A stretch of 64,000 nucleotides of DNA from Curtobacterium sp. MCSS17_007 (GTDB lineage Bacteria; Actinomycetota; Actinomycetes; Actinomycetales; Microbacteriaceae), in assembly GCF_003234175.2 (NCBI RefSeq), contig NZ_CP126257.1, positions 2,294,001 to 2,358,000 of the forward strand, written 5' to 3'. Position 1 is the stretch's first letter; the number at the start of each line of letters is the position of its first letter. Made by a program: the position numbers and the translations under genes. Below, piece after piece: positions 1-64,000 of this stretch. The notes under the pieces are model-generated. The model was given only the letters and a program-made list of their open reading frames with translations. It was not told the DNA's origin and did no database searches.

Positions 1-128
1 GCTGGGAGACGGTCACGTTCCGAGGATCGGAGAGGTTCCTATGAGCCGTCTGAGGAGCAGCCCTCGGCGCCCTGTGGATCACCGGGGGTCCCGCCGCGGC
101 CCTCCCGCGCACCGGCAGGCCGAGTCCG

Positions 129-166
<38 letters not shown>

Positions 167-211
167 CAGAGCCGGGTCTCGCGCGGTCGCCGTCGTGCCT
201 CCGGGCAGCCG

Positions 212-1159
212 TCAGCCGCCCACCGGGTAGTCGCAGTACGCGAACCACGCCGAGTCCGGGGACCACGGCGGCACGTTGACGGTGCCCTGCCCGCCGTCGA
301 GCGTGACGAGCGTCTCCGGCACGACGGCGATGCGGGCCCCGCGGGTCAGGGACCCGGGGAGCAGGCGGAGCTCCACGCGGTGGTCGGCGGGGTGGCCCTG
401 CACGCCGGGCTCGTACGACAGGTAGAGCAGGTGCGTGCCGTCCGGCGACAGGTGCGGGAACCAGTTCACCCGCTCGTCGCCGGTGATGGACACGGGCGAC
501 GACCCCTCGTCGAGGCGGAGTGCGGCGAGCTGCGCGGTGCCCGGGGTGAACCGCTCCGTGTTGAACAGCACCGTGCGGCCGTCCGGGCTGATCGCGCAGC
601 CGTCGTCCGGGTGCGCGTCGCGCGTCAGGAAGGTCGTGTCGCCCGACGACGGGTCGACGAGGGCGACGTCGGTGGTCCAGACGCCCTCCGGGGTGCGCTC
701 CCCCACGATCGCGGCGAGCGCCGATCCATCCGGTGCGATCCCGTGCAGGTAGTACTTGCGGACGACCGGCAGCACCGCGGTGGTGTCGGTGATGCGGGCC
801 GCCGAGCCGCCCTCGGGCAGCGGGACGCGGTAGAGCTCGCCGTCGCGGGCGCTCACCACGACCGAGTCTGCGGTGGGGTCGAGCACGTGGTCGTTGTTGA
901 TCTCGTCGACACCGGGCATCGGCACGCGGACGAGGGCGGTCTCGTCGAGCACGCCGTCCTCGCCGGGCGCCGGGAGCGGCAGCAGCCACAGGTCCCCGTC
1001 GCCGTTCAGCACGAGCGTGCCGTCGTCGAGGACGTTCGGCGCCTCGACGAGCAGCGTCCGCGACTCGAACACGAGCCGACTCGTGCGCGCGTCCACGTCG
1101 TACACGTGCACCCGGCTGGTCTGCCCCGGCAGCAGCTGCCGTCCGCGGTTCTCGCTCAT
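212..1159 (-). CDS. TolB-like beta-propeller protein of a sugar operon
   Basis: A 315-residue protein built from WD40-like (PD40) propeller repeats. The blades are marked by IAPDG (141-145), ISPDG (190-194), LSPDG (237-241) and WSPDS (299-303). The stretch around 232-266 (NWFPHLSPDG, then GHPADHRVELRL) is typical of TolB-family proteins often found beside sugar catabolic genes. There is no signal peptide, so it is probably cytoplasmic, unlike true TolB. I chose the ATG at 1159 because upstream in-frame codons run into an inverted repeat. It is the last gene of the operon starting at 6697, 183 bp after the permease, and it is isolated by hexamer tracts on both sides. Substrate unknown; a sugar-binding or lyase role is only a guess. 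Confidence 0.75.
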   Translation of the reverse strand: MSENRGRQLLPGQTSRVHVYDVDARTSRLVFESRTLLVEAPNVLDDGTLVLNGDGDLWLLPLPAPGEDGVLDETALVRVPMPGVDEINNDHVLDPTADSVVVSARDGELYRVPLPEGGSAARITDTTAVLPVVRKYYLHGIAPDGSALAAIVGERTPEGVWTTDVALVDPSSGDTTFLTRDAHPDDGCAISPDGRTVLFNTERFTPGTAQLAALRLDEGSSPVSITGDERVNWFPHLSPDGTHLLYLSYEPGVQGHPADHRVELRLLPGSLTRGARIAVVPETLVTLDGGQGTVNVPPWSPDSAWFAYCDYPVGG

Positions 1160-1183
1160 GTGTCCATCCTGTCTGATGCGCGA

Positions 1184-1226
1184 AAGCGACAGATTGCTAG
1201 CGATGGTTGCCGGCAATCTGTCGCTT
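1184..1226. repeat. Perfect 14-bp inverted repeat before the TolB-like gene
   Basis: AAGCGACAGATTGC (1184-1197) and its exact reverse complement (1213-1226) are separated by 15 bp. It lies 25-67 nt upstream of the start at 1159, so in the mRNA it would form a 14-bp hairpin in the intercistronic leader. It is clearly less GC-rich than its surroundings. It could be an intercistronic attenuator or processing hairpin, or an operator. Confidence 0.8.
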
Positions 1227-1240
1227 CCGCGGAACCGATC

Positions 1241-1340
1241 GAGCCCGAGCCCGAGCCGCGAGCCCGAGCCCGAGCCCGAGCCGCGAGCCCGAGCCCGAAC
1301 CGCGAGCCCGAGCCCGGGCCCGAGCCCGAGCCCGAGCCGC
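1241..1340. repeat. GAGCCC hexanucleotide microsatellite
   Basis: About 100 bp of GAGCCC units interrupted at intervals by GAGCCGC, starting directly beyond the permease stop codon. On the transcribed (minus) strand it reads GGGCTC repeated, with at least five GGG runs spaced by three bases in its central part. That fits a G-quadruplex motif in the mRNA between the permease and the TolB-like gene. Confidence 0.9.
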
Positions 1341-1342
1341 GC

Positions 1343-2182
1343 CTACTTCACCGCACCTGCGGTGAGGCCGGCCACGAACTGGCGCTGCACGATGAGGAAC
1401 GCCAGCACCACGGGGATCGACACCACGAGGGACGCCGCCATGACCTGGTTCCAGTACACGTTGGTCTGCGTCGAGTACTGCTGCAGACCGACCGCCAGGG
1501 TCGAGCCGAGACCGTTCGTCATGACCGACGCGAAGAGGACCTCGCCCCAGGCCGTCATGAACGAGTAGATGCCGACCGCCACGAGCCCCGGACGGGCCGA
1601 CGGCAGGATGACCCGGAACAGGGCGCCCATCGGGCCGGAGCCGTCGACCATCGCGGCCTCGTCGAGCTCACGCGGGATGGTCTCGAAGTAGCCCGCGAGC
1701 ATCCAGATCGAGAACGGGAGCGTGAAGGTCAGGTACGTGATGATGAGGCCGAGCCACGACCCGACGAGCTGGACGCCGATCGCGTTCCCGAGGTTCGTGA
1801 AGATGAGGAACAGCGGGAGCAGGAACAGCACGCCCGGGAACATCTGCGTCGACAGCACGGCGGTCGTGAAGGCGCTCTTGCCCTTGAAGTTCCAGCGCGA
1901 GACGCCGTAGGCGGCGAACGTCGCGATGATGAGCGAGAACACCGTGGCGACCGTGCAGACCACCAGGGAGTTGATGAAGTACCGGCCCAGCGGCACCGTC
2001 GACCACATGTCGATGAACGGCTGGATCGTGATGTTCGAGGGGATCCAGGTGAAGTTGTCCTGCACGTCACCGAGCGGCTTCATCGCCGTCGTGACCATGA
2101 CGTAGAGCGGGACGACCGTGAACAGGGTCAGGACGACCAGGGTGACGATCTTGAAGGACTTGGCGCCGACTGTCTCACGCAC
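1343..2182 (-). CDS. ABC sugar permease, MalG/CUT1 type
   Basis: A 279-residue inner-membrane subunit of a binding-protein-dependent carbohydrate importer. It has about six hydrophobic segments (for example 13-33, 70-92, 108-130, 142-165, 200-218, 245-265). The cytoplasmic EAA loop (ELDEAAMVDG from 172, then VILP at 191-194) docks the ATPase. Its start overlaps the preceding permease gene by 8 bp, so the two are translationally coupled. No ATPase gene is present here; CUT1 systems in actinobacteria commonly share a distant MsiK-like ATPase, so that subunit is inferred to be elsewhere. Confidence 0.95.
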   Translation of the reverse strand: MRETVGAKSFKIVTLVVLTLFTVVPLYVMVTTAMKPLGDVQDNFTWIPSNITIQPFIDMWSTVPLGRYFINSLVVCTVATVFSLIIATFAAYGVSRWNFKGKSAFTTAVLSTQMFPGVLFLLPLFLIFTNLGNAIGVQLVGSWLGLIITYLTFTLPFSIWMLAGYFETIPRELDEAAMVDGSGPMGALFRVILPSARPGLVAVGIYSFMTAWGEVLFASVMTNGLGSTLAVGLQQYSTQTNVYWNQVMAASLVVSIPVVLAFLIVQRQFVAGLTAGAVK

Positions 2183-3170
2183 GGACGGACCTCCGGTTGG
2201 TCACGGCCAGGTAGATGCCCGTGACGATGAGCAGGAAGATGAGGAGCAGGACGCTCATCGCGGCACCGGAGCCGAAGTTCCAGGTGATGAACGACGCGTT
2301 GTAGATGTGGAAGCTGAGCAGGTCGGCCGCCGGGGGCTGCGCGGTCGAGCCGAAGAGCACGAACGGCGTGTTGAAGTCGTTGAACGTCCAGAGGAACATC
2401 ACGAGCACGAGCGTCACGTTCACCGGACGCACCATCGGCAGGGTGATCGACCGCCACTGGCGGAAGGGCTTCGCACCGTCGACGGACGCGGCCTCGTAGA
2501 CGTCGTTCGGCACGGACTGCAGGCCGGCCATGAGCATGAGGAAGGCGAACGGCCAGGTCTTCCAGATCGCCACCACGACGACGGCGACGAAGGCGTTGTT
2601 GCCGATGAGCCAGAACGGTGCGCTCCCGCCGAACAGCCCGAGCTGGTCGACGAGCAGGTGGTTCAACGCCCCGGTGTCGCGCTGGAACATGAACTTCCAC
2701 GTGATCACGCCCGCGTACATCGGCAGCGCGTACGGCACGAGGAACAGCGTGCGGAACAGGCCCCGGCCGGCGAACGGCTTCTGCAGCGCGACCGCGGCGG
2801 CCATGCCGAGGACCCACGACAGCCCGACCACGAGCACCGTGAAGGCGCAGGTGACGAGGAACGAGTTGAGGACGCCCTTGCCGATCGCCTGGTCGAAGTC
2901 GACGACGACCGAGTAGTTGCGGAACCCGGCGAAGGGCGCCGCACCCCAGTTCGCGATGAAGTACTTGGTGAGCTGGATGAACGAGATCCAGATGCCGACG
3001 AGCATCGGCACGATGTGGATGAGCAGCTCGAACAGGATGGCCGGCGCGACGAGCGCGTACGGCAGCCAGTGGCGCTTCGGCTTCCGACCCGGCTGGGGCC
3101 CCGACAGCGTCGGGGCCTTCGTGTGGGTCAGGTCGATGCGCTCGGAGTCGGGCAGGACCGAGGTGGACAT
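2175..3170 (-). CDS. ABC sugar permease, MalF/CUT1 type
   Basis: A 331-residue membrane subunit partnering the MalG-type protein. A charged cytoplasmic N-terminus (1-35) is followed by about six transmembrane segments, and the EAA loop lies at about 225-245 (VYEAASVDGAKPF, then ITLP). The ATG at 3170 is the only sensible start. It follows the solute-binding protein gene after a 220-bp gap that holds a strong hairpin, so the permeases are probably made in smaller amounts than the binding protein. Confidence 0.95.
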   Translation of the reverse strand: MSTSVLPDSERIDLTHTKAPTLSGPQPGRKPKRHWLPYALVAPAILFELLIHIVPMLVGIWISFIQLTKYFIANWGAAPFAGFRNYSVVVDFDQAIGKGVLNSFLVTCAFTVLVVGLSWVLGMAAAVALQKPFAGRGLFRTLFLVPYALPMYAGVITWKFMFQRDTGALNHLLVDQLGLFGGSAPFWLIGNNAFVAVVVVAIWKTWPFAFLMLMAGLQSVPNDVYEAASVDGAKPFRQWRSITLPMVRPVNVTLVLVMFLWTFNDFNTPFVLFGSTAQPPAADLLSFHIYNASFITWNFGSGAAMSVLLLIFLLIVTGIYLAVTNRRSVRA

Positions 3171-3343
3171 GGGTGGTGGCCTTCCGGCGAGGATGGGATC
3201 GGGTGCTTCGTCCGTCCGACCGTGGCAGCGGCCGGGAGGAACGGCAGACGTGAGCCGATCGGCTCACCCCCGGCGCGTGGGCCGGGTGCGGGGCTGCTGG
3301 TGCGTCGGCGCGGACGGTGCGCGGCGGTGACCAGGCGAGGGGC

Positions 3344-3383
3344 GGAGGCCCGGACGCGTCCTGCGGACGCGACCCGGGCCTCC
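3344..3383 (-). terminator. Intercistronic hairpin after the binding-protein gene
   Basis: GGAGGCCCGG (3344-3353) pairs with CCGGGCCTCC (3374-3383), and the arms continue inward with ACGCGTCC/GGACGCG around a TGC loop. It starts 7 nt past the stop of the solute-binding protein gene and has no U tract. The usual role of such a hairpin is to protect the upstream mRNA or partially terminate before the permease genes. Confidence 0.75.
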
Positions 3384-3390
3384 GGACGGA

Positions 3391-4692
3391 TCAACCGGCG
3401 GCCTGGGACACCTGGTCCTGAGCCGTCTGCAGCGCCGACTTGATGTCGCTCTCGGACACCGTCGAGCCGGTGGCGATCTTGGCGAACATGTCGTTCATCG
3501 CCTTGCCGACCGTCGACTCGAACTGGTCCTCGGCGGGCACCAGCGGGAGCGGCTTCGCCTTGTTGTTGTAGATGTCGAGGAACGTCTTGGTCTGCTCGTC
3601 CGTCACGGAGTCAGCAGCCTCGGCGAGCACCGGCAGCGCCGAGTACGGCTTGTCCAGCGTCGTCTGCGTGTCCATGCTCGTCATGTACTTGACGAACTCC
3701 AGCGCGCCGTCCTTGTTCTTCGTGTTCTTGAAGATCGACAGGTTGATACCGGCCGGGAAGCTGGCGATCTCCTTGCCGCCCTCCGGCGCCGGCAGTGCGA
3801 CCACGCCGTACTCGTCCGACTTCATGCCGAGGGACTCGATCGTCGCGTTCGCGTTGTTCTGGTTGAGGATGAACGCGGCCTTCTTCTTGGCGAAGTCGGT
3901 GGTCGACTGCGTTGCGTTGTCGTACTGCGCGTTCGAGGGGTTCGCGACCTTCGCGTCCTGCATGAGGTCCAGGTAGCGCTTGATGCCCTCGACGTTCGCC
4001 TTCGACGTGAAGGTCGGCTTGCCGTCCTCGTCGAACCACTCGCCCCCGTTCTGGGCCGAGTTGATGAACGCGAAGTGCGAGTTCTCCGTGTAGGAGCCGC
4101 CCGCGAGGCTGAAGCCGTACTTGCCGTCGGCGGTCAGCTTCTTCGCGTCCTCGACCATTTCCTCCCACGTGGTGGGGGGCGTGATGCCGGCGTCGGCGAG
4201 CATCTGCTTGTTGTAGTACAGGCCGTAGGCGAGACCGTAGAGCGGGACGCTCGTGACGGTCTCACCCGGGGCGCCGCCGGTGGAGAGCGCGACCTTGCCG
4301 AACTTGTCGGCGCCGCCGATGGCCTTCATCTCCGCGTCGCCGAACTCCTGGAAGGCGCCGGTGGCCTGGAGCGAGGTCGCCCAGGTGTTGCCGATGTTGA
4401 CGACGTCAGGCCCCTGACCCGAGGTGACGGCGGTCTGGATCTTGTTCTGCAGGTCGTTCCAACCGATGACCTGGAGGTCCACCTTGATCCCGGTCTCCTC
4501 GGTGAACTTCTCGAGGACGGGGGTGAGCACCTCCTTGTCGTTCTGCAGGGACGTGCCCTGGTTCGACGCCCAGTACGTGAGCGTCTTCGAGTCGCCGGAG
4601 GAACCGGACGACCCGGAGGAGCAGGCCGTCAGGCCGGTCACGGTGAGTGCCGCGGCCGCGGTGATGGCCAGTGCGCGGATGGCAGTGCGCAT
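3391..4692 (-). CDS. Extracellular sugar-binding lipoprotein (family 1)
   Basis: A 433-residue solute-binding protein. The N-terminus is a lipoprotein signal (MRTAIR, an Ala/Leu-rich stretch, then the lipobox LTAC with Cys24) followed by a Ser/Gly linker. The mature part begins TLTYWASNQG and contains GPDVVNIGNTW and LYYNKQMLADAGI, typical of MalE/family 1 binding proteins. It would be anchored outside the membrane and feed the two permeases that follow. The ligand cannot be read from sequence. It is the third gene of the operon, 116 bp after the dehydrogenase, with its own weak purine-rich leader. Confidence 0.95.
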   Translation of the reverse strand: MRTAIRALAITAAAALTVTGLTACSSGSSGSSGDSKTLTYWASNQGTSLQNDKEVLTPVLEKFTEETGIKVDLQVIGWNDLQNKIQTAVTSGQGPDVVNIGNTWATSLQATGAFQEFGDAEMKAIGGADKFGKVALSTGGAPGETVTSVPLYGLAYGLYYNKQMLADAGITPPTTWEEMVEDAKKLTADGKYGFSLAGGSYTENSHFAFINSAQNGGEWFDEDGKPTFTSKANVEGIKRYLDLMQDAKVANPSNAQYDNATQSTTDFAKKKAAFILNQNNANATIESLGMKSDEYGVVALPAPEGGKEIASFPAGINLSIFKNTKNKDGALEFVKYMTSMDTQTTLDKPYSALPVLAEAADSVTDEQTKTFLDIYNNKAKPLPLVPAEDQFESTVGKAMNDMFAKIATGSTVSESDIKSALQTAQDQVSQAAG

Positions 4693-4759
4693 GACTCTCT
4701 ACTTTCTCGTCGTTGAGATGGTGCGAAGGGTGGTGCGTGTCGGGTGCTGCTGTGTCGGT

Positions 4760-4785
4760 GCGGGCCGACGTCGGCGCCGGCCCGC
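4760..4785 (-). other. Hairpin between dehydrogenase and binding-protein genes
   Basis: GCGGGCCG (4760-4767) and CGGCCCGC (4778-4785) form an 8-bp stem with a 10-nt loop in the 116-bp gap. It has no U tract. It is probably an mRNA processing or stability element separating the enzyme genes from the transporter genes. Confidence 0.45.
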
Positions 4786-4808
4786 GGGCGGTGTCCGCCC
4801 CGTCCTGG

Positions 4809-5954
4809 TCAGGACAGGGTCGACTCCGCGGGGTCCCAGCCCTCGGGGAGGGTCGGGGAGGGCTCGACGGTGCTCTCGACGAGCACCGTCTCACCACGTT
4901 CTGCTGCCTCGGCGATGGAGACCATGACGTCGAGGACGTGGAAGGCGAGGGCACCGGGGACCCGGTTGTCCTGGCCGGCGCGGAGCGAGCGGGCGAGGTC
5001 GACCACGCCCGTGCCGCGCGAGTAGGTGGAGCCGACGGCCGGGATGGTCTCCGGCTCCTCGGTGCCGTGGGCGTACAGCTGCGTGTCGCCGTCGAACTCG
5101 TTCGGGTCCGGGAAGACGACCGTGCCGGTCTCCCCCGCGATCTCGACGAAGCCGGTGCGGCCGCGGTCCGACTCGAAGGAGAAGACGCTCTGGGCGCTGC
5201 CACCGTCCTCGAACTGGATGAGCGCGGAGTGGTTCGTCGGCACGTCCACCGGGAACTCGGTGCCCGCCTTCGGACCGGACCCGATGGTGCGGGTCGCGCG
5301 CGACCTCGAGGCCGTGGCGGTGACCTTCGCGACCGGCCCGAACGCCTGCACGAGCGTCGTGATGTAGTACGGGCCGATGTCGAACAGCGGACCCGCACCG
5401 TACGCGAACAGGAACTCGGGGCTCGGGTGCCACGACTCCGGACCGGGGCTCTGGAAGAGCGTCAGTCCGTTCAGGGGCGTCCCGATCCGGCCCTCGCGGA
5501 TGGTGCGCAGGGCGGTCTGCAGCCCGGCGCCGAGGAACGTGTCCGGCGCGACGCTGACGGTCCTGCCGGCCGCGGCGGCCGCGTCGCGGAGCTGCGCGGC
5601 GCTCTCCCGGTCGAGGGCGTAGGGCTTCTCACCCCAGACGTGCTTGCCGGCGGCGAGCGCCTGCAGGGCGACCTCGACGTGGGCGGCGGGGATCGTGAGG
5701 TTCACGACGATCTCGATGTCGTCGTCGGCGAGGAGCTGTTCGACGGACCCGGACCCGGCGACGCCCCACTTCTCGGCCTGGGCGGCGGCACGCGGCTCGT
5801 CGATGTCGGCGATGAAGCGGACGACGACGTCGGGGAACACCGTCAGGTTCGACAGGTACTGGTCGGAGATGACCCCGGCCCCGATGACGCCGACACCGAC
5901 CGGGCCGGTCCTCGTCGTCCCGACGGCCTGCTGGTCCACTGCGGTGTCGGTCAT
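4809..5954 (-). CDS. Gfo/Idh/MocA-family sugar dehydrogenase
   Basis: A 381-residue NAD(P)-dependent oxidoreductase. The Rossmann motif GVIGAG is at 22-27, the family signature GEKP at 108-111 (catalytic Lys110), and the substrate-side motif GPLFDIGPYY at 188-197. The family oxidises sugars or inositols at a ring carbon. Its start overlaps the stop of the isomerase gene by 4 bp (ATGA), so the two enzymes are coupled and probably act in succession on the imported sugar. Confidence 0.92.
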   Translation of the reverse strand: MTDTAVDQQAVGTTRTGPVGVGVIGAGVISDQYLSNLTVFPDVVVRFIADIDEPRAAAQAEKWGVAGSGSVEQLLADDDIEIVVNLTIPAAHVEVALQALAAGKHVWGEKPYALDRESAAQLRDAAAAAGRTVSVAPDTFLGAGLQTALRTIREGRIGTPLNGLTLFQSPGPESWHPSPEFLFAYGAGPLFDIGPYYITTLVQAFGPVAKVTATASRSRATRTIGSGPKAGTEFPVDVPTNHSALIQFEDGGSAQSVFSFESDRGRTGFVEIAGETGTVVFPDPNEFDGDTQLYAHGTEEPETIPAVGSTYSRGTGVVDLARSLRAGQDNRVPGALAFHVLDVMVSIAEAAERGETVLVESTVEPSPTLPEGWDPAESTLS

Positions 5955-6697
5955 GCACGTGCCCCCTGGAGGAACGTGTAGGAGTCGGCGACGGCCTGGA
6001 ACACGTCGCCCTCGTGGTCGTCGAGCTCGACGACGTGCAGCGCGTCCGGCGCGGCGGCGACGATCTCGCGGATCGGCATGACCCCGTCACCGACGGCGAC
6101 CTGCTGCTTGTCGTCGTGCGAGCCGTCGCCGTCCTTGACGTGCAGGAACTGCACCTTGTCGCCGTACTTGCCGATGATCGCCACCGGGTCGTCGCCGCCG
6201 ACCCGCACCCAGTAGGTGTCGAGCTCGAGCACGACGTCGTCGGACAGGGCGTCGGCGAAGACCTCGTACGCGCTGACCCCGTCGATGCGGTTCGAGAACT
6301 CGAACGCGTGGTTGTGGTAGCCGAGCACGAGCCCGTGGTCCGCGGCCCGGGGGGCGAGGGCGCTCAGCTCGCGGGCGATGGCCTCGACGTCCTCGCGCGT
6401 CGTCCAGCGTGTCTCGTCGATGTGCGGGTCGATCAGCGTGCCCAGCCCGATGGTGGTGCTCGCGTGGAGGATGCGCTCGAGGTCCTGCTCGCCGGCGTCC
6501 AGGAGCCGCGCGTGGCCGCTGGGTGCCTGCAGGCCGGCGGCGGCCAGGGCGTCCCGGAGCTCCTCGGCGCGGTCGACGAAGCCGAAGGCCTCGACGTTCG
6601 TGTAGCCGATGGAGGCGATGCGCTGGAGCGTGCCGGGCAGGTCCGCCGAGAGGGCGTCCCGCACCGTGTAGAGCTGGACCGAGAGGGGTTGCGTCAC
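5951..6697 (-). CDS. Sugar phosphate isomerase/epimerase (TIM barrel)
   Basis: A 248-residue xylose-isomerase-like TIM barrel. It begins with SVQLYTVRD and has metal-ligand regions LGYHNHAFEF, LELDTYW, FLHVKDGDG and HVVELDD, which supply the Glu/His/Asp ligands of this family. Such genes commonly sit beside Gfo/Idh/MocA dehydrogenases in inositol- or rare-sugar pathways. I accept the GTG start at 6697 because GAGGAGAA lies just upstream. It is the first gene of the operon, facing the ROK regulator. Confidence 0.9.
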   Translation of the reverse strand: MTQPLSVQLYTVRDALSADLPGTLQRIASIGYTNVEAFGFVDRAEELRDALAAAGLQAPSGHARLLDAGEQDLERILHASTTIGLGTLIDPHIDETRWTTREDVEAIARELSALAPRAADHGLVLGYHNHAFEFSNRIDGVSAYEVFADALSDDVVLELDTYWVRVGGDDPVAIIGKYGDKVQFLHVKDGDGSHDDKQQVAVGDGVMPIREIVAAAPDALHVVELDDHEGDVFQAVADSYTFLQGARA

Positions 6698-6744
6698 CAG
6701 GTGTTCTCCTCGTCGAGATGGTGGATCGTCAGTGATCGAGCGTC

Positions 6745-6773
6745 ACACTATGGCCGCTTCTGTCGGCGGTCAA
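6745..6773 (-). promoter_or_regulatory. Promoter of the sugar operon
   Basis: On the minus strand, TTGACC (6773-6768) and TAGTGT (6750-6745) are separated by exactly 17 bp. This is a good SigA-type -35/-10 pair, placed so that the isomerase mRNA would have a leader of about 40 nt. Confidence 0.65.
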
Positions 6774-6784
6774 GCAAAAGTTGC
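6774..6784. promoter_or_regulatory. Candidate ROK operator
   Basis: GCAA-AAG-TTGC is a short inverted repeat abutting the -35 box of the sugar operon promoter, in the 143-bp region between the operon and the ROK gene. A repressor bound here would occlude the promoter. The assignment rests on position and symmetry only. Confidence 0.4.
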
Positions 6785-6840
6785 GACCTCCTCGACAATC
6801 TTCGTTGCGCGGTGCGTTCGATGTGTGCTTCACTCCCGAC

Positions 6841-8052
6841 ATGGTCGACTTCACCCGGACGGCAGCGTCGCCTCCGGTCGGGACGAGCGAGCTCTTCCAG
6901 ATCCTCCGCGACGGCGTGCCGCGGACCCGGGCGGAGCTCGCCGCCCTGACAGGACTGGCACGCTCGACGATCGCCGTGCGCCTCGACGCCCTCATCGACG
7001 TGGGGCTCGTGGGTGCCGTCGAGACGGCTGCGTCGACCGGCGGTCGGCCGCCCGCGCAGGTTGCCCTCGTGCCCCGCGCCCGCCTCGTCATCGCGGCCGA
7101 CCTCGGCGCATCGCACGGTCGCGTCGCCGTGACCGACCTGGTCGCGTCGCCCCTCGCCACGCGCGAGGCACGGATCGACATCGCCGCCGGCCCGGTCCCC
7201 ACGCTGAGCTGGCTCGTCGAGACGATCGACGAACTGCTGGCCGAGGTGGGGCGCGTCCGCGAGGACGTCGTCGCGATCGGCATCGGCGTGCCCGGCCCGG
7301 TCGAGTTCTCGACGGGGCGCCCGGCGAACCCGCCGATCATGCCCGGGTGGGACGGCTTCGACGTGCCGGGGTGGCTGCGGGGGCACGTCGCCGCGCACGT
7401 GCTGCTCGACAACGACGTGAACATCGCGGCGCTCGGCGAACGCGAGCACGGGTGGCCGGACGTCGACCACCTGCTGTTCGTGAAGGTGGCGACGGGCATC
7501 GGCTCCGGCATCGTCTCCGACGGGCAGCTCCGTCGTGGGGCGCAGGGCACCGCGGGCGACATCGGGCACGTCCGGGTCTCCCGCGCGGGTGACGTCCCGT
7601 GCCACTGCGGCAACACCGGGTGCCTCGAGGCCGTCGCCTCCGGTCCCGCCATCGCCCGCGCACTGCGCGCGAAGGGCCACGACGTGCACACGAGCGGTGA
7701 CGTCATCGACCTCGTGAACCGGTCCGAGCTCGACGCGATCGGAGCCGTCCGCCAGGCCGGGCGTGACATCGGTGAGGTCCTCGCCACCTGTGTCTCCCTG
7801 GTGAACCCCTCGGTGATCGCGCTCGGCGGATCGATCACGCGTGCCGGGGAGCACCTGCTCGCCGGGGTCCGCGAGGTCGTCTACGCCCGGTCGATGCCCC
7901 TCGCCACCGAGCACCTCGTCATCGCGCAGTCCCGTGCCGGGTCGCTCGCCGCACTCCAGGGCGCCGCGGCGCTCGCGATCGGGTACGCGCTCTCCCCCGC
8001 CGGCGTCGACGAGCTCGTCGCCTTCGCGGAGCACCGCGCGCTCGTCTCCTGA
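6841..8052 (+). CDS. ROK-family transcriptional regulator
   Basis: A 403-residue regulator. An N-terminal winged helix (about 15-60; TRAELAALTGLARSTIAVRL) is joined to a ROK sugar-kinase-like domain. It carries the ATP/sugar-fold motif VIAADLGASH, the ROK zinc motif CHCGNTGCLE, and ALGGSI near the end. I chose the ATG at 6841 rather than the TTG at 6781, because the extra residues lie in the promoter region. It is divergent from the sugar operon and very probably represses it until the sugar or its phosphate binds. Confidence 0.9.
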   Translation: MVDFTRTAASPPVGTSELFQILRDGVPRTRAELAALTGLARSTIAVRLDALIDVGLVGAVETAASTGGRPPAQVALVPRARLVIAADLGASHGRVAVTDLVASPLATREARIDIAAGPVPTLSWLVETIDELLAEVGRVREDVVAIGIGVPGPVEFSTGRPANPPIMPGWDGFDVPGWLRGHVAAHVLLDNDVNIAALGEREHGWPDVDHLLFVKVATGIGSGIVSDGQLRRGAQGTAGDIGHVRVSRAGDVPCHCGNTGCLEAVASGPAIARALRAKGHDVHTSGDVIDLVNRSELDAIGAVRQAGRDIGEVLATCVSLVNPSVIALGGSITRAGEHLLAGVREVVYARSMPLATEHLVIAQSRAGSLAALQGAAALAIGYALSPAGVDELVAFAEHRALVS

Positions 8053-8111
8053 GCGCGGACACCGCGCGCGTCGGTTCGCGCCGTGTCGGCCCGCGGGGTG
8101 AGAATCGTCGG

Positions 8112-8858
8112 GTGACGATCGTGCAGCCCACCCTGTGGGGCGACCTGGACCCCGGCCTGGAGGAACGCCCCGCGTCCACCACGTCGGCTGCGTCCGGCAC
8201 ACGGTCGGCACCACCGGCACCGGTCACGGCACGCGGAGCGTCCCCCGCACACATGCCGGCCCGTGGCGCCTTCACCGCCCTCCGCGGCCACACCGAGCGC
8301 ATCGTCGCGCACTCGTCCGACCGCGTCGCGTGGCTGCGCGCCCGAGCGATGGGCATCACCGCCACCGACGTCGCGCGGCTGGCCTCGCTCCGCGCCGTCG
8401 AGGCCGTCGTCGCCGACAAGCGCTACGGCTCCCGGTTCTCGGGCAACGCGTGGACCGAGCACGGCAAGGACCGCGAACCGGTCATCGCCGCCTGGGTCGC
8501 GGCGACGCACGGCATCGAGCCGTCCGCGCACCTGTTCCACGCCAGCACCAACCGCGCCCACCTGGCGACCCCGGACGGGGTCGGGTACGACGCGTCGCAG
8601 CGCCTCGTGCTCGCCGAGATCAAGACGACCGGCAAGGCCTGGCGGAGCATCCCCCGGCACTACCTGCGGCAGGTGTGGTGGCAGCAGTACGTGCTCGGCG
8701 CCGAGCGGACCCTGTTCGTCTGGGAACGGCACGACGACTTCGTGCCTGTGGCTGACGAGCCCGAGTGCCGGTGGGTCGACCGGGACGACGACCAGATCCG
8801 TGGTCTCGTGCAGCTCGCCGACCTCGTGCTCGACAAGCTGCGGGCGTTCCGGGTCTAG
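8112..8858 (+). CDS. YqaJ-type (phage recombinase-like) nuclease
   Basis: A 248-residue protein with a disordered Pro/Thr/Ala-rich first 60 residues. A YqaJ-like PD-(D/E)XK nuclease domain follows: ITATDVARLA, GKDREPVIAAW, then TPDGVGYD and LAEIKTT, which supply the Asp and Glu-x-Lys metal site. YqaJ proteins are 5'-3' exonucleases, usually encoded with a RecT annealase. Here it stands alone in core genome, with a -10-like GAGAAT six bases before its GTG, so its mRNA is probably leaderless. A chromosomal DNA repair role is an inference. Confidence 0.8.
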   Translation: MTIVQPTLWGDLDPGLEERPASTTSAASGTRSAPPAPVTARGASPAHMPARGAFTALRGHTERIVAHSSDRVAWLRARAMGITATDVARLASLRAVEAVVADKRYGSRFSGNAWTEHGKDREPVIAAWVAATHGIEPSAHLFHASTNRAHLATPDGVGYDASQRLVLAEIKTTGKAWRSIPRHYLRQVWWQQYVLGAERTLFVWERHDDFVPVADEPECRWVDRDDDQIRGLVQLADLVLDKLRAFRV

Positions 8859-9026
8859 ACCCCACCGGGCGCAGTCGGCTCGTCCCACCGCGAGGATGCC
8901 CATCAGCCCGGTGGAGACCGCGATGCCGAGGCAGGACAGCGCCACCACGCCGGAGCGCCCGGTCGGAGGACAGCAGCCAGTCGAGCACCGCGTACAGCGG
9001 GGCCGGCTCGACAGCCGGGAACGCAG

Positions 9027-9057
9027 AAGGACCCGCACCGATACGGTGCGGGTCCTT
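9027..9057 (-). terminator. Terminator of the rplK-rplA operon
   Basis: A perfect 14-bp stem (AAGGACCCGCACCG with its complement) around a 3-nt loop lies 17 nt past the rplA stop. No long U run follows, which is common in high-GC actinobacteria. Confidence 0.9.
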
Positions 9058-9073
9058 CGATCCGATCAGTGGA

Positions 9074-9763
9074 TCAGATGGCGTTGACGTCGAGCGGGAT
9101 GCCCGGTCCGAAGGTCGTCGAGACGGCGCCCTTCATGATGTAGCGACCCTTCGAGGCGGACGGCTTGAGGCGGACGATCTCCTCGAGCGCGGCCGAGATG
9201 TTCTCGTCGAGCTGCTCCGGCGTGAACGAGGCCTTGCCGACGACGAAGTGCACGTTGGCGTGCTTGTCGACGCGGAACTCGATCTTGCCGCCCTTGATGT
9301 CGTTGACGGCCTGCGCGACGTTCGGGGTCACGGTGCCGGTCTTCGGGTTGGGCATGAGGCCACGCGGGCCGAGCACCTTGCCGAGTCGACCGACCTTGCC
9401 CATGAGCTCCGGCGTGGCGACGGCGGAGTCGAACGCGGTGTAGCCCTCGGCCACCTTCGCGATGAGCTCGTCGCCACCGACCTCGTCGGCCCCGGCGGCG
9501 ATGGCGGCCTCGGCCGCAGCGCCCACCGCGAAGACGATGACGCGGGCGGTCTTGCCCGTACCGTGCGGCAGGATGACGGTGCCGCGGACCATCTGGTCGG
9601 CCTTGCGCGGGTCGACGCCGAGCTTCAGCGCGACCTCGACCGTGGAGTCGGTCTTCGCCGAGCCGGTCTCCTTCGCGAGGGCGACTGCCTCGGTCGGGGT
9701 GTAGAACTTGTCGGCCTCGATCTTCGCGGCCGCGGCCTGGTAGGCCTTGGACTTCTTCGCCAT
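9074..9763 (-). CDS. rplA: 50S ribosomal protein L1
   Basis: A 229-residue L1 starting MAKKSKAY. It carries the family motifs [14 protein letters not shown] and [15 protein letters not shown]1 forms the mobile stalk at the ribosomal E site, binds 23S rRNA and autoregulates its own mRNA in many bacteria. Full family length. It follows rplK after 85 bp and ends at a strong terminator. Confidence 0.99.
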
Positions 9764-9848
9764 GGTGTTCTCCTTGCAGAGCTACGTGGTTGACGAGCCG
9801 GCGAGGCTCTCCCACGGGGAGGGGTCGGGGTGTGTGGAGCGCTGAGGC

Positions 9849-10280
9849 TTACGCCTCGACCGTGATGCCCATCGAACGAGCGGTGCCGGCGATGATCTTC
9901 GCGGCCTGCTCGATGTCGTTGGCGTTCAGGTCGGCCTGCTTGGTCTCGGCGATCTGACGGACCTGGTCCATCGAGATCTTCGCGACCTTGACCGTGTGCG
10001 GGGTCGAGGACCCCTTCTGCACACCCGCGGCCTTCTTGATCAGCTCTGCGGCCGGCGGGGTCTTGAGGACGAACGTGAACGAACGGTCCTCGTAGACGGT
10101 GATCTCGACCGGCACGACGTTCCCGCGCTGCGACTCGGTCGCGGCGTTGTACGCCTTGCAGAACTCCATGATGTTCACGCCGTGCTGACCGAGCGCAGGA
10201 CCGATCGGCGGGGCCGGGTTGGCGGCGCCCGCGTTGATCTGCAGCTTGATGAGGCCCGTGACCTTCTTCTTCGGTGCCAT
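9849..10280 (-). CDS. rplK: 50S ribosomal protein L11
   Basis: A 143-residue L11. The ATG at 10280 is chosen because the protein then begins [15 protein letters not shown] and continues with the proline-rich [13 protein letters not shown] turn. It forms the GTPase-associated centre with 23S rRNA. Upstream extension to 10388 would read through the leader hairpin and promoter region and is rejected. It has its own promoter just downstream of nusG. Confidence 0.99.
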
Positions 10281-10359
10281 GTTGTGCTTCCTCCTGGAAT
10301 CGAACGCACGGGGATCCGTGCACTCTCCCGCTGGCCCGGCGGATCCGGACCGCGGTGAA

Positions 10360-10385
10360 GCCCCGCATGCCTCAGCACGCGGGGC
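10360..10385 (-). other. Stem-loop at the 5' end of the rplK leader
   Basis: GCCCCGCATGC (10360-10370) pairs with GCACGCGGGGC (10375-10385), with one mismatch and a CTCA loop. It falls just downstream of the predicted rplK transcription start, so it would cap the 5' leader. It could equally terminate read-through from nusG. Confidence 0.6.
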
Positions 10386-10396
10386 CAAACCTCAAT

Positions 10397-10425
10397 AGTC
10401 TACCCGATCACCAGGACCGGGTCGA
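10397..10425 (-). promoter_or_regulatory. rplK promoter
   Basis: On the minus strand TCGACC (10425-10420) and TAGACT (10402-10397) are 17 bp apart, in the 159-bp nusG-rplK gap. The implied start near 10390 gives a leader of about 110 nt. Confidence 0.65.
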
Positions 10426-10439
10426 CGGGTGGGGACGAT

Positions 10440-11486
10440 CTAGAGCTTGGTGACCTGGTCGAAGCTCAGCTCGACCGGGGTCTCGCGCTCGAACAGCGAG
10501 ACGAGGACGGTGAGCTTGCCGCTCTCCGGCTTGATCTCCGAGATCGAACCCGGCAGGCCCGCGAACGAGCCTTCCTTGATGGTGATGGTCTCCCCGATCT
10601 CGAAGTCGACCTCGGCCTGCGGCTGGGCCTGGGCGGCACCGCCGGACTTCGCGCCACCCTTGGCCGGAGCGGCCTCGGCGACCTGGACCAGGGACTTCAG
10701 CATGCCGAACGCCTCGTCGAACCGGAGCGGCGTCGGGTTGTGCGCGTTGCCGACGAAGCCCGTCACACCGGGGGTGTGCCGGACGACGGACCACGAGTCC
10801 TCGTTGAGGTCCATGCGGACGAGCACGTACGAGGGGATCCGGACGCGGGTGACCAGCTTGCGCTGCCCGTTCTTGATCTCGACGACGTCCTCCATCGGGA
10901 CCTCGACCTGGTAGATGGAGTCCTCCATCGACATCGAGACCATGCGGTTCTCGATGTTCGACTTCACGCGGCGTTCGAAGCCCGCGTACGAGTGGATGAC
11001 GTACCACTTGCCCGGCTTCATCCGCAGCTCGGCCTTGAACGCCTCGTACGGGTCGACCTCGGACTCCTCGGCCTCGGTGTCGTCCAGCGCCTCGTCCGCG
11101 GCGAGCGTCTCGTTCGCCTCGGCCGCGGTGGCCTCCTCGAGCTCGGACTCCTCCTCGTCCTCGACCGCCTCGACGGCGGCTTCGGCCTCGTCGGCGGAGT
11201 CGATCTCGAGCGCGTCGTCGACGACCGCGTCGGCCTCGGGGTCGCGGGACTCGGCCAGCGCGGCGAGGGCCTCGTCGATGGAGGCGTCGACCGTGCCGTC
11301 GTCCGGCTCGTCGCTCAGGCCGAGGGACTCGTCGTCCTCGTCCTCGACCGAGATGGCGCGCTCTTCGGCGGACTCGACCGAACGGCCCTCGCTCGTCTCG
11401 ACGTCGCCTTCCTGGTTCTCCTCGACCTCGGAGGACTGCTCGGCAGCCGTGGCGAGGTCGATGTCGTCGCGGGAGTTGTCAGACAC
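10440..11486 (-). CDS. nusG: Transcription termination/antitermination factor NusG
   Basis: A 348-residue NusG with a long acidic N-terminal extension (about 1-165, rich in Glu, Asp, Ala and Ser). The NGN domain follows (KWYVIHSYAGFE, then VTGFVGN), and then the KOW domain (GSFAGLPGSISEI). The NGN domain binds RNA polymerase; KOW contacts Rho or ribosomal S10. I take the GTG at 11486, with GGAAAG upstream. Acidic extensions are usual in actinobacterial NusG, though this one is long. Confidence 0.97.
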   Translation of the reverse strand: MSDNSRDDIDLATAAEQSSEVEENQEGDVETSEGRSVESAEERAISVEDEDDESLGLSDEPDDGTVDASIDEALAALAESRDPEADAVVDDALEIDSADEAEAAVEAVEDEEESELEEATAAEANETLAADEALDDTEAEESEVDPYEAFKAELRMKPGKWYVIHSYAGFERRVKSNIENRMVSMSMEDSIYQVEVPMEDVVEIKNGQRKLVTRVRIPSYVLVRMDLNEDSWSVVRHTPGVTGFVGNAHNPTPLRFDEAFGMLKSLVQVAEAAPAKGGAKSGGAAQAQPQAEVDFEIGETITIKEGSFAGLPGSISEIKPESGKLTVLVSLFERETPVELSFDQVTKL

Positions 11487-11634
11487 TGTCGATTCTTTCC
11501 GTTCGGTGGTGCGGATCGGGTGTTCGGTCGGAGCGGTACGCATCCGTCGCCGTCTCGGGGCGACCGTACTCCTGTCGGGATCCAGCCAGGTGCACGGACG
11601 CCTACCAGCCGTCACTCGGCCGGCCGAGGTCGGG

Positions 11635-11913
11635 TCAGACCGTGGGACCGTTGCCGAAGACGTACCCGACGCCGAGACCGAAGACGAAGTCGAGGATCGA
11701 CACCAGGATCATCATCACGACGACGAAGACGAGCACGACACCGGTGTAGCTGAACAGCTCCTTGCGTGTCGGCGTGACGACCTTGCGGAGCTCGCCGATG
11801 ACCTGGCGGATGAAGAGGGCGATGGCAGCGAACGGGCCACCGCGCTTGGCGCGGTCGGCCTTCGCCTTCGCGACGACGTCGTCCGTCGTCGTTTCCATGT
11901 CCTTGCTCGCCAA
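11635..11913 (-). CDS. secE: Preprotein translocase subunit SecE
   Basis: A 92-residue single-span SecE. A cytoplasmic helix with RQVIGELRKVVTPTRKEL precedes one transmembrane segment (about 60-85). It stabilises SecY in the translocon. I chose the TTG at 11913 because GGAAGG lies 7 nt upstream; an open frame further upstream merely translates through tRNA-Trp. Only 20 nt separate the tRNA 3' end from this start, so tRNA and secE are probably one transcript. Confidence 0.92.
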   Translation of the reverse strand: MASKDMETTTDDVVAKAKADRAKRGGPFAAIALFIRQVIGELRKVVTPTRKELFSYTGVVLVFVVVMMILVSILDFVFGLGVGYVFGNGPTV

Positions 11914-11933
11914 CTTCACACCTTCCAGACTTG

Positions 11934-12006
11934 CAGGGCGGACAGGACTCGAACCTGCAACCTGCGGTTTTGGAGACCGCTGCTCTACCAATTGAGCCAC
12001 CGCCCT
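11934..12006 (-). tRNA. tRNA-Trp (anticodon CCA)
   Basis: A complete cloverleaf. The acceptor arms are AGGGCGG and CCGCCCT, the D loop contains AATTGGTAGAG, the anticodon loop is CTCCAAA and the T arm contains GGTTCGAGTCC. The 3' CCA is not encoded. It sits directly upstream of secE, the usual actinobacterial arrangement. Confidence 0.97.
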
Positions 12007-12134
12007 AGGAGGGGTTGAACCCCCGGGCACGTTCCGTCACCGTTCCGTGCACCGGTGGTCGAGTGTACGGGAGTCCGTCACACGCTGTCCACTTGGCCGC
12101 CTCCCCGGCGTGCCGCGCCGGTAGGCTGGCGGCC

Positions 12135-13403
12135 GTGAGCACCGCAGCCCCCGGCCCCGAGTCCACCGCCCACGAGTCCGTCCAGCACGCCGTCGACGCG
12201 ACCACCGACCGACCGCGCATCGCCTCGCGCATCGCCGCGATCGCCGAGTCGGCGACGCTCAAGGTCGATGCGAAGGCCAAGGCGCTCAAGGCCGCCGGCC
12301 GTCCGGTCATCTCCTTCGCCGCCGGCGAGCCGGACTTCGCGACGCCACGGCACGTCGTCGAGGCGGCCGTCCTCGCCGTCCAGGACCCCGCGAACCACCG
12401 CTACACGCCGGCCACCGGCCTCCCTGAGCTGAAGCGTGCGATCGCCGAGAAGACCGCCCGCGAGTCCGGCGTCGTCGTCGACCCGTCGCAGGTCATCGTC
12501 ACGAACGGCGGCAAGCAAGCCGTCTACCAGGCGTTCCAGACGATCGTCGACGAGGGCGACGAGGTCCTGCTCCCCGCCCCGTACTGGACCACCTACCCGG
12601 AGGCGATCCGCCTGGCCGGTGGCACGCCGGTCGAGGTCTTCGCCGGCAGTGACCAGGACTACCTCGTCACGGTCGAGCAGCTGGAGGCCGCGCGCACGCC
12701 GCACACCAAGGCGCTCCTGTTCTGCTCGCCGTCGAACCCGACCGGCTCGGTGTACTCCGCCGAGCAGACGAAGGCGATCGGCGAGTGGGCGCTCGAGCAC
12801 GGCATCTGGGTGATCAGCGACGAGATCTACCAGGACCTGGTCTACGACGACGTCCGGTTCACGGGCGTCCTCGAGGCGGTCCCGGCCCTCGCCGACACCA
12901 CGATCCTGGTGAACGGTGTCGCCAAGACCTACGCGATGACCGGCTGGCGGGTCGGGTGGTTCATCGGGCCGGCTGACGCCGTCAAGGCCGCTTCCAACCT
13001 GCAGTCGCACCTGTCCTCGAACGTCGCGAACGTGTCACAGCGTGCCGCGATCGCCGCACTGACCGGCCCGCAGGAGCCCGTCGAGGCGATGCGCGAGGCG
13101 TTCGACCGTCGCCGTCGCACCATCGTCGAGGGGCTCAACGCGATCCCGGGCTTCGTCACGCCGACGCCGAAGGGCGCCTTCTACGTGTACCCGGACGTCA
13201 CGGCGCTGCTCGGCCGCGAGTGGGCCGGCTCGACCCCCACGACGACGCTCGAACTCGCGGACCTGATCCTCGAGCACGCCGAGGTCGCGGTCGTCCCTGG
13301 CGAGGCGTTCGGCCCGTCCGGCTACATCCGGATGTCGTACGCGCTCGGCGACGACGACATCGCCGAGGGCGTCCGCCGCCTGGCGGAGTTCTTCTCCGCC
13401 TAG
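12135..13403 (+). CDS. aspC: Aspartate aminotransferase (PLP class I)
   Basis: A 422-residue pyridoxal-phosphate aminotransferase. Motifs in order: [54 protein letters not shown], and [16 protein letters not shown] carrying the Schiff-base lysine. It would interconvert aspartate/2-oxoglutarate and oxaloacetate/glutamate, possibly with prephenate activity, as in related class I-gamma enzymes. The GTG at 12135 lies 7 nt past a TAGGCT -10 box, so the mRNA is probably leaderless. A non-conserved N-terminal tail of about 25 residues precedes the fold. Confidence 0.93.
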
Positions 13404-13416
13404 GCCACACCGCACC

Positions 13417-13476
13417 ACGCGACGTGGGCGGTTCCTCGCGACGGTACGTCGCTGCGAGGAACCGCCCACGTCGCGT
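13417..13476. terminator. Bidirectional terminator between aspC and murB
   Basis: A long hairpin. The arms at 13418-13439 and 13454-13475 are perfectly complementary over 22 bp and can extend by four more pairs inward (GACG/CGTC) around GTA, with a 3-nt bulge. It lies 13 nt past the aspC stop and serves the convergent murB from the other side. Confidence 0.9.
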
Positions 13477-13525
13477 TCCGCGAGACCGCGTCGGCCGTCC
13501 GGGCGGGCCGGAGCACGTCCGGCGG

Positions 13526-14563
13526 TCAGCTCGCGGCGAGCAGGTCCCCGACCACCACCGGCTCCGGGACCAGCGCGACCCCGAAGCGGTTGAGGACGGT
13601 CACCTGCACGTAGCGCGCCAGCTCGGCGACCTGCGCCGCCGTCGCGCCACCGCGGTTCGTGAGCGCCAGGGTGTGCTTCGACGAGATCCCCGCGTGCGAC
13701 CCGGGCACTGCGTACCCGCGGTGGACCCCGGCGTGCTCGATGAGCCAGGCTGCGCTGAGCTTCACGTCGTCGCCGGCCGGCCAGCGCGGGGCCTCGGTGG
13801 GCAACGTCTCGGCGAAGGCCGCCGACACGATGGGGTTCGTGAAGAACGACCCGGCGCTCCACGTGTCCGGGTCGTCGGCGTCGAGCACCATGCCCTTCGA
13901 GGACCGCAGGCCGAGCACCGTCGTCCGGATCGTCATCGGGTCGACCGGGGTGCCGAGGTCGACGCCGAGCGAGCCGGCGAGCTGGGCGTAGCGCACCGGG
14001 ACCCCCTCGTCGACGGTCGTGCCGAGGCGGAACTCCACGGTGAGGACGACCCCCCGTCGCCCGTGCTTGAGCGTCGACGTCCGGTAGCCGAGCGCCAGCT
14101 CGGCCGCGCCGACCCACGTGCGCTCCCCCGTCGACGCGTCGAGGAACTCGATCCGGGTGAGCACGTCGGAGAGCTCGACCCCGTAGGCGCCGATGTTCTG
14201 CACGGGGGCGGCGCCGACGGTGCCCGGGATGCCGCTGAGCGCCTCCAGGCCGGTCCACCCGTTCTCGACGGTCGTCGCGACGAACCGGTCCCAGGGCTCG
14301 CCGGCCGCGACGCGGACGGTGACGCCGTCGGCGTCCGGCTCCGCGGCCAGCCCGTGCGTGCGCACGAGCACCACGGTGCCCGCGAAGCCCTCGTCGGCGA
14401 CGAGCAGGTTGCTGCCACCCCCGACCACGAGCCACTCGTCGTCCTGCCACGCGGTGCGCGCGTGGGCGACGAGCTCGTCGGTGGTCTCCGCGGTCAGCAG
14501 CGTCGCAGCGGGGCCGCCCACGCGGAACGTGGTGAGGTCGGCCAGCCGCGTCCCCCCGGTCAG
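13526..14563 (-). CDS. murB: UDP-N-acetylenolpyruvoylglucosamine reductase
   Basis: A 345-residue MurB, the FAD/NADPH enzyme making UDP-MurNAc for peptidoglycan. FAD-binding motifs are TFRVGGPA near the N-terminus, VVGGGSNLLV and GIPGTVGAAPVQNIGAYG. The catalytic region is WSAGSFFTNP (proton-donor Ser). No ATG, GTG or TTG occurs in frame between the end of the upstream gene and the conserved TTFRVGG. The best start is a CTG at 14563 whose last two bases begin the TGA stop of the upstream gene (CTGA). A much longer start at 14770 would overlap that gene by about 210 bp. Confidence 0.9.
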   Translation of the reverse strand: MTGGTRLADLTTFRVGGPAATLLTAETTDELVAHARTAWQDDEWLVVGGGSNLLVADEGFAGTVVLVRTHGLAAEPDADGVTVRVAAGEPWDRFVATTVENGWTGLEALSGIPGTVGAAPVQNIGAYGVELSDVLTRIEFLDASTGERTWVGAAELALGYRTSTLKHGRRGVVLTVEFRLGTTVDEGVPVRYAQLAGSLGVDLGTPVDPMTIRTTVLGLRSSKGMVLDADDPDTWSAGSFFTNPIVSAAFAETLPTEAPRWPAGDDVKLSAAWLIEHAGVHRGYAVPGSHAGISSKHTLALTNRGGATAAQVAELARYVQVTVLNRFGVALVPEPVVVGDLLAAS

Positions 14564-14985
14564 TGGAACACCACCGTGACCTGCGCCTTGCCGAGCACGG
14601 TCTGCCCGGCGGCCGTCACGGTGAGGTCGATGCGCTGCGGGCGACCCTCGCCGTCGACGGTGCCGACCTTGGCGACCACGCCGACGGTCGCACCCTGCTC
14701 CGGGTCGACCACCACGGGGCGGGTGAACCGGACGCCGTAGCGCTGGACCCAGCCGCGGTCGCCGAGCCACTCGGAGACGGGCTGGACCGCGAGGCCCATC
14801 GTGAGCATGCCGTGGGCGAGGACGCCGGGCAGCCCGACGGACGCGGCCACGTCGTCGCGGTAGTGGATCGGGTTGAAGTCCCCCGAGGCGCCGGCGTAGC
14901 GGACGAGCGAGTCGCGGGTCAGGTGGACCTCGCGCTCGGCGACGACGGTGCCGACCTCGAGTGCGGTGACGGGGGCGGTGGTCAT
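14560..14985 (-). CDS. MaoC-like (R)-hydroxyacyl dehydratase, HadB-like
   Basis: A 141-residue hot-dog fold protein with the MaoC hydratase motif ASGDFNPIHYRD (catalytic Asp and His) and GVLAHGMLTMGL. With its neighbour it resembles the HadA/HadB heterodimer that dehydrates beta-hydroxyacyl-ACP in mycolate-type fatty acid elongation. Organisms without mycolates also keep the pair next to murB. It overlaps the HadA-like gene by 4 bp and murB follows with a 4-bp overlap, so all three are coupled. Confidence 0.88.
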   Translation of the reverse strand: MTTAPVTALEVGTVVAEREVHLTRDSLVRYAGASGDFNPIHYRDDVAASVGLPGVLAHGMLTMGLAVQPVSEWLGDRGWVQRYGVRFTRPVVVDPEQGATVGVVAKVGTVDGEGRPQRIDLTVTAAGQTVLGKAQVTVVFH

Positions 14986-15431
14986 GCGTCGTCTCCTCGG
15001 ACCACGAGGGTGGAGGTCGCCGTGACGACGTGCTCCCCCGTGGCGTCGTTCATCGTGCTCTCGGCCGTCACCATCGCGTTGCCGCCGAGGGTCTTCACGC
15101 TCGTGACGGTGAGGGTGGCGGTGAGTTCGTCGCCGGCGACGATCGCCCGGTCGTAGGTGAAGGACTGCTCGCCGTGCACGACGCGGGAGAAGTCGATGCC
15201 GGCGTCGGGCTCGGCCAGGAGCTGCGCGAGCGTCGCCTCCTGCACGACGACCGCGAAGGTCGGCGGCGCGACGACGTCGGCGTACCCGGCGGCGCGGGCC
15301 GCCTCGGGCTCGTGGTGGATCGGGTTCGTCGCGAACACGGCGCGCGAGAACTCGCGCACCTTCTCACGACCGACCAGGTAGGGCGGGGCCGGCGGGAACG
15401 TCCTGCCGACGAGCTCGGGGTTCACAGACAC
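14982..15431 (-). CDS. MaoC-like dehydratase subunit, HadA-like (FAS1_DH domain)
   Basis: A 149-residue hot-dog protein starting VSVNPELVGRTFPP, with YLVGREKVREFSRAV and NPIHHEP typical of the HadA/FAS1 dehydratase domain. It is presumably the non-catalytic or substrate-binding partner of the HadB-like protein. I chose the GTG at 15431 because a TAGACT -10 box ends 7 nt upstream, so the message would begin at or next to the start codon, and because the family usually starts M-x-V-N-P. Confidence 0.87.
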   Translation of the reverse strand: MSVNPELVGRTFPPAPPYLVGREKVREFSRAVFATNPIHHEPEAARAAGYADVVAPPTFAVVVQEATLAQLLAEPDAGIDFSRVVHGEQSFTYDRAIVAGDELTATLTVTSVKTLGGNAMVTAESTMNDATGEHVVTATSTLVVRGDDA

Positions 15432-15438
15432 GAGGGAG

Positions 15439-15444
15439 AGTCTA
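15439..15444 (-). promoter_or_regulatory. -10 box of the HadA-HadB-murB operon
   Basis: TAGACT on the minus strand ends 7 nt before the GTG at 15431. No recognisable -35 element is present. The spacing implies a leaderless transcript. Confidence 0.55.
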
Positions 15445-15488
15445 CCGAGCACCCGCGACACGCCCCCTGTTCATGAGCTTGCATCGGC

Positions 15489-15494
15489 TATGAT
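15489..15494 (+). promoter_or_regulatory. -10 box of the orphan gene at 15553
   Basis: TATGAT, the best -10 match on the plus strand of this divergent gap, would start transcription near 15501 and give a leader of about 50 nt containing GGGAGGG. Confidence 0.45.
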
Positions 15495-15552
15495 CACCGC
15501 ACGGCGTCCGGGGGGACGCAGCGGGGACGACTCCGGGTTCGGGGAGGGACGC

Positions 15553-15930
15553 ATGGAGCACACGACGGAGTACGCGGTGCACACGGGAGACCGGTGCACC
15601 GCCATGGAGGTCGCCGGAGCAGCACTCCGGGAGACCGGGCACCGGGTGGAGTCCACGGGTGGGACGATCACCGCGACGACCGGCAACCGGTTGTTGACGA
15701 TCCTGCTCGGGGCACTGGTGCACCCGTCGCGCGAGTTCCGGCGCTACGAGGTCTCGACGACGGTCACGGGCACGTCCACCACCATCACGCTGCGGCATGC
15801 CCAGCACGGCGTGGCGGTGTCCGGCGGGAGCATCGGTGCCGGTAGGCGGCGGAGCGCGTGGCGGCAGGTCGAGGCGACGCTCGAGCGGGCGCTCCGCGCA
15901 GCGGGCGTGCTCACCGCTCCCCCGCGCTGA
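15553..15930 (+). CDS. Small protein of unknown function
   Basis: A 125-residue protein I do not recognise. It starts MEHTTEYAVHTGD behind a strong GGGAGGG. It contains a short hydrophobic patch LLTILLGALVH (about 45-56) and a predicted beta-rich middle (YEVSTTVTGTSTTITLRH), and ends in an Arg-rich helix. It has no signal peptide. It sits divergent from the HadA operon, in the slot where rpmG would be expected in related genomes, beside repeat-rich DNA. Confidence 0.6.
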   Translation: MEHTTEYAVHTGDRCTAMEVAGAALRETGHRVESTGGTITATTGNRLLTILLGALVHPSREFRRYEVSTTVTGTSTTITLRHAQHGVAVSGGSIGAGRRRSAWRQVEATLERALRAAGVLTAPPR

Positions 15931-16010
15931 GGCGTCGGTCCGGTCGGCCGTCGGGGCGAGGGCGGCGCCGCGGGCGTCGCGCTGTGGCTCGAGCGCTGCC
16001 GATGCGCTGC

Positions 16011-16069
16011 GGTGTCGTGCTGCCGGCGCGCGCTGCCGGTGTCGTGCTGCGGCGCGCGCTGCCGGTGCC
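16011..16069. repeat. Tandem repeat, unit about 27 bp
   Basis: GGTGTCGTGCTGCCGGCGCG with its tail CGCTGCC (16011-16037) is followed at once by a 26-bp copy lacking one C (16038-16063) and the beginning of a third (GGTGCC). Confidence 0.85.
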
Positions 16070-16077
16070 CCCCGGCA

Positions 16078-16109
16078 GAACGGGCGTACCGGGTGTGAAC
16101 GGGCGTACC
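16078..16109. repeat. 13-bp direct repeat, 19-bp period
   Basis: GAACGGGCGTACC occurs at 16078-16090 and again at 16097-16109, separated by GGGTGT. The two-turn spacing is like a tandem binding site for a dimeric regulator, but no adjacent promoter is obvious. Confidence 0.7.
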
Positions 16110-16214
16110 TGGTCGAGCGGAACCACCAGGCATGCCCGATCCCACCAGACACAGCACTCGTCATGGGAAAGAACCGTCGGACCGGACGCGCGGCGGAGCC
16201 CGGGAACGACGAAA

Positions 16215-16237
16215 GCCCGGCGAACTGGCCGCCGGGC
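16215..16237 (-). terminator. Terminator after tRNA-Met
   Basis: GCCCGGCG (16215-16222) pairs with CGCCGGGC (16230-16237). On the minus strand the stem is followed by TTTCGTCGTT. It lies 4 nt beyond the tRNA 3' end. Confidence 0.8.
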
Positions 16238-16240
16238 CTG

Positions 16241-16317
16241 TGGTAGCGAGGACGGGACTTGAACCCGTGACCCCACGATTATGAGTCGTGTGCTCTAACC
16301 AACTGAGCTACCCCGCC
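16241..16317 (-). tRNA. tRNA-Met, elongator (anticodon CAT)
   Basis: A complete 77-nt gene with an encoded 3' CCA. The acceptor is GGCGGGG, the anticodon loop CTCATAA and the T arm GGGTTCAAGTCCC. The anticodon stem lacks the three G-C pairs of an initiator, and position 1 is paired, so it is elongator rather than initiator. A tRNA-Ile2 is less likely from the acceptor sequence. Confidence 0.93.
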
Positions 16318-16349
16318 AGAGATCCGGAGCGAGAACAGCTCCGGGTCGG

Positions 16350-16421
<72 letters not shown>

Positions 16422-16513
16422 GAGTGCCGCTCGGCGGCACCACACGAGAATAGCAGACGCGCGACGGTGGTCAGGAACCGGACGTGACGCCCGGGCGTGC
16501 CGCCGCTCCCCCG

Positions 16514-17716
16514 CTAGTTCGCGTTGGCTCGCAGCCAGGTCAGCGGGTCCACCGGGACACCGTCGACGTGGATCTCCAGGTGCAGGTGCGGGCCCGTCGA
16601 GTTGCCGGTCGACCCGACCTCGCCGAGCTCGTCCCCGACGGCGACCTGCTGGCCCTTGACGACCTTGAAGGTGCCGTCCTTCATGTGGCCGTAGACGCTG
16701 GTGAACTGCTTGCCGTCGACGTCGTGCTGCACCCACACGTCGTTGCCGAAGCCGCCGTCATGCGCCTGGACCTTGATCACCGTGCCGGCCGCGACGGAAC
16801 GGATCGGTGTGCCCTCGCCCGGAGCGAAGTCGACACCCATGTGGCTCGTCGAGCAGAACGAGCAGCCCGCGACCTGTCGGCCGCCGAAGCCCGAGGTGAT
16901 CGGCACGCCGGTGAGGAACGGCCACTGGATCGAACCGTTCGGGTCGTTCGAGAACGACGACGCATCGACGTTCTTGTACTGCGTCGCCGACGTCACCGAG
17001 TACTGGTCACGCGCGGTCTCGGCATCACCGGCCGCCGCACCGACGCTGAGCGACTGCGCGGCTCCGGCGGCGGTCGTGCGGGCCGTGGTCGAGTCGGCCG
17101 TCGGGACCCAGAGCGCCTGCGCCGGGAGCGACGTCGACACGACGAGGCCGGCGGCGAAGAGGAGGGCGCCCACGGCGGTCACCCGGGAGGCGGCTCGTCG
17201 GAACGCGCTGCCGCGAACGGCCTGCTCGCGCCCGGCGGCAGGGGTCGTCGGGACGGCGGCAATGTGGCGGGTGGCGCGGTCGACGTGCACCGCGGGGGTG
17301 ACGCGGCCGGTCCGACGCGCGGGCGGGACCTGCCCGAGCACCCGGCGGGGAACGGCAGTCGAGGGCGTCGGTGCGGGGGTCGCGTCGACGACGGGCGCGA
17401 CGTCCGGGGACGCAGGAGCGGGCGGCGTCACGGCCCCGGCCGACGGAGCCGGCATGGCCGGGGAGACCGGAGCGAGGTCGATCGGCGAGACGGGGGCCGC
17501 GGGCGTCGACGGTGCGACGAGATCGTCGAACGAGGGCGACGCGAGTCCTGGCTCCCGGGAGTCGGACAGTCCTGCCACGGTGGACGACTGCGTCGCTGCC
17601 GCCCGACGCTCTGCCTCGATGCGGGCGCGTCGGGTCAGGTGCACGACCGGCTCGTGAGCGGTCGCGGGGTCGGTGCGGGAGGGCGTCTGCGTGGTCGTCC
17701 GGGAGGCGTGGGGCAT
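16514..17716 (-). CDS. M23-family (LytM) cell-wall peptidase
   Basis: A 400-residue membrane-anchored peptidoglycan endopeptidase. The Pro/Ala/Thr-rich cytoplasmic half (1-175) leads to one membrane span (about 178-202, ending LPAQALWV). An exported C-terminal M23 domain follows (about 265-395). The zinc ligands are visible as H292-x3-D296 and the H377-x-H379 pair. A CSFC pair just before the active site (C285/C288) may be a disulfide. Upstream is a GTAAC direct repeat matching the MtrA box, fitting the MtrAB control known for M23 peptidases in corynebacteria. Confidence 0.93.
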   Translation of the reverse strand: MPHASRTTTQTPSRTDPATAHEPVVHLTRRARIEAERRAAATQSSTVAGLSDSREPGLASPSFDDLVAPSTPAAPVSPIDLAPVSPAMPAPSAGAVTPPAPASPDVAPVVDATPAPTPSTAVPRRVLGQVPPARRTGRVTPAVHVDRATRHIAAVPTTPAAGREQAVRGSAFRRAASRVTAVGALLFAAGLVVSTSLPAQALWVPTADSTTARTTAAGAAQSLSVGAAAGDAETARDQYSVTSATQYKNVDASSFSNDPNGSIQWPFLTGVPITSGFGGRQVAGCSFCSTSHMGVDFAPGEGTPIRSVAAGTVIKVQAHDGGFGNDVWVQHDVDGKQFTSVYGHMKDGTFKVVKGQQVAVGDELGEVGSTGNSTGPHLHLEIHVDGVPVDPLTWLRANAN

Positions 17717-17758
17717 GTGTTCGGAGCTGATCCTGATCGGGGCGCGGGGCGCTCGTTG

Positions 17759-17774
17759 GTAACGAGCAGGTAAC
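17759..17774. promoter_or_regulatory. MtrA-type box upstream of the M23 peptidase
   Basis: GTAAC-gagcag-GTAAC: two GTAAC half-sites with an 11-bp period, 43-58 nt before the peptidase start. This is the published architecture of MtrA sites (direct GTAAC repeats, 6-bp spacer). The left half also takes part in a GCTCGTT-GGT-AACGAGC hairpin (17751-17767). Confidence 0.7.
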
Positions 17775-17885
17775 GGGACTGCAGCACGCTAGCAGGGGGC
17801 GTGGCTCGTCGCCAGTCGGGTGCACGACCGTGCACCGACGCCGGGAGGCACGTGGCGCGTCGTCCGTGCACCGCGCAGCGGACGG

Positions 17886-18707
17886 TCAGGCGCCGAGCAC
17901 GTCGTCCTCGAGCCGACGCACGAGCGACTCGAGCTCGTCGGCCACGGCGGGTGCGGCGAAGAGGAAGGAGCGGGTGCCGCCGGCCTCCCAGATGCGGACG
18001 GTCGCCCCGGCCTCCGCGGCGATGACCGCCCCTGCCGCCATGTCCCACGGGTTGATCCCGCGCTCGTAGTACGCGTCCACCGTCCCGGCACCCACGGCAC
18101 AGCAGTCGAGCGATGCCGCTCCGGCCCGGCGCACGTCCCGCACCTCGCCGATCAGGCCGGCCAGCACCGCGACCTGCTCCCGGCGGCGGTCGGCGGTGTA
18201 GCCGAACCCGGTGGCGACGAGCGCCTCGCCGAGCGAGGCCGGCGCGGCGACCCCCAGCGGCACTCCGTCCCGCGTCGCTCCCTCGCCCGACACGGCCCGC
18301 CAGACGGTGCCGGTGGCGGGTGCGACGACCACGCCGGCGATCGCCTGCCAGGTCACGGGATCCGCACTCCCCCGGACGACGCCGATGCTCACGCCGTACT
18401 GCTCGCTGCCGTACAGGTAGTTGACGGTGCCGTCGATCGGGTCGACGACCCAGGTGACGCCCGTCGAACCGGCGTCCGACCCGGACTCCTCGCCGTGGAA
18501 CGCGTCGTCCGGGCGCGCCTGGGCGATGCGCGTGCGGATGAGGTCCTCGACCTCCCGATCGGCCGCGGTGACGACGTCGACGATGCTCGACTTCCGGTCG
18601 GCCACCTCGACCCCCTCCGCGCGACGGCGGGCAGCGAGGGCCGCGGCCTCGCGGGCGACGGACTCGGCGAGGTCGGCGAACTGGGCGGGCGTGAGCGTCT
18701 CGGGCAT
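17886..18707 (-). CDS. Inositol monophosphatase family protein
   Basis: A 273-residue Mg-dependent phosphatase. The metal site is complete: GEES (72-75), DPIDGT (89-94), and NPWDMAAG near the C-terminus. Substrate could be inositol-1-phosphate, histidinol-phosphate or fructose bisphosphate; the sequence alone does not decide. The ATG at 18707 is used; the open frame upstream to 19322 runs through tRNA-Tyr. CAGGCT sits 6 nt before the ATG and may be a -10 box. Confidence 0.92.
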   Translation of the reverse strand: MPETLTPAQFADLAESVAREAAALAARRRAEGVEVADRKSSIVDVVTAADREVEDLIRTRIAQARPDDAFHGEESGSDAGSTGVTWVVDPIDGTVNYLYGSEQYGVSIGVVRGSADPVTWQAIAGVVVAPATGTVWRAVSGEGATRDGVPLGVAAPASLGEALVATGFGYTADRRREQVAVLAGLIGEVRDVRRAGAASLDCCAVGAGTVDAYYERGINPWDMAAGAVIAAEAGATVRIWEAGGTRSFLFAAPAVADELESLVRRLEDDVLGA

Positions 18708-18793
18708 GACCCCAGCCTGCCCGACGTGCGCGCTCAGCCGCACAGTGACGGCGCGCACCGAGGCCGGCTCGGACCGAGAACAGCCCGGAACGC

Positions 18794-18826
18794 GAACAGC
18801 CCCGTCCGGGAGGGACGGGGCTGTTC
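18794..18826 (-). terminator. Terminator after tRNA-Tyr
   Basis: A perfect 14-bp stem (GAACAGCCCCGTCC and its complement) with the loop GGGAG, 10 nt beyond the tRNA 3' end. Confidence 0.88.
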
Positions 18827-18835
18827 CGAGAACCG

Positions 18836-18917
18836 TGGCGAGTGAGGGATTCGAACCCCCGAAGGCTACGCCGGCTGATTTACAGTCAGATCCCTTTGGC
18901 CGCTTGGGTAACTCGCC
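18836..18917 (-). tRNA. tRNA-Tyr (anticodon GTA)
   Basis: An 82-nt type II tRNA with acceptor GGCGAGT/ACTCGCC, anticodon loop CTGTAAA, a long variable arm and T arm GGGGTTCGAATCCCT. The CCA is not encoded. Confidence 0.95.
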
Positions 18918-19101
18918 ATGTGCGCACCCGGCCGGTGTTGTCACCAACCGAAGGCGCGCTGAAGAGCATAGCGGATCTCGGAGGGTGCTCGTGACCACGC
19001 TGCGACCGCACGTTCCTCCACACGCACGCTCGTCCGTGCGTGCATCCCCCGCCGAGCTGCGGGCCGAACCGGGCCCGCCGTGCGCCGTTAGGCTGTCCCG
19101 C

Positions 19102-19590
19102 ATGGCAGACAGTTCCTTCGACGTGGTCAGCAAGGTCGACAAGATGGAGGCGGAGAACGCCCTCAACCAGGCGGCCAAGGAGATCGAGCAGCGGTACGAC
19201 TTCAAGGGCGCCGACGCGTCCATCGCCTTCAGCGGCGAGGACGTGCTCATCAAGGCGAACTCCGAGGAGCGCGCGAAGGCCGTCCTCGACGTGCTGCAGA
19301 GCAAGGCGATCAAGCGGAACATCTCCCTGAAGAGCCTCGACGCCGGCGACCCCTACCCCTCGGGCAAGGAGTACCGCATCGAGGTGAAGTTCAAGAACGG
19401 CATCGAGCAGGACGTCGCGAAGAAGATCGGCGCCTTCCTGCGCGCGAACGCGCCCAAGAGCGTCAAGAGCCAGATCCAGGGCGACGAGCTCCGGGTCTCG
19501 TCGAAGAGCCGTGACGACCTGCAGAACACGATCCAGCTCCTCAAGGGTGAAGAGTTCGACGTGCCGTTGCAGTTCATCAACTTCCGCTAG
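19102..19590 (+). CDS. yajQ: YajQ-family nucleotide-binding protein
   Basis: A 162-residue UPF0234 protein. It starts MADSSFDVVSKVDKME and contains RYDFKGADASI, then GDPYPSGKEYRIEVKFKNGI and the conserved C-terminus VPLQFINFR. YajQ proteins bind nucleotides or cyclic-di-GMP in some proteobacteria; the role in actinobacteria is unknown. TAGGCT lies 7 nt before the ATG, suggesting a leaderless mRNA. The next gene starts 11 nt after its stop. Confidence 0.95.
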   Translation: MADSSFDVVSKVDKMEAENALNQAAKEIEQRYDFKGADASIAFSGEDVLIKANSEERAKAVLDVLQSKAIKRNISLKSLDAGDPYPSGKEYRIEVKFKNGIEQDVAKKIGAFLRANAPKSVKSQIQGDELRVSSKSRDDLQNTIQLLKGEEFDVPLQFINFR

Positions 19591-19601
19591 CGCCGCACGT
19601 C

Positions 19602-21062
19602 GTGGAGCACTGGCTCGGCGTCGCGATCACCGTTCTCCTGGTCCTGCTGGACCTGGCGATCCGTGTCTTCTCGATCATCTACGTCCCGTACAACCGGAAG
19701 CCGCAGACCGCGACCGCCTGGCTGCTCGCGATCTTCCTCATCCCGTACATCGGGTTCGTCGTCTTCCTGGTCATCGGGTCGACGAAGCTGCCGAGGTCGC
19801 GGCGCGAGAAGCAGACCGAGATCAACGCGTACATCCTCGAGCAGACCGAGGGCATCGAACGCGTGCGGCGCGACCACCCGTGGCCGCCGTGGCTCGAGAG
19901 CGTGACGACGCTCAACCGCGAGCTGGGCGCGATGCCCCTCGTCGGCGGCAACTCCGCCGAGCTCTACCCCGACTCGTACGAGTCGGTGCGGGAGATGACC
20001 CGCGAGATCGACCGGGCGCGGCGCTTCGTGCACGTCGAGTTCTACATCGCGACCCTCGACGACACCACGCGGCCGTACTTCGAGGCGCTCGCCCGGGCCC
20101 AGGCCCGCGGTGTCACGGTCCGGTTCCTGCTCGACCACTGGGCGAGCCGCGGGTACCCGGGCTACAAGGACACGCTCGCGTTCCTCGACCGGGCGAACAT
20201 CGAGTGGCACCTCATGCTGCCGCTGCAGCCGCTGCAGGGGAAGTTCCAGCGCCCGGACCTGCGCAACCACCGGAAGATCATGGTGATCGACGGGTCGGTC
20301 GCCTTCACCGGCTCGCAGAACCTGATCGACCCGTCGTACGACCTGAAGGCGCACATCGAGAAGGGCATGGTCTACAAGGACCTGTTCGCCCGGTTCGAGG
20401 GACCGGTCGTCGCCGGCCTCAACGCCCTGTTCGTGACCGACTGGTACAGCGAGACCGACGAGCTGCTGCTCCGTGAGAGCGACCCGGTCCACCGCGCCGA
20501 CCGCGGCGACGCGCTCGACTGCCAGGTCGTGCCGTCCGGTCCGGGCTTCGACGGCGAGAACAACCTGCGCCTGTTCAACGCGCTCCTCTACGCCGCGCAG
20601 GAGAAGGTCTCGATCACCTCGCCGTACTTCGTGCCCGACGACTCCATGCTCTACGCGATCACCACGACCGCGCAGCGCGGTGTCGCGGTCGAGCTGTTCG
20701 TCGGCGAGATGGGCGACCACGCGATGACGTGGCACGCACAACGCTCCTACTACGAGGAGCTCCTCCGCGCCGGCGTGAAGATCTGGCTGTACCGGGCTCC
20801 GACGATCCTGCACGCCAAGCACTTCACGATCGACGACGACGTCTCGGTGATCGGGTCGAGCAACATGGACATGCGGTCCTTCAGCCTGAACCTCGAGGTC
20901 TCCGTCATGGTCCGCGGCAAGCGGTTCGTCGACGCGCTGCGAGACGTGCAGGCGGCCTACAAGGACGCGTCCTTCGAGCTCACGCTCGACGCCTGGCTCG
21001 AACGGCCGCGGCGGTCGCAGGTCCTCGACAACGTCGCGCGCCTCACCGCCGCCCTGCAGTAG
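19602..21062 (+). CDS. cls: Cardiolipin synthase
   Basis: A 486-residue phospholipase-D family enzyme. Two N-terminal transmembrane segments (about 7-28 and 38-60) are followed by two HKD catalytic motifs: H223-x-K225-x4-D230 and H404-x-K406-x4-D411. It condenses phosphatidylglycerol to cardiolipin at the membrane. It starts at a GTG 11 nt after yajQ, so the two form an operon. The stand-alone PLDc_N protein at 28800 resembles its membrane domain. Confidence 0.95.
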   Translation: MEHWLGVAITVLLVLLDLAIRVFSIIYVPYNRKPQTATAWLLAIFLIPYIGFVVFLVIGSTKLPRSRREKQTEINAYILEQTEGIERVRRDHPWPPWLESVTTLNRELGAMPLVGGNSAELYPDSYESVREMTREIDRARRFVHVEFYIATLDDTTRPYFEALARAQARGVTVRFLLDHWASRGYPGYKDTLAFLDRANIEWHLMLPLQPLQGKFQRPDLRNHRKIMVIDGSVAFTGSQNLIDPSYDLKAHIEKGMVYKDLFARFEGPVVAGLNALFVTDWYSETDELLLRESDPVHRADRGDALDCQVVPSGPGFDGENNLRLFNALLYAAQEKVSITSPYFVPDDSMLYAITTTAQRGVAVELFVGEMGDHAMTWHAQRSYYEELLRAGVKIWLYRAPTILHAKHFTIDDDVSVIGSSNMDMRSFSLNLEVSVMVRGKRFVDALRDVQAAYKDASFELTLDAWLERPRRSQVLDNVARLTAALQ

Positions 21063-21128
21063 GGAACACCGGCCGGGAGGCCCGGCACGGCTCCTCCTGC
21101 GGGCTCGGTCGTCCGCGGTGCCGGTCAG

Positions 21129-22307
21129 TCACCGAGCGGCCGGCACCAGCCCGGTGAGCCGGGCGACCAGACGCTCGAGCGGCCCGCTCCCGAGGAACGT
21201 GCGCCACACCATCGCGAAGAGCACCGACCCGATGGCGAACCACGCCCACGCGGCGCCCGACTCCGGGTACTCCGGCAGCAGGGCGATCACCACGAGGTGG
21301 CCCGCGTAGACCGTCAACGGCATCGACCCCACGGCGGCGAGTGGGAAGGCGGACCTCGCGACCGTCCGGCCACGACCGTCGAACACCAGGGTGCAGAGGG
21401 CGATCACGGCCACCGCGACCCCGGCGGTCCCGACGACGTCGACGACCGACGACGAGTGGTCGCGCGGGGACAGCAGCAGCTGCGCGAGCGCCGCCGCTCC
21501 CCCGCTGCCGTCCGGCGCCCAAGGAACCCCGGGGAACGCCGCCAGCTCGGCGTCGGCCGGGACCGGTGCCAGGACGTTCCCGATCGCGTACGCGGCGAGG
21601 GCGACCAGCACGCCGGACGCGAGGAGCGCGACCTGCGTGCCCCGCCCCTCCTCCCACCGGCTCGGCCCGGACGCCGCTGGCGCGCCCGGGTACCGGCGGC
21701 CCGGCCCCAGTCCGGTCCTGGCGACCGCGAGACCGACCAGGACGTACGCCAGGAAGGTGACCACGGGGTAGACGAGTCCGAGCTGCACCTCCCACATGCC
21801 GGCGCCCGCGTACAGCGGTACCGAGGCGAGCGCGACGACCGGCGACAGGAGCGCGCACACCGCCGCGATCACGAGCAGCCACACCGGACGCAGTCGCAGG
21901 ACGGGCAGGACGAGCAGGAAGAGCGCCCCGTACGTCGGGAGGATGACGTAGACCGGGGTGTCGAGTGCCATGAGCGCGAGACCGATGGCGACGACGGCGA
22001 CCGCGCGCACCGCGAGCCGTGCGCGCACCCGACCGATCACCGGCGGCCCCGGCGGAGCGGTCCGCCCGCTCGTCAGGCCGATGGAGACACCCGCGAGCAC
22101 GGCGAACAGCGTCGACGGGCGCCCGTGCGCAACCGCGGACCAGGTGGTCGGGTCGCCCCAGTCGAACTCGTCGGCGATACCGCCGATGTGCGCGGCCATC
22201 ATGCCGAGCAGTGCGACTGCCCGGGCGACGTCGACCCCCTGCAGTCGACCCGGAGGAACGAGCACACCCCGCATCGCGGCGGGCGGCGCGGGGTGTGCGG
22301 CGGTCAT
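21129..22307 (-). CDS. Acyltransferase-like membrane protein (HGSNAT/DUF418 type)
   Basis: A 392-residue polytopic protein with about ten hydrophobic segments. It opens with GRLQGVDVARAVALLGMMAAH, the signature of the heparan-alpha-glucosaminide N-acetyltransferase catalytic family, and ends with a second typical block YAGHLVVIALLP. Such proteins move acyl groups across membranes onto sugars. The acceptor here is unknown. It starts 10 bp after the fprA stop, so it is probably cotranscribed. Confidence 0.75.
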   Translation of the reverse strand: MTAAHPAPPAAMRGVLVPPGRLQGVDVARAVALLGMMAAHIGGIADEFDWGDPTTWSAVAHGRPSTLFAVLAGVSIGLTSGRTAPPGPPVIGRVRARLAVRAVAVVAIGLALMALDTPVYVILPTYGALFLLVLPVLRLRPVWLLVIAAVCALLSPVVALASVPLYAGAGMWEVQLGLVYPVVTFLAYVLVGLAVARTGLGPGRRYPGAPAASGPSRWEEGRGTQVALLASGVLVALAAYAIGNVLAPVPADAELAAFPGVPWAPDGSGGAAALAQLLLSPRDHSSSVVDVVGTAGVAVAVIALCTLVFDGRGRTVARSAFPLAAVGSMPLTVYAGHLVVIALLPEYPESGAAWAWFAIGSVLFAMVWRTFLGSGPLERLVARLTGLVPAAR

Positions 22308-22317
22308 CGCTGCGTGC

Positions 22318-23688
22318 TCAACCCGCGGCGGAGCCGGCGCGGCGCAGCGAGACGTCGACCATCTCGTCGCGTGGCACGACCTTGATGCGTTCGCGGCCCT
22401 CCACGGCGCCGAGGGCCTGCTCGTGCTCGTCGAGGGCGTGCCAACCGTCGAGGTCGGTGTAGTCCACGCCCCGCTCGCGGAGCAGTGCCGGCACCGCCTC
22501 CGGCGAGGGGTCCGCCGGGGTCCACCAGAACGCCTGGTCGTTCACGATGTGCTGGACGGTCTCCATCGCGTCGGACTTCGTGTGGCCGATGAGACCGACG
22601 GGTCCGCGCTTGATCCACCCGGTGGCGTAGACGCCGGGGAGCGGCGTGCCGTCCTCGTCGAGCACCTGGCCCTCGCGGTTCGGGATGACCCCGGTGCGCT
22701 CGTCGAAGGGCACGCCGGGCAGCGGCGAGCCGAAGTAGCCGACGGCGCGGTAGACGGCCTGCACCGGGACCTCGCGGAACTCCCCGGTCCCCTCGACCCC
22801 GCCCTCGCCGTTCGGCCGGGTCCGCTCGTACCGCAGGGCGGTGACGTGGCCGTCCGAGCCGACCAGCTCGACGGGCTTCGCGTAGAAGTGGAGGTGGAGA
22901 CGACGGCTTGCCGTCCCGACCTCGCGCGTCCGCCACTGCTCGAGGACGCGGTTCATCACCATGACCTGCTTGTTCGTCTGGATCGCGGTGCGCGAGGCTT
23001 CGTCGTGGTCGAAGTCCTCGTCGTACACCACCATGTCGACGTCGCGGAGCTCGCCGAGCTCGCGGAGCTCCAGCGGCGTGAACTTCACCTGCGCGGGGCC
23101 GCGACGTCCGAAGACGTGGACGTCCGTGACCGGGGAGGCCTTGAGCCCCTCGTACACGTTCGCCGGGATCTCCGTCGGCAGCAGGTCGTCCGCGTGCTTC
23201 GCCAGGATGCGCGAGACGTCGAGGGCGACGTTGCCGTTGCCGATCACCGCAACGCTCGACGCCGTGAGCGGCCACGTGCGCGGGACGTCGGGGTGGCCGT
23301 CGAACCAGCTGACGAAGTCCGCCGCGCCGTACGAGCCGTCGAGGTCGATGCCCGGGATGTCGAGGTCGGCGTCCTTGATCGCTCCCGTGGAGAACAGCAC
23401 GGCGTTGTAGTGCTGCTTGAGGTCGTCGAGCGTGATGTCCTCGCCGAAGCGCACGTTGCCGAACAGGCGCACCACACCCCGGTCGAGCACGTCACGCAGC
23501 GCGTTCACGATGCCCTTGATGCGGGGGTGGTCCGGGGCGACGCCGTACCGGACCAGGCCGTACGGTGCGGGCAGCTGCTCGAAGAGGTCGATCGACACGT
23601 CGTAGCCGTGGGCCTCGCGCAGCAGGATGTCGGCGGCGTAGATGCCGGCGGGGCCGGCGCCGACGATGGCGAGTCGGAGGGTGGGCAC
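22318..23688 (-). CDS. fprA: Ferredoxin/adrenodoxin-type NADP reductase
   Basis: A 456-residue flavoprotein of the adrenodoxin reductase family. The FAD motif AIVGAGPAGIYAA is at 7-19, then APYGLVRYGVAPDHP, the NADPH motif VIGNGNVALDVSR, and GWIKRGPVGLIGH. It passes electrons from NADPH to a ferredoxin for cytochromes P450 or Fe-S proteins. It lies 58 bp after the polyprenyl synthase gene in the menG transcription unit. Confidence 0.94.
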   Translation of the reverse strand: MPTLRLAIVGAGPAGIYAADILLREAHGYDVSIDLFEQLPAPYGLVRYGVAPDHPRIKGIVNALRDVLDRGVVRLFGNVRFGEDITLDDLKQHYNAVLFSTGAIKDADLDIPGIDLDGSYGAADFVSWFDGHPDVPRTWPLTASSVAVIGNGNVALDVSRILAKHADDLLPTEIPANVYEGLKASPVTDVHVFGRRGPAQVKFTPLELRELGELRDVDMVVYDEDFDHDEASRTAIQTNKQVMVMNRVLEQWRTREVGTASRRLHLHFYAKPVELVGSDGHVTALRYERTRPNGEGGVEGTGEFREVPVQAVYRAVGYFGSPLPGVPFDERTGVIPNREGQVLDEDGTPLPGVYATGWIKRGPVGLIGHTKSDAMETVQHIVNDQAFWWTPADPSPEAVPALLRERGVDYTDLDGWHALDEHEQALGAVEGRERIKVVPRDEMVDVSLRRAGSAAG

Positions 23689-23746
23689 TGATGTCTCCAG
23701 TTCGTTCGGGCGGGGTGCTCCCGGTCGGTGGCGGTGGACCCCCGGG

Positions 23747-24823
23747 TCAGCGGCTGCGCTCGACGACGGACTCGGCGAAGCGGGTCAGTGCCCGCTTGAC
23801 GGTGCCGTCGGGCAGCGGTTCCAGCGCGGCGACCGCTTCCTCGGCCCACCGGACGGCGACGGCGCGGGTGGCGGTCGTCGCCTCGTGCTCGCGCAGCGCG
23901 GCGACGGCTGACTGGTACGGAGCCGAGTCGACGGCGTCGTCCGGGGCGCCCTTCACGTCGAGCTCGATGCGGTCGAGCAGCGCCGCGGCGCCCTCGTCGC
24001 CGGCAGCCAGGCGGCGGAGCTGCAGGAGCGGGAGCGTGTCGACGCCCGCGCGCAGGTCGTTGCCGGCGATCTTGCCGGTTCGGTCCTTCGCCGGCGCGAG
24101 GTCGATCACGTCGTCGACGAGCTGGAAGGCGACGCCGACCTTCTCGCCGAAGGTGCCGACGGCGTCCAGGTAGGCCCGGTCCGCTCCGGAGAACATGACC
24201 CCGGCGCGCGCCGCGGTGGCGATGAGCGACCCGGTCTTGTCGCTGAGCACCTGGATGTAGTGCTCGACGGGGTCGTCGTCGGGCTGGGGGCCCGTCGTCT
24301 CGTGCAGCTGCCCCATGCACAGCCGCTGGAAGGTCTCGGCCTGCATGCGGATGCCCTCGGTGCCGAGGTCCGCGGTGATGAGGCTGGCCCGGGCGAACAG
24401 CAGGTCGCCGGTGAGGATGGCGACGTTGTTGCCGTAGGTCACGTGCGCGGCGGGCACTCCGCGACGCACGGGCGCCTCGTCCATGACGTCGTCGTGGTAG
24501 AGCGACGCCAGGTGGGTCGTCTCGATGCTCACCGCGGCCTTGACGACCGCGTCGGTCACCCCCTGGCCCAGCTGCGCGATGAGCAGGGTCAGCGTCGGGC
24601 GGATGCGCTTCCCACCCGCTGCGAGCAGGTACCTGCTCGTCGTGTCCGCGAGGGTGTCGGTGGAGCGCATGGCTTCTTCGAGCCCCTGCTCGACGAGCTC
24701 GAGCCCGTCGTCGACCGCGGTGATGAAGCGTCGCTCGGACGGCGTGGCGAACAGTCGCTCGCCGATGCCCAACGAGGCGCGGAGGCTCGGTGCGCGACGT
24801 GCGACCGGGACGCTCGGGTTCAA
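23747..24823 (-). CDS. Polyprenyl diphosphate synthase (menaquinone side chain)
   Basis: A 358-residue trans-isoprenyl synthase with both aspartate-rich motifs: DDVMDEAPVRRG, and QLVDDVIDLAPAKD near the C-terminus. A GGKRIRP IPP-binding block precedes them. Position directly after menG makes it the likely maker of the menaquinone tail; chain length is not readable. I selected the TTG at 24823, with GGAG 7 nt upstream, because the longer frame overlaps menG. Confidence 0.92.
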   Translation of the reverse strand: MNPSVPVARRAPSLRASLGIGERLFATPSERRFITAVDDGLELVEQGLEEAMRSTDTLADTTSRYLLAAGGKRIRPTLTLLIAQLGQGVTDAVVKAAVSIETTHLASLYHDDVMDEAPVRRGVPAAHVTYGNNVAILTGDLLFARASLITADLGTEGIRMQAETFQRLCMGQLHETTGPQPDDDPVEHYIQVLSDKTGSLIATAARAGVMFSGADRAYLDAVGTFGEKVGVAFQLVDDVIDLAPAKDRTGKIAGNDLRAGVDTLPLLQLRRLAAGDEGAAALLDRIELDVKGAPDDAVDSAPYQSAVAALREHEATTATRAVAVRWAEEAVAALEPLPDGTVKRALTRFAESVVERSR

Positions 24824-24855
24824 GTGCTGCTCCGTGTTCGGGGTCCGGGGACCGG

Positions 24856-25647
24856 TCAGGCGTCGGAGGGGTCGACGCTCGGCTGCTCGCCGGTGTGCTG
24901 GTGCTGACGGCGCGCCTTCGCCCGACGGGCGACGGACTCGCGGACGGTGCCGGCGACGGGCTTCCGGCCGCGGTGCAGCGCGACGATGCCGGCGGTCAGG
25001 TTGCGGTGGGCGACCATGGTGAAGCCGACGCCACGGAGCCACTGGCTGAGGACCTGCTGGTCCGGCCACGCCTCGATCGACTCGGCCAGGTACCGGTAGG
25101 CGGCGGGGTTGCTGCTCGACAGGCGCGCGATGCCCGGGAGCACGCGCTTGAGGTACGCGCCGTAGCCGAAGCGCAGGAGTGCCATCGGCGGCGTCGAGAA
25201 CTCGCAGATGACCACGCGACCACCGGGCTTGAGCACCCGCAGCATCTCGGTGATCGCCTGCATCGGGTCGTTGACGTTGCGCAGCCCGAACGAGATCGTG
25301 ACCGCGTCGAACGTGTCGTCGTCGAACGGCAGGTGCTCCGCGTCGCCCTCGACGAACGAGATCTCGGGGTGCCGCTCGCGGCCGACGGCGATCATGCCGG
25401 CGGACAGGTCGAGGGCCGTGACGTCCGCGCCCTTCTTCGCCAGCGCTGCCGCGCTGGTGCCCGTACCGGCGGCGATGTCCAGCACCTTCTCACCCGGCTG
25501 GGGGTCGACCGCACGGACCGTCGCGACGCGCCACAGCGGGGCGTTGCCCGCCGAGAGGATGTCGTTCGTGAGGTCGTACTTCGCGGCGACGTCGTCGAAC
25601 ATGGCCGCCACCTCGTCCGGCCGCTTGCTCAGGTCCGCTCTGCTCAC
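24856..25647 (-). CDS. menG: Demethylmenaquinone methyltransferase
   Basis: A 263-residue UbiE/MenG C-methyltransferase. It starts SRADLSKRPDEVAAMFD with AAKYDLTNDILS, the SAM motif VLDIAAGTGTSA, ISFGLRNVND and GGRVVICEFSTP. It performs the last step of menaquinone synthesis. A basic tail of about 30 residues follows the fold. GTG start with TAGGAT exactly 6 nt upstream, so it is leaderless. It faces menF across an 84-bp gap. Confidence 0.96.
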   Translation of the reverse strand: MSRADLSKRPDEVAAMFDDVAAKYDLTNDILSAGNAPLWRVATVRAVDPQPGEKVLDIAAGTGTSAAALAKKGADVTALDLSAGMIAVGRERHPEISFVEGDAEHLPFDDDTFDAVTISFGLRNVNDPMQAITEMLRVLKPGGRVVICEFSTPPMALLRFGYGAYLKRVLPGIARLSSSNPAAYRYLAESIEAWPDQQVLSQWLRGVGFTMVAHRNLTAGIVALHRGRKPVAGTVRESVARRAKARRQHQHTGEQPSVDPSDA

Positions 25648-25653
25648 CGCACC

Positions 25654-25659
25654 ATCCTA
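25654..25659 (-). promoter_or_regulatory. -10 box of the menG operon (leaderless)
   Basis: TAGGAT on the minus strand, 6 nt before the GTG of menG. Confidence 0.6.
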
Positions 25660-25719
25660 GAGGGCACGGCTCGCAGCTGCCCGGACGCCCGGCGGAGGTC
25701 CGCGGACCGGCTGCGCGCG

Positions 25720-25725
25720 TACGAT
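25720..25725 (+). promoter_or_regulatory. -10 box of menF (leaderless)
   Basis: TACGAT, 6 nt before the GTG of menF. It shares the 84-bp divergent gap with the menG promoter. Confidence 0.55.
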
Positions 25726-25731
25726 CAGTCC

Positions 25732-26991
25732 GTGACCCGAACCACCACGGCGGCGCCCTCGCTCACGGTCTCGACGAGGATCCTCGACGACCCGGGGGAC
25801 GTCCTCCGGCACACGCTCCGGGACGCACCGCTGGCGTTCGTGCGGAACGGTGACGGGATCGTCGGCATCGGAGAAGCCGTGCGCTTCTCGTTCTCCGGCC
25901 CCGACCGGATGCGGCAGGCGTCCTCGGTGTGGCGCGACCTGGTCGGCGCCGCAACGGTGGACGACCCGGTGCAGCTGCGGGGCACGGGCCTGGTCGCCTT
26001 CGGCTCGTTCGCGTTCGCCGACGACTCCGCAGAGGAGAGCGTGCTGATCGTCCCGCGTGTGGTGATCGGCAAGCGGCGCGGCAAGGCGTGGTTGACCGCG
26101 GTGGACACGACGCCGGACCCGGCGCCGCTCGGGTTCTCGCGGACCTCGGTCCCCGTCCCGGCCGTGGGTGGTCACGTCTCCGTCCCCCTCGGCCCTGGGC
26201 AGATCGACGAACAGGCCTACGCCGCGGCCGTCGCGGACGCCGTGCGCCGGATCACTGCGGGGGACGCCGAGAAGGTCGTGCTCGCCCGTGACCTGGTCGG
26301 CACGCTCCCGCCCGGTGCTGACCGGCGCGCCGTGCTGCTCGACCTCGCCGCCGCGTACCCGCAGTGCGTCACCTTCGCCGTCGACGGCCTGGTCGGTGCG
26401 ACACCGGAGACGCTCGCGCGCACCGACGGCACCGAGCTCTCCGCCCGGGTGCTCGCGGGCAGTGCCGCGCGGGGCACCGACCCCGTGTCCGACCGTGCCG
26501 CCGCCGAGGCCCTGGCGTCGAGCGCGAAGGACGTCGAGGAGCACGGCTTCGCGATCGCGAGCCTGCTCGCGGCGCTCCGCCCGATCGCGAGCGACCTGCG
26601 CGCCGACCCCGAACCCTTCCGCCTGCAGTTGCCCAACCTCTGGCACCTCGCCACCGACGTCCGCGCGACCCTGCCGGTCGGCACGACCTCCCTCGACGTC
26701 GCGGACGCACTGCACCCGACGGCTGCGGTCGCCGGCACGCCGACCGACGTCGCGGTGCGGCTCGTCGCCGAGCTCGAGGGCGTCGACCGCGGGCGGTACG
26801 CCGGTCCCGTCGGGTGGCTCGGCGCGAACGGGGACGGCGAGTGGATGCTCGCGCTGCGGAGCGCCCGGATCGACCCGGACGGCACCGTCCGCGCCTGGGC
26901 GGGCGCCGGCATCGTGGCCGGGTCCGACCCGGCGCGCGAGGTCGCCGAGACGGCCCTGAAGTTCCGACCCGTCCGCGACGCCCTGGCCTGA
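25732..26991 (+). CDS. menF: Isochorismate synthase
   Basis: A 419-residue chorismate-utilising enzyme. The C-terminal half holds EKVVLARDL, TFAVDGLVGATPETL, LAGSAARG, the HPTAAVAGTP motif with the catalytic His, and GWLGANGDGEW. It converts chorismate to isochorismate for menaquinone. Isochorismate for a siderophore is possible, but the gene is divergent from menG and tail-to-tail with menD, which favours menaquinone. Confidence 0.94.
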   Translation: MTRTTTAAPSLTVSTRILDDPGDVLRHTLRDAPLAFVRNGDGIVGIGEAVRFSFSGPDRMRQASSVWRDLVGAATVDDPVQLRGTGLVAFGSFAFADDSAEESVLIVPRVVIGKRRGKAWLTAVDTTPDPAPLGFSRTSVPVPAVGGHVSVPLGPGQIDEQAYAAAVADAVRRITAGDAEKVVLARDLVGTLPPGADRRAVLLDLAAAYPQCVTFAVDGLVGATPETLARTDGTELSARVLAGSAARGTDPVSDRAAAEALASSAKDVEEHGFAIASLLAALRPIASDLRADPEPFRLQLPNLWHLATDVRATLPVGTTSLDVADALHPTAAVAGTPTDVAVRLVAELEGVDRGRYAGPVGWLGANGDGEWMLALRSARIDPDGTVRAWAGAGIVAGSDPAREVAETALKFRPVRDALA

Positions 26992-26998
26992 CACGGTC

Positions 26999-27032
26999 GG
27001 GAGGCGCGGGACGGCCCCGCCTCGCGCCTCCC
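26999..27032. terminator. Hairpin after menF (dispersed family, variant copy)
   Basis: GGGAGGCGCG (26999-27008) pairs with CGCGCCTCCC (27023-27032), 8 nt past the menF stop. It belongs to the CGGACGGGAGGC hairpin family seen at five other gene ends, but the outer GGAC is degenerate. Confidence 0.8.
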
Positions 27033-27039
27033 GCCCGAC

Positions 27040-27060
27040 GGGTGCCCACGACGGGCACCC
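27040..27060. terminator. Hairpin after menD
   Basis: GGGTGCCC (27040-27047) and GGGCACCC (27053-27060) form an 8-bp stem, 8 nt beyond the menD stop on the minus strand. Together with 26999-27032 it insulates the convergent genes. Confidence 0.75.
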
Positions 27061-27067
27061 GCTCCGG

Positions 27068-28948
27068 TCAGTCGGCCAGCGGCACCTCGACGACGAGACG
27101 CTGCGCCGGGTCGGTGAGGACGGCCTCCAGGTCGCCCCAGGTCGCTGCGCGCCGGTACTCCCAGCCGAGCCCCGTGACGACCCGCTCGACGTCGACGTGC
27201 TGCGGTGTCGTCATCATCCGCCGCATGTCCGCGTCCGGTGTGGTCGCCGCGACCTCGAGACCGCGGAAGATCGCCCCGCCGACGTCGTTGCCCACGACGA
27301 CCTGCACACGGTGCGTCGGCTCCTCGGTGCCCGTGACGAGCGCGCCGATGTCGTGCAGGAACGTGAGGTCCCCGACGAGCACCCGCGTCGTGCCGACCGA
27401 GTCCGCCGTGCGCTCGAGGGCCGCCGCGATGCCGAGCGCCGTCGAGACGGTCCCGTCGATCCCCGCGAGCCCGCGGTTCGCGTGCACCCGGAGCTTCTTG
27501 CCCGGCACGTGCGCGTCGGCGACGCGGATGAGCTGGGACGCGCCGAGCACGAGTCGGTCGTGCGGCCAGGTCGCGCCCCACACCGCGTCGACGAGCATGG
27601 TGCGGTCGACCGGTCGGCGTCGGAGCGCCACCTCGTCGCGCAGGTAGCGGTTGCGCTCGGCTCGGTCCCCCGAACGCTTGGCGTCGAGGTCCGGCCCGGC
27701 GTCGCCGTCGCCGAGGAGCGCGCGGCTCGTGGTCACCCAACGGCCGACCCACGCGCGGTGTGCCGGGGTGGTGCGGCCCGTCGCGCGGACGTCCGACACG
27801 AAGGCGGTGGCTGCGTCCGGACGGGAGGCACGGGCGGGGTCGTACGGGTCGGCTCCCGCACCGCGGACCACGACGGTCTCCACGCCGGCCCGCTGCAGGA
27901 GCGCGGGGACCTCGCGGCTGAGGGTCGGGTGTCCGAGCACGACGGCCCGGCGGACGGCGCCGCCGAGCTCCGGGTCGCGGAGCAGCTCGCGGTAGGCGAC
28001 GACGAGGTTGCGGCCGAAGCGCGCACCGCTGGAGACCTCGGCCAGCAGTGGCGCGCCGAGCTCCCAGGCGATGCGCTCCGCGTCCGCGCCCGCGTCGTGC
28101 CCGGCGATGACGACCGTCGCGGGTTCGTCGTCGGGGGCGAGTTCGGCCACCGGCAGCCCGGTGTGCACGCGGCGCCGGGCGTGCTCGAGGTCCACCTCGT
28201 CGTCCGGCACCCCCGGCACGTCCTCGGCGCGGAGGCCGGCGGAGAGCGGTTCGCGGAACGCGACGTCCAGCTGCACCGGACCGGGCTGTCCGGTGTGCCC
28301 GGCTGCGACGGCGACCGCCTCGCGCGCGAGCGAACGGACGGCGTCGACGTCGACCCCTGCCGAGGTCGGGGCCTGCACGTCGCGGACGAAGGCGACCGCC
28401 GGTCCGAAGAGCCCGGGCTGCACGGTCGTCTGGTTGCTGCCGATCCCCCGGAGCTCCTCCGGACGGTCCGCGCTGAGGACGATCACCGGCACGCCGGAGT
28501 GGTGTGCCTCGAGCACGGCCGGGTGCAGGTTCGCGACAGCGGTGCCCGACGTCGTGACGACCGCTGCGGGTCGACCGGACTCGACCGCCAGGCCGAGGGC
28601 GAAGAACCCGGCCGTCCGCTCGTCGAGCCGCACGTGCACGGTGACACCGCCCGCTCGTTCGAGGGCGACCGCCGCGAGTGCGAGCGCCTGCGAGCGGGAG
28701 CCGGGGCTCACCACCACGTCGGTCACCCCCGCCCGCGCGAGTTCGCGCAGGAGCGCGAGCGCGAAGTCGGTCGCGGGGCTGCCGGATCCGGTGGGACCGT
28801 CAGCGATCGGGGCGGCTGTCGTCGTCTCGTTCGTCTCGGAACTGGTCTTCGAGGTCTCGGAGGGTTGCGTCGTCCTGGTCCGTTCCGGTGCGGGGTGACC
28901 CGGCGGCACGGGGGCCGCCGAGGAAGTCCGGGTCGTCTTCGGGTCCAC
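27068..28948 (-). CDS. menD: SEPHCHC synthase (menaquinone pathway)
   Basis: A 626-residue thiamine-diphosphate enzyme joining isochorismate and 2-oxoglutarate. Conserved blocks are VVSPGSRSQALA, HVRLDERTAGFFALG, VVTTSGTAVANLHPAV and, in the C-terminal ThDP domain, VGDLTFLHDIGAL with VGNDVGGAIF. Recognisable homology begins only near residue 55. The first 50 residues (Thr/Ser/Pro rich) overlap the 3' part of the PLDc_N gene by 149 bp. The only canonical in-frame starts are GTG 28948 and GTG 28909, so a real overlap is forced unless a rare start is used near 28800. Confidence 0.93.
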   Translation of the reverse strand: MDPKTTRTSSAAPVPPGHPAPERTRTTQPSETSKTSSETNETTTAAPIADGPTGSGSPATDFALALLRELARAGVTDVVVSPGSRSQALALAAVALERAGGVTVHVRLDERTAGFFALGLAVESGRPAAVVTTSGTAVANLHPAVLEAHHSGVPVIVLSADRPEELRGIGSNQTTVQPGLFGPAVAFVRDVQAPTSAGVDVDAVRSLAREAVAVAAGHTGQPGPVQLDVAFREPLSAGLRAEDVPGVPDDEVDLEHARRRVHTGLPVAELAPDDEPATVVIAGHDAGADAERIAWELGAPLLAEVSSGARFGRNLVVAYRELLRDPELGGAVRRAVVLGHPTLSREVPALLQRAGVETVVVRGAGADPYDPARASRPDAATAFVSDVRATGRTTPAHRAWVGRWVTTSRALLGDGDAGPDLDAKRSGDRAERNRYLRDEVALRRRPVDRTMLVDAVWGATWPHDRLVLGASQLIRVADAHVPGKKLRVHANRGLAGIDGTVSTALGIAAALERTADSVGTTRVLVGDLTFLHDIGALVTGTEEPTHRVQVVVGNDVGGAIFRGLEVAATTPDADMRRMMTTPQHVDVERVVTGLGWEYRRAATWGDLEAVLTDPAQRLVVEVPLAD

Positions 28949-29159
28949 GGTACCGGGGCGTCGGTCCGGGGGTCGCGGGGGCCCGACCGAGCAGGAACCA
29001 GAGCGCCCCGCCGAGGACGGGCAGGACGACCACGAGGAGGATCCACCACCCGCGGCGCAGGGACCGGATCCGCTGGCGCGGCATGGTCGCGCAGTCGATG
29101 ACCGCGTAGACCGTGAAGGCCACGGCGGCGACGGCGACGATCAACCACAGACGGACCAT
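28800..29159 (-). CDS. PLDc_N-domain small membrane protein
   Basis: A 119-residue protein with two transmembrane helices (about 5-22 and 38-58; WWILLVVVLPVLGGALWFLLG). It matches the membrane domain that precedes the catalytic part of cardiolipin synthases (PLDc_N). The remaining 60 residues are polar and end in an Asp/Arg-rich tail. The catalytic HKD part is missing, as is usual for this stand-alone family, whose role is unknown. ATG 29159 follows TAGACT by 6 nt, so it is leaderless. It is cotranscribed and overlaps with menD. Confidence 0.85.
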   Translation of the reverse strand: MVRLWLIVAVAAVAFTVYAVIDCATMPRQRIRSLRRGWWILLVVVLPVLGGALWFLLGRAPATPGPTPRYRGPEDDPDFLGGPRAAGSPRTGTDQDDATLRDLEDQFRDERDDDSRPDR

Positions 29160-29165
29160 CCCCGG

Positions 29166-29171
29166 AGTCTA
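29166..29171 (-). promoter_or_regulatory. -10 box of PLDc_N-menD (leaderless)
   Basis: TAGACT on the minus strand, 6 nt before the ATG of the PLDc_N gene. Confidence 0.6.
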
Positions 29172-29225
29172 GGCAGCACTCCTGGGACCGACCTGCCCGT
29201 CAGCCGACACCACGGCGGTGTTCCG

Positions 29226-29231
29226 TAGAAT
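29226..29231 (+). promoter_or_regulatory. -10 box of the DUF4229 gene (leaderless)
   Basis: TAGAAT, followed by CGTCGG and the GTG start. The same GAATCGTCGGGTG string precedes the YqaJ-type gene at 8112. Confidence 0.65.
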
Positions 29232-29237
29232 CGTCGG

Positions 29238-29609
29238 GTGAAAGCGTGGCTCGTCTACACCCTTGCCCGACTCGGCATCTTCGCCGCGGCGCTGGCCGTC
29301 CTGCTCGTCATCGGACTGCGCTGGTACTGGGCGGCGATCGGCGCCGCCCTCATCGGCCTGCTCGTGTCCTACATCGCGCTGCCCGGCCTGCGCGGGCAGG
29401 TGACGTCCACCATCGCGTCGCGTCGCGGTCGTCCCGAGCGTGACGCGGACTCGGACTTCGAGGACGACTTCGTCGACGCCGCGGACACCGAGGCGGCAGG
29501 GTCGGGAGCCGCGGGCTCCGACGCAGCGGGCACCGACGTCGCGGGCACCGACGCCGCGCGCAGCGATGCCGACCGGCACCGCGCCCGTCGGGAGCGCGAC
29601 GAGGAGTAG
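29238..29609 (+). CDS. DUF4229 small membrane protein
   Basis: A 123-residue protein with two transmembrane helices (about 3-25 and 29-50) and a long acidic, Ala/Asp/Thr-rich cytoplasmic tail with a repeated AAGTD-type unit. It belongs to an actinobacterial family of unknown function commonly placed next to menaquinone genes. Here it faces PLDc_N-menD and ends tail-to-tail with menA. Confidence 0.8.
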   Translation: MKAWLVYTLARLGIFAAALAVLLVIGLRWYWAAIGAALIGLLVSYIALPGLRGQVTSTIASRRGRPERDADSDFEDDFVDAADTEAAGSGAAGSDAAGTDVAGTDAARSDADRHRARRERDEE

Positions 29610-29649
29610 TCCCGGTCGGACGTCGGACGTCCGCTGGTCGCCGCCGCTC

Positions 29650-30645
29650 CTACGGCAGGAGGACCAGGGTCAGGCCGAGCACCACGCCGTAGGCGAGCGA
29701 GGCGAACGACGACAGCTGCAGCGCGGTGACGAGCTCGCGGGGCTTCCGTGAGGACACACCGATCGCGAGCGCCGGCAGCGCGAGCAACAGCGAGAAGTAC
29801 GCGAAGCCGGTGCGGAAGTAGAGCAGCACGAACCAGAGCAGCACGACGTACGGCAGCATCAGGAACAGGCCGAACAGCACGCGGGCCACGGGACGTCCGA
29901 CGACGACCGCCAGGGTCCGCTTGCCCGCCTGTCGGTCCTCGTCGACGTCGCGGATGTTGTTCACCATGAGGACGGCGCAGGCGAAGAAGCCGGCCGCGAC
30001 CGCTGCTGCCCAGCCGCTCGCCGTCACCTCGCGGATCTGCACGTACTGGGTCCCGAGCACGGCGACCAGGCCGAAGAACACGAAGACGAAGACCTCGCCG
30101 AGCGCGTTGTAGCCGTAGGGCTTCTTCCCGCCGGTGTAGAACCAGGCGGCGACGATCGCTGCCGCCCCGACGAGCAGCAGCCACCACAGCCCGGTGAGCA
30201 GCACGATGACCAGCCCGGCGACGGCCGCGAGCCCGAAGAACGTCAGCGCGACGGTGAGCACGGTGCGCGGCTTCGCGAGCCCCGCACCCGTGAGCCGGGC
30301 CGGGCCGACGCGGAACTCGTCGGTGCCCCGGACGCCGTCCGAGTAGTCGTTGCTGTAGTTCACGCCGATCTGCAGGAACAGCGCGACCGCGAGGGCGAGG
30401 AGCGCGACCGCCAGGTGGTGGTCACGGCCGAGGTAGCTCCCGAAGTCGCCCGGTTCGCCGGAGTCGACGAACGCCACCCCGGTCCCGAGCACGACCGGGA
30501 CGACGCCGAGCGTGAGGGTGCGGAGCCGGGCTCCGCCGATCCAGTCGCGAGCCGTCGCCCGCTGCTTCGTGCGCTGGGGTGCAGCGGCCTTCGCCGGGTT
30601 GCCGCTGCGTCCGCGTGCCGGGGTCGTGTTCTTCGTACGTGCCAC
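29650..30645 (-). CDS. menA: 1,4-dihydroxy-2-naphthoate polyprenyltransferase
   Basis: A 331-residue UbiA-superfamily membrane enzyme with about eight to nine hydrophobic segments. Both Asp-rich motifs are present: NYSNDYSDGVRGTD, and NNIRDVDEDRQAGKRTLAVVVG. It attaches the polyprenyl tail to DHNA. The basic N-terminal tail of 35 residues is poorly conserved. GTG start, 24 bp after the menE stop, so menB-menE-menA form one unit. Confidence 0.96.
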   Translation of the reverse strand: MARTKNTTPARGRSGNPAKAAAPQRTKQRATARDWIGGARLRTLTLGVVPVVLGTGVAFVDSGEPGDFGSYLGRDHHLAVALLALAVALFLQIGVNYSNDYSDGVRGTDEFRVGPARLTGAGLAKPRTVLTVALTFFGLAAVAGLVIVLLTGLWWLLLVGAAAIVAAWFYTGGKKPYGYNALGEVFVFVFFGLVAVLGTQYVQIREVTASGWAAAVAAGFFACAVLMVNNIRDVDEDRQAGKRTLAVVVGRPVARVLFGLFLMLPYVVLLWFVLLYFRTGFAYFSLLLALPALAIGVSSRKPRELVTALQLSSFASLAYGVVLGLTLVLLP

Positions 30646-30669
30646 GGCCGACCATCGTATCCGTGACGG

Positions 30670-31821
30670 CTACGGGGTCGGAGCACCCTCGGGGTCCGCG
30701 AGCGCTCGGACGGCACGGCGGTCGGGCTTGCCGGACGCGAGCATCGGCACCGCGTCCACGACCAGGACGTCCGCGGGACGCGCGGCCCGCCCGAGCGTGC
30801 GGGCGACGTGGGCGCGCACGGTGTCGAGGTCGAGCGGGTGCTCCGTGACGACGACCGGCACCTCGCCCCACTCCCCTGACGCCCGCCGGGTGACGACGGC
30901 GGCCTCCTGGCCGGCGAGTTCGCGGACGCGCCGTTCGACCGCGCCGAGCGGGACCTTCTCGCCGCCGGACACGATGACGTCGTCGAGGCGTCCGAGCACG
31001 CGCACCCGTCCGTCGTCGTCGATCACGGCCGCGTCGCCGGTCCGGTACCAGCGGTGCCCGTCCCGCTCCGTGAAGGTCGCTGCGGTGCGTTCCGGGTCGT
31101 CGAGGTAACCCTCGGCGAGCATCGGACCGGCGAGCTCGAGCGCGCCGTCGACGAGCGCGGTGCGGACGGTGCCGAACGGTGTGCCGTCGTACACGCACCC
31201 GCCGCTCGTCTCGCTCGCGCCGTAGGTCGTGACGATGCGGACCCCGGCGTCGAGCGCCCGCTGCCGGAGCGGGGCCGGCGTCGCCTGCCCACCGACGAGG
31301 ACGGCGTCGAAGCGGGCCGCAGCCGCCGTGGCACGGGGGTCGGCGAGGACCCGCGCGAGCTGCACCGGCACGAGCGAGGTGTACCGGTGCGGGGCCTCGG
31401 GGCCGACGTCGAGCCGGTCGACCGCGTCCGCGAAGCTCCCGGCGTCGAAGTGGCCCGGCGCCAGGACGACGGGCGTCGTGCCGGCGGTGATCGAACGCGT
31501 CAGCACGTTGAGGCCCGCGATGTAGTGCGTCGGCAGCGCGAGGACCCAGCGTCCCGGGCCGCCGAGTGCCGCGTCGGCCGAGGCCGCGCCCGCGAGGAGC
31601 GCGTCCGAGGACAGCGCCACACGCTTCCCGGTGCCGGTCGAGCCGCTCGTCTCGACGACGACGGCGACCCGCTGGGCGACGTGCGACGGAGCCGGCGTCG
31701 GCAGCGCCGGTGCGTCCTCGGCGACGGGGAGGAGTGCGGGTCCGCCGGCGAGGGCAGCCTCCAGGCCGCGCAGCACGGCGACCGGGTCCGACGCACCCGC
31801 CGCGACGAGCGGCCGGCTCAC
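30670..31821 (-). CDS. menE: o-succinylbenzoate-CoA ligase
   Basis: A 383-residue adenylate-forming enzyme, the compact length typical of actinobacterial MenE. The P-loop VETSGSTGTGKRVALS, the TTYGASETSGGCVYDG block, YRTGDAA, and GRLDDVIVSGGEKV are all present, with the C-terminal Lys in SGKPDRR. It activates OSB for MenB. It lies 16 bp after menB. Confidence 0.95.
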   Translation of the reverse strand: MSRPLVAAGASDPVAVLRGLEAALAGGPALLPVAEDAPALPTPAPSHVAQRVAVVVETSGSTGTGKRVALSSDALLAGAASADAALGGPGRWVLALPTHYIAGLNVLTRSITAGTTPVVLAPGHFDAGSFADAVDRLDVGPEAPHRYTSLVPVQLARVLADPRATAAAARFDAVLVGGQATPAPLRQRALDAGVRIVTTYGASETSGGCVYDGTPFGTVRTALVDGALELAGPMLAEGYLDDPERTAATFTERDGHRWYRTGDAAVIDDDGRVRVLGRLDDVIVSGGEKVPLGAVERRVRELAGQEAAVVTRRASGEWGEVPVVVTEHPLDLDTVRAHVARTLGRAARPADVLVVDAVPMLASGKPDRRAVRALADPEGAPTP

Positions 31822-31837
31822 GCGCGCCGACCCGGCG

Positions 31838-32767
31838 TCAGTAGTGCCACGGGAACGACGTCCACTCGGGCGCGCGCTTCTCGAGGAAGGAGTCGCGACC
31901 CTCCACGGCTTCGTCCGTGCCGTAGGCGAGGCGTGTCGCCTCGCCCGCGAAGACCTGCTGCCCGACCAGGCCGTCGTCCACCGCGTTGAACGCGTACTTC
32001 AGCATGCGGATCGCGGTCGGCGACTTGCCGAGGATCGTCTCGCCCCACCGGATCGCCTCGCGCTCGAGGTCCTCGTGCGGGACGACCTTGTTCACCGCGC
32101 CCATCTCGTACGCGCGCTGCGCCGAGTACTCCTCGGCCAGGAAGAACACCTCGCGTGCGAACTTCTGCCCGATCTGCTTCGCGTAGTAGGCGCTGCCGTA
32201 CCCACCGTCGAACGAGCCGACGTCCGCGTCGGTCTGCTTGAACCGTCCGTGCTCGGCGCTCGCGATCGTGAGGTCGCAGATCGCGTGGAGGGAGTGTCCG
32301 CCGCCGGCGGCCCACCCGGGCACGACCGCGATGACGACCTTGGGCATCATGCGGATGAGGCGCTGCACCTCGAGGATGTGCAAGCGGCCCATCGACGCCT
32401 GGGCCGCGGCCGGGTCCACGCCCTCGGGCGGAGCGCCCTCGTCACCGACGTACTGGTAGCCGCTGCGGCCGCGGATCCGCTGGTCCCCGCCGGAGCAGAA
32501 GGCCCAGCCACCGTCCTTCGGGCTCGGACCGTTCCCCGTGAGCAGGACGACCCCGACGCGCGGGTCCTGGCGGGCGTCGTCGAGCGCGCGGTGGAGCTCG
32601 TCGACGGTGCGGGGGCGGAAGGCGTTGCGGACCTCGGGCCGGTCGAACGCGACCCGGACGATGCCCTGCGAGACGTGCTTGTGGTACGTGATGTCGGTGA
32701 AGTGCTCCGCGACCGGGGCGGCGGTCCAGACGTCGGGGTCGAACAGGTCGGAGACGGGAGCTGCCAT
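31838..32767 (-). CDS. menB: 1,4-dihydroxy-2-naphthoyl-CoA synthase
   Basis: A 309-residue crotonase-fold enzyme with the MenB signatures CSGGDQRIRGRSGYQY, VPGWAAGGGHSLH (oxyanion hole), FDGGYGSAYYAKQIGQK and the C-terminal PEWTSFPWHY. It cyclises OSB-CoA to DHNA-CoA. It is the first gene of menB-menE-menA. Confidence 0.97.
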   Translation of the reverse strand: MAAPVSDLFDPDVWTAAPVAEHFTDITYHKHVSQGIVRVAFDRPEVRNAFRPRTVDELHRALDDARQDPRVGVVLLTGNGPSPKDGGWAFCSGGDQRIRGRSGYQYVGDEGAPPEGVDPAAAQASMGRLHILEVQRLIRMMPKVVIAVVPGWAAGGGHSLHAICDLTIASAEHGRFKQTDADVGSFDGGYGSAYYAKQIGQKFAREVFFLAEEYSAQRAYEMGAVNKVVPHEDLEREAIRWGETILGKSPTAIRMLKYAFNAVDDGLVGQQVFAGEATRLAYGTDEAVEGRDSFLEKRAPEWTSFPWHY

Positions 32768-32828
32768 GTCCCCACCGTATCGCCGGACACCCGTGCCGTC
32801 GGATCGGTCGACGCGCGGAGCCGCCCGG

Positions 32829-33461
32829 CTACATCCCCGAAAGCGCCTCGGGTGCGACGACCACGAGCAGCACGATCAGGATGACCGGGTTGGCGAAGAA
32901 CGCCAGCACCACCCCGACCGCGCCGTACCAGCGGCCGAACGACCCGACCGCGGCGATGAAGCCGAGCACCGCCGCGATGAGCGTGAGGAAGACGACCACG
33001 AAGCAGATACCGAAGGCGAAGGTCGTGTCACCGCCCATGAAGACGGCGAACGCGCTGGCGTCCACGGCCGCGGAGACCACCGCCAGGCCGAGAGCGATCT
33101 TGCCGGTGATCGGGTTCTTCCGTCGTCGGGCGGTCTGCGCGAGGATCCGTGTGTCGACGGTGTTCCGCTGCATGAGCCGCTCGAAGTCCCCCGTCGACCG
33201 GGGGTCGGACCGGGCTGCGCCGCCGCGCGCCTCCGATGCCGTCGCGGGTGCAGCGGCGCGCTGCGCGGGAGCATGCTGGGCGGCCGGACGCTGGGTCGTC
33301 GGCCGCTGGGCGGTCGGACGCTGCGCCGGCTGGCGCTGCGGGGTCTGGCGCTGCGGGGTCTGGCGCTGCGGGGTCTGGCGCTGGGCGGCCGCCCGCTGCG
33401 CTGCTGCACGCTCGGCGGCGGCGCGTTGCGCTGCGGCGCGCTGCTGCGGATCCGACGCCAC
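32829..33461 (-). CDS. Membrane protein with Gln/Arg-rich repeat tail
   Basis: A 210-residue protein. The N-terminal 95 residues are low complexity, with repeated AAQRAA and QRQTP units (the DNA holds three perfect 15-bp tandem repeats). A second half has three hydrophobic segments (about 130-150, 155-178, 185-205). I do not recognise a function. GTG start behind GAGGGAGGG. It lies between menB and the divergent menC. The tail is basic and probably cytoplasmic. Confidence 0.72.
   Translation of the reverse strand: MASDPQQRAAAQRAAAERAAAQRAAAQRQTPQRQTPQRQTPQRQPAQRPTAQRPTTQRPAAQHAPAQRAAAPATASEARGGAARSDPRSTGDFERLMQRNTVDTRILAQTARRRKNPITGKIALGLAVVSAAVDASAFAVFMGGDTTFAFGICFVVVFLTLIAAVLGFIAAVGSFGRWYGAVGVVLAFFANPVILIVLLVVVAPEALSGM
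33331..33375. repeat. Three perfect 15-bp tandem repeats
   Basis: TGGCGCTGCGGGGTC is repeated three times without change inside the membrane-protein gene, encoding (QRQTP) pentapeptides on the minus strand. A fourth copy starts but diverges. Copy number is likely to vary between strains. Confidence 0.95.
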
Positions 33462-33653
33462 CGGCCCTCCCTCTCCTCGGTCGCTGCACGTTCGCGCCGC
33501 GTTGCTCCGCGGCCTCGTCGACCCTGGCCGACCGATGCATGCTAGTGGCCGGCCCTGGCGGTCGGCTCCGAGGAACCGGCGGGTGCGCTGGACGCGGGAC
33601 AGCCCGACCGCCGCGGCCCGGTCGTCGGTGGTGCCGGTGCGGGAGGATGGGGT

Positions 33654-34634
33654 GTGCTCCCCGACCTCGCCGACCTCACCGCCGACGCCCACGTCGTCGC
33701 CCTCCCGATGCGGGTCCGGTTCCGTGGCATCACCGTCCGCGAGGCCCTCGTGCTCCGCGGACCGGCCGGCTGGACCGAGTTCTCGCCCTTCGTCGAGTAC
33801 GACGACGCCGAAGCGGCCGCGTGGCTCCGCGCCGCGGTGGACTTCGGGTGGACCGAGCACGAGCCGGCGGCGGAGTCCGTCCCGGTGAACGCGACGGTCC
33901 CCGCGATCGCACCGGACGCCGTCGCGGACCTGCTCGCCCGCTTCCCGGGGTGCACGACCGCCAAGGTCAAGGTCGCCGAGCCCGGGACCACCGTCGAGGA
34001 CGACGTCGCCCGGGTCGCCGAGGTCCGGCGGGTGATGGGTCCCGACGCGGCGGTGCGTGTCGACGCCAACGGCCTGTGGACCCTCGACCAGGCCACCGAT
34101 GCGCTCGAGCGGCTCGCACGGTTCGACCTGCAGTACGCCGAGCAACCGTGCGGGACCGTTCCCGAGCTGGCGGCCCTGCGCACGCGGACCGCGGGGCTCG
34201 GAGTCGCCGTCGCCGCAGACGAGAGCGTCCGCAAGGCGTCGGACCCCCTCGCGGTCGCACGCGCCGGCGCAGCGGACGTGCTCGTCGTGAAGGCGCAGCC
34301 CCTCGGGGGCGTGACGGCAGCGCGAGCGGTGGTCGCCGAGGCCGGTCTGCCGTGCGTGGTCTCCAGCGCCCTGGACACGTCGGTGGGCCTCGGCATGGGG
34401 GCGTTCCTCGCGGCGGCGGCGATGAGCCCCGGCTACGCGGCCGGCCTCGGGACAGCCGCGATGTTCGGGTCGGACGTCACCGCCGCTCCCCTACTGCCGG
34501 CCGACGGCCGCGTGCCGGTCCGTCGGGTGGAGGTGTCGCAGGAGCTGCTGGAACGGAACGCCGCGTCACCACAGCGGACGGCATGGTGGCTCGCGCGGTT
34601 GGGACGCGTCCACGCCCTGCTCGCCGCCGCGTAG
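33654..34634 (+). CDS. menC: o-succinylbenzoate synthase
   Basis: A 326-residue enolase-superfamily enzyme. The catalytic set is visible: K104/K106 (AKVKV), metal ligands D137 (DAN), E163 (EQP) and D189 (DES), and K213 (VVKAQPLGG). It dehydrates SHCHC to o-succinylbenzoate. GTG start behind GGGAGGATGG. It is transcribed away from menB-menE-menA. Confidence 0.95.
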   Translation: MLPDLADLTADAHVVALPMRVRFRGITVREALVLRGPAGWTEFSPFVEYDDAEAAAWLRAAVDFGWTEHEPAAESVPVNATVPAIAPDAVADLLARFPGCTTAKVKVAEPGTTVEDDVARVAEVRRVMGPDAAVRVDANGLWTLDQATDALERLARFDLQYAEQPCGTVPELAALRTRTAGLGVAVAADESVRKASDPLAVARAGAADVLVVKAQPLGGVTAARAVVAEAGLPCVVSSALDTSVGLGMGAFLAAAAMSPGYAAGLGTAAMFGSDVTAAPLLPADGRVPVRRVEVSQELLERNAASPQRTAWWLARLGRVHALLAAA

Positions 34635-34772
34635 GCGGGCGGCGGCGTCGAGCGGCCAGGACATGCCGCTCACGTCCGCCGGACGGGCGCACTGTGTCGG
34701 CGCCGACCACGGAGCGTGAGGGATCAGGCCCACTCGCGGGTGGGAACAGGACGCGCGCGACCGGCACCGGAA

Positions 34773-34816
34773 CGGACGGGAGGCGCGGTGCCGTCCGGCA
34801 CCGCGCCTCCCGTCCG
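34773..34816. repeat. CGGACGGGAGGC hairpin family, copy between menC and ccsB
   Basis: A perfect 20-bp inverted repeat (34773-34792 and 34797-34816) with the loop GTCC, between convergent genes. The same core CGGACGGGAGGC is found at 47641, 51402, 58066 and 61111. It probably acts as a bidirectional terminator. Confidence 0.92.
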
Positions 34817-34849
34817 TCGAGTGGTCGCGTCAGCGACGCCCTGCCGCGC

Positions 34850-35839
34850 TCACAGACCCGAGTAGCTGTGCAGGCCCTTGAAGAACACGTTGACCACCGA
34901 GAAGTTGAACATCACGGCGGCGAAGCCGATGAGTGCCAGCCACGAGGACCGGGCACCGCGCCAGCCGCGGGTCGCACGAGCGTGGATGTACCCGGCGTAG
35001 ACGACCCAGATGATGAAGGTCCAGACCTCCTTGGTGTCCCACCCCCAGTAGCGGCCCCATGCCCGCTCGGCCCAGATCGCGCCGGCGATGAGCGTGAAGG
35101 TCCAGAGCACGAAGCCGACGAGCAGCACGCGGTAGGTCAGCACCTCGAGCCGGTCGGCGTCGGGCAGGGTCTCCATGAAGCGGAGCTGCTTCGAGGCAGG
35201 CCGGCCCTGCCGGTGCGTCTGCACGAGCTGCGCGACGGCGAGGCCGGCACCGAGGGCGAAGAACCCCGTGCCCGCGATCGCGACGAACACGTGGATGACG
35301 AGCCAGTACGACTGCAGCGCGGGCTGCAGCGGCACCACGGGCACCCAGTAGTTCACGGTCGCGATGCCGAGCAGGATGATCGTCAGCCCGGTGATGAACA
35401 CCCCGAGGAACTTCAGGTTCTGCCAGAACTGCACGAGCAGGAAGATCAGCGTGATGAGCGCCGTGCCCGTGAGCGAGAACTCGAACATGTTGCCCCACGG
35501 CACACGATCGGCGGCGATGCCGCGCAGCACCGTCGCACCGACGTGCAGCACGAGCGCCAGGATCGTCATCGCCATGCCGACACGCTCGAACTTCGTGCCG
35601 CCGCCGCCGGAGCGACCGGCGTCGGCGGTGACCTTCTCGAGCACGACCGTCCCGCCCTGCACCGTCGCGACGGTGCGCTCGGCGGGAGCCGCAGCGGCGC
35701 CGCCGGCAGCGGCCGTCACCTGGCCCGACCGCTTGGCCATGTCGAGTGCGAACGAGATGAACGCGATGACGTAGACCGCCATGGCCGAGTACGTCAGGAC
35801 GACCGAGTAGGTCGCCAGGTTGGTCGTCATGTCGTTCAC
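34850..35839 (-). CDS. ccsB: Cytochrome c biogenesis protein CcsB (ResC)
   Basis: A 329-residue heme-handling membrane protein of System II. The tryptophan-rich heme motif RAWGRYWGWDTKEVW lies near residue 260, with eight or so transmembrane helices and a Gly/Ala-rich loop at about 40-80. It works with ResB to carry heme outside and ligate it to apocytochrome c. Its GTG overlaps the resB stop by 4 bp, and TAGGAT lies 6 nt before it, inside resB. Confidence 0.95.
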   Translation of the reverse strand: MNDMTTNLATYSVVLTYSAMAVYVIAFISFALDMAKRSGQVTAAAGGAAAAPAERTVATVQGGTVVLEKVTADAGRSGGGGTKFERVGMAMTILALVLHVGATVLRGIAADRVPWGNMFEFSLTGTALITLIFLLVQFWQNLKFLGVFITGLTIILLGIATVNYWVPVVPLQPALQSYWLVIHVFVAIAGTGFFALGAGLAVAQLVQTHRQGRPASKQLRFMETLPDADRLEVLTYRVLLVGFVLWTFTLIAGAIWAERAWGRYWGWDTKEVWTFIIWVVYAGYIHARATRGWRGARSSWLALIGFAAVMFNFSVVNVFFKGLHSYSGL

Positions 35840-37506
35840 GCAGGAATCCTAACTCCGAGGTCCGACAGGTGCCGGCGGGCGATGTCGTCGACCGCGCGCT
35901 CGAGGTTGGGGTCCTCGCCGCGCGCCAGACCGGCGTACTCGAGGTCGTACTCGCCGTGCTCCGCACCCTTGCGCGGGACGGCCTTCACCCACACGCGGCG
36001 GCGCGGCACGAACAGCGACGTGAGCAGTCCGAGCACCGCGAGCACGGCGAACCCGGCGACGAACAGCTGCGACGGGTCGTGGTGCACGTCGAGCGAGACG
36101 TAGCGCTTCACGCCGTCGAAGCTGATCGAGCCCGTGCCGTCGGGCAGGGTCTTCGTCTCACCGGGCTTGAGCTCGATGCTCGCCGTCGTCGACTGCCGTC
36201 CCGCGATCTGCTCGAGGCCACTGGTGTCGAGCGAGTAGACGCTCTGCGGGACACCGCTGTCGAGCCCGAGGTCACCGCGGTAGACCTGCAGGGTCAGGAG
36301 CGGGTTCTGCGCGTCCGGGTAGGCGCTCGCGAACGCACCGGTCGAGAGCTTCGACGCCGTCGGGTAGAAGAACCCGACGAGCCCGAGCTGCGACGGCGAG
36401 GCGTCCGGCACCTTGATGACGCCGGTGGACGTGTAGTTCGCGTCCTCGGGCAGGAAGGGCACGACGTCCTGGAACGCCACGTTGCCCTTGCCGTCGCGGA
36501 CCGTGACCTGCATGGCGTAGCCGTTGCCGAGGAGGTACACGTTCGTCCCGCCGACCGAGAGCGGGTCGTTCACACCGATCCGGCTCGTCTTCGCCGCCTG
36601 GCCCTTCTCCTGGCTGGTGACCGTCGCCGAGTAGTCGAGCGCCTGACCGAGTGCGTCGAGGTTCTTCTCCTCGTACGTGGTCGTGAACTTGTCGAGCCGC
36701 AGGTTGTAGCCCTGGAGGTCGGTCTGCCGGAACCAGCGTCCCGGGTTGAACGAGTCGTAGGAACCGAGGACGTTCGAGAACGTCTGGCCCTCGACCAGCA
36801 GTCGCTGCCCGGTGTAGCTGAACCCACCGCCGAGGCCGACCGCGACGAGGACACCGACGAGGGCCGCGTGGAAGACGAGGTTGCCGGTCTCGCGCAGGTA
36901 CCCGCGCTCGGCACTGACCGAGTCCCCGAACCGCTCGACGCGGTAGCCGGACCGCTTGAGGAGCGCCGCCGCGCGGGTCACGGCGTCGTCGACGGACGGG
37001 AGGCTCGTGGTCGCGTCCGACTCGACGGGCACGGACCGGTAGCCGGCCAGCCGACCGAGGCGCACCGGTGTCTTCGGCGGGCGGGTGCGGAGCGCCTGCC
37101 AGTGGTGCTTCGTGCGCGGGACGATGCAGCCGATGAGCGACACGAAGAGCAGCAGGTAGATGGCCGAGAACCACACGGACGTGTAGGTGTCGAAGACCTG
37201 CAGCGCGTCGAGCACGGGGAACAGCTGCGGGTGGTCCGCCTTGTACTGCACGACACCGTTCGGGTCGGCCGTGCGCTGCGGCACGAGCGACCCGGGGATC
37301 GCGGCCAGCGCCAGCAGCATGAGGAGGAACAGCGCGGTGCGCATGCTCGTCAGCTGGCGCCAGAAGAAGCGCAGGTACCCGAGGAACCCGAGCCTCGGCT
37401 GCGTCACGCCGCCGTCGTCGGAGGCAGGGAGGGCGCTGTCGACGTGGTCCGACGGCCGCATCGGGTCGACGCCGGAGGTGGTGTCGTGCTCAGACCGCGG
37501 GGACAA
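35836..37506 (-). CDS. resB: Cytochrome c biogenesis protein ResB
   Basis: A 556-residue System II protein. It has transmembrane segments at about 55-75, 110-130 and 210-230, a large extracytoplasmic domain, and a last span near 490. ResB is the partner of CcsB in heme delivery. The TTG at 37506 overlaps ccdA by 17 bp; an alternative is the ATG at 37461. Order ccdA-resB-ccsB is standard. Confidence 0.94.
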   Translation of the reverse strand: MSPRSEHDTTSGVDPMRPSDHVDSALPASDDGGVTQPRLGFLGYLRFFWRQLTSMRTALFLLMLLALAAIPGSLVPQRTADPNGVVQYKADHPQLFPVLDALQVFDTYTSVWFSAIYLLLFVSLIGCIVPRTKHHWQALRTRPPKTPVRLGRLAGYRSVPVESDATTSLPSVDDAVTRAAALLKRSGYRVERFGDSVSAERGYLRETGNLVFHAALVGVLVAVGLGGGFSYTGQRLLVEGQTFSNVLGSYDSFNPGRWFRQTDLQGYNLRLDKFTTTYEEKNLDALGQALDYSATVTSQEKGQAAKTSRIGVNDPLSVGGTNVYLLGNGYAMQVTVRDGKGNVAFQDVVPFLPEDANYTSTGVIKVPDASPSQLGLVGFFYPTASKLSTGAFASAYPDAQNPLLTLQVYRGDLGLDSGVPQSVYSLDTSGLEQIAGRQSTTASIELKPGETKTLPDGTGSISFDGVKRYVSLDVHHDPSQLFVAGFAVLAVLGLLTSLFVPRRRVWVKAVPRKGAEHGEYDLEYAGLARGEDPNLERAVDDIARRHLSDLGVRIPA

Positions 37507-38230
37507 AGCTCTGGATCACCGCCCCGAGGCTCGACATGACGGCCGACCAGATACCGGTGACCATGAGCAGACCGATGACGATCAGGATCGCTCCTCCGAT
37601 GATGTTGACGGTGCGCATGTGGCGCTTCACGGCACGGATCGCACCGGTCGCCCAGCCGGCGCCGAGCGCGACGAGGACGAACGGGATCCCCAACCCGAGG
37701 CAGTAGGCGACGCCGAGCCACATGCCCTGCCAGGCACTGCCCGACTGGACGCTGAGCAGGTTGATCGCGGCGAGGGTCGGCCCGAGGCAGGGCGTCCAGC
37801 CGAGCCCGAACACGATGCCGAGCAGCGGTGCGCCGACGAGCCCGGTCGCCGGGGTCCACGACGGCTTGATCGTGCGCTGCAGGAACGTGAAGCGCCCGAT
37901 GAACACCAGGCCCATGAGGATCACGACGATCCCGAGCACCTGCGTGATGAGGTCACGCCACCGCACGAGCCAGAAGCCGAGCGCGCCGAACACGGTCGTG
38001 TAGGCGACGAACACCGCCGTGAAGCCGAGCACGAACAGCACGACCCCGAGCACCACCCGGCCCCTGCGCTGCCCGCCCTCGGCGATCCCGCCGACGTAGC
38101 CCAGGTAGCCGGGCACGAGCGGGAGCACGCACGGGGACAGGAACGACACCAGTCCGGCCAGCGCTGCGACGGGCAGCGCCACCAGCATCTGGCCGCTCAG
38201 GATCGCGTCGGCGAAGGGGTTGCCGGGCAC
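37490..38230 (-). CDS. ccdA: Thiol-disulfide transporter CcdA
   Basis: A 246-residue six-helix membrane protein carrying the paired redox cysteines in LSPCVLPLVPGY and GWTPCLGPTLAA. It passes electrons from cytoplasmic thioredoxin to the ResA-like lipoprotein, keeping apocytochrome c thiols reduced. GTG start 3 bp after the ResA-like gene. Confidence 0.96.
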   Translation of the reverse strand: MPGNPFADAILSGQMLVALPVAALAGLVSFLSPCVLPLVPGYLGYVGGIAEGGQRRGRVVLGVVLFVLGFTAVFVAYTTVFGALGFWLVRWRDLITQVLGIVVILMGLVFIGRFTFLQRTIKPSWTPATGLVGAPLLGIVFGLGWTPCLGPTLAAINLLSVQSGSAWQGMWLGVAYCLGLGIPFVLVALGAGWATGAIRAVKRHMRTVNIIGGAILIVIGLLMVTGIWSAVMSSLGAVIQSFVPAV

Positions 38231-38233
38231 GGG

Positions 38234-38845
38234 TCAGGACGCCTTGCCGTCGAGCTCGTCGCGGACCAGGGTCTGCAGGATGCTCTTCCCGTCGACCGCA
38301 CCGAGCACGCGGGCGGCCACACGGCCCTGCTTGTCGAGCACGATCGTGGCAGGGACCGCGTTCGGTGCGATCTGCCCCGAGAGCGCGAGCTGCACCGTGC
38401 CGTCTCGTGCGTCGAGCACCGTCGGGTACGGCACGTCGAAGGTGCGCTCGAAGGCGGCCGCCGTGCCCTCCTCGTCGCGGACGTTGACGCCGACGAAGGC
38501 CACGTCGTCGTCCGCGTACTCGTCGTGCACCTGGTTGAGGTACTTCGCCTCGGCACGGCACGGCGGGCACCCGGCGTACCAGAAGTTGAGGACCACGACC
38601 TTGCCGCGGAGCGCCTCCGCCGAGATCGTGTCGCCGTCGGTGTCCTTCGCCGTGAAGTCGACCGGGGCGCTGCGGTCGTCAGCAGCGACCTCGGTCACCG
38701 CCCCGTTGCCGGAGATGTAGTTCTGGGTGGTGCCACTGCCGTACTGGCGGGACAGGTCGTCGTTCGACGACGAGCACCCGGCGAGCGCCAGGGCTGCGAT
38801 CACCGCCGATGCCACGGCGGCGGCGATCCGGCTGCGAGTGGACAT
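38234..38845 (-). CDS. ResA/TlpA-type thioredoxin lipoprotein
   Basis: A 203-residue exported thioredoxin. It has a lipoprotein signal with lipobox LAGC (about residue 23), a linker, then a TlpA-like fold with VVLNFWYAGCPPCRAE; the CPPC is the redox site. It reduces the cysteines of apocytochrome c before heme ligation, using electrons from CcdA. Its ATG shares one base with the stop of the phosphatase gene (TGATG), so it is coupled to it. Confidence 0.93.
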   Translation of the reverse strand: MSTRSRIAAAVASAVIAALALAGCSSSNDDLSRQYGSGTTQNYISGNGAVTEVAADDRSAPVDFTAKDTDGDTISAEALRGKVVVLNFWYAGCPPCRAEAKYLNQVHDEYADDDVAFVGVNVRDEEGTAAAFERTFDVPYPTVLDARDGTVQLALSGQIAPNAVPATIVLDKQGRVAARVLGAVDGKSILQTLVRDELDGKAS

Positions 38846-39501
38846 CAGACTGCTCCTTCGTCGATCGCGGACGCCCGCAGGGACTGCGCGGGGTCCGCGT
38901 ACCCGACCTCGGTGAAGCGACCGGACGAGGTGGCGGGCACACGCTCGAGGGTCGTGATGCTGGAGAGGTCGCACCGTCGCTTGCGCGGGTCGTGCCAGAG
39001 CGGCTCCCCCGCGAGCCGGCGGTGCACCATCCAGATGGGCAGCTGGTGGCTGACGAGGACGACGTCGCCGCCGTCGACGCTCTCCCACGCGGAGGTGACC
39101 GCGGCGAGCATCCGGTCGGCGATCGACTCGTACGCTTCGCCCCAGCTCGGTCGGAACGGGTTCGCGATCCACGGCCACTCGGCGGGCCGGCCGATCGAGC
39201 GCTTGGTGAAGCCCGGGCGCTGACCCTCGTACCGGTTCGTCGGCTCGATGAGGCGCTCGTCGAGCGAGACGTCGAGCCCGTACGCGGCGGCCCACGGTGC
39301 CGCGGACTCCTGCGTGCGCTGGAGCGGCGAGGCGACGATCCGCCGGACGTCGACCCCGGCGTCGTGCCAGGTGGTCGCGGACGCGGCTGCCATCTCGGCA
39401 CCGAGATCGCTCAGGCCGAAGCCGGGCAGCCGACCGTAGAGCACTCGCCCCGGGTTGTGGACCTCGCCGTGCCGGACGAGGTGGATCCGTGTCGCGGGCA
39501 T
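38845..39501 (-). CDS. Histidine phosphatase family protein
   Basis: A 218-residue phosphoglycerate-mutase-like enzyme. It has the phospho-accepting LVRHGEVHNPG near the N-terminus, SPLQRTQESA, and VSHQLPIWM. Genes like it routinely precede the resA-ccdA-resB-ccsB cluster in actinobacteria; the substrate is unknown. I use the ATG at 39501, since the motif is then 8 residues in. Confidence 0.9.
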   Translation of the reverse strand: MPATRIHLVRHGEVHNPGRVLYGRLPGFGLSDLGAEMAAASATTWHDAGVDVRRIVASPLQRTQESAAPWAAAYGLDVSLDERLIEPTNRYEGQRPGFTKRSIGRPAEWPWIANPFRPSWGEAYESIADRMLAAVTSAWESVDGGDVVLVSHQLPIWMVHRRLAGEPLWHDPRKRRCDLSSITTLERVPATSSGRFTEVGYADPAQSLRASAIDEGAV

Positions 39502-39606
39502 GGGTTCCAGTCTAGGTCGCTCCGCCGTCATCACCCGCCCCACAGGGGATTCACCGGATGTGCGACCGTTCAGCCCCGGTCGACCGGACTCGGACCGGCC
39601 GGCCCG

Positions 39607-41097
39607 TCAGCCCAGGCGCCCGGTGAGCCGGCCGTGCAGGGCGACCGAGCCCGTGTTGAGGTTCACCACCTCGACGGTCGAGCCGTGCCGCGCGTACCGC
39701 TGCTCCACGCCGTCGAGCGCCGCGACGGTGCTCGCGTCGAACACGTGCGCGTCGGACATGTCGACGATCACCCGTTCCGGGTCCTCGGCGTAGGAGAACC
39801 GCGTGACCAGGTCGTTCGACGACGCGAAGAACAGCGCGCCGCGGACGCGGTAGCGCACGGTGTGCTCGTCGACCGGCTCGCGGACCACGGAGACGACGTG
39901 CGCGGCGCGACGGGCGAACACGAGGGCGGCGACGACCACGCCCACCAGTACGCCCGTGGCGAGGTTGTCGGTCGCGACGACCACCACGACGGTGATGACC
40001 ATGACCGCCGTCTCGCCGAGCGGCATCCGCCCGAGCGTGCGCGGTCGGACGCTGTGCCAGTCGAACGTGGCGACGCAGACCATGAGCATCACGGCGGTCA
40101 GGGCCGCCATCGGGATCTGGGCCACCAGGTCGTGGAGGACGATCGTGAGCACGAGCACCGAGGCGCCGGCGGCGAAGGTCGACACCCGGGTCCGTGCGCC
40201 CGCGGTCTTCACGTTGATGACCGTCTGCCCGATCATCGCGCACCCGCCGGTCCCGCCGAAGAACGCCGATGCGATGTTGGCGACGCCCTGCCCCCACGAC
40301 TCACGCCAGGCACTGGACCGGGTCTCGGTGAGCGCGTCGACGAGCTGCGCGGTGAGCAGCGTCTCGATGAGCCCGACGATCGCGACACCGAACGCGTAGG
40401 GCGCGACGATCTGCAGGGTCTCGAGCGACAGCGGGACGGTGATGCCGCCGAAGCCGGGCAGCGCGGTCGGCAACGCCCCCTCGTCGCCGACGGTCGGGAC
40501 GGCGACGCCGAAGACCATCGTGATCGCGGTGATCACCACGACCGCGATCAACGGAGCCGGGACGGCCTTCGTCAGGAAGGGGAAGGCGATGATGATGCCG
40601 ACGCCGAGCGCCGTGAGCGGCCACACCACGAGCGGCACGTCGTCGCCGAACAGGTTCGGCAGCTGCGCGGTGAAGATGAGGATCGCGAGCGCGTTGACGA
40701 AGGCCACGTTGACGCTGCGCGGGATGAAGCGCATGAGCCGGGCGACGCCGAGGAAGCCGAGCACCAGCTGGAACACGCCGCCGAGCACCACCGCGGGGAC
40801 GAGGTAGGCGACGCCGTGGTCACGCACGAGCGGGGCGATCACGAGCGCGACCGAGCCCGCTGCGGCGGAGATCATCGCGGGTCGACCGCCGACGATCGAG
40901 ATCACCACCGCGATGACGACGCTCGAGAAGAGTCCGACGGCCGGGTCGACCCCGGCGACGACGGAGAAGGAGATCGCTTCGGGGATGAGGGCGAGTGCCG
41001 TGACCACACCGGCCAGGAGCTCACGGGTGAGGAGCCGGGGCGACCGGAGCGCGCTGAGGACGGTGGGCGCCGCGGGGGCGAGGGGTGCGAGGGACAT
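39607..41097 (-). CDS. SulP-family anion transporter
   Basis: A 496-residue SulP/SLC26 transporter with ten or more transmembrane segments. It carries GVVTALALIPEAISFSVVAG, the IGQTVINVKTAGARTRVS block and a C-terminal STAS domain (VIVDMSDAHVFDASTV). The ion may be sulfate, bicarbonate or another anion. ATG 41097 sits 8 nt after TAGTGT, so the mRNA may be leaderless. It is divergent from a MerR regulator. Confidence 0.93.
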   Translation of the reverse strand: MSLAPLAPAAPTVLSALRSPRLLTRELLAGVVTALALIPEAISFSVVAGVDPAVGLFSSVVIAVVISIVGGRPAMISAAAGSVALVIAPLVRDHGVAYLVPAVVLGGVFQLVLGFLGVARLMRFIPRSVNVAFVNALAILIFTAQLPNLFGDDVPLVVWPLTALGVGIIIAFPFLTKAVPAPLIAVVVITAITMVFGVAVPTVGDEGALPTALPGFGGITVPLSLETLQIVAPYAFGVAIVGLIETLLTAQLVDALTETRSSAWRESWGQGVANIASAFFGGTGGCAMIGQTVINVKTAGARTRVSTFAAGASVLVLTIVLHDLVAQIPMAALTAVMLMVCVATFDWHSVRPRTLGRMPLGETAVMVITVVVVVATDNLATGVLVGVVVAALVFARRAAHVVSVVREPVDEHTVRYRVRGALFFASSNDLVTRFSYAEDPERVIVDMSDAHVFDASTVAALDGVEQRYARHGSTVEVVNLNTGSVALHGRLTGRLG

Positions 41098-41105
41098 CAC
41101 CGGCA

Positions 41106-41111
41106 ACACTA
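41106..41111 (-). promoter_or_regulatory. -10 box of the SulP gene
   Basis: TAGTGT on the minus strand, overlapping one arm of the 41109-41128 palindrome. Confidence 0.5.
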
Positions 41112-41128
41112 CCCTGACGTGAGGGTAG
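41109..41128. promoter_or_regulatory. Palindromic operator in the SulP-MerR gap
   Basis: CTACCCT-GACGTG-AGGGTAG is a perfect 7-6-7 palindrome in the short divergent region, directly upstream of the SulP start and overlapping its -10 box. It is the natural binding site for the adjacent MerR protein. Confidence 0.75.
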
Positions 41129-41179
41129 GGTTGCGACGCACACCGAGCACCGAGCGACCTCGAGAGGCGGTCTGCCACC

Positions 41180-41605
41180 ATGGCTTCCGTGCACGCGACC
41201 GACTCCACCACCCCGACGCCGGGTGACACCATGCACATCGGCGAGCTCGCCGAACGAGCGGGGATGTCCCTGCGGACGATCCGCCACTACGACGAGGTCG
41301 GGCTCCTCGTGCCGAGCGGCCGGACCGCCGGAGGGTTCCGCGTGTACACCGCACAGGACCTCGAACGCCTGCTCGTGATCCGCCGGATGAAGCCCCTCGG
41401 GTTCTCACTCGACGAGATGGCGGAGCTGCTGCGCGTCGTCGACGCCCTGGCCGACGCCGGCCCCGAGGACCAGGCGGCACTCGCGGCACGGCTCGACGCA
41501 TCCCTCGACGACGCGCGCGCCCGGCACGCGAAGCTCGTCGAGCGCGCCGGCATGGCCGAGGAGTTCATCGGCACGCTCAGCACCCTGCGCGCTTCGCTCC
41601 CCTGA
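41180..41605 (+). CDS. MerR-family regulator
   Basis: A 141-residue MerR protein. The winged helix (MHIGELAERAGMSLRTIRHY, then GFRVYTAQDLERL) is followed by a long coiled-coil helix and a short C-terminal tail without the cysteines of metal sensors. The first ATG (41180) gives a 17-residue tail before MHIGE; the ATG at 41231 is an alternative. It probably controls the divergent SulP transporter. Confidence 0.9.
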   Translation: MASVHATDSTTPTPGDTMHIGELAERAGMSLRTIRHYDEVGLLVPSGRTAGGFRVYTAQDLERLLVIRRMKPLGFSLDEMAELLRVVDALADAGPEDQAALAARLDASLDDARARHAKLVERAGMAEEFIGTLSTLRASLP

Positions 41606-41625
41606 CAGCACCAGACTCCGCACGG

Positions 41626-41838
41626 TCACCGATCGACCTGCAGTTCTCCTGCCTCGATGAGCCGTGCCCGCTCGCGCCGCACCGCCCGGAGCTCCTCGAG
41701 CCAGAGTTGCGTGTCGTCGTGGAGTCGGATGATCCGGCGGGCCTTCCGAGGGCGGAAGCGGTACCGCCGTCGGACCTGCTGCCGCCACCGCTCATCGTCG
41801 CGCTCGATGAACGCTTCCGTCGGGTCCTGTACTGCCAC
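41626..41838 (-). CDS. Small basic protein of unknown function
   Basis: A 70-residue, strongly charged helical protein (RWRQQVRRRYRFRPRKARR, then WLEELRAVRRERARL). GTG start with GGGAGA 6 nt upstream. No family recognised. It lies 24 bp after the small membrane protein gene on the same strand, so the two may be one unit. Confidence 0.6.
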   Translation of the reverse strand: MAVQDPTEAFIERDDERWRQQVRRRYRFRPRKARRIIRLHDDTQLWLEELRAVRRERARLIEAGELQVDR

Positions 41839-41862
41839 GTCTGTCTCCCTTCGTGATGAGCG

Positions 41863-42171
41863 TCAACACGATCCTGCCGACCGCGATGTCGTCGTCGCGG
41901 AGGATTGCATGTCGGACATCGCCTGCGCGCTGGCCCGACCGATCTCCGCACGCCCGACGTCTGCGTCGCTCGCGTGTTCCACCGTCCACACGGACCCCGC
42001 CCAGGCCCGGTCACGCTCCTCACGTGCCACGACCCGCCGCCACCGCAGCAGCGCCCAGACGCCGCCCACGGCCGCGCCCACCAGCGTCAGTGCCGACCCG
42101 ACCAGCGCCGCCGCCACCGCCGCCACCGCGACGGGCGGCCAGGCCGCGAGCCCCGCTCCCGATGCCGCCAT
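41863..42171 (-). CDS. Small single-span membrane protein, unknown
   Basis: A 102-residue protein with one or two Ala/Val-rich hydrophobic segments (about 10-43), then RWRRVVAREERDRAWAG and a polar tail. ATG with AGAGGGG 6 nt upstream. It faces aspS across 140 bp. No family recognised; coding potential is moderate. Confidence 0.5.
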   Translation of the reverse strand: MAASGAGLAAWPPVAVAAVAAALVGSALTLVGAAVGGVWALLRWRRVVAREERDRAWAGSVWTVEHASDADVGRAEIGRASAQAMSDMQSSATTTSRSAGSC

Positions 42172-42311
42172 CCGGGACCCCTCTCGACTCGCGACCCGAC
42201 CGCACGGACGACGCTACGGAGGTGCCGGAGGCGTGCCGCGCCTCCCGGCCGGAGCTGTGGAGAGAACGCGCCGCGACCCCATCTGTGGAGGAGGCCGTAG
42301 ACTCGACGACC

Positions 42312-43652
42312 GTGATCGAACGCACCCGCATCGCCGACCTCGCCGCCCTCCCCGACGGCCCCGTTGCCGTCGCCGGCTGGGTGGAGACCGTCCGCGACCA
42401 GAAGAAGGTCCAGTTCGTCGTCCTCCGCGACGAGACCGGCGCCGCGCAGCTGGTGAACCCCGCCACGCGCGAGGCCGAGGACGGCGACGACGACGCCCGG
42501 GCCCGGCTCGCCATCACGAACGAGATCTCCGGCCTGGCGCACGGCACCTTCGTGCACGTCCGCGGCACCCTGAAGCACGACGAGCGCGTCAAGCTCGGCG
42601 GGCTCGAGGTCAAGGTCGGTTCGCTCGAGGTCGTCAGCGCGGCGATCCCGGAGACGCCCATCGCGGACGACTCGTCGCTCGACAAGCGCCTCGACTGGCG
42701 ATTCCTCGACCTGCGCAACCGCAAGCAGAACCTCATCTTCCGCATCCAGACCACGCTGGAGCACGCGTTCCGTACCTACTGGGTCGAGCGCGACTACATC
42801 GAGATCCACACGCCGAAGCTCATGGCGTCGGCGTCCGAGTCGCGCGCCGAGCTGTTCCAGCTCGAGTACTTCGAGACCACCGCCTACCTGGCGCAGTCCC
42901 CGCAGAACTTCAAGCAGATGGCGCAGCCCGCCGGCTTCGGAGCGGTGTTCGAGATCGCGGACGCGTTCCGTGCGGACCCGTCCTTCACGAGCCGCCACGC
43001 CACCGAGTTCACGAGCGTCGACGCCGAGATCTCGTGGGTGGAGTCGCACGCCGACGTCATGGCGATGCACGAGGAGCTGCTCGTCGCGGGCTTCACCGCC
43101 GTCAAGGAGAAGTACGGCAAGGAGATCGAGGAGGTCTTCGGCTTCGAGTTCGTCGTGCCGACCGCCCCGTTCCCCCGCGTGACGCTGGCCGAGGCGCGGA
43201 AGATCGTCGCCGACAGCGGACACGACGTCGTGCGGGCGGACGGCGACCTCGACCCCGAGGGTGAGCGCCGCGTGAGCGCCTGGGCGAAGGAGACGCACGG
43301 CTCGGAGTTCGTGTTCGTCACCGACTACGACGCCTCGATCCGCCCGTACTACCACATGCGTCACGCCGACGACCCGTCGCTCACGAACAGCTACGACCTG
43401 CTGTTCAACGGCGCGGAGATCTCCACGGGTGCCCAGCGCGAGCACCGCGTCGACGTGCTCGAGGCGCAGGCCGTCGAGAAGGGCCTCGACCCCGAGGAGC
43501 TCGGCTGGTACCTCGACTTCTTCCGCTACGGCGTCCCGCCGCACGGCGGTTTCGGCATGGGCCTGGCCCGCGTGCTCATGCTCGCGCTGCACGAGCCGTC
43601 CATCCGCGAGGTCACGTACCTGTTCCGCGGTCCGACGCGCCTGACCCCGTAG
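42312..43652 (+). CDS. aspS: Aspartyl-tRNA synthetase, archaeal/non-discriminating type
   Basis: A 446-residue class II synthetase of the short archaeal/eukaryotic AspRS type, without the GAD insertion of the usual 590-residue bacterial enzyme. An N-terminal OB-fold anticodon domain (1-110, VAGWVETVRDQKKVQF) precedes the core. Motif 2 is FRADPSFTSRHATEF and motif 3 is GVPPHGGFGMGLARV. In bacteria this type commonly also charges tRNA-Asn, with GatCAB amidation afterwards (established for the family, not tested here). GTG start 8 nt after TAGACT. Confidence 0.93.
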   Translation: MIERTRIADLAALPDGPVAVAGWVETVRDQKKVQFVVLRDETGAAQLVNPATREAEDGDDDARARLAITNEISGLAHGTFVHVRGTLKHDERVKLGGLEVKVGSLEVVSAAIPETPIADDSSLDKRLDWRFLDLRNRKQNLIFRIQTTLEHAFRTYWVERDYIEIHTPKLMASASESRAELFQLEYFETTAYLAQSPQNFKQMAQPAGFGAVFEIADAFRADPSFTSRHATEFTSVDAEISWVESHADVMAMHEELLVAGFTAVKEKYGKEIEEVFGFEFVVPTAPFPRVTLAEARKIVADSGHDVVRADGDLDPEGERRVSAWAKETHGSEFVFVTDYDASIRPYYHMRHADDPSLTNSYDLLFNGAEISTGAQREHRVDVLEAQAVEKGLDPEELGWYLDFFRYGVPPHGGFGMGLARVLMLALHEPSIREVTYLFRGPTRLTP

Positions 43653-43667
43653 TCACCAGCGCGGACA

Positions 43668-43707
43668 CGACAGCGGCCACCCTCCGACAGGAGGGTGGCC
43701 GCTGTCG
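43668..43707. terminator. Bidirectional terminator after aspS
   Basis: An 18-bp perfect stem (CGACAGCGGCCACCCTCC and its complement) with the loop GACA, 15 nt past the aspS stop and 22 nt past the end of the convergent Dabb gene. Confidence 0.92.
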
Positions 43708-43729
43708 CGTGCGCGCCGGGAGGCGCTGC

Positions 43730-44023
43730 TCAGCGCTCCCAGTCGATGGCCGCCCGCCCCGTGACGAGTTCGCGGATCTCCGCTGCCGCCGCCTGGTGGT
43801 CGGGGTGGAACTGGTACTCGTCGAGACCGGCGAGGTCGTCGAACGTCGCGACGACGGCGACGTCCTGGTTCTTCCCCGGGTACGCGACGTTCTCGACGAC
43901 CTCGAGGGACCGGACGGAGCCGATCGTGCCGACGAGCCCCGTCAGCAGTTCGCGGATGCGCTCGATCGTCGCGGCGCGGTCGAGGTCCTCCCGCACGGTC
44001 CAGGAGACGACGTGGTGGATCAT
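43730..44023 (-). CDS. Dabb-family (stress-responsive A/B barrel) protein
   Basis: A 97-residue dimeric alpha/beta-barrel protein starting MIHHVVSWTVRED, with DVAVVATFDDLAGLDEYQFHPDH. The family has no common activity. Its ATG overlaps the stop of the glutaredoxin-like gene by 4 bp, so they are coupled. Confidence 0.85.
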   Translation of the reverse strand: MIHHVVSWTVREDLDRAATIERIRELLTGLVGTIGSVRSLEVVENVAYPGKNQDVAVVATFDDLAGLDEYQFHPDHQAAAAEIRELVTGRAAIDWER

Positions 44024-44283
44024 GCGCGGGCCTCGGCCTTCTCTGCGTTCTCGATGGCACGGTGCAGCCGGTCGGCGTCCACGTGCCAGTTGCTGTGCAC
44101 CCGTCCGTCGACGAGGACGACCGGGATGTCCTCGGCGTACTCCTCGCGCAGCGCGTCGTCGTCGAGGATCGACCGTTCCTCGAGCGTGACACCGGGGTGC
44201 GCCGCCACGACCTGCTCGACGACGGGTCGTGCGTCGTCGCAGAGGTGGCAGCCGGGCTTCGTCAGGAGGGTCACGGCGGGCAT
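44020..44283 (-). CDS. Glutaredoxin-like protein (DUF836)
   Basis: An 87-residue thioredoxin-fold protein with the redox motif KPGCHLCDDA (CxxC at 12-15), and IPVVLVDG for the cis-Pro loop. It is presumably a small cytosolic thiol-disulfide protein. It is first in a two-gene unit with the Dabb gene. Confidence 0.88.
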   Translation of the reverse strand: MPAVTLLTKPGCHLCDDARPVVEQVVAAHPGVTLEERSILDDDALREEYAEDIPVVLVDGRVHSNWHVDADRLHRAIENAEKAEARA

Positions 44284-44314
44284 GCCCCCACCATAACCGG
44301 CCCGGGGAACACGA

Positions 44315-44336
44315 AAGCCCCGGCGGACCGGGGCTT
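44315..44336 (-). terminator. Terminator after the bS22 gene
   Basis: AAGCCCCGG (44315-44323) pairs with CCGGGGCTT (44328-44336) around CGGA, 18 nt past the stop. Confidence 0.85.
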
Positions 44337-44354
44337 CGGGTGCAAGTACTGGAC

Positions 44355-44453
44355 TTACTTCTTGTTGCGACGCTGGTGACGCGTCTTGCGAAGGAGCTTG
44401 CGGTGCTTCTTCTTCGCCATGCGCTTGCGACGCTTCTTGATGACAGAACCCAT
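44355..44453 (-). CDS. Ribosomal protein bS22 (AURKAIP1/COX24 family)
   Basis: A 32-residue, extremely basic protein beginning MGSVIKKRRKRMAKKKHRKL and ending RRNKK. It is identical in form to the actinobacterial 30S subunit protein bS22 described from mycobacterial ribosome structures. It lies directly before bldC on the same strand, the conserved actinobacterial arrangement, and has its own terminator. Confidence 0.93.
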   Translation of the reverse strand: MGSVIKKRRKRMAKKKHRKLLRKTRHQRRNKK

Positions 44454-44578
44454 AGTGGACCTCGCTCGGAACGATGCAGATGTGTGGACACCGGGCCCGA
44501 AGAGACCGCGGAAAATCAACCCGGCCGAGTCTAGCGGAGCGCAGCGGTCCTGTCGAACGAGCGCGGGCCGGACCGACC

Positions 44579-44773
44579 TCAGCCGACGTCGGCGACGCCG
44601 CCGCGCAGGAGTTCGGCGACGGCCGACTCCGGCACGCGGAAGGACCGGCCGAAGCGGATCGCGGGCAGTTCCCCGGCGTGCACCATGCGGTAGACGGTCA
44701 TCTTCGAGACGCGCATCATCTCGGCGACCTCAGCGACGGTGAGGAAACGCACGTCGTCGAAACTGCCGGTCAT
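44579..44773 (-). CDS. bldC: BldC-like helix-turn-helix regulator
   Basis: A 64-residue MerR-like/excisionase-fold DNA-binding protein: FLTVAEVAEMMRVSKMTVYR, then AIRFGRSFRVPESAV. It is close to BldC, which binds DNA cooperatively and controls development in Streptomyces; in this unicellular group its role is unknown. I use the ATG at 44773, since the upstream extension is not conserved in type. Confidence 0.9.
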   Translation of the reverse strand: MTGSFDDVRFLTVAEVAEMMRVSKMTVYRMVHAGELPAIRFGRSFRVPESAVAELLRGGVADVG

Positions 44774-44896
44774 GGTCCGCCTTCGGGTGGCCGTGCACGA
44801 GCACGGGGTCGGTGTGACCTGTGTGGTCAGGGTGAGCATAGGGGCGCGTGGGACCGCGTGTCCAGGAGACTCCGAGCCCGCGCTCGACCGTCCGCG

Positions 44897-45412
44897 TCAG
44901 TCGTCCTCGCCGCGGCGGGTGAAGCGCTTCCGGCTCCGGTCGACCACACGTTCCCAGCCCTGCTGCGCACCCGTGAACGCGGCGGTGGCGCGGTGCGAGG
45001 CCTCGGCCATGACACGCCCCAGCTCGGTGCCGACCTCGACGGTGGACCGTCCGGAGGTGCCGGTCCGGCGGAACGAGACCGGCTGTCCATCGAGGGTCCA
45101 CGACGTCGTCGCCGGGGTGCCGTCCGCGTCGACCGCGCCCGTGAACGGGACGACCCACTCCTCGAGCCGGACGAGCGGCTCCGGGTCGAGCCGGTAGAAG
45201 CGGTGCTGGCCTTCCTCGCGACTGGAGACGAGACCGTGGTCGCGCAGGACCCGGAGGTGCTTCGACACGGTCGGCTGGCTCACGCCGATCTTCTCGACGA
45301 GCTGCCCGACGCTGAGTTCGCCGCCGGTGGCGTCCGACCCGTACGCCGTCAGCAGCGCCCCGAGCAGCTCGCGCCGGGTCGGGTCCGCCACGACGGTGAA
45401 GATGTCGGCCAT
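44897..45412 (-). CDS. ArsR-family regulator
   Basis: A 171-residue winged-helix repressor: ADPTRRELLGALL, then GVSQPTVSKHLRVLRDHGLV. The C-terminal 70 residues are a non-metal extension. No metal-binding Cys pair is visible. ATG 45412 follows TAGCCT by 6 nt (leaderless). It is divergent from trkH, which it may control. Confidence 0.9.
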   Translation of the reverse strand: MADIFTVVADPTRRELLGALLTAYGSDATGGELSVGQLVEKIGVSQPTVSKHLRVLRDHGLVSSREEGQHRFYRLDPEPLVRLEEWVVPFTGAVDADGTPATTSWTLDGQPVSFRRTGTSGRSTVEVGTELGRVMAEASHRATAAFTGAQQGWERVVDRSRKRFTRRGEDD

Positions 45413-45483
45413 GCGGCAAGGCTAGCCGGACCCGTACGCATGTACCATGACCGCTGACCTGCCCACGGCTCCGGAGGCACAGG

Positions 45484-46923
45484 ATGCTCGACCGCACCGA
45501 GCCGCTCAACCGGCACACGCCGACGAGCGGCGCGAGACGGCGTCTCGACGGCGTGCTCGGCGTCCTCCGGTCGTCACCGTCCCGGCTCGCGATCCTGGTC
45601 TTCGTCGCGCTGATCCTCATCTTCACGACCCTGTTCATGACCCCGTGGGCGGCGGCGGACCGGACCCCGACGCACTTCGCGGACGCGCTGTTCACCGCGG
45701 CGTCGGTCGTCTGCGTGACGGGGCTGGCGACGGTCGACATGGCCACGCACTGGTCGGTCTTCGGCAAGGTGCTCATCGTCGTGGGGACCCAGATCGGCGC
45801 CGTCGGCGTCCTCACCTTCGCCTCGATCCTCGGCCTGGTCGTCACGCGGCGACTGGGGCTCCGCGCGAAGCTCATCGCCGCCGGCGACTCGAACCCGCTC
45901 CGCACGCACTCCGGGGCCGTGCCCGAGGGGCAGGCCGTGCGGCTCGGGGAGGTCGGCACGCTCCTGCTCACCGTGGCGGTGAGCACCCTGACGATCGAGG
46001 TCGCGATCGGTGTGCTCCTGCTGCCGTCGGTGCTCGCGGCGGGCTACCCCTTCTGGACCGCCGTCGGGGACGCCTTCTACTACTCGGCGATGGCCTTCAC
46101 GAACACGGGGTTCTCCCCCAACGCCGAGGGGTTGGCCCCCTTCGCGAACGACTACTGGTTCCTGTCGCTCCTCATGGTCGCGGTGGTGGCGGGCTCGATC
46201 GGGTTCCCGGTGATCCGGGCCGTCACCAAGCAGTTCCGCACCCCGCGGCGGTGGCCGATCCACGTGAAGCTGACCCTGGCCACCAGCGCGGTGCTGCTCG
46301 TCCTCGGCGCGGTCGTCTACACGGCACTCGAGGCGTCGAACCCCCGCACGCTCGGGGACGCCGGCGCCGGACACACCGCGTTCCAGGCGCTGTTCTTCTC
46401 GACGATGACGCGATCCGGCGGGTTCGCCACGATCGACGTCGAGCAGATGCACGGCGCGAGCCTGCTCGTCACCGACATGCTCATGTTCATCGGTGGCGGC
46501 TCGGCGTCGACGGCCGGTGGCATCAAGGTGACGACATTGGCGGTGCTCTTCCTGGCCGCGGTCGCCGAGGCCCGCGGCCGCCAGGGCATGGAGGCGTTCG
46601 GCCGCCGCATCCCCGGCGACGTCCTGCGCGTCGCCGTCGCGGTCGTGCTCTGGGGAGCGACGATCGTCGCCGTCATGACGGTGGTCCTGCTGCAGATCAC
46701 GGGCGACTCGCTCGACCGCGTGCTCTTCGAGGTCATCTCCGCCTTCGCGACCTGCGGTCTGAGCTCCGGGATCTCCGCCGAGCTCCCCGAGGCCGGCAAG
46801 TACGTCCTCGCCGCCACGATGTTCCTGGGCCGGGTCGGTACAGTGACCATCGCCGCCGCGCTGGCCGCCAGCCAGAGCCGGCAGTTGTTCCGCCGTCCCG
46901 AGGAGAGGCCGATCGTTGGCTGA
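45484..46923 (+). CDS. Potassium uptake channel TrkH/KtrB
   Basis: A 479-residue K+ translocating subunit of the TrkH/KtrB superfamily with four P-loop repeats: AASVVCVTGLATVD, AMAFTNTGFSPN, FSTMTRSGGFATID and ISAFATCGLSSGIS. It lacks the extra TrkH helices, so it is closer to KtrB. It overlaps trkA by 8 bp. Confidence 0.94.
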   Translation: MLDRTEPLNRHTPTSGARRRLDGVLGVLRSSPSRLAILVFVALILIFTTLFMTPWAAADRTPTHFADALFTAASVVCVTGLATVDMATHWSVFGKVLIVVGTQIGAVGVLTFASILGLVVTRRLGLRAKLIAAGDSNPLRTHSGAVPEGQAVRLGEVGTLLLTVAVSTLTIEVAIGVLLLPSVLAAGYPFWTAVGDAFYYSAMAFTNTGFSPNAEGLAPFANDYWFLSLLMVAVVAGSIGFPVIRAVTKQFRTPRRWPIHVKLTLATSAVLLVLGAVVYTALEASNPRTLGDAGAGHTAFQALFFSTMTRSGGFATIDVEQMHGASLLVTDMLMFIGGGSASTAGGIKVTTLAVLFLAAVAEARGRQGMEAFGRRIPGDVLRVAVAVVLWGATIVAVMTVVLLQITGDSLDRVLFEVISAFATCGLSSGISAELPEAGKYVLAATMFLGRVGTVTIAAALAASQSRQLFRRPEERPIVG

Positions 46924-47629
46924 CCGCCGCCCCCGCGCCGACCGCCGCGCACCCCACCCCGTCACCGGGGCCGTCAGCCACGACGCGCCCGTGCTCGTCC
47001 TCGGCCTCGGCCGCTTCGGAGCCGCCACCGCCGGTCAGCTCGAGCGCCAGCACCGCGAGGTCCTGGTCGTCGACACCGACGCCGGCCTCGTGCAGAAGTG
47101 GTCCGACCGGGTCACCCACGCCGTGCAGGCGGACGCGACGGACATCGACGCCCTGCGGCAGATCGGCGCGCAGGACTTCGCGATCGCGGTCGTGGCCGTC
47201 GGCTCGCACCTGGAGTCGAGCGTGCTCATCACGTCGAACCTCGTCGACCTCGGCATCCCGCAGATCTGGGCGAAGGCCGTCAGCCGCTCGCACGGCACGA
47301 TCCTGTCGCGCATCGGTGCGAACCACGTCGTGTACCCGGAGCGCGAAGCGGGTGAACGGACCGCGCACCTGGTCTCCGGTCGGATGCTCGACTTCATCGA
47401 GTTCGACGACGACTTCGCGGTCGTCAAGATGTTCCCGCCGCGGGCGGTGCGCGGCAAGGACCTGGCGACCACCGTCATCCGGACCCGGCACGGCCTCACG
47501 GTGCTCGGCATCAAGTCGCCGGGGAAGGCGTTCGTGCCGGCGACGCCGGACAGCGTCATCGGCGAGGACGACGTGATCATCGTCTCGGGGACCGAGACGG
47601 ACCTGGAGCGGTTCGCCGCGCTCGAGTAG
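46916..47629 (+). CDS. Potassium uptake regulator TrkA/KtrA
   Basis: A 237-residue RCK protein. The RCK-N domain has VLVLGLGRFGAATA and VVDTDAG for nucleotide binding; the RCK-C domain begins about residue 155. It gates the membrane subunit in response to ATP/NADH. TTG start with AGGAGAGG upstream; the overlap with the channel gene couples them. Confidence 0.93.
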   Translation: MADRRPRADRRAPHPVTGAVSHDAPVLVLGLGRFGAATAGQLERQHREVLVVDTDAGLVQKWSDRVTHAVQADATDIDALRQIGAQDFAIAVVAVGSHLESSVLITSNLVDLGIPQIWAKAVSRSHGTILSRIGANHVVYPEREAGERTAHLVSGRMLDFIEFDDDFAVVKMFPPRAVRGKDLATTVIRTRHGLTVLGIKSPGKAFVPATPDSVIGEDDVIIVSGTETDLERFAALE

Positions 47630-47640
47630 CGACCCGGCGG

Positions 47641-47684
47641 CGGACGGGAGGCCCGTGGCGACGCCGCCACGGGCCTCCCGTCCG
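47641..47684. repeat. CGGACGGGAGGC hairpin family, copy between trkA and proC
   Basis: A perfect 20-bp inverted repeat (47641-47660 and 47665-47684) with the loop ACGC, 11 nt past the trkA stop and 27 nt past the proC stop. It probably acts as a bidirectional terminator. Confidence 0.92.
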
Positions 47685-47711
47685 GCTCCCGGTCACGGCC
47701 CCCGAGCCGGG

Positions 47712-48542
47712 TCAGGACGCGGCGATCTCCTCGGCCCGTGCGATGGCCGCGCGCGACGCGCGCGTGAAGATGCCGGCCAGGTCGGCCTCCTGCAGGACGG
47801 CGACCGCGCGCTCGGTCGTGCCCTTCGGGCTGGTGACGGCGCGGCGCAGGTCGGCGGGCTCCCGTCCGGACGCGGCGAGGAGCTCGACGGCTCCCCGCAG
47901 GGTCCCCTGCACCATCGTCGCGGCCTGCTCCGGGGTGAACCCGAGCGCCTCGGCGGCCTGCTGCCACTGCTCGACGAGCAGGAACACGTACGCGGGTCCG
48001 GAACCCGAGACGGCGGACAGCGCGTCCAGCTGCGGCTCCGGCACCTCGATGACCTGCCCTGACGCGGCGAAGACGCTCGACGCGAGCGCGACGGCATCGT
48101 CGTCGGCCGTGGACCCGGCGCTGACACCGGTGACCCCGTGGCCGACGCCGATCGGGGTGTTCGGCAACGCCCGCACGACACGGACGCCCGCGGGGACCCG
48201 CGCCTCCATCGAGGCGAGCGTGGTGCCGACGGCGACGCTCACGGCCACCGCGCCGGGGTGGAGCGAGGCGGCGACCTCGTCGAGGACCTCGCCGACCTGG
48301 TACGGCTTCACCCCGAGGACGACCAGGCCGGCGCCGCGGACGGCCGCCCGGTTGGCGTCCGGGTCGGTCTCCGTCGCCGACGCCTCCAGTCCGCGCTCGC
48401 GCCACGCCGCCGCAGAGGGCTCGGACCGGGTGGTGAGCGTCACGGTCGCCGGGTCGAGGCCCGCGGCGAGCAGCCCCTCGAGGACGCTGCCGGACATGGA
48501 GCCGACACCGAGCATGGCGGTGCGGGGCAGTGCGATCGTCAT
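47712..48542 (-). CDS. proC: Pyrroline-5-carboxylate reductase
   Basis: A 276-residue ProC, the last step of proline synthesis. The Rossmann motif is MLGVGSMSGSVL, then VVLGVKPYQV, RALPNTPIGVGHGVTG, and the C-terminal dimer domain SAVSGSGPAYVF with SPKGTTERAV. Full length. TAGGGT lies 7 nt before the ATG. Confidence 0.96.
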   Translation of the reverse strand: MTIALPRTAMLGVGSMSGSVLEGLLAAGLDPATVTLTTRSEPSAAAWRERGLEASATETDPDANRAAVRGAGLVVLGVKPYQVGEVLDEVAASLHPGAVAVSVAVGTTLASMEARVPAGVRVVRALPNTPIGVGHGVTGVSAGSTADDDAVALASSVFAASGQVIEVPEPQLDALSAVSGSGPAYVFLLVEQWQQAAEALGFTPEQAATMVQGTLRGAVELLAASGREPADLRRAVTSPKGTTERAVAVLQEADLAGIFTRASRAAIARAEEIAAS

Positions 48543-48633
48543 GCTCCCGACCCTACCCAGCGCCCGCGCCTAGGATCGCCGTCAGCGGGCCGCCCGGGAC
48601 GGGCCCGGTGCACGGCAGGGAGAAGGGACACCC

Positions 48634-49590
48634 GTGAGCGCTTCCGGAGGCACGAAGGCGATCTTCGCCGCGCTGGCCGCCAACGTCGGCATCGCGATCG
48701 TGAAGTTCGTCGCGGCCGCGATCAGCGGGTCCGCGGCCATGCTCGCGGAGGGCGTGCACTCCCTCGCCGACTCGGCGAACCAGCTCCTGCTCCTGCTCGG
48801 CGGTCGCCGTGCCCGACGCGCGGCCGACCAGGAGCACCCGTTCGGCCACGGCCGCGAGCGGTACGTGTACGCGTTCGTCGTCTCGATCATCCTGTTCACC
48901 ATCGGCGGCGTGTTCTCGTTGTACGAGGGCATCGAGAAGCTCGCCGACCCGCACCCGATCTCGAACTGGTGGCTCCCCGTCGCCGTGCTCGTCATCGCGA
49001 TCGGGCTCGAGGGCTTCTCGCTCCGCACCGCCCTGCGCGAGGCCCGTCCGCACAGGGGCTCCCAGTCGTGGGTGCAGTTCGTCCGCCGGGCGAAGGCGCC
49101 GGAGCTCCCCGTCGTCATGCTCGAGGACACCGCCGCGCTGACCGGCCTCGTGTTCGCCCTGTTCGGCGTCGGTCTCACCGTGCTCACCGGCAACGGGGTG
49201 TTCGACGCGATCGGCACGATCCTCATCGCACTGCTGCTCATCGCGGTCGCCGTCGTGCTCGGCATCGAGACGAAGAGCCTGCTCGTCGGCGAGGGCGCGA
49301 GCGTCGCCGACGTCGAGCGGATCAAGGCCGCCGTGCTCGACGGTCCCGAGGTCGAGTCGATCGTGCACCTCAAGACGCTGTACCTCGGGCCGGACGAGCT
49401 GATGGTCGGCATGAAGGTCGCCGTCGACGGCGACCGCCGGCTCGGCGACGTGGCCGCTGGCATCGACACCGTCGAGCAGCGCATCCGCGCCGCCGTGCCG
49501 GTCGCCCGTGTGATCTACGTCGAGCCGGACGTCCTCCGGACCGGACCGCGTCCGCCGACCGAGGCGATCGTCATCCGCGCGGCCGACTGA
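48634..49590 (+). CDS. Cation diffusion facilitator transporter
   Basis: A 318-residue CDF protein with about five transmembrane segments. The metal-site pattern is AEGVHSLADSANQ in helix 2 (H-x3-D) and LEDTAALTG in helix 5, and a C-terminal metallochaperone-like domain follows. It exports Zn2+, Mn2+, Co2+ or Fe2+; the ion is not decidable. GTG start behind AGGGAGAAGG. Confidence 0.93.
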   Translation: MSASGGTKAIFAALAANVGIAIVKFVAAAISGSAAMLAEGVHSLADSANQLLLLLGGRRARRAADQEHPFGHGRERYVYAFVVSIILFTIGGVFSLYEGIEKLADPHPISNWWLPVAVLVIAIGLEGFSLRTALREARPHRGSQSWVQFVRRAKAPELPVVMLEDTAALTGLVFALFGVGLTVLTGNGVFDAIGTILIALLLIAVAVVLGIETKSLLVGEGASVADVERIKAAVLDGPEVESIVHLKTLYLGPDELMVGMKVAVDGDRRLGDVAAGIDTVEQRIRAAVPVARVIYVEPDVLRTGPRPPTEAIVIRAAD

Positions 49591-49639
49591 GGCAGTCCTT
49601 GCTGGCGGCGCCTGCGCTGCTTCCGGCAGGCTCGGGAGC

Positions 49640-50017
49640 ATGAACGCGCTCTTCTCGATCCTGCTCGTCCTGCACTTCCTCGGTCTCGCGGCGGTGATCG
49701 GCGCGTTCCTCGTCCAGGTGCGTCGCAAGGGCGGGTTCCAGACCGGGTGGATGGTCGTCGGGCTCGTCGTGCAGCTCGTCACCGGACTCGCCATGATGGG
49801 CATCATCGACGCGTCGAGCGACGGCGGTGCGAACCACGCGAAGCTCGGGGTGAAGCTGGTGGTCGCCGCGGTCGCCCTGGTCCTGGCCCTCGTCGCCCGG
49901 GCACGCCAGGGGCGGGCGGACGCCGGACAGGCGAAGCCGAAGGCCGCGCTGCCGTTCTTCCACTCGGCGGGTGCGCTCGCGATCGCCAACGTCCTGATCG
50001 CGGTGCTCTGGAAGTAG
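49640..50017 (+). CDS. Small integral membrane protein, unknown
   Basis: A 125-residue protein with four hydrophobic segments (about 4-26, 36-55, 67-87, 103-124), a layout seen in a widespread actinobacterial family without known function. It follows the CDF gene by 49 bp on the same strand. Confidence 0.8.
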
Positions 50018-50036
50018 GTGTCGGACGCAGGGCCCG

Positions 50037-50504
50037 TCAGCGGCGCTCGCGGAAGAACGCGTCGAGCAGGTCCGCGCAGGCCTGTTCACGCACGCCACCG
50101 ACCACCTCGGACCGGTGCGGGAGCCGACGGTCCCTGGCGATGTCGTAGACGCTGCCGCTCGCCCCGGCCTTCGGGTCCCACGCCCCGAACACGATCCGCG
50201 GCACACGGGCCGCGAGCGCGGCGCCGGCACACATCGGGCAGGGCTCGAGCGTCACGACGAGGGTGTGCTCGGCGAGGTGCCAGTCCCCCGCCACCGCCGC
50301 CGCCGCCCGCAGCGCGAGCACCTCGGCGTGCGCCGTCGGGTCCTGCCGGGCCTCGCGCTCGTTCCGCCCCACCGCGACGACCGCTCCCGTGGCGTCGAGC
50401 ACGACGGCGCCGACCGGGACGTCCCCGGTCGCGAGGCAGGCACGGGCCTCGGCCAGGGCGATGTCCATCGCCGCGGCGAACGGGCGACCTGCTGGGTGTT
50501 CCAC
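50037..50504 (-). CDS. tadA: tRNA-adenosine deaminase
   Basis: A 155-residue cytidine-deaminase-fold enzyme. The zinc ligands and proton shuttle are in [10 protein letters not shown] and [10 protein letters not shown]. It deaminates A34 to inosine in tRNA-Arg(ACG). I take the GTG at 50504, which supplies the first helix expected in TadA (AGGAT lies 6 nt upstream); the ATG at 50468 is the alternative. Confidence 0.95.
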
Positions 50505-50543
50505 GCGTCGATCCTGCCCCATCGGCACGGTACGCTCGATCCC

Positions 50544-51179
50544 ATGCGAGTCCACGTCGCCGACCACCCGCTCATCACCCACAAGCTCTCGGTGCTCCGC
50601 GACCGGACCACACCCTCCCCGACCTTCCGCGCACTGACGGAGGAGCTCGTCACGCTCCTCGCGTACGAGGCCACGCGGGGCGTCCGGGTCACGGCCACGC
50701 CGATCGACACCCCCGTCGCCCACACCATGGGTGTCGCGATCGCGAAGCCCCGTCCCCTCGTCGTGCCGATCCTGCGCGCCGGCCTCGGCATGCTCGAGGG
50801 CATGGTCAAGCTCGTCCCGACCGCCGAGGTCGGGTTCCTCGGCATGGCCCGCAACGAGGACACGCTCGAGCCGCAGACCTACGCCGAGCGCCTGCCCGAC
50901 GACCTGTCCGGGCGCCAGTGCTTCGTGCTCGACCCGATGCTCGCGACCGGCGGGACGCTGGCGGCCGCCATCGACTTCCTGTTCGCCCGCGGCGCGGAGG
51001 AGGTCACCTGCGTGTGCATCCTCGGCGCTCCCGAGGGCCTCGCCGCGGTCGAGCAGGCCGTCGGCGACCGCAACGTGAGCATCGTCCTCGGCGCCCTCGA
51101 CGAGAAGCTCGACGAGAACGGCTACATCGTCCCGGGCCTCGGCGACGCCGGCGACCGCCTGTACGGCCTGGCCGAGTAG
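50544..51179 (+). CDS. upp: Uracil phosphoribosyltransferase
   Basis: A 211-residue pyrimidine-salvage enzyme with [16 protein letters not shown] at the N-terminus, the PRPP loop [13 protein letters not shown], and the uracil-site tail [14 protein letters not shown]. The ATG follows TACGCT by 7 nt (leaderless). Confidence 0.97.
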
Positions 51180-51502
51180 CGCCCGCTCCCCCGACGCCCC
51201 CGTCGACACGGCTCCGCCCCTCGTGGCGGGCCGGTCGGCGGGGGCGTCTCTCGTCCGCGGCGGTCGCGTCGAGACGCCGGCGTCGCCGCGAGACGCGGCG
51301 GCGTCGTCGAGACGCCGCCGCGTCCGGTGGCGTCTCGCGCGAGCGGCGGCGTCCGGCACGCACGCCGGCGTCTCGCGCACCGCGTCCGCTCCGCACGACG
51401 GCGGACGGGAGGCGCGTGGCGGGGCCGCAGCGCGCCTCCCGTCCGGTCGTCGGTCCGGTCGGCGCACCGTCTGTCCACTCCGGTCACCGTCCGGGCGGAC
51501 GG
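51180..51502. other. Gene-free region with GAGACG/CGTCTC cluster
   Basis: The 359 bp after upp hold no gene before the micro-ORF. At 51245-51374 six copies of GAGACG or its complement CGTCTC occur in 130 bp, mostly inside longer GTCGAGACGCCG or GGCGTCTCGCG blocks. A hairpin of the CGGACGGGAGGC family follows at 51402. Confidence 0.75.
51402..51445. repeat. CGGACGGGAGGC hairpin family, copy after upp
   Basis: A 15-bp perfect inverted repeat (51402-51416 and 51431-51445) with a 14-nt loop, 222 nt past the upp stop and 57 nt before the promoter of the micro-ORF. Confidence 0.9.
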
Positions 51503-51532
51503 TTGACAGCGCCTTGGTATACCGCCGATACT
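51503..51532 (+). promoter_or_regulatory. Strong promoter of a leaderless micro-ORF
   Basis: A perfect TTGACA (51503-51508), an 18-bp spacer, then GATACT (51527-51532). The seventh base after the -10 is the A of an ATG at 51539, so the transcript should start on the start codon. Confidence 0.75.
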
Positions 51533-51538
51533 CGTCCC

Positions 51539-51640
51539 ATGACTGCAACCGTGTCCACCCGAGTCCTCTGCGAGGCCCTGGGGACCGCCGGCATGATCAT
51601 GCCGGCGACGGCGGTCATGCGTTGTCGAATGTGTGCCTGA
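51539..51640 (+). CDS. 33-residue leader-type micro-ORF
   Basis: ATG to TGA, 34 codons, read from the first base of the predicted transcript. The peptide starts MTATVSTRVLCEAL and ends with the Cys-rich MRCRMCA. Codons about 17-23 lie in a near-perfect palindrome that would fold into a 9-bp hairpin just before the Cys codons. The shape is that of an attenuator leader peptide, possibly cysteine-responsive. The next gene on the strand is the orphan winged-helix gene 245 bp on. No family recognised. Confidence 0.5.
   Translation: MTATVSTRVLCEALGTAGMIMPATAVMRCRMCA
51586..51607. repeat. 22-bp perfect palindrome inside the micro-ORF
   Basis: The core GCCGGCATGATCATGCCGGC (51587-51606) is flanked by one more C/G pair. 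In RNA it forms a 9-bp stem with the loop GAUC; in DNA it is an ideal homodimer operator about 50 bp downstream of the transcription start. Confidence 0.9.
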
Positions 51641-51885
51641 TCGGTACCCGTTCCAGCCGGATCCCCCGCGACACCACCCCGGTCGCGCGCGTGTGATCCC
51701 CGGGTGACGCCACCTCGACGACGCGCAGGCACTGCGAGCGCACGAGGCACCGTCCCCCGCACCTCCCGGGAGGCCCCGGTCCACCGCAGGACCGCTGGGC
51801 GACACGGCGATCCGCCGTACCCGGACCGACGCATTCGACACCGCCGCGGTGCACCACACCGCAGCCACCCGCCCGGAGAACCGCC

Positions 51886-52653
51886 ATGTCGCTCACCATC
51901 GCCCAGCCCCGCACCGCCCTCCGCACCGCCGCCGCGTCGACCGACCTCGGGACCGTGACCCCGATCCGTCCGCGCCGGCAGCCGGTCGCCCCGCCGGTCC
52001 CGAGCGGCATCCCGACCAGCCCCGTCGTCGCGCCGCAGCGCAACCGGGCGCTGCCGGAGGGCACCGAGGCCCGCGGGTTCGCGCTCTACGTCGGGATCGA
52101 CGAGGCGGCCGCTGCCGCCGCCGGGACGACCCTCGCCGCGGTCGTCGAGCAGCTCAAGGCCCTCACCGCGCAGCTCGTCCCGTCGTCCGAGACCTACGCC
52201 GCGGTCGCCGTCGCCGCCGAGGGGTCCGGTGGCCGCGACGTCGACGTCGTGCGCCTCGCACTGCAGGACCGATCCGCCGTGGCGGCGCGGAAGCAGGCGG
52301 AGAAGCCCGAGCCCGAGGAGACCGGGGTCGTCATCGACATCTCCCGGAAGCGTGTCACGCTCGACGGCGAGGCCGCTCCCCTGACCTACAAGGAGTTCGA
52401 GCTCCTCCAGTTCCTCGTCCTCCGCGAGGGACAGACCGTCGATCGTGCTGCGATCATCGACGGCCTGTGGTCGGACGGCGAGGACGAGACCCCGAACGAG
52501 CGCACCATCGACGTGCACGTGCGGCGCCTGCGGTCGAAGCTCGGTGCCTTCGAGGAGATCGTCCGGACGGTGCGCGGCGTCGGCTACCGGTTCGACCGCC
52601 ACGCGGACGTCGCGGTGCGCTACGCGTCGACGCCGTCGCCCGACCTCTTCTGA
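51886..52653 (+). CDS. Orphan winged-helix protein (OmpR/PhoB-type DNA-binding domain)
   Basis: A 255-residue protein. The C-terminal domain (about 150-245) is a PhoB-type winged helix: RVTLDGEAAPLTYKEFELLQ, then NERTIDVHVRRLRSKLG and VRGVGYRF. The N-terminal 145 residues are not a receiver domain: no Asp pocket is visible, only a Pro/Ala-rich start and an alpha/beta region (RGFALYVGIDEAAAA, ETYAAVAVAAEG). So it is not a classic response regulator; the signal is unknown. ATG with GGAG upstream. Confidence 0.85.
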   Translation: MSLTIAQPRTALRTAAASTDLGTVTPIRPRRQPVAPPVPSGIPTSPVVAPQRNRALPEGTEARGFALYVGIDEAAAAAAGTTLAAVVEQLKALTAQLVPSSETYAAVAVAAEGSGGRDVDVVRLALQDRSAVAARKQAEKPEPEETGVVIDISRKRVTLDGEAAPLTYKEFELLQFLVLREGQTVDRAAIIDGLWSDGEDETPNERTIDVHVRRLRSKLGAFEEIVRTVRGVGYRFDRHADVAVRYASTPSPDLF

Positions 52654-52946
52654 TCCACACCGGATCCGTTCGGCGAACTCGCAGCGAACGGTTGCGGGAC
52701 ACGCTGGCGCACCGTTACCTCGCCGTTATACAGTCGGTCGTGCAGGCAGTGTTTGCTGTGGCACCGTCTGCGGAATGTGATTGCAGGACACTCTTGGTGC
52801 AAGGGAGAAGGCCGGTCGCCCAGAAGGCGACCGGCCTTCGTCGTGCCGGGCGTCCCTCCCGGCGGGGTCCCACCACTGTCCCCCGCGACCCGCTCTCGCT
52901 GTCGCCCGGCGTCGGTAGTGTGGATCGACGCACGACCGGAGGGACG
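52654..52946. other. Gap holding a terminator and a possible small RNA
   Basis: 293 bp between the winged-helix gene and marR. TATACA at 52727 is -10-like but has no good -35. Transcription from it would yield about 100 nt ending at the hairpin 52807-52839. No open frame in it looks real. Confidence 0.35.
52807..52839 (+). terminator. Terminator upstream of marR
   Basis: A perfect 14-bp stem (GAAGGCCGGTCGCC and its complement) with the loop CAGAA and a short T-containing tail. It ends the winged-helix transcript or the proposed small RNA. Confidence 0.88.
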
Positions 52947-53447
52947 ATGACCGTGGACGACGCACGCCGCAGCGACAAGGCGACCGCCGTCGCGGCCTGG
53001 GAGGCCCTGTTCCGGGCCCAGGTGACCGTGATGCGCGCACTCAACGCGGACTTCCCCGGTGGGGAGATCTCGTTCAACGAGTACGACGTCTGCTTCAACC
53101 TGTCGACGCAGCCCGGTCGTCGGTGCCGGATGCGCGACCTGACCGGCCACCTGCTCCTCACGCAGCCGAGTGTGAGCCGTCTCGTCGACCGCCTGGCGTC
53201 CCGTGGCCTCGTCGAGAAGCAGCCCGACCCCACCGACGCCCGCGGGGTCATCGTCGCGCTCACCGCGCACGGTTTCGACGTCTACCGCTCCGTCGCGGTG
53301 CAGCACGCACAGACGATCGCGGAGCAGGTCGGCGCCGGTCTCGACGACGACGAGCTCCGGACCCTCACCGAACTCTGCACGAAGCTCCGCGTCGCCGCCG
53401 GCGGCTCCGAGCGTCGCGACCGCGGTGCCGACCGGGTGTCGGCATGA
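52947..53447 (+). CDS. MarR-family regulator
   Basis: A 166-residue winged-helix protein: CRMRDLTGHLLLTQPSVSRL, then the wing VEKQPDPTDARGVIV. It binds DNA as a dimer. ATG behind GGAGGGACG. Its stop overlaps the photolyase start by 4 bp (ATGA), so it is the first gene of a three-gene operon and probably autoregulates it. Confidence 0.92.
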   Translation: MTVDDARRSDKATAVAAWEALFRAQVTVMRALNADFPGGEISFNEYDVCFNLSTQPGRRCRMRDLTGHLLLTQPSVSRLVDRLASRGLVEKQPDPTDARGVIVALTAHGFDVYRSVAVQHAQTIAEQVGAGLDDDELRTLTELCTKLRVAAGGSERRDRGADRVSA

Positions 53448-54793
53448 GCGGCGCGGTCGTCTGGCTGCGCGAGGACCTGCGCCTCGGCGACAACCCGGCG
53501 CTCCGGGCTGCGATCGACCACGGTGGGCCGGTGACGGTGGTGGTCGTGCTCGACGAGGAGACACCGGGCATCCGTCCTGTCGGGGCCGCGAGCCGCTGGT
53601 GGCTGCACCACTCCCTGACGGCGCTCGACGCCGAGCTCCGGCACCGGCACTCGCGGCTCGTGCTGCGCCGCGGCAGTGCGGCGACGGTGATCCCCGAGCT
53701 CGTCGCGCAGGCCGGTGCCGACGCGGTGTACTGGAACCGTCGCTACGGCAGGGTCGAACGGGACCTCGACGCGAGCATCAAGAGCGCCCTGGTCGACGAC
53801 GGCAAGGACGCCCACAGCTTCGCGGCCAACCTGCTCTGGGAACCGTGGACGGTGCTCACCGGTCAGGGCGAGCCGTTCAAGGTCTTCACGCCGTTCTGGC
53901 GCGCCGCCCAGGCGATGCCCGAACCGCGACACCCACTGCCACAGCCGCGGGACCTGCCGGCTCCCGCCCACGTGCCCTCGGACGACCTCGACGACTGGGC
54001 GCTGCTGCCCACGGCACCGGACTGGGCCGGCGGACTCCGCGACGCGTGGGAGCCGGGTGAGGCCGGTGCCCACCGCAAGCTCGAGCAGTTCGTGCACGAC
54101 GCCCTCGAGGACTACGACCAGCGTGACGAACCGGCGATGGCCGCGACGAGCGACCTGTCGCCGCACCTCCGCTGGGGCGAGGTCAGCCCGTACCAGGTCT
54201 GGCACCGCCTGCACGGCGACCTGGAACCCGCCCAGCGCCGGCAGGCACCGGCGTTCCTGCGGCAGCTCGCCTGGCGCGAGTTCAACTGGAACGAGTACTT
54301 CCACTGCGACGACATCGCGACCGTGAACGTGCGGCGTGCGTTCGATGCGTTCCCCTGGCGCGACGTCGACGAGGACGAGCTCGACCGCTGGCGGCACGGC
54401 CGGACCGGCTACGACCTGGTCGACGCCGGCATGCGGGAGCTCTGGCACTCCGGCGCCATGCACAACCGCGTCCGGCTGGCAGCGGCGAGCTTCCTCGTGA
54501 AGAACCTGCTCGTCGACTGGCGCATCGGCGAGCAGTGGTTCTGGGACACACTGGTCGACGCCGACCCCGCGAACAACGCCGCGAACTGGCAGTGGGTGGC
54601 GGGGTCGGGCTTCGACGCCGCCCCGTACTTCCGCGTCTTCAACCCCGACCGCCAGCTCGAGCGGTTCGACCCGCACCGCGAGTACGTGCGGCGGTGGGTC
54701 CCCGCGGACGAGGACCGCCCGGAACCGATGGTCGACCTCCGGGCCTCGCGACAGCGAGCGCTCGACGCCTACGAGCAGATGCGCCGCGCGTGA
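53444..54793 (+). CDS. phr: Deoxyribodipyrimidine photolyase
   Basis: A 449-residue photolyase/cryptochrome of the bacterial CPD class I type. The antenna domain begins VVWLREDLRLGDNPAL. The FAD-binding half has LSPHLRWGEVSP, AFLRQLAWREFNWNEYF, TGYDLVDAGMRELW, MHNRVRLAAASFLVKNLL and the WFWDTLVDADPANN block. It repairs UV dimers with light. Coupled to marR upstream and to the hydrolase downstream by 4-bp overlaps. Confidence 0.95.
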   Translation: MSGAVVWLREDLRLGDNPALRAAIDHGGPVTVVVVLDEETPGIRPVGAASRWWLHHSLTALDAELRHRHSRLVLRRGSAATVIPELVAQAGADAVYWNRRYGRVERDLDASIKSALVDDGKDAHSFAANLLWEPWTVLTGQGEPFKVFTPFWRAAQAMPEPRHPLPQPRDLPAPAHVPSDDLDDWALLPTAPDWAGGLRDAWEPGEAGAHRKLEQFVHDALEDYDQRDEPAMAATSDLSPHLRWGEVSPYQVWHRLHGDLEPAQRRQAPAFLRQLAWREFNWNEYFHCDDIATVNVRRAFDAFPWRDVDEDELDRWRHGRTGYDLVDAGMRELWHSGAMHNRVRLAAASFLVKNLLVDWRIGEQWFWDTLVDADPANNAANWQWVAGSGFDAAPYFRVFNPDRQLERFDPHREYVRRWVPADEDRPEPMVDLRASRQRALDAYEQMRRA

Positions 54794-56280
54794 CCCCGTC
54801 GTCCGACGTCCTCGACGGGATCGACGCGCTCTTCCGCGACCGTGTCGCCGCGGGCACGACGCCGAGCAGCGTGTGGGGCGTCTTCGACCGCCAGGGCCTC
54901 GTAGCCTCGGGCGGTCACGGCGACCGGGGCGACGGGCAGGCCCCGGACGCCGACACCGTCTACCGCATCGCCTCGTGCACGAAGAGCGTGACCGCGGCGA
55001 CGCTGCTCACCCTCGTGGCGGACGGGCTCGCCGACCTCGACGCACCGATCACCGACGCCGTCCCGGCCTTCGCCGCGGTCGACCTGCCGTCGTCGGACGC
55101 ACCCGTCCCCACCCTGCGGATGCTCCTCACCATGTCCGGCGGCCTGCCCACGGACGACCCGTGGGCGGACCGGCAGGAGTCGATCGGCGACGACGACCTC
55201 GACGCGGTCCTGCGCGCCGGCCTGCTCTTCGACTCGGTGCCCGGCACACGCTTCGCCTACTCGAACACCGGCTACGCGCTGCTCGGTCGCGCGGTCGCCC
55301 GGGCGGCTGGCACGTCGTTCACCCGCGCGGCGACGGACCGTGTCCTCCGGCCGCTCGGGCTGACGGACACCGTCTTCAGCGCCGCCGAGGCCCGCGGCTG
55401 GGTCGTGACCGGTCAGCGGGACGACGACGGCGCCTGGACCCCGCAGCCGATGACCGGGCCCGGCGCCTTCTCGGCGATCGGCGGCCTGTTCTCCACGGTG
55501 CGCGACCTGTCGCGGTGGGCCCGGCACCTGGCGTCCGCCGCGTCCGACGCGCCGGAACCCGGCCCGCTCTCCCCCGCGGACCGGCGGACCATGCAGCAGG
55601 CGATGCGGGTCGTCCCGCCGGCGGTCGTCCCCGGGTCGGCACGTGTGACCGGCTACGGCTTCGGACTCTTCGTCGAGCAGGACGCCCGCTCCGGCGAGAT
55701 CGTCTCGCACTCCGGTGGGTACCCCGGCTTCTCCGCGCACATGCGGTGGTCGACCGAGCTCGGGATCGGGGTGGTGGCGTTCGAGAACACCACCCAGGCG
55801 AAGGTCTCCGTCGCGGCCGACCGGGCGCTCGACGCGCTGCTCACCGAGGCGCTCGCCGACGGCGCGGCGGGGCCGGAGCAGACCCGCGACGGCGTGGGGT
55901 CGCGGTCGGCACCCGGCGTCCGCCGCACGGTCGAGGCTGCCCGGGCGGCGCGGTCTGCGGTCTCGGCGCTCCTGCGGGCCTGGGCGTCGCCCGACGTGGA
56001 CGACCGCGAGGCCGCCGACCTCGCGTCGACGATCTGCACCCCGAACGTGCCACTCGACCGGCCGTGGGCGGCGCGCCGGCGTGCGGCGCTCGAGGCCGTG
56101 CGGGCGGTCGGCGCCGACCTCGGTGCCGAGCCGGTGGACGAGCAGTCCGCGGTGCCGTCGCAGCTGCGGTGGTGGCTGCCCGGCAGCGCCGGTCGCCTCC
56201 GCGTGGAGATCCGCCTGGCCCCGCTCGCCGCCGGTCGCGTGCAGACCCTGGTCGTGACGGCCGAGCCCGCCGAGCGCTGA
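54790..56280 (+). CDS. Serine beta-lactamase-like hydrolase
   Basis: A 496-residue protein of the class C/AmpC-like fold with S62-C-T-K65, Y157-S-N159 and H307-S-G-G. A C-terminal 170-residue extension follows (about 330-496), of a type found after some esterases. There is no signal peptide, so it is cytoplasmic and more likely an esterase or peptidase than a resistance enzyme. GTG overlaps the photolyase stop (GTGA). Confidence 0.88.
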   Translation: MTPSSDVLDGIDALFRDRVAAGTTPSSVWGVFDRQGLVASGGHGDRGDGQAPDADTVYRIASCTKSVTAATLLTLVADGLADLDAPITDAVPAFAAVDLPSSDAPVPTLRMLLTMSGGLPTDDPWADRQESIGDDDLDAVLRAGLLFDSVPGTRFAYSNTGYALLGRAVARAAGTSFTRAATDRVLRPLGLTDTVFSAAEARGWVVTGQRDDDGAWTPQPMTGPGAFSAIGGLFSTVRDLSRWARHLASAASDAPEPGPLSPADRRTMQQAMRVVPPAVVPGSARVTGYGFGLFVEQDARSGEIVSHSGGYPGFSAHMRWSTELGIGVVAFENTTQAKVSVAADRALDALLTEALADGAAGPEQTRDGVGSRSAPGVRRTVEAARAARSAVSALLRAWASPDVDDREAADLASTICTPNVPLDRPWAARRRAALEAVRAVGADLGAEPVDEQSAVPSQLRWWLPGSAGRLRVEIRLAPLAAGRVQTLVVTAEPAER

Positions 56281-56303
56281 ACGGCGGGCTGTCGGCCGTG
56301 CCG

Positions 56304-57284
56304 CTAGACGGGTGGCCTGCCCCCGACGAACCCGAGCGCGCGGGCGGCGAGCCTCGCGCCCTCCTGTGCGGCGCAACCGACGCGCACCGGATCCGTGGCC
56401 CACGCGCGGAGGAACCCCGCCGCGAACGCGTCGCCCACGCCGATCGTGTCCACCGCGGTCGTCACCACCGCCGGCACGCGGAGCGGCGACCGCCCCGGCC
56501 GTCCGACGACCGCGCCGTCCACCCCGGTCGTCACGACCACGAGCGGGACGACGTCGGTCAACCGTCGCAGGGCCTCGGTCAGCCGCGTGGTCCCGGTCAG
56601 GGCGAGCGCCTCCGGCACGTTGGGGAAGAGGACGTCGACACCGGTGAGCGCCGCCGTCGCGGCACCGGACCCGATGGCCCGGACGACGGCCGCCGACGAG
56701 GGGTCGAGCGACACCCGCGCGCCACCCGTCCGCGCCCGTCCGACGAGTTCCGCGATCCGATCGGCCCCGCCGCCGAGCATCGCCGCGCCGGTGAGGTGCA
56801 CGATGTCCGCTCGGTCGACGAGCTCGTCCGGCACGTCCTCCGCGCACAGCACACCGCTGGCCGCCGGGTCGGACATGGTCGTGCGACCCGCGTCGTTCTG
56901 GACCGACACGAGCGCACCGGTCGTGGTCCGGGCGTCGTACCGGAGGTGCGCACGCACGCCGGCGTCGGTCAGGGACCGCTCGTGCCGGTGGACGTCGTCG
57001 ACCCCGACGCGGGCGACCAGGTCGACGTCGGCGCCGAGCCACCCGAGCCAGGTCGCGACGTTGCCGGCCGCGCCGACCGGCCGGTGGCGGATGACGGCTC
57101 CCGGGTCGTGGACACCCATCGCGGCGGCGGTGGTCCGGACGAGGACGCCGTCGAGGACGTCGCCGACGACCAGGAAGCGTTTCCCGACGCCGCGACGGCG
57201 CCCCGCGTCCTGCCGTCCTGCGCGCGGTGCTGCGGGGCCCGGAGGGGGCGGGACGGGCTCGGGAAGGGGTGACACGTCTCCCAT
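56304..57284 (-). CDS. PfkB-family carbohydrate kinase
   Basis: A 326-residue ribokinase-fold enzyme: GDVLDGVLVR, then GAAGNVATWLGWLGADV (substrate side), and the ATP/anion-hole motif DTIGVGDAFAAGF with catalytic D285. The first 35 residues are Pro/Arg rich and may not be translated, although no later canonical start is apparent. Substrate unknown. Convergent with the serine hydrolase. Confidence 0.88.
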   Translation of the reverse strand: MGDVSPLPEPVPPPPGPAAPRAGRQDAGRRRGVGKRFLVVGDVLDGVLVRTTAAAMGVHDPGAVIRHRPVGAAGNVATWLGWLGADVDLVARVGVDDVHRHERSLTDAGVRAHLRYDARTTTGALVSVQNDAGRTTMSDPAASGVLCAEDVPDELVDRADIVHLTGAAMLGGGADRIAELVGRARTGGARVSLDPSSAAVVRAIGSGAATAALTGVDVLFPNVPEALALTGTTRLTEALRRLTDVVPLVVVTTGVDGAVVGRPGRSPLRVPAVVTTAVDTIGVGDAFAAGFLRAWATDPVRVGCAAQEGARLAARALGFVGGRPPV

Positions 57285-57471
57285 CCTAGGCGGAATCGAG
57301 GATTGCTCCGCTTCACGGAGCGCCGCAGCGAAGTCCGTGAGACGGAAGACGCACGAGACGGCAACGGGGACGCGACGAGCAGGCAGCCCTCGTCACACCT
57401 ATCCGCTAACATTCCAGATGATCGTGGTCACGCGGTCGCGGACCACCACTCGAACCATCGCCGGAGGGACC

Positions 57472-58044
57472 ATGCCCAGGAGACCCGACCCGACCCTCAA
57501 GCCCGCGATCGTCGCCAAGGTCGCCGGACACCTCCGACACACGAAGCTCGAGGACGCGTCGGTCCGGAGCCTCGGACGCGTGCTCGGGACGAGCGCGTAC
57601 CCGATCGTGTACCACTTCGGCACGCGCGAGGCACTGATCGACGCCGTCGTCGACCACCTGTCCGTCGACGAGGACCGCTCGCTCGCCCCGGACGCGGACC
57701 CGTGCTCGCTCACCGAGCACCTCGTCGCGGTGTTCGGCGGACTGGACTCCCCGGAGCGGGCACTGGCGGTCCGGCTCACGTTCGAACTCGGGTGTGTGGA
57801 GTCGCTGGACGGCCGGGACCGCCAGCAGCGTCTACACCGCAGACGCGTCGCCGAGCTCGCGGCCTGGTGTCGCGCGCACGGCCACTGCGACGTCGAGGCG
57901 GAGCGCACCGCGCGGGCCGCGGTCGAGTCCGCGCGGGGCGCCCAGTGGGGCGCGCTGGTCGACCCGGAGCACACCGACGTCGACGCCGCCATCCGGGCGA
58001 TCGCGCGGGAGCTCGCGTCGAGCGCCCGTCTGGCGGCCGCCTGA
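57472..58044 (+). CDS. TetR-family regulator
   Basis: A 190-residue regulator with a divergent TetR helix-turn-helix (ASVRSLGRVLGTSAYPIVYHF, about 28-55) and an all-helical ligand domain. ATG behind GGAGGGAC. It is divergent from the PfkB gene and 97 bp, tail-to-tail, from sodA. Confidence 0.85.
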   Translation: MPRRPDPTLKPAIVAKVAGHLRHTKLEDASVRSLGRVLGTSAYPIVYHFGTREALIDAVVDHLSVDEDRSLAPDADPCSLTEHLVAVFGGLDSPERALAVRLTFELGCVESLDGRDRQQRLHRRRVAELAAWCRAHGHCDVEAERTARAAVESARGAQWGALVDPEHTDVDAAIRAIARELASSARLAAA

Positions 58045-58064
58045 CCGCAGGGACCGCACGGACG

Positions 58065-58110
58065 ACGGACGGGAGGCGCGCTGCCGACCGGCACCGCGCC
58101 TCCCGTCCGT
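58065..58110. repeat. CGGACGGGAGGC hairpin family, copy between tetR and sodA
   Basis: A 16-bp perfect inverted repeat (58065-58080 and 58095-58110); four more pairs form after one mismatch. It lies 20 nt past the tetR stop and 31 nt past the sodA stop. Confidence 0.92.
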
Positions 58111-58141
58111 CGGTCGGTCACTGTGGTGACCGCCCCGCACG

Positions 58142-58756
58142 TCAGAGCGTGACGAAGGACTGCGACTTGGCGTTCGCGAAGCGAGCGGCGACGTTCTCCC
58201 AGTCGACGATGTTCCACACGGCCTTGACGTAGTCCGCCTTGACGTTGAGGTAGTCGAGGTAGAAGGCGTGCTCCCACATGTCGAGCATGAAGATCGGGAC
58301 GACACCGAGCGGCACGTTGGACTGCTGGTCGAACAGCTGGAAGGTGGTGAGCTTCTGGCCGACCTGGTCCCAGGCGAGCACCGACCAACCGGAGCCCTGG
58401 ATGCCCGTGGCGACGGCGGAGAACTGTGCCTGGAACTTCTCGAACGAGCCGAAGAACTCGTCGATCGCCGCGGCGAGCTCGCCCTCCGGGACCTTCGTGT
58501 CCGGGCCGAGGTTGGTCCAGAAGATCGAGTGGTTCACGTGACCGCCGAGGTTGAACGCGAGGTCCTTCTCGAGCTTGTTCACGTTGGCGAGGTTGCCGGA
58601 CTCACGGGCCTCGGCGAGCTGCTCGAGCGCCGTGTTCGCACCCGTGACGTAGGTCTGGTGGTGCTTGTCGTGGTGCAGCTGCATGATCTTGCCGCTGATG
58701 TGCGGCTCGAGCGCGGCGTAGTCGTACGGCAGCTCGGGCAGGGTGTACTCGGCCAT
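58142..58756 (-). CDS. sodA: Superoxide dismutase, Fe/Mn type
   Basis: A 204-residue SOD with all four metal ligands: H28 (LHHDKHH), H76 (HVNHSIFW), D159 and H163 (DMWEHAFY). It dismutates superoxide in the cytoplasm. [10 protein letters not shown] fits the Mn or cambialistic group, but the metal is uncertain. It follows the flavin reductase gene by 45 bp on the same strand. Confidence 0.97.
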
Positions 58757-58801
58757 TGCGAGGTCCTTTCGATCAGGGGTTGGCGGGGCGGGCTCCGCGG
58801 C

Positions 58802-59311
58802 TCAGGAGAGCCGGGAACGATCGGAGAGGGAGTGGAACTCCCGGTTGTGGTAGACGAGCGGTTCCCCGTGCTCCTGGCCGACGACGATGTCGAGGACCTC
58901 GGCCACGACGACCGTCGACGAACCGATCTCGGTCGTCGAGCGCGGTCGGCACCGCAGTGCGGTCGCGGCGGCGGGCAGGTAGCGCTCCCCCGTCGGCAGG
59001 GTCCCCCACATCGGGTCGTCCGCCGCCGGGCTGCCGGTGGCGGCGAACCGCTTGGCGAGGCCGACGCTCAGCGAGTCCACGAGGTGCACCACGAAGACGT
59101 CAGCCCCGAGCACGACGCCCGCGGAACCGGACTTGGTGGAGAGCGAGAACACGAGGACGGGCGGGTCCACCGCCACGCTCGCGACGCTCGAGGCGGTCAG
59201 GCCGGTGGGGCCGTCCGGGCCCTCGGCGGTGATGACCGCGACACCGGCCGGGTGTCCGCGGAAGGCGGCCTTGTAGGCGTCGGCGGTCGTGGCCGGGGCT
59301 TCGTCGGGCAT
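58802..59311 (-). CDS. Flavin reductase family protein
   Basis: A 169-residue FMN-binding split-barrel protein: FRGHPAGVAVITAEGPDG, LTASSVASVAVDPPVLVFSL, VHLVDSLSVGLAKRFA. It reduces free flavin with NAD(P)H, for a monooxygenase or as a redox-stress enzyme. Its promoter has the 19-bp spacer and palindrome of SoxR targets, and it is followed by sodA, so a redox-stress role is likely. ATG 59311 chosen, since upstream residues lie in the promoter leader. Confidence 0.9.
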   Translation of the reverse strand: MPDEAPATTADAYKAAFRGHPAGVAVITAEGPDGPTGLTASSVASVAVDPPVLVFSLSTKSGSAGVVLGADVFVVHLVDSLSVGLAKRFAATGSPAADDPMWGTLPTGERYLPAAATALRCRPRSTTEIGSSTVVVAEVLDIVVGQEHGEPLVYHNREFHSLSDRSRLS

Positions 59312-59366
59312 GGCAGTCGTGGGGTTCCTCCGGGTGGGGTCGGCCGCGGCTGCGCGGCCACGTCCC

Positions 59367-59397
59367 AACGTAGGACCTCAACCGGGGTTCAGGTCAA
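59367..59397 (-). promoter_or_regulatory. SoxR-type promoter and operator
   Basis: On the minus strand TTGACC (59397-59392) and TACGTT (59372-59367) are separated by 19 bp, the long spacer of MerR/SoxR-activated promoters. Inside lies the palindrome 59375-59394, ACCTCAACC-GG-GGTTCAGGT, one mismatch from perfect. It matches the known SoxR core CCTCAA-N6-TTGAGG in all but one base. The -35 overlaps the stop codon of the efflux gene. Confidence 0.75.
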
Positions 59398-60962
59398 CGA
59401 TTCCCAGGTTCGTCCGATCCCGGGCGCGCCGGGAGCGGTCGGTCGCGCCTGAGCATGACCACGGACGCCGCCGCGGCGACGAGCATGAGCACCGCGGCGA
59501 CGGCTCCGGTGATCGTGACACCGGAGTCGAAGGCTGCACGGGCGCTCTCGAGCAGCGCCTGCCCGGCCGTGCCGCCGAGGTCAGCGGCCGCCGAGACCGC
59601 GCCGCCGAGGGTCTCCTGCGCCGCGGTGTGCGCTGCGCCGCCCAGCCCGTCCGGCACCACGACGTGCGACCGGTACGCGGTGGCCAGGATGGTCCCGAGC
59701 ACCGCCGTGCCGAGCACGGCACCGATCTCGTACGCGGTCTCCGACACCGCGGACGCGGCACCGGCCTTGTCCGCGGGTGCGGTGGAGATGATGAGGTCGT
59801 TCGTGACGGTCTCGGACGCTCCGATCCCGATGCCGAGCAGCACGAAGGCGAACGCCAGCGCGACGATCGAGGCGTGGTGCCCGAGCACGGAGACCATGGC
59901 GTAGGACGCGGCCGAGAAGGTCAGGGAGACCGCCACCACCCAGCGCGGCGCGACCCGCGCGACGATCGGCACGACGACGAGCCCGGCCACGATGGTCAGG
60001 ACCGATCCCGGCACGAGTACCAGGCCGGAGGCGAACGGGTCCAGCCCGGCGACGAGCTGCAGGTGCTGGGCGATGAAGAACAGGAACCCGGTGAGCGAGA
60101 ACATCGCCGCCATGTTCATGAGGACGCTGCCCGTGAAGGCGGTGCTCCGGAACAGCCGCAGGTCGAGCATCGGGGTGCGCGACCGGAGCTGGCGACGGAC
60201 GAACGCGATGCCGCAGAGGACGCCCACGGCGAGCATCGCGATCGCGAAGCCGCGCTCCTCCGGGTGCACGACCGACTTGATCGCCCAGGCCGTCGGGGCG
60301 AGGGTGCCGAGCGACAGGAGCATGCTCGGGACGTCGACCGGCCCGGGCTGCGGGTCGCGGGACTCCGGGACGAAGAAGGGGACGCCGACGAGCATGAGCA
60401 CGAGGATCGGCACCGCGACGAGGAAGACCGCGCCCCAGTGGAAGTGCGCGAGCAGCACGCCGCCCACGAGGGGACCGAGGGCGTTGCCCGCTGCGAACAT
60501 CGTCGACCAGACCGCGAGCGCGAAGCGGCGCTCCCCCGCGTCCACGAACACGTTCCGGATGATCGAGAGCGTCGCGGGCATGAGCATCGCGCCGAAGACG
60601 CCCATCACGGCGCGGGCGGCGACGAGCATCCAGGCCTCGGTCGCGAAGGCGGCGGCGACGGACAGGAGCGCGAAGCCGGTCGCGCCGATGACGAGGATCC
60701 GGCGTCGCCCGATGCGGTCGCCGATGCTGCCCATCACGACGAGCAGACCGGCGAGCACGAGCGGGTAGGCGTCGACGATCCAGAGCTGGGTCGTCGCGCT
60801 GGGGTCGAGGGCGCGCGCGATCGTGGGCAGCGCGAAGCTCAGCACGGTGTTGTCGACGGAGATGAGCAGCACCGGGAGCATCAGCACGGCGAGCGCCGCG
60901 AACCGTCGGGCGCGGCTGCCGGTGACGGCGGTGGCGACGGGGCTGGTGAGCAGAGCGGACAC
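59394..60962 (-). CDS. DHA2-family (14-helix) MFS drug efflux transporter
   Basis: A 522-residue transporter with about 14 membrane segments. Near the start are VLLISVDNTVLSFALPTIAR (motif D1-like) and GSIGDRIGRRRILV (motif A); GNALGPLVGGVLL is motif C. It exports drugs or metabolites by proton antiport. GTG 60962 with GGGAG upstream. Its promoter carries a symmetric operator at 61072-61085. The flavin reductase promoter begins at its stop codon. Confidence 0.93.
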   Translation of the reverse strand: MSALLTSPVATAVTGSRARRFAALAVLMLPVLLISVDNTVLSFALPTIARALDPSATTQLWIVDAYPLVLAGLLVVMGSIGDRIGRRRILVIGATGFALLSVAAAFATEAWMLVAARAVMGVFGAMLMPATLSIIRNVFVDAGERRFALAVWSTMFAAGNALGPLVGGVLLAHFHWGAVFLVAVPILVLMLVGVPFFVPESRDPQPGPVDVPSMLLSLGTLAPTAWAIKSVVHPEERGFAIAMLAVGVLCGIAFVRRQLRSRTPMLDLRLFRSTAFTGSVLMNMAAMFSLTGFLFFIAQHLQLVAGLDPFASGLVLVPGSVLTIVAGLVVVPIVARVAPRWVVAVSLTFSAASYAMVSVLGHHASIVALAFAFVLLGIGIGASETVTNDLIISTAPADKAGAASAVSETAYEIGAVLGTAVLGTILATAYRSHVVVPDGLGGAAHTAAQETLGGAVSAAADLGGTAGQALLESARAAFDSGVTITGAVAAVLMLVAAAASVVMLRRDRPLPARPGSDEPGNR

Positions 60963-61066
60963 GGTGACTCCCTGGGGAACGAGCCGGACCAGGTCGACGG
61001 CGGACACTTCGATGGGGCAGACGAGACGGGACGCGGGATGGACACGCGCCCCGTCAGGACTCCGTA

Positions 61067-61096
61067 AGTGTACCGTCTGGACGGTCATGGTTGCAA
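61067..61096 (-). promoter_or_regulatory. Efflux-pump promoter with embedded operator
   Basis: On the minus strand TTGCAA (61096-61091), 18 bp, TACACT (61072-61067). The palindrome ACCGTC-TG-GACGGT (61072-61085) fills the spacer, so a bound repressor would block the polymerase. A TetR- or LacI-type protein could bind; which one is not shown. Confidence 0.65.
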
Positions 61097-61110
61097 CTGC
61101 AATCAACGCG

Positions 61111-61154
61111 CGGACGGGAGGCCCGTGGCTGCGTCCCCACGAGCCTCCCGTCCG
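61111..61154. repeat. CGGACGGGAGGC hairpin family, copy after the LacI gene
   Basis: An 18-bp inverted repeat with one mismatch (61111-61128 and 61137-61154), 30 nt past the LacI-family stop, separating it from the efflux-pump promoter. Confidence 0.9.
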
Positions 61155-61184
61155 CCTGCCGGCCGCCCTCCCCACCGCGAGCGC

Positions 61185-62276
61185 TCAGGCGGACTCGCGC
61201 AGCAGCAGCCGGTGCCGGACCGTGCGCCGCACGGCTTCCCCCGAGCGCGGCAGCTCCCCCGCGAGCATGCCGAGCGCGAGGTCGAGCGCCTCGCGGGCCA
61301 CGGCATCGAGGTCGACCGCGAGCGTCGTGAGCGTCGGCGCGACCAGCGTGCCGAGCGCGAGGCCGTCGACACCGACCACCCGGACGTCCCGCGGGACGTC
61401 CACCCCCGCACGGCGGCACGCGGCGAGCACGCCGAGCGCCATCAGGTCGTTGAAGGCCAGCACCGCGTCGACACGGCGGAAGCGCTCGAGCGCACGAGCG
61501 GCCATCGCCGCGCCGTGCTCGGACGTCGGGGCGTCGGCGACGGCGACCTCGGGCAGGTAGCCGCGGCGTCGCAGTGCGTCGAGCATGAGCCCACCGCGGC
61601 TGCTCGGGCGTCCGGTGTCCGACGCGTCGACGATCACCGGGTGGCGCACGCCCGTGCGCACCAGGTGGTCCGCGAGCTCCTCGATCGCCGCCGCGGGGTC
61701 GATGCGGACCGCACCGCGGAGGACCTCGCCGGCGGGGTCGAGCTCGACGACGGGCACCGGCCCGAGGCGCTCGATCCACTCGGGCGCCCGGGCACCGAGG
61801 TAGCCGACGACGACGTCGGTCTGCTGGCCGAGCGCCTGCACCGCACGGTCCGAGTCCCCCGCCAGGCCCACGTCGGCGAGCATCACGTCCCACCCCCGCG
61901 CCGCCGCGAGCCCGAGCACGGCGGCGGCGAGCTCGGGCGAGTAGGGGTTGCGCAGGTCGTTCACCACCAGCCCGAGCTGACGGTCCCCGCCCGTCACGAG
62001 CCCGCGCCCGAACCGGGACGGCCGGTAGTCGAGCGCGGCGGCCGCGGCGAGGACGCGTTCCTTCGTCGTCTCGCTGATCCCGTACAGACCGTTCATCGCG
62101 CGGGTCACCGTCTGGCGGGACACCCCGGCCGCCGCCGCGACGTCGTGGATCGTCGCGCGGCTCGCCGGGAGGCCGACGGTGCGTGGGGCCCGACGGAGCG
62201 ACGCGGGCGCGACCGGACCGGCCCCGCCCGCGTCCTCCGTCGCGTCGGTCCCGGTCAGGCGCGCAGGTCCAGCCAC
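61185..62276 (-). CDS. LacI-family transcriptional regulator
   Basis: A 363-residue regulator. The LacI helix-turn-helix is ATIHDVAAAAGVSRQTVTRA (about 33-52), with hinge YRPSRFGRGL and a periplasmic-binding-like sensor domain (LGLVVNDLRNPYSPEL, FNDLMALGVL, VVGVDGLAL). I take the GTG at 62276, with GGAG 9 nt upstream; it overlaps the fused oxidoreductase gene by 22 bp. Cotranscription suggests it controls that sugar-modifying enzyme. Confidence 0.9.
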   Translation of the reverse strand: MAGPARLTGTDATEDAGGAGPVAPASLRRAPRTVGLPASRATIHDVAAAAGVSRQTVTRAMNGLYGISETTKERVLAAAAALDYRPSRFGRGLVTGGDRQLGLVVNDLRNPYSPELAAAVLGLAAARGWDVMLADVGLAGDSDRAVQALGQQTDVVVGYLGARAPEWIERLGPVPVVELDPAGEVLRGAVRIDPAAAIEELADHLVRTGVRHPVIVDASDTGRPSSRGGLMLDALRRRGYLPEVAVADAPTSEHGAAMAARALERFRRVDAVLAFNDLMALGVLAACRRAGVDVPRDVRVVGVDGLALGTLVAPTLTTLAVDLDAVAREALDLALGMLAGELPRSGEAVRRTVRHRLLLRESA

Positions 62277-64000
62277 GCCACCTGCTCCGGGCTGAGCTCG
62301 ACCGACAGGCCCGTCATCGAGGACCGCGCCTCGGCGATGGTCCGCGGGCCGAACAGCGGGAAGGTCGGGAACGGCTGGTGCAGCACGTACGCCAGCGCGA
62401 TCGCGGTCGCCGGGACGCCGTACCGCTCGCCGAGCTCCCGCGCGCGGCGGAGGCGCTCGAAGTTGGCGTCGGAGTAGTAGCAGCGCACGAGCTCGGCGTC
62501 GCTCGTGTCCTCCGGGGCGGCACGTCCGGTGAAGAACCCGCGGGCCTGCGACGACCACGGCAGCAGCGGGACCTGGCGTTCCTCGAGCCACCGCTTCGAC
62601 GCCGGGTCGGTCGCGTGCTCGCACCCGTCCCACGGCACGTCGTACGCCTCGGCGAGCCCGAAGTGGTTGCTGAGGACCTCGAACCCGTGCCGACCGTTGG
62701 CGGCGGCGTACGCGTTGGCCTCGTCGAACCGTGCGGGGGTCCAGTTCGACCCGCCGAACACGCGGATGCGACCGGCGCGTCGGTGCTCGTCGAGCACGTC
62801 GACGAACTCGCCCACCGGTACGTCCGGGTTGTCGCGGTGCATCATGTAGACGTCCGCGTGGTCGGTGCCCTGCCGCTCGAGGCTCTCGAGCAGCTGCCGG
62901 GTGAGCGACTCGGGATCGCAGTACGGGGTGTGGGCGCCCTTCGTGATCACCACCACCTCGTCGCGGATCCCGCGGTTCTCGATCCACCTGCCGAGCCGCC
63001 CCTCGAGCACACCGCCGCCGTAGATGTACCCGGTGTCGAAGACGTTGCCGCCCTGCTCGACGAACATGTCGAAGAGCGCACTGGCGTGTGCGAGGTCGGG
63101 CTGGTTGTCGACGCCCATCACGAGGCGCGACATCCGCTTGCCGACGCCCGGGACCTCGCCGTACCGCATCGGGGCGTCGTCGCGCACGCGCAGCGGACGA
63201 CCGCTCACCGTCGGGATGTCCGCCGTCTCGGCCTCGAACGGGTAGCGCAGCCCGATCGCCGCGCGCCAGCGGTCGAGGGTCCGGGCGGTGGCCAGCGTCT
63301 CGTCGAGCGTCATCTGTGCGGCCTCGACCCCACCCGAGGCCAGGGCCGCGGTCGTCGCGTCCGCCTCGAGCGCGTACGGCCGGGCCCCCGCGAACGAGAG
63401 CGTGCGCGGGTCGTCGTCGACGGTGTGCACCGTGATGGTCGGGTCGTCGGAGAGCGTCCAGGGATCGGTGAGCACGATCCGTCCGCGGGTGCCGTGCACC
63501 GTCACGGTGTTCTCGTCCTGCACGCGCACACCGGTCCGGACGCTGGCGGTGGTGCCGTCCCGGTAGGTCAGGCGCGCGACCGTCCACTCGTCGACGCCCG
63601 TCGGGCCGAGGGTGCCGGTGGCGGTGAGCTCCACCGGCTCGGCGACGGCCGTGCCCGTGGCGGCCTGGACCACCGCGGCCACCATCGTGACCGGGTAGCC
63701 ACCGACGTCGAGGATGCCGCCACCCGCGGTCCCGACGTCGAACAGGCGCCCGGAGCGCTCGCCGGCGCGGAACGCGAACGAGGCGTCGACGTGGGTGACC
63801 TCGCCGACCGCGCCGTCGCGGACCAGGTCGAGCAGGGCCGCGGTCTGCGGGTGGAAGCGGTACATGTAGGCCTCGACCAGGGGCAGACCCGCCTGGCGCG
63901 CGGCGTCGACGAGCGCCATGGCGGTGCCGTGGTTCGGGGCGAGGGGCTTCTCGCAGAGCACCGCCTTGCCTGCGGAGAGGGCGCGGAGCACGAGGTCGGC
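62255..64000 (-). CDS. Fused Gfo/Idh/MocA dehydrogenase - aldo/keto reductase (partial)
   Basis: Open through the window end, so the N-terminus (Rossmann GxGxxG) is missing; at least 581 residues are visible. The first about 260 residues are Gfo/Idh/MocA type (LCEKPLAPNH, YMYRFHPQT, GGGILDVGGYPV). After a short linker an aldo/keto reductase domain begins (about 275-578) with RLVMGVDNQ, FDTGYIYGGG (catalytic Tyr), VITKGAHTPY (Lys) and YMMHRDNPD (His). Both halves use NAD(P)H and keep their catalytic residues, so a two-step sugar oxidation-reduction (an epimerisation) in one chain is plausible. Confidence 0.9.
   Translation of the reverse strand, partial: ADLVLRALSAGKAVLCEKPLAPNHGTAMALVDAARQAGLPLVEAYMYRFHPQTAALLDLVRDGAVGEVTHVDASFAFRAGERSGRLFDVGTAGGGILDVGGYPVTMVAAVVQAATGTAVAEPVELTATGTLGPTGVDEWTVARLTYRDGTTASVRTGVRVQDENTVTVHGTRGRIVLTDPWTLSDDPTITVHTVDDDPRTLSFAGARPYALEADATTAALASGGVEAAQMTLDETLATARTLDRWRAAIGLRYPFEAETADIPTVSGRPLRVRDDAPMRYGEVPGVGKRMSRLVMGVDNQPDLAHASALFDMFVEQGGNVFDTGYIYGGGVLEGRLGRWIENRGIRDEVVVITKGAHTPYCDPESLTRQLLESLERQGTDHADVYMMHRDNPDVPVGEFVDVLDEHRRAGRIRVFGGSNWTPARFDEANAYAAANGRHGFEVLSNHFGLAEAYDVPWDGCEHATDPASKRWLEERQVPLLPWSSQARGFFTGRAAPEDTSDAELVRCYYSDANFERLRRARELGERYGVPATAIALAYVLHQPFPTFPLFGPRTIAEARSSMTGLSVELSPEQVAWLDLRA

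Follow-up and report, generated by a model that had tools for sequence, protein, structure and literature searches.

A leaderless Cys-codon micro-ORF as a candidate attenuator upstream of an orphan winged-helix regulator gene in Microbacteriaceae and a second actinobacterial family

Results

Organization of the leader and its downstream gene

The stretch of Curtobacterium sp. MCSS17_007 DNA that was analysed comprises 64,000 nucleotides and is referred to as the window. Downstream of upp, it carries a leader with a very short open reading frame, followed by the gene of a putative regulator. The following features were recognized:

51503 to 51532, + strand: promoter, TTGACA (51503-51508), an 18-nt spacer and GATACT (51527-51532); promoter scan, conserved in Curtobacterium
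51514 to 51523, + strand: TTGGTATACC inside the promoter spacer, candidate operator; kept in Curtobacterium
51539 to 51640, + strand: leaderless micro-ORF of 33 codons, MTATVSTRVLCEALGTAGMIMPATAVMRCRMCA; read from the sequence, intact in 63 of 64 same-genus loci
51586 to 51607, + strand: hairpin P1, here a perfect 22-bp palindrome, over the codons of the GMIMP segment; predicted fold, palindrome scan, co-changing arms
51614 to 51640, + strand: conserved tail GTC ATG CGT TGT CGA ATG TGT GCC TGA with putative Cys control codons and the invariant CGA-ATG; codon counts across loci
51623 to 51634, + strand: pairing arm TGTCGAATGTGT within the tail, unique in the window; complement at 51829-51840
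51659 to 51699, + strand: post-ORF hairpin, GGATC/GATCC and CGCGAC/GTCGCG; predicted fold, sequence partly kept in 63 same-genus leaders
51829 to 51840, + strand: antitail ACGCATTCGACA, the complement of the tail, 45 nt 5' of the regulator ATG; sequence, predicted fold, word test
51874 to 51879, + strand: probable Shine-Dalgarno (SD) sequence of the regulator, CGGAGA; read from the sequence
51886 to 52653, + strand: regulator of 255 amino acids, with a conserved N-terminal domain and a C-terminal winged helix (PF00486); profile search, structure model

The near-consensus promoter named in the original prediction was the only promoter-like site in the 821 bases scanned (0.0 in shuffles). Six nucleotides separate GATACT from the ATG at 51539, the micro-ORF has no SD sequence, and its peptide ends in the predicted Cys-rich MRCRMCA at the stop at 51640. 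From the promoter position we infer that the transcript would begin at or near this ATG. Such a start is supported by the family-wide comparison, since TTGAC starts 36 or 37 nt 5' of the ATG in 159 of 196 distinct family loci (Curtobacterium counted in) and SD-like 4-mers precede the micro-ORF in only 3 of the 196.

The promoter spacer of the Curtobacterium leaders contains TTGGTATACC in 49 of 64 loci and TGGTATCCCA in 12 of 64. This element, which we take to resemble the operator of some GntR-like regulator, has six matches at four places in the own genome. The three places besides the leader, with genes named by eye, are an inverted pair with a spacer beside an MFS-like gene, the perfect palindrome TTGGTATACCAA 5' of a membrane-protein gene, and a site near a glycosyltransferase-like gene; the spacer element was also noted alongside loci L207, L209, and L212. 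We considered that the regulator may control its own expression through TTGGTATACC; the neighbours of the four genome places look unrelated. Between upp and the promoter (51250-51400), GAGACGCC and GGCGTCTC words are repeated many times on both strands. Adjoining upp, a tadA-like deaminase gene (named by eye) is located at 50037-50540 on the minus strand. Deaminases of this type convert adenosine to inosine in tRNA, which is needed for reading CGA. The position of this gene is probably old synteny, yet curious beside the invariant CGA described below.

The only Pfam match of the regulator is PF00486 (response-regulator winged helix, residues 162-236). No receiver domain was found in the protein, and family and PDB sequence matches were all C-terminal, which confirms the predicted orphan winged-helix protein that is not a sulfur gene. 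The closest PDB relatives, both by sequence and by Foldseek, were the DNA-binding domains of GlnR (8hml, 8hig), which match the C-terminal domain. In contrast to GlnR, the regulator has no detectable receiver domain, and its N-terminal domain, searched alone (pLDDT 81.9), gave no PDB match better than E 6.4. The AlphaFold model of the whole protein had a mean pLDDT of 79.8 and a pTM of 0.51. PADLOC returned only a weak match to a TPR model (E 0.00044), located over the winged helix. Searches of Rfam 15 yielded two chance-like matches for the window leader (E 0.24 and 0.57; snoRNA and miRNA families), far below gathering scores, and none for the leaders of five relatives. No named leader-peptide family of Pfam or NCBIfam matched any of three peptides at E up to 10, a search in which the HMMER filters are weak for queries of 33 amino acids. 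In the open literature searched, no description was found of either the leader or the function of the regulator.

Conservation of the micro-ORF in Curtobacterium and Microbacteriaceae

The regulator protein was matched in all 66 Curtobacterium genomes drawn (E <= 0.001), and identity ranged from 81 to 96% in nine Curtobacterium records. Upstream regions were compared for 64 loci, leaving out G014, where the match lies at the contig start, and G022, whose best E of merely 5.5e-20 is at paralogue level. An ORF of 28-45 codons that opens with ATG and stays in frame up to a terminal C[R/C]MCA was present in 63 of the 64 loci, L032 being the exception. The promoter, the tail, and a segment GACGCATTCGACA hardly vary among these leaders; the front of the ORF is variable, and the peptide has 32-41 amino acids in those Curtobacterium loci whose printed ORF reaches the tail.

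Within Microbacteriaceae, the regulator occurred in 147 of 150 genomes, representing 84 of 85 genera. The exact tail ATGYGNTGYCGNATGTGYGCNTGA (Ala-stop) was found in 41 of 398 family genomes (20 of 85 genera), a low number because the last residue varies, and in none of 274 non-family genomes of the order; a backward control of the pattern gave none among the matches listed. At all 30 of 30 exact-tail loci, 10 of them from the own genus, the regulator followed, with the match beginning 143-376 nt downstream. Conversely, regions upstream of the regulator across the family contained the same ORF with more varied ends, e.g. ...GMMMPGRAVMCCRMCR; no such ORF was found upstream in some loci, for example L125, L127, L142, L166, and L171. 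With a detector that asks for CGN-ATG close to the stop codon and for two Cys among the final ten residues, a matching micro-ORF was found ahead of the regulator at 75 loci of an independent set of 80 named ones (the best 80 of more). The reverse strand gave 0 of 80, and ten shuffles gave 0-1 of 80. The five misses were two Clavibacter loci, one late-starting contig, one MAG, and one Amnibacterium locus. Without the CGN-ATG requirement, a looser detector scored at 74 of 78 loci; the reverse strand gave 21 and the shuffles 8-19. Most of these conservation counts include related loci and are not independent. The 63 Curtobacterium and 75 named loci bear out the expectation, set out with the original prediction, that the reading frame and the Cys tail would be kept.

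A second and possibly a third family

Among the 149 genomes covered by a protein search at the level of the order, 27 had the regulator; 10 belong to the own family, 10 to a second family (f6), 6 to a third (f7), and 1 to f12. The second family is probably Micrococcaceae, as an Arthrobacter plasmid carries a 49%-identical relative of the regulator. All 61 genomes of this family that were searched, in 32 of 32 genera, had the regulator. A short ORF that closes around CGA-ATG was found in 27 of 30 loci, in 26 of these with Cys codons just before; it was absent from L235 (start misplaced in the analysis), L241, and L242. More distant loci of the second family had the ORF in 3 of 20 cases, so that the leader was found in 30 of 50 loci in total. 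These ORFs are often GTG-started, e.g. VNTNSTASAAAATLISRLAGSAMCCCRMHA, and typically end in ...CC(C)RM[Q/H]A; by eye, the peptide fronts of the two families are unlike. In five of six f7 loci (L200, L201, L203, L204, and L205) inspection by eye revealed an ORF starting AATAATGA with Met-X-Cys-Val-Arg near its end, possibly a third version of the leader as far as the sequences indicate.

Codon choice in the tail

The most conserved part of the leader is the tail of the micro-ORF, not the palindrome, and the typical Microbacteriaceae peptide ends in [R/C]-C-R-M-C-[A/R]. With any Arg codon allowed, the tail Arg codon was CGA in all 145 of 145 cores, obtained from 181 sequences; 74 of these cores are from one genus, ten of them repeating a genome, and the cores are therefore not independent. 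With any CGN allowed, it was CGA in 75 of 75 loci of the named set (best 80 of more) and in 27 of 27 loci of the second family. The first Cys codon of the core was TGT in 130 of 145, and the tails of the named set (best 80 of more) contained 149 TGT and 58 TGC codons. For comparison, CGA accounts for 49 of 972 Arg codons and TGT for 3 of 52 Cys codons in the window ORFs, in which Cys and Met make up 0.38% and 1.6% of the residues; this background comes from high-GC3 ORFs picked by composition rather than annotation. With CGA fixed and TGT favoured against a background in which both are rare, the nucleotides are thus conserved beyond the peptide.

The Cys codons are not only kept but also multiplied, from the two non-adjacent codons of the window (C-R-M-C) to CC-R-M-C in most named loci (best 80 of more) and CCC-R-M in many loci of the second family. 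Expansion with Cys or Met reaches CMCMCMCMC, CRMCCCC, CCRMCCC, and CTRMCCC in L130, L129, L147, and L177, from genomes of 1.4-2.2 Mb. This multiplication in small-genome lineages is apparently an independent expansion, which would suit a sensor of cysteine or sulfur amino acids. The loci L130, L129, L147, L161, and L177, all from genomes of this size range, have 50-61% GC compared to 73% here. Conservation of CGA-AUG exceeds even that of the Cys codons, and the signal may therefore not be cysteine alone.

The middle of the ORF often reads ACCTCCTTCGAGG in other genera, where the window has CCTCTGCGAGG. ACCTCCTTCGAGG resembles the anti-SD of 16S rRNA; it could pair with the AAGGA of the regulator or form a small CCTC/GAGG hairpin.

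The palindrome as an RNA hairpin

The 22-bp perfect palindrome matched once in the window (0.00 expected) and, as originally described, is predicted to fold into 9 bp with a 4-nt loop (fold starting at 51540). Its perfection is not conserved: the same site reads ATGATGATG in most relatives and ATGATCATG in the window genome. Thus, where conservation of the palindrome had been proposed as a check, the hairpin was kept and perfect palindromicity was not. At 156 loci with ATGATG, the flanking 6-mers form six of six pairs in 79 and five of six in 42; these counts take the best register, and their rows are not independent of each other. The arm pairs observed included GCCGGC/GCCGGC, GTCGGC/GCCGAC, GCCGAC/GTCGGC, and GCTGGC/CCCAGC. 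The mean folding z of the stretch was -1.42, with z<-1.5 in 41 of 92 distinct loci. As both arms change together and the stretch folds, P1 is, judged from the alignments, most likely an RNA hairpin, and the perfect palindrome is a by-product of the ATC codon of the window genome. The repressor site inside the leader that had also been proposed was rejected on the covariation of the arms: although the palindrome is perfect and unique in the window, a DNA operator is scarcely credible when its symmetry hangs on a single codon and arm changes compensate each other elsewhere.

Pairing between the tail and the downstream leader

The complementarity of TGTCGAATGTGT and ACGCATTCGACA, a feature absent from the original prediction, includes one G-U pair, and the predicted fold of the window leader contains the corresponding 12-pair helix (51623-51634/51829-51840). 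Watson-Crick words of at least 8 nt between tail and leader were counted and compared to shuffles. They were present at 57 of 64 Curtobacterium loci (shuffle mean 3.4, maximum 8 in 40), 15 of 71 other family loci (mean 3.9, maximum 8), and 15 of 26 loci of the second family (mean 0.95, maximum 3); a control with the head of the ORF gave 2 of 71. The antitail is located about 42-57 nt upstream of the regulator in Curtobacterium and the second family, where the complement begins 42-51 nt upstream in 14 of 15 loci. At six family loci, the complement lies directly 5' of the start codon, between SD and ATG (AAGGATTCGACACCATG and alike).

Alignment A2 of the second family comprises 29 leaders, 28 of them distinct. 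Its tail/antitail helix is paired in 95.3% of cells, compared to 19-43% when slid by 1-3 columns. Covariation was limited to one pair (C-G, U-A, U-G) changing on both sides, in 3 cells. Among 500 shuffles, 2 reached the score and cell counts of the helix and 226 the number of covarying pairs and pair types. A duplex-energy test covering the 255 nt downstream gave a weak signal, with a mean z of -0.17 and z<-2 for 9 of 95 tails; two other parts of the ORF, used for comparison, reached z<-2 in 4 and 3 of 95 cases. RNAalifold on 72 sequences of the whole family returned no structure. Of 72 family loci inspected for TTCGAC and CATCAT in the last 60 nt ahead of the regulator, 29 carried neither motif. 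Taken together, the sequence comparisons indicate a real tail/antitail pairing for Curtobacterium and the second family, a likely one for some other genera, and at most a possible one for the rest.

A pairing of the hairpin loop ATGATG with CATCAT before the regulator SD is not claimed. CATCAT is enriched at this position (37 of 83 versus 3.1 in shuffles); the pairing was dropped because CATCAT occurs independently of ATGATG, in 29 of 65 loci with and 4 of 7 without it.

Downstream of the ORF stop, folding in Microbacteriaceae was weaker than in the second family (mean z -0.81 with 29 of 92 below -1.5, compared to -1.44 with 14 of 27). In many second-family loci, the last codon and the stop form the 5' arm of a post-ORF hairpin, whose arms by eye change together.

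Sulfur metabolism of the carriers

The PAPS-reductase domain PF01507 was absent from 16 of 20 hand-picked genomes, the own genome included, and from 13 of 20 in a second set, and all 14 control genomes were positive. Among the genomes in which the leader was seen (10 + 20), it was absent from 22 of 30, two of which are less than 90% complete. The sulfite/nitrite reductase domain PF01077 was absent from the own genome, with 11 of 14 controls positive. No clear association was observed between PAPS reductase and presence of the leader. Many carriers thus seem to do without the usual sulfate-reduction route. As these carriers, including the own genome, lack a detectable PAPS reductase, the leader is not simply a switch of sulfate assimilation; the own genome has no detectable sulfite reductase domain either, and sulfate assimilation is therefore not an obvious target. 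A need for external reduced sulfur would make a Cys signal useful.

Discussion

The original prediction had read the locus as a ribosome-mediated attenuator or Cys-sensing leader, and the comparison supports this reading well: frame, Cys tail, leaderless position, and hairpin are kept, and Cys codons are multiplied. We consider it probable that the micro-ORF acts in cis as a Cys-responsive attenuator that turns the regulator (51886-52653) on when the ribosome slows. According to this model, a 70S ribosome would start on the leaderless AUG and read the micro-ORF, whose tail would have a double role, providing control codons as well as a pairing arm. With plentiful cysteine, the ribosome would finish and leave, the tail would pair with the antitail, and a duplex near or over the ribosome-binding region would keep translation of the regulator low. 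When charged Cys-tRNA is short, the ribosome would sit on the tail, among the probably slow codons TGT and CGA, so that pairing would be blocked and the regulator made. The direction, with stalling as the ON state, is suggested most directly by the genera whose antitail is placed between SD and ATG. It is located farther upstream in Curtobacterium and the second family, for which both translational and transcriptional attenuation are possible.

That the position of the ribosome on the ORF selects either an antiterminator or an early end of transcription, through Rho or at a site lacking a U-run, instead of governing how accessible the start of the regulator is, is an alternative we regard as possible though doubtful. 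It would fit the long leader, which measures 245 nt from the ORF stop to the regulator ATG and mostly about 120-300 nt to the predicted start in relatives, and the hairpins 3' of the ORF, which in the second family overlap the stop codon and co-vary by eye. However, no terminator-like site was found in 51180-52000 by a scan that requires a T-run (0.0 also in shuffles), and an antitail between SD and ATG, as in some genera, suits translational control better.

It is rather unlikely that the nascent peptide, MMMP...VMCCRMC, arrests the ribosome upon a small molecule, metal, oxidant, or antibiotic, the way leaders of certain resistance genes work. Met and Arg are conserved along with Cys in 14 peptides, and a regulator as target recalls whiB7 as presented in PMC13236596. 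Yet the conserved part is the end of the ORF, which leaves little inside the tunnel when the Cys codons are read, the choice of CGA and TGT is constrained beyond the peptide, and the fronts differ between the two families. A functional small Cys-rich protein binding metal or thiol, located upstream of the regulator by happenstance, would explain the strong amino-acid conservation of the tail and the four or more Cys in some lineages; a variable front in a peptide of 20-45 amino acids, the same downstream gene in every exact-tail locus, constrained synonymous positions, and a tail complementary to the downstream leader make it very improbable.

The proposed attenuator resembles several established systems. 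In translational attenuators of the ermC type, a segment of the upstream ORF pairs with the downstream ribosome-binding region, which is freed by a stalled ribosome. The tail of the micro-ORF would likewise pair toward the ribosome-binding region of the regulator, and a stall would free it; the likeness is one of mechanism, and the proposed signal is decoding of Cys instead of a drug. The whiB7/wblC leaders, as treated in PMC13236596, are a further actinobacterial example, in which ribosome stalling on an upstream ORF controls the gene of a transcription factor. The regulator of the window has PF00486 only and is not a WhiB protein, the peptide is Cys-rich, and the simple T-run-dependent scan detected no intrinsic terminator of the whiB7 type.

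Closest in outline are the polycysteine leaderless short ORFs of mycobacteria (Canestrari et al. 2020), as described in PMC4633059, PMC9031893, PMC9094748, and PMC13236596. Leaderless mycobacterial ORFs with contiguous Cys codons act by attenuation according to a review (PMC9031893), translation attenuation is mentioned for Cys genes of M. smegmatis (PMC13236596), and such Cys uORFs had been suggested earlier (PMC4633059). As far as these sources describe them, the mycobacterial ORFs share with the present one that they are leaderless and short, with Cys codons near the C-terminus and a fixed place upstream of a gene; the Cys-responsive attenuation reported there is proposed here from comparison of sequences. 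The present leader differs in its peptide, the invariant CGA-AUG after the Cys codons, the internal arm-changing hairpin (in Microbacteriaceae), the tail doubling as a pairing arm, and the orphan DNA-binding regulator as target. Contiguous Cys codons occur as CC in most named loci (best 80 of more) and as CCC in many of the second family; those of the window are single and separated. The downstream gene encodes the PF00486 regulator, not a protein of cysteine or sulfur metabolism, a feature that is not strictly defining because the mycobacterial set, as given in PMC4633059, also includes hypothetical genes. The peptide family, the fixed CGA-AUG, the regulator as target, and the breadth of distribution appear to be new.

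Tentatively, the data might be read more broadly, as an ancient sensor of cysteine (possibly also methionine) decoding that drives an unstudied global regulator. Two actinobacterial families, many members of which seemingly lack CysH-route sulfate reduction, would then answer a shortage of sulfur amino acids by making the regulator, and CGA-AUG would serve as a slow-decoding step (inosine-adenosine wobble) that sharpens the stall, as well as an antisense arm. If the proposed attenuation holds, a Cys-responsive leader would act on a regulator present in 84 of the 85 Microbacteriaceae genera examined and in all 32 genera of the second family, with the leader there at the 30 of 50 loci noted above. 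It would tie this regulator to amino-acid or thiol status, offering an entry to its regulon, and would carry Cys attenuation beyond the genes of mycobacteria, to a transcription factor elsewhere in the actinobacteria. With its CGA codon fixed, the tail is a clean test case for whether leader peptides are selected for codon identity and not for the amino acid alone.
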